Shown here in pieces: positions 1-30,021 of a stretch of DNA of 30,021 nt. Under the pieces are notes generated by a model, which was given only the letters and a program-made list of their open reading frames with translations, was not told where the DNA came from and made no database searches. The position numbers and the translations under genes were made by a program. The stretch is taken from the IMG/VR virus record IMGVR_UViG_3300047678_000199, positions 1-30,021 of that record; one strand, 5' to 3'. Numbering within the stretch: position 1 is the stretch's first letter; each line of letters begins with the position of its first letter. Source of the stretch: a virus.

Positions 1-153
1 ATTTCCCGCACGCAGAAAATCGAGGATCGGCCGCAAGCCGACGTGATATGTGACCTGCTTGCCGATCGCCGAATCATGTATTGGCCGTTGTTTTCCGAGC
101 TGGCCATCGAACAGCCGGAGCACCTGGTGGAAGACCGGAGATTACTGCAATGA
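1..153 (+). CDS. Partial phage early/middle gene, unknown function
   Basis: An open frame runs from the first base to TGA at 151-153 and overlaps the ATG of the Mor-like gene (ATGA overlap), so the two are translationally coupled. The visible 50 residues are charged and soluble, with no membrane segment and no motif I recognise; they end in VEDRRLLQ. In Mu the genes just before mor are small regulatory or accessory proteins such as GemA, but I cannot match this tail to any of them. The start lies outside the window. Confidence 0.55.
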   Translation: MSRTQKIEDRPQADVICDLLADRRIMYWPLFSELAIEQPEHLVEDRRLLQ

Positions 154-578
154 CCACCCGCGACGAAGATACGGACGACATGTTCGGCGACGAGTTGAAT
201 GAAGCGGAAATTATGGCCCACATCGACGAGATGTCAGCCGTCGACTACAGCCAATGGCCGCATCGCCTTGTCGAACTTATCGACGTAGTGGCCGAGTGCC
301 TTACGCGGAAACACCAGTTAGATGCAGAGCGTGCGCTGGCTCAGGCCGCCACGATCACGGTCGCTATCAGCCGGTACTTTGGCGGCCGGCAAATATATAT
401 TCCAACGAGCGAGAAACTGGAGCGGGCTATCCGCGACAAGATAATTTATCAGGAGTGTAAGCAAGGTAACATCGACGAGATGGCGATAAAGTATAAAATG
501 AGTACCGTAGCGATTTACAAAATAATAAATCGGCAGCGCGCGCTGCATGTCCGCCGTGTCCAGCGTCCGCTTTTCTAG
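150..578 (+). CDS. mor: Mor/C-family transcription activator
   Basis: A 142-residue protein of the Mor transcription activator family, which in Mu turns on middle (Mor) and late (C) promoters by binding a dyad upstream of the promoter and recruiting RNA polymerase. The N-terminal dimerisation region runs to about residue 90, including YFGGRQIYIP (76-85), a signature of the family. A helix-turn-helix follows at about 106-130 (GNIDEMAIKYKMSTVAIYKI). The ATG at 150 is chosen over an in-frame ATG at 81 because CGGAG lies 9 nt upstream, it overlaps the previous stop, and homology begins after it. No second Mor/C gene is visible before the lysis genes, so this protein may do the work of both Mor and C. 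That last point is inference. Confidence 0.9.
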   Translation: MTTRDEDTDDMFGDELNEAEIMAHIDEMSAVDYSQWPHRLVELIDVVAECLTRKHQLDAERALAQAATITVAISRYFGGRQIYIPTSEKLERAIRDKIIYQECKQGNIDEMAIKYKMSTVAIYKIINRQRALHVRRVQRPLF

Positions 579-617
579 CTGTACCCGCACCTCACAATAA
601 GTTAACTGGTTCATTCC

Positions 618-632
618 CACGGCTCAGCCGTG
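618..632. promoter_or_regulatory. Inverted repeat before lysis genes, possible activator site or hairpin
   Basis: cacggct-c-agccgtg is a perfect 7-bp inverted repeat around one central base, in the only gap (579-650) between the activator gene and the lysis cassette. Mor and C bind dyad-symmetric DNA in this setting in Mu, so a middle or late promoter is expected here. No good -10/-35 pair is visible and the spacing to one cannot be measured. It could equally be a small RNA hairpin. Confidence 0.35.
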
Positions 633-650
633 CTGCGAAACAATCGCAGC

Positions 651-1208
651 ATGGACATTCAATCGCTACCCGCCAATTTTCTTTTCGTCTGTCGGTACAT
701 GATCGACCAGATCGAGAAGGGCTATTCCAACGTTGCTTCCGATCGCGGTGGCGAGACGAAATATGGCATCTCTAAAAAGACTTACCCGCATCTCGATATA
801 GCCAATCTCACCTACGACGCTGCCATCTGGTTGTACTGGAATGACTTCTGGTGCGCCGCCCGCTGCGACAAGCTCCCCATCCGCATGGCGACCTTCGTAT
901 TCGATGGCGCGGTACAGCATCGGCGTCTGCCCAACGGTGGCTTCATCGGCGCGCAATTTTTGCAACAGGCACTCGGCGTCACCGCCGACGGAGTTATAGG
1001 GCCGCAGACTTTACAGCGCGCCTGGGCATCCAAAAACAACGTAGAAGTCCTGCCCTCGGCGTTTTCCCTGCGAACCCTCTTTTATGACGACATCGTGTCG
1101 GCAGACTCGACCCAACGCGCGAACCAAAAGGGCTGGCGGAAACGCATGTTTCTGCTGGCGATATTCATCGGCGGCTTTGTGCCAGAGCCTGAGGAGGTCC
1201 GCCGATGA
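651..1208 (+). CDS. Endolysin, glycoside hydrolase family 108 (N-acetylmuramidase)
   Basis: A 185-residue peptidoglycan hydrolase of the GH108 (DUF847) family, the Mu gp22 (Lys) equivalent, which cuts the glycan backbone of host murein at the end of infection. The catalytic signature is near the N-terminus: E22 in IEKGYSN, then DRGGETKYGI at 31-40. A PG_binding_3-type segment lies around 108-125 (GVTADGVIGPQTLQ). No signal peptide is seen, so release should depend on the holin encoded next. ATG 651 is preferred; a GTG at 630 in the same frame would add 7 residues but sits inside an inverted repeat. The 3' end overlaps the holin start by 4 nt. Confidence 0.88.
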   Translation: MDIQSLPANFLFVCRYMIDQIEKGYSNVASDRGGETKYGISKKTYPHLDIANLTYDAAIWLYWNDFWCAARCDKLPIRMATFVFDGAVQHRRLPNGGFIGAQFLQQALGVTADGVIGPQTLQRAWASKNNVEVLPSAFSLRTLFYDDIVSADSTQRANQKGWRKRMFLLAIFIGGFVPEPEEVRR

Positions 1209-1447
1209 AGCGCTCGGCACGCATCAACTGGGTGGCGAATAAACGTCGCTGCTATCGCTGGTTTTCCCAGCAAGCGTTCGTGATCAATTTCGCGCTACTC
1301 GGTTCGTGGCAAGCAATGCCCGCCGACTTGAAATCGGCGATCCCTTCCAATGTGATTTTTGGCATCGCGATGGTTATTTGCGTCGCCGGGTTTCTCGGCC
1401 GCCTCGTCGACCAGACTCCTCAGGAGCCAAAAGACCATGCCGATTGA
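1205..1447 (+). CDS. Phage holin
   Basis: An 80-residue membrane protein between endolysin and spanins, the usual holin position. A basic N-terminus (residues 1-20) is followed by two hydrophobic segments at about 23-37 and 49-68, linked by MPADLKSAIP. That linker resembles the 'LP.DLKA.LP' of holins common in Mu-like and other gammaproteobacterial phages. It would form the inner-membrane lesion that lets the endolysin reach the murein. The start overlaps the endolysin stop (ATGA) and its end overlaps the i-spanin start by 11 nt. The family is inferred from size, topology and context rather than from a decisive motif. Confidence 0.75.
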   Translation: MKRSARINWVANKRRCYRWFSQQAFVINFALLGSWQAMPADLKSAIPSNVIFGIAMVICVAGFLGRLVDQTPQEPKDHAD

Positions 1448-1970
1448 TTCAAGGCTAGCCATGTTTGTGCTCGGGATTCTGCTGGGCATCGCCGGCTTCA
1501 GCTTCGGCTGGGCTGCCAATGGCTGGCGCAAAGATGTGGACATAAAAACTATCCAGCTAGATCACGCTAAGGCGGTGAAGGTTGCCGCCGACGATCTGGA
1601 CAAAGCCAACGCGGCGATACAGGCAGCGAACGACCAGGCGCGCGACGGTATCGCCAGGCTGGTAGCCCAACGCTACGAGGAGTACCAACGTGATCAACAG
1701 GAAATCGCTCGTCTCAATGATGCTGTGCGCTCTGGCGCTAGGCGGCTGTCAATCGCTGTCACCGGCTGCACCTCCCCATCTGCCGCGCCAGGTGGAGATG
1801 CCACCGCTGCCACCGAGCCTGCAGAAACGCGAGCCGACATTGACCCGCGAGCTGCTGGAGGTCTTGTCGCCCTCACTCAGCGAGGCGATGAAGCCATAAA
1901 GGATTTGAACCAGTGCATCGACACCTATAACACGGTGCGTGATCGCCTGAAAACCGTCATCGCACATTGA
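1437..1970 (+). CDS. i-spanin (Rz-like lysis protein)
   Basis: A 177-residue inner-membrane spanin subunit. One N-terminal membrane anchor (about residues 7-27, FVLGILLGIAGFSFGWAANG) is followed by a long charged helical region at about 35-100 rich in Lys, Asp, Gln and Ala, typical of the Rz coiled coil. Together with the nested Rz1 it fuses inner and outer membranes in the last step of lysis. The ATG at 1437 is chosen because the membrane anchor follows directly; an in-frame upstream ATG at 1359 would lie deep inside the holin gene. The second half also encodes Rz1 in another frame, which probably explains its low-complexity Ala/Thr/Pro composition there. Confidence 0.85.
   Translation: MPIDSRLAMFVLGILLGIAGFSFGWAANGWRKDVDIKTIQLDHAKAVKVAADDLDKANAAIQAANDQARDGIARLVAQRYEEYQRDQQEIARLNDAVRSGARRLSIAVTGCTSPSAAPGGDATAATEPAETRADIDPRAAGGLVALTQRGDEAIKDLNQCIDTYNTVRDRLKTVIAH
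1690..1899 (+). CDS. o-spanin (Rz1-like lipoprotein), nested in the Rz gene
   Basis: A 69-residue outer-membrane lipoprotein lying entirely inside the i-spanin gene in a different frame. It has a basic N-terminus (MINRKS), a hydrophobic core and a lipobox LGGC with Cys20 as the lipidation site; the mature ~50 residues are proline-rich (PPHLP, PPLPPSL), as in Rz1 proteins. The GTG at 1690 is supported by GAGGAG about 7 nt upstream; an ATG at 1717 would leave the signal peptide too short. It pairs with the i-spanin across the periplasm. Fully embedded Rz1 genes are known in lambda-type lysis cassettes. Confidence 0.88.
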   Translation: MINRKSLVSMMLCALALGGCQSLSPAAPPHLPRQVEMPPLPPSLQKREPTLTRELLEVLSPSLSEAMKP

Positions 1971-1982
1971 GGAGTTGTGCAC

Positions 1983-2333
1983 ATGGATTTGGATTACAAG
2001 GCGGCGCTGTTCTGGGTGTCGTTCGCAAATTTCGTTTGGATAGTTGTACTGACGATCTACGTCCGCTATGCAAACAGCCGCAAGGCCACAGCTGCATCGA
2101 TCGATGCGCTGGTGAAAACCATCGTGGCCGATCGTATGGAGATCGAAAAGCGATTCGGGCACGTCCAATCCGAGCTTGCCAGGCGCGTGACTCACGACGA
2201 CATCTCGCCGTTGTACGAACGCGTGAACGATGTTGCTAATTCCCTATCTTCGCTCGACGGTCAAATGATGGGGATCAGCAATAACCTCCAGATGATCCAA
2301 GGATACCTGTTGAATCAAGGCAGCCAAAAATGA
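1983..2333 (+). CDS. DUF2730 family protein (Mu gp25-like)
   Basis: A 116-residue protein with one N-terminal membrane segment (about 6-27) and a heptad-like helical remainder rich in Asp, Gln and Asn, matching the DUF2730/Mu gp25 family found between the lysis genes and the terminase. Its role is unknown. The ATG at 1983 is favoured over the GTG at 1977 because GAGGAG ends 8 nt before the ATG. The gene overlaps the next one by 4 nt (ATGA). The membrane anchor plus coiled coil could look spanin-like, but a full spanin pair is already present upstream. Confidence 0.8.
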   Translation: MDLDYKAALFWVSFANFVWIVVLTIYVRYANSRKATAASIDALVKTIVADRMEIEKRFGHVQSELARRVTHDDISPLYERVNDVANSLSSLDGQMMGISNNLQMIQGYLLNQGSQK

Positions 2334-2629
2334 GCTTTAACGACCATTTCAGCGCGCATCAACGGCTGAGTATTCTGCGCGTGCTCACCGATAGCCCTCG
2401 CTATTCAGCCAACAATTCCATACTCGGCGATCAACTGCAAGAGTTCGGCCTGGACGCAAGCCGGGATACGGTGCGCAATCAAATACTGTGGCTGGAAGAA
2501 CAGGCACTGGTCACTGTCGAGCGCGTAGGTAAGGCCATCCTGGTGGCGACGCTTACCGAACGTGGCGCCGATGTCGCGTCCGGCCGCGCCACTGTCGATG
2601 GCGTCAAGCGGCCTGGTCCGAAGGGCTGA
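2330..2629 (+). CDS. Winged-helix protein, VpaChn25_0724/Mu gp26-like
   Basis: A 99-residue protein of the small winged-helix family seen between gp25 and gp27 in Mu-like phages (often annotated ArsR-like or VpaChn25_0724). An N-terminal helix pair (QRLSILRVL) leads to a recognition-type helix around 45-60 (SRDTVRNQILWLEEQ), then a beta wing (ALVTVERVGKAILVATLTERG), ending in the conserved VDGVKRPGPKG. It probably binds DNA, perhaps with the terminase subunits encoded next, but this is inferred from fold and place only. Confidence 0.8.
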   Translation: MSFNDHFSAHQRLSILRVLTDSPRYSANNSILGDQLQEFGLDASRDTVRNQILWLEEQALVTVERVGKAILVATLTERGADVASGRATVDGVKRPGPKG

Positions 2630-2633
2630 TCCG

Positions 2634-3212
2634 GTGAGCGTCGATCGCGTTACGCGAGGTCGCCCTAGCAAAGTGAAGCAGCTGCCGGAAGAAATCCGGG
2701 CGCAGCTTCACGAGCTGCTGCGAAATGGTGGTGTTGAGCAGCAGCAGATTCTGGCTGAAGTGAACCAGCTTATCGAAGAGGCAGGTCTGCCGGAGGACTT
2801 ACAGCTCAGCCGGTCCGGCCTGAATCGCTATGCGACTCAGATGGAGAGCTACGGGCGCGAAATGCGCGAGATGCGTGAGGTAACCGAATCTTGGATTGCA
2901 CGATTCGGCGACCGCCCGACTGGTGAAGTCTCCAAGTTTCTGATCGAAACAATTCGCACTCAATACTTCCGCCTCCTGATGAAGGGTGCCACAGACCCCG
3001 ACGCGCTGCTCGATCCCGAGGCGCTTGGCGAGCTGGCGCTCGGCATTCAGCGCCTGGAGCGCGCTGCGATGCTCACCCATGATCGCGAGAAGGATTTGCG
3101 GAAGGAGTTCGCGGCCGAGGCAGCGGAAGCCGCTGAGAAAAAGATGGTCAGCCAGGGCATGTCCCGCGAAACGGTTGACAAGATCAAGCGCGAGATATTG
3201 GGGATCGCATGA
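2634..3212 (+). CDS. DUF3486 family protein, probable small terminase subunit (Mu gp27-like)
   Basis: A 192-residue, mostly helical protein beginning RVTRGRPSKVKQLPEEIR, the opening typical of DUF3486/Mu gp27. The basic start with an HTH-like segment (residues 9-60) and the coiled, alanine/glutamate-rich C-terminus suit a DNA-recognising small terminase. It directly precedes and overlaps the large terminase by 4 nt. The GTG at 2634 is chosen because AAGGG lies 8 nt upstream and family similarity starts there; in-frame ATGs further upstream would overlap the previous gene. The assignment as small terminase rests on position and on the Mu gp27 comparison. Confidence 0.82.
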   Translation: MSVDRVTRGRPSKVKQLPEEIRAQLHELLRNGGVEQQQILAEVNQLIEEAGLPEDLQLSRSGLNRYATQMESYGREMREMREVTESWIARFGDRPTGEVSKFLIETIRTQYFRLLMKGATDPDALLDPEALGELALGIQRLERAAMLTHDREKDLRKEFAAEAAEAAEKKMVSQGMSRETVDKIKREILGIA

Positions 3213-4756
3213 CAGCCGCCGCGCCCAACGCACTGACCGACGCTATTCAGGGCGTCCTGCTGGGATATCAGCAGCGCTGGATCGCGGACGAGTCGCCGCT
3301 GAAGATCGCAGAAAAATCTCGGCGTACCGGTCTGACCTGGGCAGAGGCGGCGGATGCCGTCTTATGCGCGGCGCTCGCGAAGTCGGAGGGCGGAACCAAC
3401 CATTTCTATGTCGGCTCCGGCAAAGACATGGCGATCGAATTTATTGAAGCCTGCGCCATGTGGGCGAAGGCCTTCGATAAAGCCTGCTCGGAAATCGAAG
3501 AAGAGGTGCTGGAGGATGAAGACAAGGACATCCTCACCTTCGTCATCCGCTTTTCCAGCGGCTTCAAAATCCAAGCTCTCAGCTCACGTCCATCGAACAT
3601 GCGTGGCCGCCAGGGCAATGTCACGCTGGACGAGGCTGCCTTCCACGACAATTTCGCCGAGGTGCTGAAGGCCGCTCTGGCGCTCACCATGTGGGGCGCC
3701 AAAGTACGAATCATCAGCACGCACAATGGTGTCGACAACGAGTTCAACCTCGTACTGGAAGACAGTCGGGCCGGCCGGAAGGACTACTCTGTTCATCGCA
3801 TCACGCTGGACGATGCATGCGCCGACGGCCTCTATCGGCGAATCTGCGAGCGTAATGGTAGGGAGTGGTCGCAAGAAGCCGAGGACAAATGGAAGGCGGG
3901 CCTGCTCCGCAACACAGCCACGAAAGAAGACGCGATGGAGGAATACTACTGCGTGCCGAAGCAAGGCGGCGGTGTGTATATCTCACGGTCTCTCATCGAA
4001 GCCCGTATGTTCGATGCACCGGTTATTCGGTACACCGGCAGCGATGAATTCAATGCTTGGCCCGAACATCTTCGCCATGCGGAAATCGAGGATTGGTGCA
4101 AGGCTACGTTGCTGCCTCTCCTGGAGGCGCTTAACAAGGATGAGCAGCATTGCTTCGGCGAAGACTTCGCACGCTCCGGCGACTTGACTGTGTTTGCGCC
4201 GATGGCGATCACGCAGCGCTTACAACGCGTCGTGCCATTCTTGGTCGAGCTGCGCAATGTTCCGTTCAAGCAGCAAGAGCAAATTCTTTTCTACATCCTC
4301 GATCGCTTGCCGCGTTTTCTGGCGGGTAAATTCGATGCGCGCGGCAACGGCCAATACCTCGCTGAGGTAGCCGTTGAGCGCTACGGTGAACGAATCGAAG
4401 CCGTGATGCTTTCCAATGCCTGGTACCTCGCGCACATGCCGAAGTTCAAGGCGGCCTTCGAAGACGGCCATATGAGCGTGCCGCGCGATGCAGGCGTACT
4501 CGATGATCTACGCGCCATCCAGTCGATCAAAGGCATCCCTAAAATTCCCGACGGTGACACCTCGAAGGGTCAAGGTGGGCAGCGCCACGGCGACGCTGCT
4601 GTTGCGTTGTGCATGGCCTACGCAGCAAGCCTGTGCGAAGCAATCCTCTATGAGTTCGAGTCCTTCAGCCGCGCGCAACTTAATCGCGATCGCGACAACG
4701 ATGACGATATACGCACCAACTTCGGCTTCGGCCGGCAACGAGGTGGTGCGCTGTAG
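3209..4756 (+). CDS. Large terminase subunit (Mu gp28-like)
   Basis: A 515-residue packaging motor and nuclease. The N-terminal ATPase shows a Walker A-like KSRRTGLTW (36-44) with the Arg-rich P-loop of Mu-type terminases, and a Walker B VTLDEAAF (138-145). The C-terminal RNase H-like nuclease has candidate acidic residues at D319 (GEDFARSGD), D376 (FDARGNG) and D462 (RHGDAAVAL). It would dock on the portal encoded next and package DNA, in Mu including flanking host sequence by headful cutting. Length matches the family (about 500-550). Start overlaps the previous stop (ATGA). Confidence 0.93.
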   Translation: MTAAAPNALTDAIQGVLLGYQQRWIADESPLKIAEKSRRTGLTWAEAADAVLCAALAKSEGGTNHFYVGSGKDMAIEFIEACAMWAKAFDKACSEIEEEVLEDEDKDILTFVIRFSSGFKIQALSSRPSNMRGRQGNVTLDEAAFHDNFAEVLKAALALTMWGAKVRIISTHNGVDNEFNLVLEDSRAGRKDYSVHRITLDDACADGLYRRICERNGREWSQEAEDKWKAGLLRNTATKEDAMEEYYCVPKQGGGVYISRSLIEARMFDAPVIRYTGSDEFNAWPEHLRHAEIEDWCKATLLPLLEALNKDEQHCFGEDFARSGDLTVFAPMAITQRLQRVVPFLVELRNVPFKQQEQILFYILDRLPRFLAGKFDARGNGQYLAEVAVERYGERIEAVMLSNAWYLAHMPKFKAAFEDGHMSVPRDAGVLDDLRAIQSIKGIPKIPDGDTSKGQGGQRHGDAAVALCMAYAASLCEAILYEFESFSRAQLNRDRDNDDDIRTNFGFGRQRGGAL

Positions 4757-4939
4757 GCGCTGGGCGTTCGCCAGGCCGGATGTGTGAGCCACGATCCTGT
4801 TCCTCCAGGGGAGTCTGCAAGCCGGTGAGTAAACGTCAAGCCAGGCATCGTTGAGCGCCGAGCGATGCCCTCATGAGCGGTGGCCCCTACGCTGGCGACA
4901 GTGGGGCAATTTCAAAACCCTTTCTTGAGTGATACGAAT
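4757..4939 (+). other. Intergenic gap between terminase and portal with one hairpin
   Basis: A 183-bp gap in an otherwise tightly packed operon. It contains the inverted repeat ggcatcg (4844-4850) / cgatgcc (4863-4869) with a 12-nt loop and no following T-run, so it is not a standard terminator. Two very short ATG frames (about 24 and 19 codons) occur but neither has supporting features. No convincing promoter was seen. Confidence 0.3.
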
Positions 4940-6490
4940 ATGGCGAAGAGCCTCATCCTTGGACCGAACGGCCAGCCGCTCGAGCGCGACCTGCTGACCC
5001 GCGAGATAGCCGAAGCGCAGCTCACTGGCACACGGTCGGTGTGGTCGCACAATTCCATTGCGAACCACCTGACCCCGCATCGCCTCAGCAGTGTCCTAGA
5101 GCGTGCGGCGCAGGGCGACATTGTCGACTTCCTCACGCTCGCCGAGGAGATGGAGGAGCGCGAGCCGCATTACAGCAGTGTGCTGGGTACGCGCAAGCGA
5201 GCGGTGAGCGGCGTTAGCCATGAGATCGTGGCCGGCAGCGACAGTGCCCGCGATGAGGAAATCGCCCAGTCTGTGCGCGGCATTTTTTCTGGCGAAGAGT
5301 TGCCGGACTTGGCTGAGGACGTACTCGATGCGCTGGGCAAGGGATTCTCAGCGACAGAAATCAAATGGGAGACGTCGGCCAAGCAGTGGAAGCCATCCAA
5401 GATGGTTTGGCGAGATCCTCGCTTCTTCCGCTTCGACCAGAGGTCCGGCGACGAACTGCTGTTGATCGATGAAGAATATCCGCTCGGCCGGCCTCTGCCG
5501 CCGTTCAAGTTCATCACGCATTCACCACGCATTAAATGCGGCCTTAAGATTCGCGGTGGCCTGGCGCGCATGGCAGCCGTCACATACTTGTGCAAGTCGG
5601 TAGCCCTGGGCGACTGGATGGTATTCGCCGAGCTGTTCGGCATGCCGATCCGCGTCGGTAAATACGGGCCGAATGCCACTGATGCCGAGAAGGCCACGCT
5701 GCGTAATGCGGTCGCCAACATCGGCTCAGACGCTGCGGCCATTATTCCTCAGTCGATGGTGATCGAACTGCTGGAGCGAGTCGGCTCCGGCAATGGAGAG
5801 GTAGCTTACGAGGTACTCTGCAACTGGCTGGACAGGCAGACATCGAAGGGCGTCCTCGGCCAGACAATGACCACCGACGACGGCAGCTCGCAGGCTCAAG
5901 CCAACGTGCACAACGATGTGCGTGAGGACATCTGTCGAGCCGACCTGCGGCAACTTGCCAAGACGCTCAATCGCGATTTGATCCGACCGTATGTCGATCT
6001 CAACTACGGCCCCCAGGAAAACTATCCGTTCCTTCGTTTTCCCATCGCGGATGCGCTCGATATCGCAGCGATGACTAACGCACTGAAGGAGCTGGTGCCT
6101 TTCGGCCTGAAGGTCGGCCAGGATGGCGTGCGCAAAAAGCTCGCACTGCCCGAGCCACAAGAAGGCGAAGAACTGTTACGGCCAAACGCCTGGGCAACAC
6201 CGGCCGAGCCGACAGAGCCTACCGATACAAAGAAAACTGGTCTCAATCGCGAAGAGCCCATCTTGGTTGACCAGGGCGATGACCTGGTCGACAGCGAACT
6301 GGAGGACTGGGAGCGATATATGAATCCGGTCATCGATCCGCTCCGGTCCTTGGCTGATCGCGCGCAATCGGCCGACGATTTCATTGCTGGGCTTCCCGCA
6401 CTGCTCGATGACATGGACGACACCGAGTTGGTGCGCCGCCTGGCGACCAGTTTCTACAAGGCGCGCGCCCTCGGCGACGCGAGGGATTAA
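4940..6490 (+). CDS. Portal protein, DUF935 family (Mu gp29-like)
   Basis: A 516-residue portal subunit, one of twelve forming the ring at the head vertex through which DNA enters and to which the tail joins. Family landmarks are the N-terminal region up to LAEEMEEREPHYSSVLGTRK, the central GLARMAAVTYLCKSVALGDW and FAELFGMPIRVGKYG (about 205-240), and VLGQTMTTDDGSSQAQANVH (about 310-330). The C-terminal extension, rich in Asp/Glu/Pro (about 410-515), is typical of DUF935 proteins. ATG 4940 is preferred; a GTG at 4880 would add 20 residues. Neither start has a strong ribosome site. Confidence 0.93.
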   Translation: MAKSLILGPNGQPLERDLLTREIAEAQLTGTRSVWSHNSIANHLTPHRLSSVLERAAQGDIVDFLTLAEEMEEREPHYSSVLGTRKRAVSGVSHEIVAGSDSARDEEIAQSVRGIFSGEELPDLAEDVLDALGKGFSATEIKWETSAKQWKPSKMVWRDPRFFRFDQRSGDELLLIDEEYPLGRPLPPFKFITHSPRIKCGLKIRGGLARMAAVTYLCKSVALGDWMVFAELFGMPIRVGKYGPNATDAEKATLRNAVANIGSDAAAIIPQSMVIELLERVGSGNGEVAYEVLCNWLDRQTSKGVLGQTMTTDDGSSQAQANVHNDVREDICRADLRQLAKTLNRDLIRPYVDLNYGPQENYPFLRFPIADALDIAAMTNALKELVPFGLKVGQDGVRKKLALPEPQEGEELLRPNAWATPAEPTEPTDTKKTGLNREEPILVDQGDDLVDSELEDWERYMNPVIDPLRSLADRAQSADDFIAGLPALLDDMDDTELVRRLATSFYKARALGDARD

Positions 6491-6491
6491 T

Positions 6492-6824
6492 ATGGCTCCG
6501 ATCAAAAGACTTCCCGACATGAAAGCCGGCGCGACCTTCCTGCTGCCGATCTACCAACAGGCGGCGGATGGTTCGATCGAGCCGCTCGGCGATGCGACGG
6601 TTGCGTCGCAGGTTCGCGATGTCAACGGCAAACTAATTGCCGAGCTGACGTTTATTCCGAAGGGCGACGGATCGTTCGACGGGCACCTGCAGCCCGTTAG
6701 TCCCAGCACTGCCAGTTGGCCGATCGGTGATCTTTACTGCGACATCGTCGTCACAAAAGCAGGCATCGTTCTGCCCAGCGAGACGTTCATCATCCCGATC
6801 GTTCGAGGCCAAACGCATGCTTAA
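6492..6824 (+). CDS. BppU-like Ig-fold phage protein, unknown role
   Basis: A 110-residue all-beta protein. The pattern (GATFLLPIY at about 13-21, SQVRDVNGKLIAELTF at 40-55, WPIGDLYCDIVVT, then SETFIIPIVRG) resembles the small BppU/Ig-like module found near head and fibre genes in many phages. It has a good ribosome site (GAGGG, 6 nt spacing) and overlaps the collagen-like gene by 8 nt, so the two are probably made together. It may be a base or adaptor for that fibre; this is inference from adjacency. Confidence 0.55.
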   Translation: MAPIKRLPDMKAGATFLLPIYQQAADGSIEPLGDATVASQVRDVNGKLIAELTFIPKGDGSFDGHLQPVSPSTASWPIGDLYCDIVVTKAGIVLPSETFIIPIVRGQTHA

Positions 6825-7650
6825 CGTGATCGCGAGCAGGCAGCTTTCCATCGCGATCGAGAAGCGCGGCAGCCAGCCGGTGTTGGTACTGAAGCCACCA
6901 GCGCGACTGGCGCTCGTTGTCGGACCACCGCGCGATGTGGTCGTCAGCATGAACGTCAACACGCCATCTGGCATCGAGGGCATGCCCGGAAAAAGCGCGT
7001 ACCAGGTGTGGCTCGACGACGGTCACGTGGGCACGGTCGACGACTTCCTGTCTTGGCTGCGCGGTGCCGATGGGCAAGATGGTGCAGACGGCAAAGATGG
7101 GACCGATGGGCGCGACGGCATCGATGGAAAAGACGGCTCCGACGGGAACGATGGTTTGGATGGGCAGGATGGCCGAGACGGTGTCGATGGCCAGAAAGGT
7201 ATCGACGGGTCGGACGGTAAGAGCGCATACGAAATCTGGCTGGACAATAGCCACGTGGGAAGCGAGGCCGATTTCCTTGAGTGGCTGCGCGCAACACCTG
7301 CCAACCCAGCTCCGTACTCACCGGCGCTGCAGCCGGGGTGGTCGCTGGTGGCAGAAAATTGGCCGCTCGTGCTCATGATGCGCGGCGATATTGTTTTTAT
7401 CTCCGGCGTCATCACGCCTGAGTCGATCGATCTCAACGGCGGTGTCGCATTCATTCTGTCGCCTGAGTGGCGGCCCAGCGATACCGTGTTCTTTACCGGC
7501 GCTGCATTGCTCGGTGTTTTTCCAGTGTCGGCGATGGTATTGATCAACCACACCACAGGCGAAGTGAGCGTCACTATTCAAACTCTCGCCGACGAGCCGA
7601 CATTAGTCGGCCCTGTGTTCTTCAACAACAGTTGGCTGGTTGCCGTGTAA
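6817..7650 (+). CDS. Collagen-like phage fibre protein
   Basis: A 277-residue protein with 17 uninterrupted Gly-X-Y triplets at residues 83-133 (7063-7215), nearly all of form G-x-D and without proline. Each side carries a copy of one motif: GKSAYQVWLDDGHVG and DFLSWLRG before it, GKSAYEIWLDNSHVG and DFLEWLRA after it. The C-terminal ~110 residues are beta-rich with a FILSPEWRPSD segment like the tip domains of phage fibres. It should trimerise through the collagen region. Placed between portal and F, not in the tail-fibre block, it is a candidate head or neck fibre. The start follows GAGG by 9 nt and its stop overlaps the F start. Confidence 0.8.
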   Translation: MLNVIASRQLSIAIEKRGSQPVLVLKPPARLALVVGPPRDVVVSMNVNTPSGIEGMPGKSAYQVWLDDGHVGTVDDFLSWLRGADGQDGADGKDGTDGRDGIDGKDGSDGNDGLDGQDGRDGVDGQKGIDGSDGKSAYEIWLDNSHVGSEADFLEWLRATPANPAPYSPALQPGWSLVAENWPLVLMMRGDIVFISGVITPESIDLNGGVAFILSPEWRPSDTVFFTGAALLGVFPVSAMVLINHTTGEVSVTIQTLADEPTLVGPVFFNNSWLVAV

Positions 7651-8939
7651 TGGCTGTCGATCGAGCAGGTACACCACCGAAAGAAGCGCTGGCCTATTTC
7701 AAGGCGAAGAACATCAAGCCAGGCTTCGCGTATCAGGACGTTTGGCGTGAGGAGCACGCCACCGCATTCACCGTCGCGAAAGCCATGAAGCTCGACGTGC
7801 TTGAATCGATCCAAGACGCACTGCACCAGGCGCTGGCCGAGGGCCGGACCTTCCAGCAGTTTCGCGCGGATTTGACGCCAACGCTGCAGCAGCTCGGCTG
7901 GTGGGGAAAGCAGGTTCAGACGGACCCGATGACCGGCGAGGCGAAGTCGGTGCAGTTGGGATCGCCGCGTCGTTTGAAAACGATTTATGACGTCAACACG
8001 CGCGTGGCTCGCGCGGCCGGTCAGTGGCAACGCATCCAGCGCAACATCAAGACGCATCCCATTCTCGAATATCTACTCGGCCCCTCGGAGCATCACCGCG
8101 TACAGCACGCCGCTTGGGCCGGTACGCGCCTGCCTGCTGACCATCCGTGGTGGCTCACGCACGCGACACCGAACGGCTACGGCTGCAAATGCCATATTCG
8201 CGCGATGACAGAGGCCGAAGCCGACAGCCTCGGCGGAATCACGGACGCGCCGCCAGTGGAATACCGCGAATGGATCAATAAGCGAACCGGGGAGGTCGAC
8301 CAGGTGCCGGTGGGCATCGACCCTGGCTGGGACTACAACCCCGGTCAGGTCGCACGCAACGAATACGCGGCGCGCGTGTTCGGCACGAAGATCACCACCG
8401 CATCGGCCGAGATCGGCAGCATGGCCATGCACGCGGCTGCAGAGTACGTCCAGGCCGGACTGCGCTCCGACTATCAACGCTGGGCGCAGACGCTTTACCA
8501 ACACCAGCGTGAGCACTCCGGCGAGACGCGCCTGGTCGGTGTGATTCCGGGCGACGTGATCTCCGCGCTACGCCAGCGCAACATCCAGTTGGACACCGCA
8601 GCGATCACCATTCGCGATTCGGACCTCCGCCACTTGGCACGCGACGGAAAGCACGCGCGCGATCAACATCTGTCCGAGGCCGAAGTATTGGCGCTGCCGG
8701 ATCGCCTGGCGAACCCGCAGGCGATCCTGGTCGACCAATCGGACGGCAGCCTGGTGTACGTGTTTCCGGCCGACAATGGCCAAGTCGCGAAGGTAGTGGT
8801 TTCGCCAGGCTACCGCGACAAGGCGCGCATCGAGGGCCAGCGGCAACGGATCAATACGAACGCCATTCGGACAGCAACGAAAGTGCTGCCGAGTAACTTG
8901 CCGGCTGTTCGATTCGAGGTACTCAAGGGGAAGGTGTGA
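7650..8939 (+). CDS. Head morphogenesis protein F (Mu gp30/SPP1 gp7-like) with C-terminal BECR-type nuclease domain
   Basis: A 429-residue two-part protein. Residues 1-~240 match the Mu F/SPP1 gp7 minor head protein family, including VNTRVARAAGQWQR (115-128) and the Cys-containing HATPNGYGCKCHIRAM (171-186). Residues ~300-429 look like a phage-Barnase-EndoU-ColicinE5/D-RelE (PBECR) nuclease domain: ITIRDSDLRHLARDGKHARDQ, LSEAEVLALPDRLANPQAIL, a beta hairpin VYVFPADNGQVAKVVVSPG, and a terminal NAIRTATKVLP. Such domains are known fused to head proteins, where they may be injected as effectors. H328, H335 and H340 are possible catalytic or substrate residues; which are essential cannot be told. 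The start overlaps the previous stop by one base. Confidence 0.85.
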   Translation: MAVDRAGTPPKEALAYFKAKNIKPGFAYQDVWREEHATAFTVAKAMKLDVLESIQDALHQALAEGRTFQQFRADLTPTLQQLGWWGKQVQTDPMTGEAKSVQLGSPRRLKTIYDVNTRVARAAGQWQRIQRNIKTHPILEYLLGPSEHHRVQHAAWAGTRLPADHPWWLTHATPNGYGCKCHIRAMTEAEADSLGGITDAPPVEYREWINKRTGEVDQVPVGIDPGWDYNPGQVARNEYAARVFGTKITTASAEIGSMAMHAAAEYVQAGLRSDYQRWAQTLYQHQREHSGETRLVGVIPGDVISALRQRNIQLDTAAITIRDSDLRHLARDGKHARDQHLSEAEVLALPDRLANPQAILVDQSDGSLVYVFPADNGQVAKVVVSPGYRDKARIEGQRQRINTNAIRTATKVLPSNLPAVRFEVLKGKV

Positions 8940-8949
8940 AAAACGCACC

Positions 8950-9066
8950 CTGTGGTTACGCCACAGCCTAACGCCCGCAGGAGGGGTGGGTTCCTGCGTC
9001 GATCGAGACCGCTTGCGCGGCTACGATGCCTGGAGGCGAATTCCCAGGTGCTCAGGGTGCCAGGCA
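8950..9066 (+). other. Hairpin-rich region after F, candidate structured RNA
   Basis: Four inverted repeats occur in about 115 nt of non-coding sequence. They are ctgtgg/ccacag (8950-8955/8961-8966, 5-nt loop), cgcagga/tcctgcg (8976-8982/8992-8998, 9-nt loop rich in G), ccgc/gcgg (9009-9012/9017-9020), and cctgg/ccagg (9029-9033/9044-9048). The last competes with a longer pair tgcctgg/ccaggca (9027-9033/9060-9066). None is followed by a T-run. This density suggests a folded RNA between F and the next gene, perhaps a leader for the 9141 gene or an RNA-processing element. I do not recognise a known family. Confidence 0.4.
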
Positions 9067-9105
9067 AGTATACCGGATCGGCTAAGAAATGGCCGCCCCT
9101 TCGTC

Positions 9106-9134
9106 TTGTCTGCCGTGCTGTATGGATTTACAGT
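9106..9134 (+). promoter_or_regulatory. Possible sigma70-like promoter for the orphan gene
   Basis: TTGTCT (9106-9111) and TACAGT (9129-9134) are separated by 17 bp; each matches the consensus at four of six positions. The predicted start site falls at about 9141, the A of the ATG, so the transcript would be leaderless, consistent with the lack of a ribosome site. A two-box match of this quality can arise by chance. Confidence 0.25.
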
Positions 9135-9140
9135 ATTGGC

Positions 9141-9473
9141 ATGTACACATTCAGAGTCAGGTCACCAAGCGGCATGGGAACCATTCTGGGGAATGGCCCC
9201 GCCTATGTGTCGATCGAGAGCCGGTCCGGAAAACGCGCTATACAGGCGCTGTGGGGCGGCACGATGGAGCGCTCCATTGCTCAGTTCATCCGAGGCGCGC
9301 GGCATTGCCGGCTCCCCTTTGAGTCGCTTGCTGGCCCTGGGGAAGATTTCACACGCCTCACGGAGTATCAGTACGTGCAGGGATGCCTGCTGTTCGTCAA
9401 AGGGCAGTCGCAGCCCGTGGTCTTTGCCGTCCTCGATATGGGCAAGCCGAAAGTCCTTATGGAAGCGCGTTAA
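9141..9473 (+). CDS. Orphan phage protein of unknown function
   Basis: A 110-residue protein beginning MYTFRVRSPSGMGTILGNGP. It is mixed alpha/beta by eye, with a basic, arginine-rich middle (SGKRAIQALWGG, RGARHCRLPFE) and no signal peptide, membrane segment or known motif. It lies alone between F and gpI, where Mu carries gpG. It is preceded by a 200-bp hairpin-rich gap and followed by a 299-bp gap with a terminator-like hairpin, so it may be an independent unit (a moron). ATG 9141 is the only in-frame ATG near the start; the frame stays open upstream to a GTG at 8952, but that would run through the hairpins. No clear ribosome site. Confidence 0.6.
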   Translation: MYTFRVRSPSGMGTILGNGPAYVSIESRSGKRAIQALWGGTMERSIAQFIRGARHCRLPFESLAGPGEDFTRLTEYQYVQGCLLFVKGQSQPVVFAVLDMGKPKVLMEAR

Positions 9474-9651
9474 TAGCCTTGGGTTTTATGGCAGGCCGTT
9501 TTCTAAACTGCGCCTTCTTAAAACGCGCACAGGGCCGCTGAGGGGCTTCCAGCGCTACATCGACCGCCGGGCGGCGCTACTCAGGGCGCGTAGGCGCGTT
9601 TAAACGCCTCTTAAACGGCATGCCACCCTCCCGCTGAGGCTGGGTTAGCAA
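9474..9651 (+). repeat. Intergenic region with imperfect direct repeat and palindrome
   Basis: Two related AT-spotted stretches lie about 95 bp apart: 9503-9528 (ctaaactgcgccttcttaaa and on) and 9599-9618 (tttaaacgcctcttaaacgg). The second overlaps a perfect 12-bp palindrome gcgtttaaacgc at 9596-9607. A 17-codon ATG frame (9488-9541, MAGRFLNCAFLKRAQGR) covers the first; I do not call it a gene. The repeats could be protein-binding sites, but nothing decides this. Confidence 0.3.
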
Positions 9652-9687
9652 AAATCGGCCGAAGTGACGAATTCGGTCCGATTTGTT
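9652..9687 (+). terminator. Rho-independent terminator-like hairpin before gpI
   Basis: aaatcgg+ccgaa (9652-9663) pairs with ttcgg-t-ccgattt (9672-9684): a 12-bp stem with a single bulged T and an 8-nt loop, followed by a short T-rich stretch (tttgtt). On the opposite strand the stem is followed by a better T-run. It would end transcripts from the 9141 gene and separate them from gpI. Confidence 0.5.
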
Positions 9688-9734
9688 ACCGTAGTTCGGC
9701 ACCACTTCCCTCCCTGTAGATATTGAACCCGTTA

Positions 9735-9772
9735 AGTCCATACCCCGGACTGGCCGCCCACAAAATGGCGGC
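9735..9772 (+). promoter_or_regulatory. Structured leader immediately upstream of gpI
   Basis: Two hairpins precede the gpI start: agtcc/ggact (9735-9739/9747-9751) and gccgcc/ggcggc (9753-9758/9767-9772). The second ends on the base before the ATG at 9773 and there is no visible Shine-Dalgarno sequence, so translation of the protease may be limited. In Mu a C-dependent late promoter lies before I; the stretch 9688-9734 is the place for one, but I could not identify its elements. Confidence 0.35.
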
Positions 9773-10723
9773 ATGATTCATATCGCCCTTAACTTCCAAC
9801 TGCCCACCGATGGCGCGCTGCCCGACTGGCTTCCCCTGGTCCCGGCCGGCCGCTTCGTCGGCCGCGACAAGCGCTCGTGGATCAACGACCAGCCTACTCA
9901 AGTAGTCGCCTATAACCGCTCCCTGAATCGCGAGGTGGTGTGGGACCAGGAGCATGCCACCGAGCTGAAGGCCCCCAAGGGCGAGCCAGCGCCTGCCGTT
10001 GGCTGGATCAAGGAGCTGGATGTTCGCGAGGGTCAAATCTGGGGCCGCGTCGAATGGAATGCCGAGGGCGAGTCGCTCATCCGTGAGAAGAAGTACAAGT
10101 ACTACAGCCCCGCCATTATCTGCGACGCCAACAACCGCGTGCACGGCATCTCCTCGGTCGGCCTGACCAACAAGCACAACCTCGAATTGCCTGCTCTCAA
10201 CCATCAATCCACTGAAACGGAGGACGACATGTCCATTTCCGCTGCTATCCGCCAGATCCTCGCTCTGCCCGAAACCGCATCCGATGCCGACGCCGTGGTG
10301 GCAATCGGCAATCTCAAGCAGGAGCGCCAGGTCGCGCTCAACGCACAAGCCAGCAACCTGGAGAAGTTCGTGCCCCGCGCCGACTACGACCAGGTCATCA
10401 CCGAGCGCAATCAGCTGCGGACCGAACTGAACAGCGATCGCACCGCGCGCCGCGACGAGGAGATCAAAACGCTGGTCGACCAAGCTGTCGAGCAAAAGAA
10501 AATCTCGCCCGCCACTCGCGAATACCACGTCGCAAATTGCCAGCAGGAAGGCGGCATCGATCGATTCAAGCAATTTCTCGCAAGCACGCCCGCGCTGCTG
10601 ACCGACAGCGGCCTCGACGGCAAAAAGCCCGGTGACGGCGCCGTTGCGCTCAACAGCGAGCAAAGCGCCATCGCCGCGATGTTCGGAAACTCTGTTGAGG
10701 ATGTGGAGAAGTACGGCAAATAA
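9773..10723 (+). CDS. Phage protease/scaffold gpI (Mu gp32-like)
   Basis: A 316-residue Mu-like I protein. The N-terminal ~140 residues form the head maturation protease: ALNFQLP, then AGRFVGRDKRSW, and the central KYKYYSPAIICDANNRVHGISSVGLTNK with the conserved 'YSPA' and 'GLTN' family features. The C-terminal half is charged and helical (about 190-260) and acts as scaffold. In Mu gpI cuts the scaffold during capsid maturation. A second start inside the gene makes the scaffold alone (next entry). The leader is structured and no ribosome site is visible at 9773. Confidence 0.88.
   Translation: MIHIALNFQLPTDGALPDWLPLVPAGRFVGRDKRSWINDQPTQVVAYNRSLNREVVWDQEHATELKAPKGEPAPAVGWIKELDVREGQIWGRVEWNAEGESLIREKKYKYYSPAIICDANNRVHGISSVGLTNKHNLELPALNHQSTETEDDMSISAAIRQILALPETASDADAVVAIGNLKQERQVALNAQASNLEKFVPRADYDQVITERNQLRTELNSDRTARRDEEIKTLVDQAVEQKKISPATREYHVANCQQEGGIDRFKQFLASTPALLTDSGLDGKKPGDGAVALNSEQSAIAAMFGNSVEDVEKYGK
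10229..10723 (+). CDS. Scaffold gpZ from an internal start within gpI
   Basis: Met153 of gpI has a strong ribosome site (acggagg, 6 nt before the ATG at 10229), far better than that of gpI itself. Initiation here gives a 164-residue protein with the scaffold half only, helical and rich in Glu, Gln and Arg. Mu makes its scaffold gpZ the same way, in excess over the protease-containing form. The start quality is seen; the product is inferred from the Mu precedent. Confidence 0.75.
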   Translation: MSISAAIRQILALPETASDADAVVAIGNLKQERQVALNAQASNLEKFVPRADYDQVITERNQLRTELNSDRTARRDEEIKTLVDQAVEQKKISPATREYHVANCQQEGGIDRFKQFLASTPALLTDSGLDGKKPGDGAVALNSEQSAIAAMFGNSVEDVEKYGK

Positions 10724-10779
10724 ACCGGCTTCGAACTGCCCCTTAACCGTACCAATTCAATCGCAAAGGAGACGCCAGC

Positions 10780-11181
10780 ATGGCGCTTACGCAAGACAGA
10801 GTTACTCCCGTTCGGGACGCTGAAATGGTTCCCGTACTGCTCGCTGCAGCCACCAAGGTTTACCAAGGCGGCATTGCCGTTGTGAATGCTGCTGGCTATG
10901 GCGTCCCCGGATCGACGTCGACAACGCAGACGTACATTGGTCGGTTCGAGGAGACAGTCGACAACTCGGGAGGCTCGGCCGGCGCGAAGAGCGCGATGGT
11001 GCGCCGCAAGAAAGCCTTCGCCTGGAAGAACAGCAGCGCCGATCCGGTCACCCAGGCCGGCCTGTTCAAGGACTGCTACATCGTCGACGACGAAACGGTC
11101 GCGGCTACGAACGGCACCAACACCCGATCCAAGGCCGGCAAGGTCATTGCGATCGATAGCAACGGCGTGTGGGTTGAGTAA
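10780..11181 (+). CDS. Capsid decoration (cement)-like protein
   Basis: A 133-residue protein between scaffold and major capsid. Its pattern (GGIAVVNAAGYGVPGSTST, YIGRFEETVDNSGGSAGA, a run of basic residues, CYIVDDETVAATNGTNTRS, AGKVIAIDSNGVWVE) matches small all-beta head proteins widely found in this position and often described as head decoration or capsid cement. It would bind the outer capsid surface and stabilise it. A good AAGGAG lies upstream of the ATG. The role is inferred from family and place. Confidence 0.75.
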   Translation: MALTQDRVTPVRDAEMVPVLLAAATKVYQGGIAVVNAAGYGVPGSTSTTQTYIGRFEETVDNSGGSAGAKSAMVRRKKAFAWKNSSADPVTQAGLFKDCYIVDDETVAATNGTNTRSKAGKVIAIDSNGVWVE

Positions 11182-11223
11182 CCCCCCCAACTAAAAACCC
11201 CCATCCATAGCGGAGCAACTGCA

Positions 11224-12144
11224 ATGCTGATCAACAAAGAAAACATCGGGCAGGTATTTCGTAACCTCCTGACCATCTACAACAAGGCATTCGATGCCGA
11301 GCCGGCAGCGTGGCAAGGCGTCGCGATGTTGGTTCCATCGACCACCAAGGTCAACGACTACTCGTGGCTCTCGAATTGGCCGCGCATGCGCCGCTGGATC
11401 GGAGAGAAGCTGGCCAAAAAATTGGCCGCTTTCAAATACAGCATCGTCAACGAAGACTGGGAAGCCACCGTCGAAGTTCTGCGCAACGATATCGAAGACG
11501 ATACCGTCGGCATCTACGGCCCGCAGGCTCAGAGCGCCGGCCAGTCCGCAAAACAATTGCCGGACGAGATCGTCGCGGAACTGATCAACGGCGTATTCAC
11601 CAACGTCTGCTTCGATGGCCAGTATTTCTGCGATACCGATCACCCGGTCAGCGATGGCAGCGGCGGCATCATCTCCGTCAGTAACAAGCTCGCAGTCGAT
11701 CTCTCGGCTGCCAGCCAAGCGGCTGCAATCGCCAGCATCGGCTTAGCCGCAGAAATGCAGATGAGTTTCAAAGACGATGAAGGCAGGCCGCTGAACTGCA
11801 TTCCCGACACGCTCAATGTTGGCCCCCATCTTTTCGCCATAGCCAATGCGTTGTACGTGAACGACAACCTCGGTGACGGTACGCCCAACCTGTACAAGGG
11901 CATGTTCAAGCCCCGCCTCGATGCTCGCCTGACCAATCCGAAGCACTGGCACCTGCTCTGCACGACGAAGGCAATCAAGCCGTTCATCTACCAGGAGCGG
12001 AAGAAGCCCACATTCGTTTCGCAAACCGACATGAATGCCGATGACGTGTTCAGCCGAGCCATCTACAAGTTCGGCGCAGAAGCTCGCGCTGCTGGTGGCT
12101 ATGCATTCTGGCAACTCTGCGTAGGCAGCACCGGAACCCCGTAA
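11224..12144 (+). CDS. Major capsid protein gpT (Mu gp34-like)
   Basis: A 306-residue Mu-like major head subunit. Family features are the N-terminal NLLTIYNKAFD (15-25), LVPSTTKVNDYSWLSNWPRMRRW (36-58), and YSIVNEDWEATVEVLRNDIEDDTVGIY (72-98). The C-terminal part contains GPHLFAIANALYVND and a FVSQTDMNADDVF segment. It forms the icosahedral shell after scaffold removal by gpI. The ribosome site GGAG is correctly spaced from the ATG. Length is normal for the family, and the gene appears intact. Confidence 0.93.
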   Translation: MLINKENIGQVFRNLLTIYNKAFDAEPAAWQGVAMLVPSTTKVNDYSWLSNWPRMRRWIGEKLAKKLAAFKYSIVNEDWEATVEVLRNDIEDDTVGIYGPQAQSAGQSAKQLPDEIVAELINGVFTNVCFDGQYFCDTDHPVSDGSGGIISVSNKLAVDLSAASQAAAIASIGLAAEMQMSFKDDEGRPLNCIPDTLNVGPHLFAIANALYVNDNLGDGTPNLYKGMFKPRLDARLTNPKHWHLLCTTKAIKPFIYQERKKPTFVSQTDMNADDVFSRAIYKFGAEARAAGGYAFWQLCVGSTGTP

Positions 12145-12263
12145 CAGCTATCCGATAGACCGATGCCCTCGCGGGCATCCCACGGACAACCGCAAACCTT
12201 GGGCGGTTGGATAGCGGAGTAAAACAACACGGTGAAATACGCCACCAGATTTCGGAGATAGCA

Positions 12264-12545
12264 ATGGCCAAACCTGCAGCACAGAAAGAGTCCGACAAAC
12301 CGGTTGCACCGAAAGCGCCGGACAAATCAGGCGCGAAAATCCCGACGATCTTTGTGCGCGCTGTTCCAGAGAAGGGATTTCGTCGCGCCGGCCTCCACTT
12401 CACTCGCGATGGTGTGCGCATCGCACTGAGCGCGCTGACCGACGAGCAAATCAAAGCTTTGCGCGCAGAGTCGCAGCTCATCGTCGAGGATGCGGAATTC
12501 GACGTGTACGAAGACGGCGTCAACACCAAAAGCGAAGAGCAGTAA
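12264..12545 (+). CDS. Mu gp35/FluMu-like head protein
   Basis: A 93-residue protein with a low-complexity Lys/Ala/Pro start (1-25) followed by a compact domain: IFVRAVPEKGFRRAGLHFT, then the helix LTDEQIKALRAESQLIVED. This is the FluMu N-terminal domain type (HI1506-like) encoded after gpT in Mu-like phages. Its function is not established. ATG 12264 is chosen because GGAG lies 7 nt upstream; an in-frame ATG at 12207 has no such site. Confidence 0.78.
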   Translation: MAKPAAQKESDKPVAPKAPDKSGAKIPTIFVRAVPEKGFRRAGLHFTRDGVRIALSALTDEQIKALRAESQLIVEDAEFDVYEDGVNTKSEEQ

Positions 12546-12550
12546 TCGCC

Positions 12551-12976
12551 ATGTCCTACGCAAGCTCCGACGACATCGTTTTCCGCTACGGCCGCGACGC
12601 TCTATACATCGCGGCCGACCGGGACAACGACGACGTGATCGACAGCGGCGCCGTCGAACGCGCGTTGTCGGACGCATCCGACGAGATCAATACCTACGTC
12701 GGCAAGAAATACCAGCTGCCGCTGCCGAGCGTCCCCAGCGTGATGATCCGCGTCTGCGTCGACATCGCCATGTATCGCATGTCGACCGGCCTGGCATTGA
12801 CCGAGGAGAAGCGCAATCGCTTTGACGACGCGGTGCGCTATCTGGAGCGCGTAGCGGATGGCCGCATCTCGCTGGGCTATGACAACGGCAGCACGGCGAC
12901 CGAGGCTGTTGGAGATGCCGAGCTGATTACCAGTCGTCGCCGCTTCTCGCGCGGCTCAATGGATTTGCTCACATGA
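12551..12976 (+). CDS. DUF1320 head-tail adaptor-like protein (Mu gp36)
   Basis: A 141-residue helical protein starting MSYASSDDIVFRYGRDALYIAADRD (first 25 residues), with ALSDASDEINTYVGKKYQLPLP and VCVDIAMYRM further on, matching DUF1320/Mu gp36. Members resemble the connector adaptors (gp6/gp15-like) that join portal to tail. It overlaps gpG by 4 nt. No strong ribosome site, but the gap from gp35 is only 5 bp. Confidence 0.88.
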   Translation: MSYASSDDIVFRYGRDALYIAADRDNDDVIDSGAVERALSDASDEINTYVGKKYQLPLPSVPSVMIRVCVDIAMYRMSTGLALTEEKRNRFDDAVRYLERVADGRISLGYDNGSTATEAVGDAELITSRRRFSRGSMDLLT

Positions 12977-13539
12977 GTCTTTCACTCACCGCCAAGTTTG
13001 AGGGCATGAGTCAGGTCGCCGTAGCGATGCATCAGCTGAGCGAGCTGGACCGGCGCGAACTGCTCGACGGCCTAGGCGCGGAATCCGAGAGCCAAGTGCG
13101 TCGCCGCATTTCGTCGGAGAAGCGAGCGCCGAACGGCGTGCCCTGGCCGGCCTGGTCAAACGCGTATGCGAAAACACGCCACGGCGGACAAAGCCTGCTG
13201 CAGGGCGATGGCGGCCTGCTCGACGACATCCACTACGTCGTGGGCTACGACCAGGTCGAGATCGGCTCGAACCTGCCCTATGCGCGCATCCACAACGAGG
13301 GCGGCACCATCGAGCAAAAAGCGCGAGCCAGCACGGTGTATTTCAGACGAGACAAGGAAGGCAACGTGGGCAATCGGTTCGTGCCCAGGCGGCAATCGAA
13401 TTTCGCGCAAGACGTGACGGTGGGCGCTTACACGATCGAAATGCCAGCGCGGCAATACCTCGGCTTCAGTTCGGAAAACGAAAACAGCCTGCTCGGCATC
13501 GTGCGCTCCTTCCTGGCCGACCAGATAAGGGCGCTTTAA
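12973..13539 (+). CDS. Virion morphogenesis protein gpG
   Basis: A 188-residue protein of the phage virion morphogenesis (gpG/P2 gpS) family, needed for head completion or tail joining. Typical features are the N-terminal LTAKFEGMSQVAVAMHQLSEL, RRRISSEKRAPNGVPWPAWS (about 38-57), LLQGDGGLLDDIHY, and PYARIHNEGGTIEQKARAS (97-115). The RQYLGFS near the C-terminus is also conserved. In Mu, G sits between F and I; here it follows gp36, so the gene order has changed. Overlaps gp36 (ATGA-type). Confidence 0.88.
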   Translation: MSLSLTAKFEGMSQVAVAMHQLSELDRRELLDGLGAESESQVRRRISSEKRAPNGVPWPAWSNAYAKTRHGGQSLLQGDGGLLDDIHYVVGYDQVEIGSNLPYARIHNEGGTIEQKARASTVYFRRDKEGNVGNRFVPRRQSNFAQDVTVGAYTIEMPARQYLGFSSENENSLLGIVRSFLADQIRAL

Positions 13540-14106
13540 ATGGATATCTACGGCGCGCGGGATTTCATCGTAACGACCCTCCAGGTGCTGCTCGACGGCA
13601 TCGTCAATCCGAAGGAGGTGCAGACGCACCGAGGCCAGTTCGAGTCGCTGCAGGAGATACAAACGATCGCGGCACGCTCGCCGGCCGTGCGTGTGGCGTT
13701 CAGAGCACTGCAGGACAGCCACCTAGAAAACGCCGTGACGGTCGGCAATGTGCTGTGGGTCATTCACGTCTTTGCCACAGACCAGCGCGCAGAAGCGCGC
13801 AACACGCTGGCTGGCGGTATTGCTCTAAAGATCAACGCGCTGCTCGCAGCCAAAGCGGCACATTGGTCTTTTGCGCGTGACGAAGCGCAGCAACTGTCGG
13901 CAGTCGATCTATCGACGCTGACATTGGACAAGGCTGGCATATCGCTCTGGCAAATCACCTGGTCGCAGCTCGGTGAATTTACCTTCGTCGATCCCTTCGG
14001 GCAGATCGTGGATTGGAAAGGCGTCGATGGTTCGCACTTCGACCCCGAGGACGATTCCGAAAACGGCGCCCCCAGAGCTGAAACAACTATCAATTTCCCG
14101 GAGTAG
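13540..14106 (+). CDS. DUF1834 protein (Mu gp37-like)
   Basis: A 188-residue protein immediately after gpG (adjacent, no gap) of the DUF1834/Mu gp37 family. It begins ARDFIVTTLQVLLDGI, has SPAVRVAFRAL and VLWVIHVFATDQ strands, and ends with the ITWSQLGEFTFVDPFGQIVDWKG region seen in the family. It probably acts at the tail end or terminator of the contractile tail, since it lies between connector and sheath genes, but its role is not proven. Confidence 0.83.
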   Translation: MDIYGARDFIVTTLQVLLDGIVNPKEVQTHRGQFESLQEIQTIAARSPAVRVAFRALQDSHLENAVTVGNVLWVIHVFATDQRAEARNTLAGGIALKINALLAAKAAHWSFARDEAQQLSAVDLSTLTLDKAGISLWQITWSQLGEFTFVDPFGQIVDWKGVDGSHFDPEDDSENGAPRAETTINFPE

Positions 14107-14109
14107 CAG

Positions 14110-14466
14110 ATGGCCAAACAATTTGTTCAACCGGCGCCAGGCAGAACGCCGCGCCATGAGACGACACACCGGCAGCTCGATGCGGCCGGCGAGTTCTGGG
14201 AGGACACGCCGTATCTGCGTCGCCGTCTGCGTGATGGCGACGTCATCCTCGCGCGCTTCGTCGACCCGCAGGCCGAGCGCGCAGCTGCCGCTGCCGTATC
14301 CGATGAGGCGCCAGCTGTAGTGATCGAAAGCACGCCGTTGCCGGAGGAGTCCGCGGTTGAGGAGCCAGCGGCCGCTGCGCTGCCCGGCTCAACGCAGAGT
14401 GACGAGCCAGCAACGGCGCCGACACCTGCCCCTGCAAAAAACCACAAGCGCGGCAAGAAGGAGTAA
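14110..14466 (+). CDS. DUF2635 protein (Mu gp38-like) with extended acidic tail
   Basis: A 118-residue protein. The first ~50 residues (FVQPAPGRTPRHE, then FWEDTPYLRRRLRDGDVIL) match DUF2635, a short protein that lies directly before the sheath gene in Mu-like phages. Most relatives end near there. This one carries a further ~65 residues, low in complexity and rich in Ala, Pro, Glu and Thr, ending in a basic KNHKRGKKE. The extension is likely disordered. Function unknown. Confidence 0.82.
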   Translation: MAKQFVQPAPGRTPRHETTHRQLDAAGEFWEDTPYLRRRLRDGDVILARFVDPQAERAAAAAVSDEAPAVVIESTPLPEESAVEEPAAAALPGSTQSDEPATAPTPAPAKNHKRGKKE

Positions 14467-14473
14467 CTGAGCA

Positions 14474-15931
14474 ATGTCCATTTCTTACAGTTCGATTCCC
14501 GAGAATTTGCGCGCAACCGGCTTCTTCGCCGAATTCGATCCGTCGGGCGCCAACACCGGCAGCATGCAGTACCGCCTGCTGTTGATTGGCCAGCGTCTCT
14601 CGTCCGGCAGCGCTGCGGCCGGTCAGCTGATGCGCACCTCGCGGCCGTCCGATGGCGATGCCATGTGGGGGCGCGGCTCGATGTTATCGCTGATGATTGC
14701 GGCCGCACTCAAAGCTCGGCCCTTCATGGAGGTATGGAGTGTCGGCCTGGACGATCTGCCGGCCGGTCAGCAAGCAGCAGCCAACCTGGTGTTCGCGGGC
14801 AATGCGTCTGTCTCCGGCACGCTGCGAGTCGAGATTGCCGACATGCCGGTGCGGATCGGTATCGCATACAACCAGGCGCCAGCCGACGTCGCGGCCGCTC
14901 TCGTCGCGGCAATCAATGCGAAAACCGATCTGCCCGTAACTGCATCGGTCAACGGCGGCAGTCCGACACGCGTGGACATCGTTGCGCGCCACAAAGGCAC
15001 GGTCGGCAACAGCTACCAGGTGCGCGTCCTTTTCGAGTCGGACACGCAGCCCGGCAGCCCGACCATCACCATCACGCCATTCGCGGGCGGCACTGGCAAC
15101 CCCGATATCACCGACGTCGTCGCTTCGATGGGCGACGAGTGGTTCAACTGGATGGTTCTGCCTTGGCTGGACACCAGCAACATGACGGTGTTGGAAGCCG
15201 AGCTACGGGATCGCTTCTCCGCTATGCGTCAAATCGGTGGACGCGCGTTCTGTGCGTACCGAGGTACCTACGGCGCCACAGCAAACTTCGGCGACACCCG
15301 CAACTGCGAGCACATCACCTGCATGGGGACTGGCCCGTCGCCGACTCCACCGCACATATGGGCTGCAGTGAACGCGGTAGTTGCTGGCAACTCCCTGATG
15401 AACGATCCAGCCCAGCAGCTGACCACGCTTGTGCTGCCCGGCATCTCGCCGCCCGCGCCTGAGGATCGCTTCCGCTTCGACGAGCGCAACAACCTCGCGT
15501 TCGACGGCATCAGTACCTACACCGTCGATGCTGGCGGTCTGGTGCGCATCGAGAACCAGCTGACGATGTACCAGGAAGACCCGCAAGGCAACGCCGACGA
15601 TTCGATGCTGCACATCAACGTGCCCGAACTGTATGACGCGTACCGGCGCCAGCAGCGGCTCCTGTTCGCTCCGTTCAGCCGTTACAAGCTGGCCGACGAC
15701 GGCAATGACCTGCCGGAGGGCCAACCGATCATGACGCCGAAGAAAGCGCGAGCGATGTTGCTCCAGCTTTACAAACGCATGATCAAGGAGCGCGGGTGGT
15801 GCGAAGACCTCGACACCTACAAGGCGACGTTGCTGGTGGAGAAGCAAGGCAACCGCCTGGCCTTCGTCGACAAACCGAACTGGATCGACAACCTGCGACA
15901 GATTTTCGGCCGCTCGGAATTGACCAACTGA
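14474..15931 (+). CDS. Tail sheath protein gpL
   Basis: A 485-residue contractile sheath subunit (Mu gpL/gp39). The family landmarks include the N-terminal SYSSIPENLRATGFFAEFD, the RLLLIGQRL strand, an inserted beta domain at about 90-205, and the conserved C-terminal region with TYTVDAGGLVRIENQLTMY and WCEDLDTYKATLLVEK. The last part forms the core that wraps the tube. The ribosome site AAGGAG is 9 nt upstream. Its presence makes this a myovirus-type tail. Confidence 0.92.
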   Translation: MSISYSSIPENLRATGFFAEFDPSGANTGSMQYRLLLIGQRLSSGSAAAGQLMRTSRPSDGDAMWGRGSMLSLMIAAALKARPFMEVWSVGLDDLPAGQQAAANLVFAGNASVSGTLRVEIADMPVRIGIAYNQAPADVAAALVAAINAKTDLPVTASVNGGSPTRVDIVARHKGTVGNSYQVRVLFESDTQPGSPTITITPFAGGTGNPDITDVVASMGDEWFNWMVLPWLDTSNMTVLEAELRDRFSAMRQIGGRAFCAYRGTYGATANFGDTRNCEHITCMGTGPSPTPPHIWAAVNAVVAGNSLMNDPAQQLTTLVLPGISPPAPEDRFRFDERNNLAFDGISTYTVDAGGLVRIENQLTMYQEDPQGNADDSMLHINVPELYDAYRRQQRLLFAPFSRYKLADDGNDLPEGQPIMTPKKARAMLLQLYKRMIKERGWCEDLDTYKATLLVEKQGNRLAFVDKPNWIDNLRQIFGRSELTN

Positions 15932-15954
15932 TTCCGTCTGTAAGGAGCATTTAA

Positions 15955-16308
15955 ATGGCAGTTTTCAAACGATTGTTTTTCGACGTGCCCGGCTTCGGTC
16001 GGGTCAACGCGATGGCGGGTGGCACCATCAAGCTCGATGGTATGAAGCGTGAGTCTGTCATGACAGATAACGGCTCGGCCGGTCCCAGCGAAGAACCGAC
16101 GGCGGGTGAGCTGAAGTTCAAGTTGCCCAACCAGGCTGGCCTATCACTGCGCGCCCTCGGCGACCTCAAGGATGTCGAAGTCACCGTGCAGGACGATTCC
16201 GGCAAGACCTGGAACTGCTCCGAAGCATTCACGACCGAACCGCCCAGCATGTCTGGCGGCGAGATCGATGTATCGATGCAGTTCAAGCGCGCGGAAGAGG
16301 TGCTCTGA
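15955..16308 (+). CDS. Tail tube protein gpM
   Basis: A 117-residue tube subunit (Mu gpM/gp40 family) encoded just after the sheath, with a good AAGGAG site. It starts with RLFFDVPGFGRVNAMAGGTI, followed by strands KFKLPNQAGLSL and VEVTVQDDSGKTWNCSEAFT, the pattern of these short tube proteins, and ends SGGEIDVSMQFKRAEEV. It polymerises into the inner tube inside gpL. The stop overlaps the next start by one base (TGATG). Confidence 0.9.
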   Translation: MAVFKRLFFDVPGFGRVNAMAGGTIKLDGMKRESVMTDNGSAGPSEEPTAGELKFKLPNQAGLSLRALGDLKDVEVTVQDDSGKTWNCSEAFTTEPPSMSGGEIDVSMQFKRAEEVL

Positions 16309-16700
16309 TGAGCATCGTCGTCACGCTAGAAAAAGGGATCACCATCGGCAAGGTGACGCACAAAGATGCCGAGTTGCGCGAAGCGACCGCCTTGGATGTC
16401 ATCGAGGCGACCGTGAAGGCTGAGCGTGTCGTGATGGTGCCGGCTGGATTCACGCCAGAAGGCGAACCGGTGCTGACACCTCAGCTGGTGCCGAGTCCGA
16501 CCAACGTCGGAGTATATGTCCTGCTGCGACGTATCGTGCGCATCGGGAAAATCAAAGGACCAATCGACGAGCTATATCTCGATAAGTTGTCGCCCGAGGA
16601 CTTCCACCTACTGCAGCAGGGTGCGGAAAACTACGCAAGGCTGGCGCTCGAGGTGGCGCACGAGGGGCGACCAGATAGCGCTGGCCAAAGTACTGCGTAA
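16308..16700 (+). CDS. Tail assembly chaperone, unshifted form (Mu gp41-like)
   Basis: A 130-residue protein between tube and tape measure, the place of the tail assembly chaperone (gpG of lambda in function). The body is E.G..I..V.HK..ELRE.TALDVIEA, followed by VPSPTNVGVYVLLRRIVRIGKI and LSPEDFHLLQQGAENYARL. The C-terminal GRPDSAGQSTA lacks homology-like character, consistent with reading past a frameshift site. Chaperones of this class coat the tape measure before tube polymerisation. Overlaps gpM by one base. Confidence 0.87.
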   Translation: MSIVVTLEKGITIGKVTHKDAELREATALDVIEATVKAERVVMVPAGFTPEGEPVLTPQLVPSPTNVGVYVLLRRIVRIGKIKGPIDELYLDKLSPEDFHLLQQGAENYARLALEVAHEGRPDSAGQSTA

Positions 16701-16818
16701 GGCGATCAACCGCCTAGGCACACGCATCACCTGGCCGCGCTCGGAACTGCTGAAGCTCACACCACGCGAACTCATTGAGTTAATCGGCGATATCTCAACC
16801 CATGTCAAACAATCTTAA
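16308..16818 (+). CDS. Frameshifted tail assembly chaperone (gp41-gp41/42 fusion)
   Basis: A second open frame, offset +1 (equal to -2) from gp41, carries about 50 residues of protein-like sequence after the shift point: DQIALAKVLRKAINRLGTR, then ITWPRSELLKLTPRELIEL, ending at 16818. It has no plausible start of its own. The candidate slip site is GAGGGGCGA at 16662-16670, where the zero frame reads GAG GGG CGA. A -2 shift gives a 170-residue fusion, a +1 shift 169. Programmed shifts here are widespread in tailed phages, and a -2 shift has been described for Mu as I recall it. The spliced product is inferred. Confidence 0.65.
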
Positions 16819-18526
16819 AGCCTCCGTCATTATCGATATGGCCGGCAATCTGGTGCAGCAGGCGCTGCGCAACCAGAAAGCCATCACCGGTCTATCGACG
16901 GCCGGTGCCCGCTCGATGCAGGTGTTGAGCACGGCCGCCAGCAGCACCGGCCGTATGCTCGACCAGGTCGGAAATCGGTATGTCGCATTGGCAACGGGCG
17001 GCGCGGTGGCGGCAGCGGCCAAGCAGACGATCGACTTCGGCAAGGAGCTGACGCAACTCGGGGTGGACGCAGAGATCAACGACGCACGGCTCGCATCGAT
17101 CAAGGCGCGGATATTTGAAATCGCCAACGCTCCGTCGATTCGAGTCGATGCGTCTGAGCTGCTGGTTGGCGTCAAGGAGATCGTGGCGCGTACCGGCAAC
17201 CTCGATATGGCGCTGGAGAATCTGGAAAGCATTGGATACACGATGCGTGCGACTGGCGCAAGCGGCCAGGATGCGGCAAGCCTGGTCGCCAACTACTTCG
17301 AGAAATTCAAAATCCACGACGCGCAGCAGATGCTGCAGGTACTCGACGAGTCCGCGCGGCTTGGTCATGCCGGCGCCTTCGAGATGCGCGACTTGGCTAC
17401 GCAGGGCAACTCGGTCGCCACCGCCTATGCCGCCACCGGCCGGACCGGTGCCACCGCTGCCCGCGAAATGAACACGTTGTTGCAGATCATCCGTCGCACG
17501 GCACCGAGTGCTGACGAGGCAGCCACAAACTTCGAGCGCCTGATCGCCACACTGACAGCCGAGAAGGTCCAACAATTTCAGGCGCACGGCATTAAGATTT
17601 GGGACGAGAAGGCACTCGCCGCCGGCACAAAGATGGCTCGGCCTATTCCCGACATCATCACGGATATTCTAAAAGCGACGAAGGGCGATCCCGAGGTGCT
17701 CGCACAGATATTCGATATCCGTGCCCTGCGCGCCATGAATGCATTTGCACTTGAGTTCAAAGAAAACGGCGCGCTGCCTTCCGTTAAAGAGTTCATGTCC
17801 GTAGTCGGCGACGGCTCTCAGTTGATCGCCGACTCCGCGCGCAATTCCCGAACAGCCGCCGCCGCGCTTCAGAGCCTGAAGAACGCATTGCGCGAGAAGG
17901 CGGATAGCAACCTCGCCCCGACGCTGCAGAGCATTGCCGATTCGATCAACGCGCTTTCGCCGGATCGCATCCGCGAAATCCTCGAAGAAACGAAAGATTG
18001 GGCCATCATTCTCGGCACGGTCCTGGCGGCGTATAAGGCCATTCAGATCAGCATGAAGGTAGCCGGTGCCCTCGGAGGCGCTCAAGGCGCAGCGAAGGCC
18101 GCAGGCGGCTTGGGCGGCATGATGGGCGGCGGCGCTGCAATCCCCGTCTACATCGTCGACGGACCCATGAGCGTGTTGGGTGACGGTGCTGGGGGCGCTG
18201 CAGGTGGAGCTGCAGGGAAGCTCCGCAAATTTGAACGTGGCGCAGCCGGTGTAATGACCGCTGGCCTGGTCGGCTGGGAAATCGGTACTGCCATCAATAA
18301 AAACTTCATCGAAGGTACTGCCTTTTCGGACTCGCTGGGCCAAGCCATCGCTCGAGGCATGGCAGCGCTCGGCAGCAAGGATGCACAACAGGCGCTCGAT
18401 AGCCGCGAGCGCTACGAGAAAACACTTCGCGTTGAGATCAGTGGCGACCAGGCGCGCAATGCGAAGATCGTTAAATCCGAAGGATTGGACGTAGTCCAGA
18501 CCGGCCGAGTGATGCCCTCGCGATGA
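16802..18526 (+). CDS. Tape measure protein
   Basis: A 574-residue tail tape measure protein. The first ~370 residues follow the TIGR01760-type core: ELTQLGVDAEINDARLASIK, the VDASELLVGVKEIVARTGNL segment, NTLLQIIRRTAPSADEAA, and GDPEVLAQIFDIRALRAMN. Alanine/glycine-rich hydrophobic stretches follow at about 400-490 (WAIILGTVLAAYKAIQIS, GGLGGMMGGGAA, AGVMTAGLVGWEIG), probably membrane-active on ejection. Length sets tail length; at the usual ratio this suggests a tail of under 100 nm. It overlaps the end of the frameshifted chaperone and the start of gpN. Confidence 0.92.
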   Translation: MSNNLKASVIIDMAGNLVQQALRNQKAITGLSTAGARSMQVLSTAASSTGRMLDQVGNRYVALATGGAVAAAAKQTIDFGKELTQLGVDAEINDARLASIKARIFEIANAPSIRVDASELLVGVKEIVARTGNLDMALENLESIGYTMRATGASGQDAASLVANYFEKFKIHDAQQMLQVLDESARLGHAGAFEMRDLATQGNSVATAYAATGRTGATAAREMNTLLQIIRRTAPSADEAATNFERLIATLTAEKVQQFQAHGIKIWDEKALAAGTKMARPIPDIITDILKATKGDPEVLAQIFDIRALRAMNAFALEFKENGALPSVKEFMSVVGDGSQLIADSARNSRTAAAALQSLKNALREKADSNLAPTLQSIADSINALSPDRIREILEETKDWAIILGTVLAAYKAIQISMKVAGALGGAQGAAKAAGGLGGMMGGGAAIPVYIVDGPMSVLGDGAGGAAGGAAGKLRKFERGAAGVMTAGLVGWEIGTAINKNFIEGTAFSDSLGQAIARGMAALGSKDAQQALDSRERYEKTLRVEISGDQARNAKIVKSEGLDVVQTGRVMPSR

Positions 18527-19761
18527 GCTGGCGCGACGAGCTACAACCTGCGTCGATTCGCGGCGTACCCTTCCTTGTTGAAACCGGCAGCATGAAATTC
18601 GGCCGCCGCGCATTTGCCAAAGAATATCCCTACAGAAACGATCCCTTCGTCGACGATATGGGCCGCCGCATGCGCGTCTATACGCTCGAAGCATTCCTGA
18701 TCGAAGCCAAGGATGACGATGATCTGTTCGGGCAGCGTGATGCACTGATCGAGGCGCTGGAAAAAGAAGGCCCGGCCACTTTGATCCATCCGCGCTTCGG
18801 GGCGCTGCGTGTGCAGGTCGGCGACGCCACCTGGCGAACGGAGAAGCGCGAAGGCAACGTCGAGCGGTTCTCGATCGACCTGCTGGAGGCAACCGCCGAG
18901 GCACAGCCGCAGGTTGCCGTCGACACGCTCGATGTGGTCACCGTCGCAGCAGACGCCCTGGACGATGCCCAAGGCGGCATGCTGGACCGCCTGATGGCCA
19001 TCAAGAACCAGGCGACTCACGTGATCGGTGCCGCACAGGACACGATCAACAAGGGCATGCAAGGCGTAAAGAAGTTGGTGCGGATCGGCACGGGTGCAGC
19101 TGACGCTGTGGCCGGCCTGTCCCAGGCGATCGACAGCGCCGTGAGCGACATCAGCTCATTGATCCTGTTGCCGCGCAAGCTGGCCTCGGCCGTGAGTGGC
19201 CTGGTCCACCAGGTACTGGGTATTGACGATCGGATCGAAACCGCGCTGTCGGGCTATCGAGCAATCGAATCGCTATGGGGCGACGTTGAGCCGATCCCCC
19301 AGACGACCCCGAGCCGGGCAGCGCAGGCGAACAACCAAGTTGCAATTATTCAGCTGTTCAAGACCGCTGCCGTAGTCGCCGCAGTGCGTGTGGTGGTCAA
19401 CCAGGCAAGCACAATTGCGATTCGCAGCAATACCGACTCGCCATTCGCTTCGGCCGATCAGGCATACGCGGTGCGAGACGAACTGGTCAAGGCGCTCGAC
19501 GACATCGCGCTGACTGCGGACGCCGACATGTACATCGCCATCGTCGAGCTGCAGTCCGCGCTGGTGGCTCACATTGAGGCACATGGAAACGCGCTCCCAC
19601 GCGTCACGAAGCGGACCTTTCCTGACTCGATGCCGATGCTGGTAATCGCTCATCGCATCGACGGCACAATCGATCGGCTCGACGACCTGGTCTCGCGCAA
19701 CCGTATCAAGCATCCGCTTTTTGTTCCGGCCGGCCGGGAATTGGAGGTGCTGAATGGATGA
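18523..19761 (+). CDS. DNA circularisation protein gpN (Mu gp43-like)
   Basis: A 412-residue tail protein of the DNA_circ_N family. The N-terminal ~100 residues are diagnostic: SWRDELQPASIRGVPFLVET, then FGRRAFAKEYPYRNDPFVDDMGRR (from 27), RMRVYTLEAFLIE, and HPRFGALRVQ. A long helical middle with low-complexity Ala/Asp content follows. In Mu the N protein travels into the host with the DNA and binds its ends to make a non-covalent circle; virion proteins of this family otherwise sit at the tail baseplate. Overlaps both neighbours by a few bases. Confidence 0.88.
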   Translation: MSWRDELQPASIRGVPFLVETGSMKFGRRAFAKEYPYRNDPFVDDMGRRMRVYTLEAFLIEAKDDDDLFGQRDALIEALEKEGPATLIHPRFGALRVQVGDATWRTEKREGNVERFSIDLLEATAEAQPQVAVDTLDVVTVAADALDDAQGGMLDRLMAIKNQATHVIGAAQDTINKGMQGVKKLVRIGTGAADAVAGLSQAIDSAVSDISSLILLPRKLASAVSGLVHQVLGIDDRIETALSGYRAIESLWGDVEPIPQTTPSRAAQANNQVAIIQLFKTAAVVAAVRVVVNQASTIAIRSNTDSPFASADQAYAVRDELVKALDDIALTADADMYIAIVELQSALVAHIEAHGNALPRVTKRTFPDSMPMLVIAHRIDGTIDRLDDLVSRNRIKHPLFVPAGRELEVLNG

Positions 19762-20785
19762 CATCATTCTGTGCGTCGACGGCAATCGCTATTCGGGCTG
19801 GGAGCGCATCGTCATTACGCGCTCGATGGAACAAGGCCCGCACGAATTCGAGTTGGAACTGACGAACGCCTGGCGCGCTACCGGCCACAAGCGAGTGCGC
19901 GCGGGCTTCACGACCGAAATCTACTGCGATGCCGACCTGGTCATTTCGGGGTTTATCGATGATGTGGCCCCGGAGTACGACGCCGAACAGCAGACGCTCG
20001 TCGTCAAAGGCCGCTCCTTACTCGGCGACCTGGTCGACTGCTCACTGGTCGGGAAACAGTTCGCGGGCCTAAAGCTCGACGACATCGCCCGCGCGATCTG
20101 CAAGCCATTCGGTATCAAGGTAGTAGTCCTAACAGACGTGGGCGCAGCATTCAGCAACGCCAAGCTCGATGATGGCCAGTCGCCGTGGGAGTTTCTCGAC
20201 AGCCTCGCCCGCATTCGCGCAGTGCGGCTAATGGACATCGATGGCAGCCTGGTGCTGACACGCGCCGGCACCGAGCTCTCGCAGACCGCGCTGGTGCTCG
20301 GCGAAAACATCCTCAAGGCCAGCGGCCAGTTCAGTGCCCGCGAGCGCTTTGGCGAGTACCTCATCGTCGGCAAGAACGGCAGCTCCTGGGGAGATACGGC
20401 TTCGACGGTACACGTGCAGGCCCGATCCAACGACGACAAGGTGCGGCGCTATCGGCCCGTTGTCATCGTGGCCGACGACGATGGCGCGCACCAGGACTTC
20501 CAGCGCCAGGCCGACTGGACGCGCAACACCCACTTCGGTCGCGGAGAGCAAATCGTCTATACGGTCGCAGGCTGGCGTGATGCGGACAATAAAATATGGT
20601 CACCCAACACGCGCGTGCGCGTTGTCGACGGCTACCAGGACATCAACGAAGAGCGAATGATCGTCGAAGCGCGTCTCTACCAGGACGAGCAAGGCAAGCG
20701 CTCGGAGTTGATGGTCATGCCGCGCGAGGCCATTGAGCTGGTACCGCTGCCCGAAAAGAAAGACAAAAGCAGCGGGTGGAGCTGA
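19754..20785 (+). CDS. Baseplate hub protein gpP (Mu gp44-like)
   Basis: A 343-residue protein of the Mu P family, which forms the central hub of the baseplate beneath the tube. Its N-terminus (VDGNRYSGWERIVITRSMEQGPHEFELELT) resembles a tube-like fold, the middle LDDIARAICKPFGIKV and SPWEFLDSLARIRAVRLMD are conserved in phage late control/hub proteins, and ILKASGQFSARERFGEYLIVGK follows. A strong GGAGG lies ahead of the start inside the end of gpN. The C-terminus ends in PLPEKKDKSSGWS, 4 bp before gp45. Confidence 0.9.
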   Translation: MDDIILCVDGNRYSGWERIVITRSMEQGPHEFELELTNAWRATGHKRVRAGFTTEIYCDADLVISGFIDDVAPEYDAEQQTLVVKGRSLLGDLVDCSLVGKQFAGLKLDDIARAICKPFGIKVVVLTDVGAAFSNAKLDDGQSPWEFLDSLARIRAVRLMDIDGSLVLTRAGTELSQTALVLGENILKASGQFSARERFGEYLIVGKNGSSWGDTASTVHVQARSNDDKVRRYRPVVIVADDDGAHQDFQRQADWTRNTHFGRGEQIVYTVAGWRDADNKIWSPNTRVRVVDGYQDINEERMIVEARLYQDEQGKRSELMVMPREAIELVPLPEKKDKSSGWS

Positions 20786-20789
20786 CACG

Positions 20790-21296
20790 ATGACAGTGCT
20801 CGATATGTTGCTCCGTCGCCTGCGCATGCTCGTGGATCGCACCCGCATGGTACGCGCCCGCTACGAAGGGAAGGTGCGCGTCCTGCAGGTGTCGTCGCGT
20901 GAGGGCGCTGCCCAGGATGACGTGGAGCATCTGGAGCCGGCCGGCTTCAGTTCGCATCCGCTGGCCGGCGCAGAAGCTGTCGTATTGAATCTCGGAGGCA
21001 ACAGCAGCCGTGCGGTCGTGATACTCGTCAACGACCGCTCACACCGCGTCGTGCTCGAGGAGGGCGAGTCCGCGATTTACAACATGCCTCACGGTGACTT
21101 CGTGAAGGTCAGAAAAGATCGCTCAATCCATCTTAAAAGCGCAGTGAAGGTGCTGATCGAATCGCCGGAGTCCGAGTTCACGGACGCTGTAAAGATGAAA
21201 AGCCTGGCAGTCACCAACGATGCCGTCATCGGCGGCAAGAGCTTCCTCAACCACGATCACCCCGAGACGGGATCGATAACGGGTCACCCGCGCTAA
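20790..21296 (+). CDS. Baseplate spike protein (Mu gp45-like)
   Basis: A 168-residue puncturing spike. After a short helical N-terminus (LLRRLRMLVDRTRMVRARY) comes an OB-like part and then a repeat-poor beta region leading to the tip. The C-terminal tip contains NHDHPETG, an HxH motif like that used by P2 gpV and Mu gp45 to hold an iron ion. The trimer would sit below gpP and pierce the outer membrane. ATG 20790 is chosen over the in-frame ATG at 20733 because GGAG lies 9 nt upstream and the earlier start lies inside gpP. Confidence 0.9.
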   Translation: MTVLDMLLRRLRMLVDRTRMVRARYEGKVRVLQVSSREGAAQDDVEHLEPAGFSSHPLAGAEAVVLNLGGNSSRAVVILVNDRSHRVVLEEGESAIYNMPHGDFVKVRKDRSIHLKSAVKVLIESPESEFTDAVKMKSLAVTNDAVIGGKSFLNHDHPETGSITGHPR

Positions 21297-21733
21297 TGAA
21301 GAATGCCCTCGCCATTAACTTCAACCTTGATGCTGGCGGCGCCGACCTGGTCGGCGGAGCCGCATTGGTGACCGACGAGTGGCTCAGCGTCGTCGTGTTC
21401 ACTTCGCTGTTCACCGACGCGTTTGCGGAGCCGGAGGATCGGCCCGCCGAATCGGAGGACCACGGCGGCTATTGGGGCGACACGTTCCACCCGCGCTCCC
21501 TCGGCTCGAAGCTCTGGACCCTGCGGCGCAAAAAAATCACGACCGACATCATTTCGCGTGCGCGAGGATTCTGCATCGACGCGGTGCGCTGGCTGGTCGA
21601 CGCCGAATATCTGCTCGCAGTCGACGTGACGGTCGAACACTCAGTACGAGATCGCTTGAACCTGCTGGTCCGCTGCACGCGGAGCAACGGGACTTATTTA
21701 GACCTGCAGTGGGAATTACCAAATGCCGCTTAA
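21296..21733 (+). CDS. Baseplate wedge protein (Mu gp46-like)
   Basis: A 145-residue protein of the phage GP46 family. Signature features are ALVTDEWLSVVVFTSLFTDAFAEPED, then YWGDTFHPRSLGSKLWTLRRKKIT, and RARGFCIDAVRWLVD. It builds the inner baseplate ring with gp47 and gp48, comparable to the T4 gp25 role. It overlaps gp45 (TAATG) and gp47 by 11 nt. Confidence 0.9.
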   Translation: MKNALAINFNLDAGGADLVGGAALVTDEWLSVVVFTSLFTDAFAEPEDRPAESEDHGGYWGDTFHPRSLGSKLWTLRRKKITTDIISRARGFCIDAVRWLVDAEYLLAVDVTVEHSVRDRLNLLVRCTRSNGTYLDLQWELPNAA

Positions 21734-22787
21734 TTTGCCGTCTTTACGCGAACTGCGCGAGCGCGTGGCCAACGATTTCGAGTTTCGTATTACAGGTGCC
21801 GACGCGCATACAAGAGGCACTGGCTACACCGAGCTGGCGCAAGTCGTGGCCGGGATTGCTCATGGTCTCTATGGCAACCAGGCATGGATCGCGCAGCAGC
21901 TCTTCGTTGCCACCATGGACGACGAGACCGTTGTGCGCGTGGCCGACGAGCGCGGTATTCCTCGCATCCAATCAACGTTCGCCGCCGGCTCTATCGCATT
22001 GACAGGCAATACCGATGCGTACATCGGCACCGAGGTGATGTGGAAATCAAATGCTGGAGTGGAGTACCGCACTGTCAGCACCGCGACGCTGGTCGCAGGC
22101 GCCGGCCAAGTTGCGCTGATAGCACAGACCCCTGGATCAATTGGCAATTTGCCGGCTGGCACGAAGCTGACCCTCGTGAATCCTGTCATGGGCATCGACA
22201 AGAGTGCGACGGTGGCTGCGCTGGGCATCGCAAATGGCGCAGACATAGAGCCGATCGAACGCCTGCGTGCTCGGCTACTGGAGCACTTCCAGCGGCCTCC
22301 TATGGGCGGCAAGGACTACGACTATATCGCGTGGGCGCGGGCGGCTTCCGTAAGCGTATCGCGAGCCTGGGTGGCGTTTCATGAGAACGGTTTCGGCTCC
22401 GTCACAGTGCGCTTTGTTGCAGAAGACCTCGCTGACCCCATCCCGGCGGCGCCATTGATTGCCCTGGTCACTGATTACATCGTGGCTCGTCGGCCGAGCG
22501 GTGTTCGCAACTTGCTCGTGCTGGCGCCGGCACCCGCCTCCATGAACCTCACATTCACCAAGCTCACGAACAACACGCCTGCCGTAAAAGCGGCGATCGA
22601 GGCTGAAGTCAAAGACCTGATTCGGCGCGAATACGTGTCAGGCGGCAAGCTGCTACTGACGCATATTCACGAAGCCATCAGCAATGCTACGGGTGAGGTC
22701 GATCACGCGATCACGCTGAATGCAGACCTCACCTACGCGGTGAATCAATTTCCGGTGTGGGGAGTGCCTACATGGCCCGCACCGTAG
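21723..22787 (+). CDS. Baseplate J family protein (Mu gp47-like)
   Basis: A 354-residue baseplate wedge protein. Recognisable features include the N-terminal LPSLRELRERVANDFEFRI, then the region ALTGNTDAYIGTEVMWKSNAG with GSIGNLPAGTKLTLVNPVMG, the ESE-like PIERLRARLLEHFQRPPMGGKDYDYIAWAR, and ALIALVTDYIVARRPSGV. This is the architecture of Baseplate_J proteins, equivalent to T4 gp6. It overlaps gp46 and gp48 and is intact. Confidence 0.92.
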   Translation: MPLNLPSLRELRERVANDFEFRITGADAHTRGTGYTELAQVVAGIAHGLYGNQAWIAQQLFVATMDDETVVRVADERGIPRIQSTFAAGSIALTGNTDAYIGTEVMWKSNAGVEYRTVSTATLVAGAGQVALIAQTPGSIGNLPAGTKLTLVNPVMGIDKSATVAALGIANGADIEPIERLRARLLEHFQRPPMGGKDYDYIAWARAASVSVSRAWVAFHENGFGSVTVRFVAEDLADPIPAAPLIALVTDYIVARRPSGVRNLLVLAPAPASMNLTFTKLTNNTPAVKAAIEAEVKDLIRREYVSGGKLLLTHIHEAISNATGEVDHAITLNADLTYAVNQFPVWGVPTWPAP

Positions 22788-23362
22788 AACAGTTTCGCGA
22801 TGTAATGCTCGCGCTGATGCCGCGCGGTTTTGCATGGCCCACCGAGCCCAATTCAAATTGGGGGCAGCTCTTCATGGCTTTGGCCGAAGAGTTCACGCGC
22901 ATCGATATTCGCAACGAGTCGCTGCTGGCGGAGTTCTACCCGCGTACCACGCTCGAACTGCTGGAGGATTGGGAAAAGAACTACGGACTGCCTGGCCAAT
23001 GCATCCATGAGGTCCAAACGCTGAACGAGCGCCATCGTGCGCTGCTGACCAAATACCGCCTGGTCGGCCGGCAGGATAAGCAGTTCTTTATCGACGTGGC
23101 GGCGGACCTTGGATACGTCATCACAATCACGGAATACGACGTGAACCATCCGGGTCCGCAGACCGAGTACAACGGATTCCCGTTAACCGGCAGCGCCTGG
23201 AACTACGTTTGGCAGATCAACGCGCAACTCGAAACACTGCAACTTCGTACCTACCCATCCAGCTACTCCGGTCCCTACGGCGCATTCAGTATTGAACTGC
23301 TTGAGTGCACATTGCGCGGGCTGGCGCACGATCATCGTGCTTTGTTCTTCGCATACACCTAG
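22772..23362 (+). CDS. DUF2313/YmfQ-like baseplate protein (Mu gp48-like)
   Basis: A 196-residue protein of the DUF2313/YmfQ family, the last wedge protein to which fibres attach. The start TVEQFRDVMLALMPRGFAWP, then FTRIDIRNESLLAEFYPRTT and LLEDWEKNYGLPG, are classic for the family, and TGSAWNYVWQINAQ comes near the end. ATG 22772 has GGAG about 8 nt upstream and overlaps the end of gp47 by 16 nt. Confidence 0.9.
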   Translation: MARTVEQFRDVMLALMPRGFAWPTEPNSNWGQLFMALAEEFTRIDIRNESLLAEFYPRTTLELLEDWEKNYGLPGQCIHEVQTLNERHRALLTKYRLVGRQDKQFFIDVAADLGYVITITEYDVNHPGPQTEYNGFPLTGSAWNYVWQINAQLETLQLRTYPSSYSGPYGAFSIELLECTLRGLAHDHRALFFAYT

Positions 23363-23380
23363 CAGCCACGGAAAAGTATT

Positions 23381-24007
23381 GTGGATTATCCAAAAAGCGA
23401 TCCCACCTCACGCCTGCACGACGGAAAATTTGCCGACGCCGATCCGGCCAGCGGCATTCTCGGTTCGATCGATAAAGCGCGGGACATGCGCGCCGTATAC
23501 GAAGAGATACTCGCGGTGCAGGTGCGCGGCGGCCAAGCCCCAAGCGAAACGGACTTGACCCAGCTGCGCAAGGCCATCGAGAAAATGATTCTGGATGGCG
23601 TCTCTAGTGGCATCAACACCATCCGCAATGGAGTGGTTGTTTCGCTGGATACGCTCGCAGAGATTGCTGCTTCGCTCAACTTCAACACCAATTTCGCCGG
23701 AACGATGACCGCAGCCCTGGCTGGAAAATCGAACACCGGCCACAGCCACCATTCCGCCAACCTCGCAGCCCGCTGGCACTTGGACAATGACACGGGGTTG
23801 CTGACGCAATGGGGCATGACTGCGGTAGTACCCAGTGGCTCTGCTGGCTTGAACGTGACTTTCCCGCTGAGATTTCCAGCGGCGCCCAATGCATCCGTCG
23901 CCAGCAACGTTGTTGAAGTGCTACCCCTCGTCGCTCCCAGCTACTTCAGGCTCACCCAACAAAGCGGCGGTGGCGCGCAGTTTATGTGGATCGCCCAAGG
24001 ATATTGA
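23381..24007 (+). CDS. Short tail fibre protein with gp53-like C-terminal domain
   Basis: A 208-residue tail fibre. The N-terminus (KFADADPASGILGSIDKARD) resembles fibre attachment regions, the middle is helical (LRKAIEKMILDGVSSGI), and a His/Ser motif GHSHHSANLAA lies at about 124-134. The rest (LLTQWGMTAVVPSGSAGLNVTF with PLRFPAAPNASVASN) resembles the gp53-like receptor-binding domain common to phage fibres. It starts with GTG at 23381 with only a weak ribosome site. Probably a host-range determinant. Confidence 0.75.
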   Translation: MDYPKSDPTSRLHDGKFADADPASGILGSIDKARDMRAVYEEILAVQVRGGQAPSETDLTQLRKAIEKMILDGVSSGINTIRNGVVVSLDTLAEIAASLNFNTNFAGTMTAALAGKSNTGHSHHSANLAARWHLDNDTGLLTQWGMTAVVPSGSAGLNVTFPLRFPAAPNASVASNVVEVLPLVAPSYFRLTQQSGGGAQFMWIAQGY

Positions 24008-24009
24008 TC

Positions 24010-24591
24010 ATGGCTCTCTATAGCTCGAAAAGCAGTCGCGGATTCCTCGAAGATGGCGTGCACCTCCTGCTCCCGTCCGATGCGAAACCCATTACCGCGG
24101 AAAAGCACCGCGAACTGCTACAGGCGGAAGCAACCGGCAAAGTCATCGACTGGAGCGTTGAGCCGCCTGTGGCGATCGATCCGTCACCTCGGCCTGCTGC
24201 CGAATTGGCGGAGACGAAAAGAACCGCCATCAATGCATACGCACAGCGCGCGGCTTCGGCTATCACCGACAAATACCCTCCCTTCGAGATCACCACCTTC
24301 GAAGCGCAGGAGCGCGAGGCGCGGGCTTGGCTCGCGGACCAAAGCGCAGACACACCGAACCTATCCCTCATCGCCATGCGTCGCGGCATCGAGCTGACAG
24401 ACCTGGCCAACCGTGTAATTCAAAAAGCAGATTTGTTCCGACCGTTCACCGCTGACCTGATGGGGCGACGGCAGGCACTCGAAGATCAACTCGACGCGAT
24501 CGATCTGGAATCGACAGATGCCGTGCATCTGATCGCGGCGATTGATGAAACTCAACTGCTAAATCCCGGCGTGACCGGCTTGGCCGATTGA
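24010..24591 (+). CDS. Tail fibre assembly-like protein
   Basis: A 193-residue soluble protein directly after the fibre. The N-terminal ~50 residues (HLLLPSDAKPITAEKHRELL and QAEATGKVIDW) resemble tail fibre assembly chaperones, followed by a Pro-rich link. The helical C-terminal part (KRTAINAYAQRAASAITDKY, EAQEREARAWLAD, RGIELTDLANRVIQKADLF) resembles DUF4376-type fibre accessory domains. It would help fold or attach the preceding fibre. No membrane segment or signal peptide. The assignment relies on position and weak pattern matching. Confidence 0.6.
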   Translation: MALYSSKSSRGFLEDGVHLLLPSDAKPITAEKHRELLQAEATGKVIDWSVEPPVAIDPSPRPAAELAETKRTAINAYAQRAASAITDKYPPFEITTFEAQEREARAWLADQSADTPNLSLIAMRRGIELTDLANRVIQKADLFRPFTADLMGRRQALEDQLDAIDLESTDAVHLIAAIDETQLLNPGVTGLAD

Positions 24592-24622
24592 GAAACCAAA
24601 AAACAACCATCGGAGTATCGCT

Positions 24623-25138
24623 ATGCACAAACACTTGAAACGAATCGCGGCAGTCGCCGCCCTGGTCATGATGGCCACTCCCGCGCTTGCTGCGCTCACC
24701 TACACCGCCGCCGTAAAGACGGCGCGTCAACAGGCTGTCATTACCGCGATCGATGCGGGTGGCGCCGCAGGCAAGCTCGAAATCGGGACGACGAGCATGG
24801 CAACCACGCTGTGCACAGTCGCGCTGAACTACAACCCCGCAGGAACTGCCGCAACAGGCGTGCTCACGCTCAGCGGCTTTCCGAAGACCTGTACGGCCGG
24901 CGCGAACGGAACAGCGGCCGCTGCACGCATCCGCACCTCGGCAAACGTCGACGTGATCACCGGCTTGACCGTGACGGCAACGGGAGGCGGTGGCGATATC
25001 ACGATCGACAATCCAGCGCTCGTCTCCACCCAAACCGTGACGGTGTCGGCATTCAGCGTGACCCATACGGCGTCGCTCTACGATCACATATATGCGAGCG
25101 CGTCGTATTGGGAGGCTTGGTCGCACGGCTATCTCTGA
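24623..25138 (+). CDS. Phage structural-like protein with a signal peptide
   Basis: A 171-residue protein. Residues 1-23 form a clear Sec-type signal peptide (basic MHKHLKR, hydrophobic AAVAALVMMATP, cleavage after ALA). The mature part (LTYTAAVKTARQQAVITAID then AGGAAGKLEIGT) closely follows a small beta protein usually made without any signal peptide in phage tail regions, where it begins LTYTAAVRNAR-like. Two cysteines (about residues 64 and 92) could form a disulfide in the periplasm. GGAG is 8 nt upstream. The reason for export is unknown. Confidence 0.7.
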   Translation: MHKHLKRIAAVAALVMMATPALAALTYTAAVKTARQQAVITAIDAGGAAGKLEIGTTSMATTLCTVALNYNPAGTAATGVLTLSGFPKTCTAGANGTAAAARIRTSANVDVITGLTVTATGGGGDITIDNPALVSTQTVTVSAFSVTHTASLYDHIYASASYWEAWSHGYL

Positions 25139-25158
25139 GCCGGAGCTGCTGAATCGCC

Positions 25159-26838
25159 ATGCCAGTCGCCACTCTCCTCGCACATACGATCCAGATGGTG
25201 AGCCGCCCCACGGGCGGCTTTGCCTCATACAACTGGGGTTCGGTCTCAATAAACGAGACCGGGCGCGACAGCGTCAGTTCGTCTGCGACGGTGAGCGCGG
25301 CAACCAATTTAGCGACCGCGAATTTAGTGGAAACCGGAAGGGACGCCATTGTATCTAACGTGATCACAGGCCCGGCGCAATGGTGGCAGCGACCGCTGCC
25401 GATGGCCCAGCGTCGCAGCCAGGACATGTTCTGGATTTGCCCACGTGACGACAGCGCAACAGGCGTAACGGCCGCAGATACAGTCGTGAAAACTTTTCAC
25501 TCTGTTGCCTATCCAGGCGTGCCCTACGAGCGGCCGGCCGGAGTGGCTTTCGGCTCGTATCCGCATGAGATCGACGTTGTGTCCGGGCCGGACGGCCTTG
25601 TTATGGAGCTGCGCGACGTCAAGACGCCGACAGGAGTGTTCGTAAAGCGCTGGATGATCGTTTGGCCGAACCCGACGACCGGCAGTCACGTTGTCACGCT
25701 GAGGGCGCGCGACCAAGAGTACCAGAGAGGCACCAATCCGAGTTCGGCCGTGACGGTGACATACACCATCAACTGTAAGACTAGCCTGTGGGTCGTTGTT
25801 CAGACAGGTACGCTCGTAGCAACAATTGCAGACGTTCACAAAGCCACTGAAGGCGACGCCACATACAACGGCAGGGCAATCCTTTTTCGAGCTGGCACCT
25901 ACATGGTTACAGCGCCGGGCGGTGGACCCGAACTATCGCTCAACAGCAAGCCGAAGTTCTGGACTTATTATCCGGGCGAGTCGGTTACGCTCGATTTTTC
26001 TCAGGCGCAAATTTCGATAGGTAATGGATCATCTTTCTGGATAGACATCGATCAAGCTGTAGGTTCGTGTCAGGCACTGCCAAACAGCCATTGCATATTC
26101 GCAGAAAGTTACGTGCAGAATAATAGTGGAGTCACATGCAAGAGAGCTGCAGGCGGTCGACGGGGCTCCAGCCCAGATAGTAATCCCGGATTCTTGACGT
26201 TGTTCGCGCCGAGTAACGTGCGCCAATACTTCTACTTCTCATGCGAAGAGATTACTGATTACGCCATGCCAGCCATCGACAGCTATGGCATATCTGGCCT
26301 GATCGAGTTCATATTTGCGCACCACAACGTATACACCTCCGGCGGTGAGGGCCAGGTAATTTTCCCGAAAGGCGGCAACGTCAACCTGTGTATCCGCAAT
26401 GTATTCACGCGCAATATCACAGGCGCCAACCACATTTTGCTGCTTGGCTCGCCGAACCCTGTTCCTCAGCGAAACATCGAAGTCAGCTGGTGCGACCTGT
26501 GGTCGGACAGCATTGCAATTATGACGAACAATGCCGGCGCTGAAGGCGCGATCAGTGATGTAAGAAACATCTGGATTGTCCGCAATACGATTCGCGGCAC
26601 GATCCAGCAGGGCTGGGAAGAAGGGTTTGCCCAAGCCTCGTTCTACAACCAAATTTACATCGTCGATAACATCATCGTCACTTCGTCGCCGCAGGTAATG
26701 CCGACGCTTGGTCGGCGCACCGTGATTCCAAGTGGAAACCTTACCGGAACTGCAGCAATGGGCATTCTGGATTCTAATAACCTGCTGAGCCCGGCCTACC
26801 AGGCGAACCTCGGCTATGTCGGACGAGAGGCCGCATGA
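25159..26838 (+). CDS. Beta-helix tailspike candidate
   Basis: A 559-residue protein. Near the start are two copies of a short motif, INETGRDSVSS (31-41) and LVETGRDAIVS (56-66), repeated in the next gene. An Ig-like stretch (TGSHVVTLRARDQEYQRG, VTVTYTIN) lies around 170-205. The rest has the regular short-strand spacing of a right-handed parallel beta-helix: NLCIRNVFTRNITG, NIEVSWCDLWSDSIAIM, NIWIVRNTIRG, IYIVDNIIVT. Such spikes bind or degrade surface polysaccharide, but no catalytic triad is certain. The last base pairs overlap the next gene (ATGA). Confidence 0.65.
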   Translation: MPVATLLAHTIQMVSRPTGGFASYNWGSVSINETGRDSVSSSATVSAATNLATANLVETGRDAIVSNVITGPAQWWQRPLPMAQRRSQDMFWICPRDDSATGVTAADTVVKTFHSVAYPGVPYERPAGVAFGSYPHEIDVVSGPDGLVMELRDVKTPTGVFVKRWMIVWPNPTTGSHVVTLRARDQEYQRGTNPSSAVTVTYTINCKTSLWVVVQTGTLVATIADVHKATEGDATYNGRAILFRAGTYMVTAPGGGPELSLNSKPKFWTYYPGESVTLDFSQAQISIGNGSSFWIDIDQAVGSCQALPNSHCIFAESYVQNNSGVTCKRAAGGRRGSSPDSNPGFLTLFAPSNVRQYFYFSCEEITDYAMPAIDSYGISGLIEFIFAHHNVYTSGGEGQVIFPKGGNVNLCIRNVFTRNITGANHILLLGSPNPVPQRNIEVSWCDLWSDSIAIMTNNAGAEGAISDVRNIWIVRNTIRGTIQQGWEEGFAQASFYNQIYIVDNIIVTSSPQVMPTLGRRTVIPSGNLTGTAAMGILDSNNLLSPAYQANLGYVGREAA

Positions 26839-28244
26839 CTACCATAGCCAGCACGCCAACCACTTGGACTGTGTCGCACAACTACGGCGCGTGGGACAAA
26901 GCGCTGTATCTAGGCGGGCCGCTGATAGTCACCGGCAGCGGAATGATCCAGAACATCGGCTTCGATATCTCGGGATGGGATTTCTCTAGCAGCTTTAAAG
27001 CGCAGGTGTATCGGGCCGCGACCAATACCGTTTGCGGCACCGCCGTGTTTACATCAGCGGATGGCGTTGGTCGGAAATTGAAGGCATTAACCACGCCGTT
27101 TGCCTATGCGGACGGCGAAGGGTTCTACATTGAAATCATCGGCAACGGCGACGTAACCCTATTGGGTGATGACGCGGAAGCCTGGGCCTTACGCACGCAC
27201 CCAGGCACATTCGCAGCGCCGCCAACAACTATTAATCCCGTGGAGGGCGGCGATGGCCCCGATGGTTCCTATGGGTTTTTCGCTCTGCTCGATGGCACGC
27301 CCAGCGGCGGCGGATCGACGACGGCCGTTGCTGCAATAACGGAGAGCGGCCGCGATGCTGTCAGCTCGGCCGTGGCGGCTAAAGCAACCGGCACATCGGC
27401 GATCACCGAGGCTGGCGCGGACAGCGTTTCGTCGTCGGCATTTTTAAACTCCGCATACAAGATGCAGCAGTTCGCGATTCTTGCGTCTTTCGTGCAGACC
27501 GGTATCGACTCTCTCGGACACGCACTCGTCGGCACACCGGTTACTGGTGATCAAATATTGCTTCCGACCGATGATGGGGCAGGCAACACGATTACGTGGG
27601 AAGTGGACGGCGGAAGCCATCCGAGCCTGCGTATCGCCTCGATGGCGGGCAGTGGCAATGCCGCGAACCTGCCTTACAAGTATTTCAACGGCAGCCTCTG
27701 GCTCCAGGGTACGTTTTCCACAAACGCCGGGACCATTGCACCGAGTACCGGCGCGGTGGCCAATATCACTGAGGCAGGCCGTGATTCGGTTAGCTCGACC
27801 GGGAAATCTCTCGCGAGCGGTTTGGGAGCTGCTCAGGAAGGTGGGCGCGACTCCGTCAACGCTTCAGCGACCGTGGGCGGTGCAGGCGCACCGTCAATTT
27901 CGCTGGCCGTCGTGTCGAGCGGAGAAGAGTACACGTTCACAGCGACAGCAACGGACGATGGCGGCGTCGTCTCCGTACAGTTCTTCGTGAACGGCATCGC
28001 TGCGTCCAGCCCGCTGACGAGCGCACCGTGGGTGTGGCAGTGGAACACTAGCGGCCTGCAGGCCGGTAACTACAACATCAGCGCTCGCGCCACCGATGGA
28101 GACGGCAACACGTCCAACTCCAATACGATTCAGGTGGCAGTAGTTCGGGAAGGTCAGCCGACGCAGGGAGCGCCGTTTGCTCGCGCGGGGCGCGCGACGT
28201 TCGTTCAGAAAGATTCGACTTGGTGTCAGATCACTGAAAAATAA
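26835..28244 (+). CDS. Modular tail protein with ExGRDSVSS repeats and an Ig-like domain
   Basis: A 469-residue protein in three parts. Residues 1-155 are beta-rich with no match. Residues 160-345 are a linker with four motif copies: ITESGRDAVSS (168), ITEAGADSVSS (190), ITEAGRDSVSS (311) and AQEGGRDSVNAS (333), plus a possible divergent FVQTGIDSLGH at 219. They frame a beta domain at 240-300. Residues ~353-437 are a bacterial Ig-like domain (TATATDDGGVVSVQFFVNGI, then GNYNISARATDGDGN). The C-terminus is RATFVQKDSTWCQITEK. Probably a surface-binding tail component encoded with the beta-helix protein. Confidence 0.6.
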   Translation: MTTIASTPTTWTVSHNYGAWDKALYLGGPLIVTGSGMIQNIGFDISGWDFSSSFKAQVYRAATNTVCGTAVFTSADGVGRKLKALTTPFAYADGEGFYIEIIGNGDVTLLGDDAEAWALRTHPGTFAAPPTTINPVEGGDGPDGSYGFFALLDGTPSGGGSTTAVAAITESGRDAVSSAVAAKATGTSAITEAGADSVSSSAFLNSAYKMQQFAILASFVQTGIDSLGHALVGTPVTGDQILLPTDDGAGNTITWEVDGGSHPSLRIASMAGSGNAANLPYKYFNGSLWLQGTFSTNAGTIAPSTGAVANITEAGRDSVSSTGKSLASGLGAAQEGGRDSVNASATVGGAGAPSISLAVVSSGEEYTFTATATDDGGVVSVQFFVNGIAASSPLTSAPWVWQWNTSGLQAGNYNISARATDGDGNTSNSNTIQVAVVREGQPTQGAPFARAGRATFVQKDSTWCQITEK

Positions 28245-28246
28245 AG

Positions 28247-28321
28247 CGGGCGGCCTGGTGCAGCGCTAACTGCCTCAGACCACTCGTCACATGTTGAGAT
28301 GTGAACAAGCCGAAGGCCCGC
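28247..28321 (+). other. Nested inverted repeats after the tail genes
   Basis: Immediately after the last tail gene, gcgggc (28247-28252) can pair with gcccgc (28316-28321), enclosing a perfect hairpin tcacat-gttgag-atgtga (28287-28304). There is no T-run, so it is not a typical terminator; it may end the late operon in another way or be a binding site. The rest of 28322-28373 shows nothing I can name. Confidence 0.3.
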
Positions 28322-28373
28322 CGCCGTGTACACAGCGCGCGCAGCCTATCAAAGCAATCTGCAATAACGCCTC

Positions 28374-28402
28374 TTGACATGCGACTCAGCGACATATAAA
28401 TT
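28374..28402 (+). promoter_or_regulatory. Sigma70-type promoter for the 28594-29260 gene pair
   Basis: A perfect -35 TTGACA (28374-28379) is followed by TATAAA (28395-28400) after 15 bp, or TAAATT (28397-28402) after 17 bp. The surrounding sequence is AT-rich compared with neighbours. Transcription would begin near 28408-28410 and leave a ~185-nt leader. A strong vegetative promoter here suggests expression from the prophage independent of the late activator. Confidence 0.6.
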
Positions 28403-28532
28403 GAGCAAAGAGTCTGACAAGCTCCAAAGAGTAAGGGTGGGAATCCGTTGTGTTATTCCGCATAATCCGGCAAGCCGGGAGAGCGGTGAATACAATACCT
28501 TCGGGGAATAAACCCGGGCCTCCCTCTTTGGG

Positions 28533-28563
28533 CCTTGTCAACTCCCGGCGCCTTCTGACAAGG
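28533..28563 (+). promoter_or_regulatory. Hairpin in the long 5' leader
   Basis: ccttgtca (28533-28540) pairs perfectly with tgacaagg (28556-28563) around a 15-nt loop. It lies in the ~185-nt leader between the promoter and the 28594 gene, 18 nt upstream of that gene's AGAGGA ribosome site. It might control translation or transcript stability. A smaller CCGG-CAAG-CCGG hairpin lies in the same leader. Confidence 0.4.
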
Positions 28564-28593
28564 GCATCACGACAGAATCAAAGAGGAAACACC

Positions 28594-28830
28594 ATGTCCG
28601 CTAGCATCGTTCGCGACCCAATCCAACGCGCTGAGGCAACCGTCAAGGCGCTCAATATTTTTGTTGATCTTCTAAACAACTCGAAGCCGGAAAAGAAAGT
28701 GTCCGCAAACGACACCGGGCACTTGTTTGGATTCTTTTTAGATGGCCTCGACGAGACCGTTCGTGAGATTAAGCAGGGTCCCAAAAAGCCCTCTCTAAGT
28801 ATCATTAGGGAGCGTTTAAATGGGGACTAA
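28594..28830 (+). CDS. Small protein of unknown function upstream of the MuA-domain gene
   Basis: A 78-residue soluble helical protein (DPIQRAEATVKALNIFVDLL, then GHLFGFFLDGLDETVREI) with a basic Lys/Pro region (KPEKKVS; KQGPKKPS) and no known motif. AGAGGA lies at a good distance before the ATG; a longer in-frame ATG at 28450 would translate the leader and is not favoured. The gene overlaps the MuA-domain gene by 11 nt, so the two form an operon and may act together. It could be a partner or regulator of that protein; this is inference from coupling only. Confidence 0.65.
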   Translation: MSASIVRDPIQRAEATVKALNIFVDLLNNSKPEKKVSANDTGHLFGFFLDGLDETVREIKQGPKKPSLSIIRERLNGD

Positions 28831-29260
28831 GCGATCCGTCGTCAGCGCTGATCAAAGGCTGGCGGCGGTGAGCGAGGCGCTCGCCCTAATCAAGGCTGGC
28901 GCCCCACCTGGCGAAGCTATGACGTCTGCTGGAAAGGGGGCTGGGGTATCGCGGCACACCATGTACAGATGGTATGGACTTGTACGGGGGCAGCCGAAGG
29001 CCAAGTGGCTGCAGCTGCTCGATCCGGGCGCAAGCTACGGGCACCGAGGCGGCCAGTTTTCGTACGCCGAAGGTGCCTATGAGTTCTTCAGGAAGGTGTA
29101 CCTTAAGAGTTCGCCACCCTCGCGGAAGGAGGCGTATTCCGCCTTGGTGCTGGAGGCCAAGAAGCATGGCTGGGCGGTGCCAAGTTTGCGCACCCTTGAG
29201 CGCAGGCTGCAGGCCGATGACAAGGTGCCGGAGCGGACCCGCTACGACGCTGACCTGTAA
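28820..29260 (+). CDS. Stand-alone MuA-type end-binding domain protein (no catalytic core)
   Basis: A 146-residue protein that resembles the N-terminal DNA-binding part of Mu-family transposases. The first helix-turn-helix is at about 30-55 (GAGVSRHTMYRWYGLVRG). It is followed by the WLQLLDPGASYGHRG link, then EGAYEFFRKVYLKSSPPSRK, and a second helix-turn-helix ending KKHGWAVPSLRTLERRL. In MuA these are the I-beta/gamma domains that bind the phage ends. The DDE catalytic domain is absent: the gene ends and a terminator follows at once, so it is not a visible frameshift. It could bind phage ends or a related operator and block or regulate transposition. The role is inferred. Confidence 0.7.
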   Translation: MGTKRSVVSADQRLAAVSEALALIKAGAPPGEAMTSAGKGAGVSRHTMYRWYGLVRGQPKAKWLQLLDPGASYGHRGGQFSYAEGAYEFFRKVYLKSSPPSRKEAYSALVLEAKKHGWAVPSLRTLERRLQADDKVPERTRYDADL

Positions 29261-29282
29261 GGCGCTTTCGGGCGCCTTTTTT
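29259..29282 (+). terminator. Rho-independent terminator after the MuA-domain gene
   Basis: aaggcgc (29259-29265) pairs with gcgcctt (29272-29278) around a 6-nt loop, followed by a T-run to 29282. The stop codon's last bases form the base of the stem, so it directly ends the two-gene unit. Confidence 0.9.
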
Positions 29283-29335
29283 CATTGCAATCTACCTGTC
29301 CAAGCACCCTAATCTATGTGTCGCGCTACAGCTTT

Positions 29336-29369
29336 GCCCAAAAACAAATGGCGCCCTGTGGGCGCCATT
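29336..29369 (-). terminator. Minus-strand rho-independent terminator
   Basis: aatggcgcc (29347-29355) and ggcgccatt (29361-29369) form a 9-bp stem with a 5-nt loop. Read on the minus strand it is followed by tttgttttt (29338-29346), so it would stop transcripts coming leftward from the tRNA-fMet side. Confidence 0.8.
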
Positions 29370-29398
29370 GATTACTTCTTCAGTTTTGACACAGCCTG

Positions 29399-29454
<56 letters not shown>

Positions 29455-29533
29455 CCGGCCGTAAGGCCGCCAAGGTAAAAAGCGAGCCCGACACGTACTT
29501 GCGGTGAAGTGCCAGGCAAATAAAAAGGCCAGC

Positions 29534-29630
<97 letters not shown>

Positions 29631-29697
29631 TCAAAACTGGGACTACTGGTAAGGCCTGTTCGCTGGTTTTTGTTGCCCGGCGATCAAGCAGGCGCGC

Positions 29698-29726
29698 ATG
29701 ATACGAGCGCATCCCGCCCGCGTCAA
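29698..29726 (-). promoter_or_regulatory. Promoter of tRNA-fMet
   Basis: On the minus strand, TTGACG (29726-29721) and TATCAT (29703-29698) are separated by exactly 17 bp. A GC-rich discriminator (gcgcgcc) follows, as expected for a stringently controlled stable-RNA promoter. It lies about 68 bp upstream of the tRNA 5' end. Confidence 0.85.
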
Positions 29727-29890
29727 GAAGAAATGCCGGCATCGCCGCTCTCTCCGCAACTGCTGAGCAGATGGCGACCGCAGGTGCTCAAGCCCTGATC
29801 ACTCGGGTGGATGAGGCGGCGGCAGGTGACGAAGTTGCCGCAATCCGGTAAGGTTCTGCGCCGTTCCAGCCACAGGATTTTTCGAGCACG

Positions 29891-30021
29891 ATGAGCGACC
29901 CGTTTGCGGATATTCGACCCTATCACGACGCCGAGGTGACGCCGGTTCTCGAGCGTCTGCTGGTCGACCGGGAATTTCTGGAAACGCTGGCGAAACTGCG
30001 CCAGCCGAAGCTGACGGCCCG
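29891..30021 (+). CDS. N-terminus of a probable glycerol acyltransferase-family protein (partial)
   Basis: An open frame from ATG 29891 to the end of the window (43 codons). The start FADIRPYHDAEVTPVLERLL (residues 5-24) followed by EFLETLAKLRQPKLTA resembles the N-terminal region of gammaproteobacterial 1-acyl-glycerol-3-phosphate acyltransferase-like proteins, whose catalytic HX4D motif comes further on and is outside the window. The gene is host, divergent from tRNA-fMet. No ribosome site stands out. The 29631-29890 interval otherwise holds only the tRNA promoter. Confidence 0.5.
   Translation, partial: MSDPFADIRPYHDAEVTPVLERLLVDREFLETLAKLRQPKLTA

Follow-up and report, generated by a model that had tools for sequence, protein, structure and literature searches.

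The window, as the stretch of DNA analyzed here is called throughout, corresponds to a 30,021-base IMG/VR record comprising Mor and the late region of a Mu-like prophage. The contig begins at Mor, the early region of the prophage, with any true MuA, lies outside the window, and the left end and the transposase are absent from the contig. On its right side the prophage is followed by a chromosomal tRNA-Met and then by the start of a gene that we take to be acyltransferase-like, which places the sequence no more finely than in a gammaproteobacterium. The features present 3' of the last tail-fiber-like gene are, in order, a promoter-like site, a structured leader, a 78-amino-acid (aa) open reading frame (ORF), a 146-aa ORF, and a terminator (Table 1). 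Further along, the 3' end of the tRNA-Met and part of its terminator occur at both 29399 to 29454 and 29534 to 29589, as a perfect direct repeat of 56 nt with copies 135 bases apart; it resembles an attachment-site scar beside a prophage, which is unexpected for a phage that moves purely by transposition. Between the operon and this tRNA duplication, at 29347 to 29369, lies a strong hairpin (AATGGCGCCC/GGGCGCCATT) that runs into T-rich DNA on the minus strand.

Table 1. Features of the right-end operon in the window
Feature	Position	Strand	Evidence
Promoter-like site TTGACA-17-TAAATT, upstream of the whole unit	28374-28402	+	1 found versus 0.6 expected by chance (weak)
Upstream target copy (a1 b1-like): TGACAAG 28415-28421, CCAAAGAG 28424-28431	28415-28431	+	Complementary to RNA
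RF02221 (sRNA-Xcc1) leader RNA, full length	28474-28557	+	cmscan, independent model R1
Antisense arms in RNA: CCTCTTTG 28523-28530, CCTTGTCA 28533-28540	28523-28540	+	Two-segment match test
Downstream target (a2 b2-like): TGACAAGG 28556-28563, CAAAGAGG 28579-28586	28556-28586	+	Complementarity to RNA arms
78-aa ORF, probably helical, Icd-like position	28594-28830	+	ORF list, phmmer
146-aa MuA-like end-binding protein, without I-alpha and DDE domains	28820-29260	+	Pfam, PHROG, phmmer, tblastn, structure
I-beta-like HTH, about residues 10-72	28847-29035	+	Alignment, fold
I-gamma-like HTH, about residues 81-135	29060-29224	+	Pfam, phmmer, fold
Intrinsic terminator overlapping stop codon	29259-29282	+	Stem 29259-29278, stop = TAA

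The first-pass annotation had described the 146-aa protein as the two helix-turn-helix (HTH) units with which MuA binds phage ends, without the DDE catalytic domain, and searches by profile, sequence, and structure bear this out. The ORF matches HTH_Tnp_Mu_2 in Pfam (PF09039, Mu I-gamma; E = 1.5e-12), the Mu transposase in PHROG (5e-14), and, over residues 10 to 135, chain 4fcy_A of the Mu transpososome by phmmer (E = 8e-9). Its AlphaFold model (mean pLDDT of 79) matches 4fcy (E = 6e-6) and, domain by domain, the I-gamma nuclear magnetic resonance structure 2ezh (TMt of 0.73) and the I-beta structure 2ezk (TMt of 0.55), the relative orientation of the two HTH domains being uncertain in the prediction. 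Pfam thus recovers I-gamma and misses I-beta, which is seen by alignment and fold. Identity is 26 to 31% to most of the aligned phage MuA proteins, 20% to Pasteurella MuA, and 39 to 41% to the nearest proteins found; conserved residues are retained in the alignment, and the protein starts and ends close to MuA domain borders. What is present is the I-beta plus I-gamma end-binding unit of MuA. The DDE domain is absent from the ORF and from the window, where tblastn with two complete MuA proteins as queries detected no further MuA pieces; the early region is outside the contig. Pfam gave no antirepressor family match for the protein.

Single-protein scans of viral and genome collections revealed no close relatives of the 146-aa, 78-aa, or gp47 proteins. 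The earlier suggestion that the same gene pair be sought in other Mu-like prophages yielded nothing: profile searches of draws of 399 and 369 genomes, partly overlapping, found no homologous stand-alone pair, and the exact pair is known from one sequence. The first alignment had been too diverse to serve as a search query. The two draws gave two short PF09039 frames with a make-up unlike the 146-aa gene, both rejected as the same gene. One of these, G694, resembles a broken TnsB/MuA-like copy. The other, G618, a 198-aa ORF on the minus strand (L098:1450-2046), combines an I-gamma-like end with an unrelated N terminus and lies upstream of a full MuA; it is possibly another stand-alone end-binding regulator.

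The arrangement around the 146-aa gene is largely as first annotated. The stop codon merges into the terminator stem, and the 78-aa gene is coupled to its neighbor, overlapping the 146-aa start by 11 nt, with a Shine-Dalgarno sequence before each gene. The TTGACA promoter proposed upstream is indeed there, at a match quality for which a single occurrence is not rare by chance. In a small, preselected set, the 78-aa ORF is weakly similar by phmmer to the first genes of two other units of the leader RNA family described below, L124 and L174 (2.5e-4 and 2e-3). Codon-usage scores of both ORFs are clearly above those of other frames and below those of the late genes, and because of the latter, the unit may have been acquired recently.

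The structured leader, also part of the first reading, matches the RNA family RF02221 (sRNA-Xcc1) over its full length with 48.3 bits (E = 4.6e-7) by cmscan. This score stays under the Rfam gathering threshold of 53 bits, as do those of many of the family's matches in genomes. An independent model, R1, from 22 copies in other genomes with the window left out, again covers the leader at full length, with 59.1 bits (E = 2e-10). Covariation among these 22 copies supports the family structure: 96% of cells are paired, and the covariation score of 0.387 was reached by none of 500 shuffles, with slid versions scoring at most 0.10. By itself, the window RNA has an unremarkable folding energy (z of -1.4), and the family model is the better evidence. 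The C4 family of Rfam, RF01695, was not reported at an E value of ≤5 in positions 28200 to 30021, nor at ≤1 in four relatives. On sequence and covariation, the leader is a member of a real RNA family, RF02221.

Complementarity between the leader and its own operon was assessed with a two-segment perfect-match test, as base composition spoiled plain duplex energies, which proved a poor antisense measure (median z of -1.3; window, -1.5). The two arms of the RNA are perfectly complementary, over 8 + 8 nt, to CAAAGAGG and TGACAAGG, respectively, and CAAAGAGG contains the Shine-Dalgarno sequence of the 78-aa gene. In the predicted fold, the first arm is mostly in a hairpin loop and the second is largely unpaired. 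A match of this extent arose in 1 of 5,000 shuffles and in none of 757 other pieces of the window; for the upstream target copy, which matches over 8 + 7 nt, 15 of 5,000 shuffles were as good. Across RF02221 loci, a double antisense match at P ≤ 0.05 against shuffles was found in 52 of 76, with about 4 expected if deeper kinship among the loci is ignored, and a significant match was absent in the remaining 24. Comparison with non-cognate targets served as a control for general complementarity to Shine-Dalgarno sequences. Cognate matches averaged 12.5 nt summed versus 8.8 nt for non-cognate ones (deeper kinship again ignored), at least 12 nt was reached by 75% of cognate and 4% of non-cognate pairs, and 52 of 75 loci lay within the top 5% of their own non-cognates. 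The window, with a sum of 16 nt, was equaled by none of 74 non-cognate targets.

Antisense control of the operon by the leader RNA is well supported by these sequence comparisons, and since the RNA and the 78-aa gene's ribosome-binding site are complementary, translation of the gene pair is probably repressed in the lysogen. This bears on the idea that the 146-aa protein is a dominant-negative inhibitor of transposition or an immunity factor, made in the lysogen, that binds phage ends and blocks the MuA of related Mu-like phages. Retention of exactly the end-binding unit, with its conserved residues and with the catalytic domain missing, is what such an inhibitor would look like, but a ribosome-binding site complementary to the leader RNA runs contrary to steady lysogen expression, and we regard this explanation as unlikely. 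Dominant-negative action as such is compatible with antisense control and could be the effector's mode of action.

A terminator-like hairpin, CCGCACCCGNCAG...GCGGTTTTTTT, recurs at eight other loci (L111, L114, L115, L118, L119, L126, L137, and L138), where it separates the RF02221 RNA from the upstream copy of the target. It is missing from the window and could be an attenuation step in the flanks that have it.

RF02221 occurs in 25 of 369 gammaproteobacterial genomes, next to integrase, terminase, phage primase, replication, tail, and head genes at several loci and to ordinary host genes elsewhere. Two scans of IMG/VR by core sequence pattern gave at least 157 distinct viral units, at least 148 of them with ORFs. 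Among the matches listed, an antirepressor-family gene is present within 700 nt of the RNA in 116 of 148 units (Bro-N, 46; KilA-N, 24; P22AR, 18; Rha, 13; AntA, 11; ORF6N, 4), a share of 78% that applies to pattern-selected units and is not an unbiased frequency. These genes were counted by similarity to a few in-sample representatives, themselves confirmed by Pfam. The antirepressor gene sits directly after the RNA or behind a small ORF, its start being more than 160 nt downstream in 13 of the 116 units. In L209 and L214 the RNA is followed by a small ORF and an overlapping antirepressor, the same order as in the window with its MuA-like product, and another unit (L142:7401-8255) lies between tRNA-Leu and phage tail genes, the same placement as in the window. 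No second MuA-like product was found among the 157 units listed. A locus with Mu-like head genes by reading of its ORFs, L205, has the RNA followed by an 84-aa ORF and a gene for a 253-aa protein whose N terminus is a MuB-like HTH (blastp, 2e-10). Assignment of the antirepressor-like middle part of that protein to P22AR_N was rejected, the blastp similarity not being significant.

Antisense matches are also present at the SymE-type loci L112, L135, and L136. That RF02221 stands ahead of SymE-like genes and of small genes of no known kind, and of symE in integron cassettes (PMC12444791), would suit a moron, such as a cell-division or defense gene, that merely uses the RF02221 leader. The preponderance of antirepressors in the listed viral units and the identity of the second gene in the window, a phage transposition-control domain, argue against such cargo, and we find it rather improbable. 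Slightly less probable again is that the ORF is an N-terminal MuA piece left by deletion or derived from another prophage, as might be supposed from the phage homologues examined, each a complete MuA or annotated so, from the lack of an orthologous stand-alone gene in our searches, from the nearby tRNA-end duplication hinting at rearrangement, and from the decayed look of G694, but opposed by an ORF that starts and ends near domain borders with its own Shine-Dalgarno sequence and terminator, by its place in a pair of overlapping genes preceded by a regulatory RNA whose targets match, and by the lack of any other MuA piece in the window. The original view that the layout belongs to a maintained gene, as opposed to random decay, is supported, as is that of a separate transcription unit with a structured leader and a coupled partner gene.

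The reading that we favor, with a probability of roughly 0.6, is that the right end of the prophage carries a C4-like operon under antisense-RNA control, with the 146-aa gene as its second cistron, and that the product of this gene is an antirepressor-type effector. The MuA-like gene is placed in the antirepressor position because RF02221 units share the c4-icd-ant layout. By analogy with C4 of P1, the RNA would be released from the leader transcript and pair with its target, so that in the resident prophage translation of the 78-aa gene would be blocked and, through coupling, that of the 146-aa gene as well. The proteins would be made once the RNA is absent or outrun, upon entry into a nonlysogen or upon induction. 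The 146-aa protein, as a two-HTH DNA binder, could then occupy end-like or operator-like sites and disturb the repressor or transposase of a Mu-like phage. Its antirepressor-type action, suggested by fold and gene position, is the least certain step; the protein may disturb a repressor, compete with MuA at the ends, or both.

A broader proposition, to which we would give even odds, is that RF02221 is a widespread C4-like antisense immunity RNA family of gammaproteobacterial prophages, each member tuned to its own operon, and that Mu-like phages have recruited DNA-binding parts of transposition proteins (MuA I-beta-gamma in the window and the MuB-like HTH in L205) as effectors that counter the repressor or transposase found in related phages. 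The operon layout hints at sRNA-Xcc1 as a phage immunity RNA. This would offer a concrete, testable function for an Rfam family so far seen as a virulence-linked Xanthomonas sRNA and a Xylella vesicle RNA, placing it alongside phage antirepressor control, and would present a transposase domain as a separate product under what resembles immunity-type antisense control. If the neighboring ribosome-binding site is the true target, published sRNA target predictions may need rethinking.

Among known systems, domain I-beta-gamma of phage Mu MuA is like the window protein in the sequence and fold of the end-binding unit, whereas the window protein lacks I-alpha, DDE, and the C-terminal domain and is encoded at the right end. 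The anrP gene of the Salmonella prophage Gifsy-1 encodes an antirepressor. Gifsy-1 has the order IsrK - orf45 - anrP, in which a short RNA activates translation (PMC4825925); a prophage small RNA and a small upstream ORF are shared with the window, but the RNA is a different one, and that of the window is proposed to block translation.

The RNA sRNA-Xcc1 of Xanthomonas is 88 nt long with mapped ends (PMC2996969), lies upstream of symE in integron cassettes (PMC12444791), and is present in a Xylella island (PMC12189769). The window has an RNA of the same family at an equally short spacing to the next gene. The papers found treat sRNA-Xcc1 as a virulence-linked, trans-acting sRNA and mention no antirepressor or phage immunity role, and in the open-access literature no paper was found that names it together with antirepressors; earlier recognition in subscription papers is possible. 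Other C4-type families in Rfam are RF01695, c4-2 (PMC11701678), and c4-a1b1 (PMC2864571). In P1, C4 is cut from the c4-icd-ant leader; it folds into three stem-loops and has a pair of short arms, of which one covers the ribosome-binding site (PMC5320573, PMC8198154). C4 belongs to the immI operon of P1 and P7, where it undergoes RNase P processing, and the window is likened to it from sequence layout. The window differs in having an RNA of another Rfam family than RF01695 and a MuA-like second gene in place of the antirepressor Ant; it resembles c4-icd-ant in its short structured leader RNA, in the pair of arms whose complementary target covers the first gene's ribosome-binding site, in the small size of that gene, and in a second gene that occupies the place of the antirepressor.
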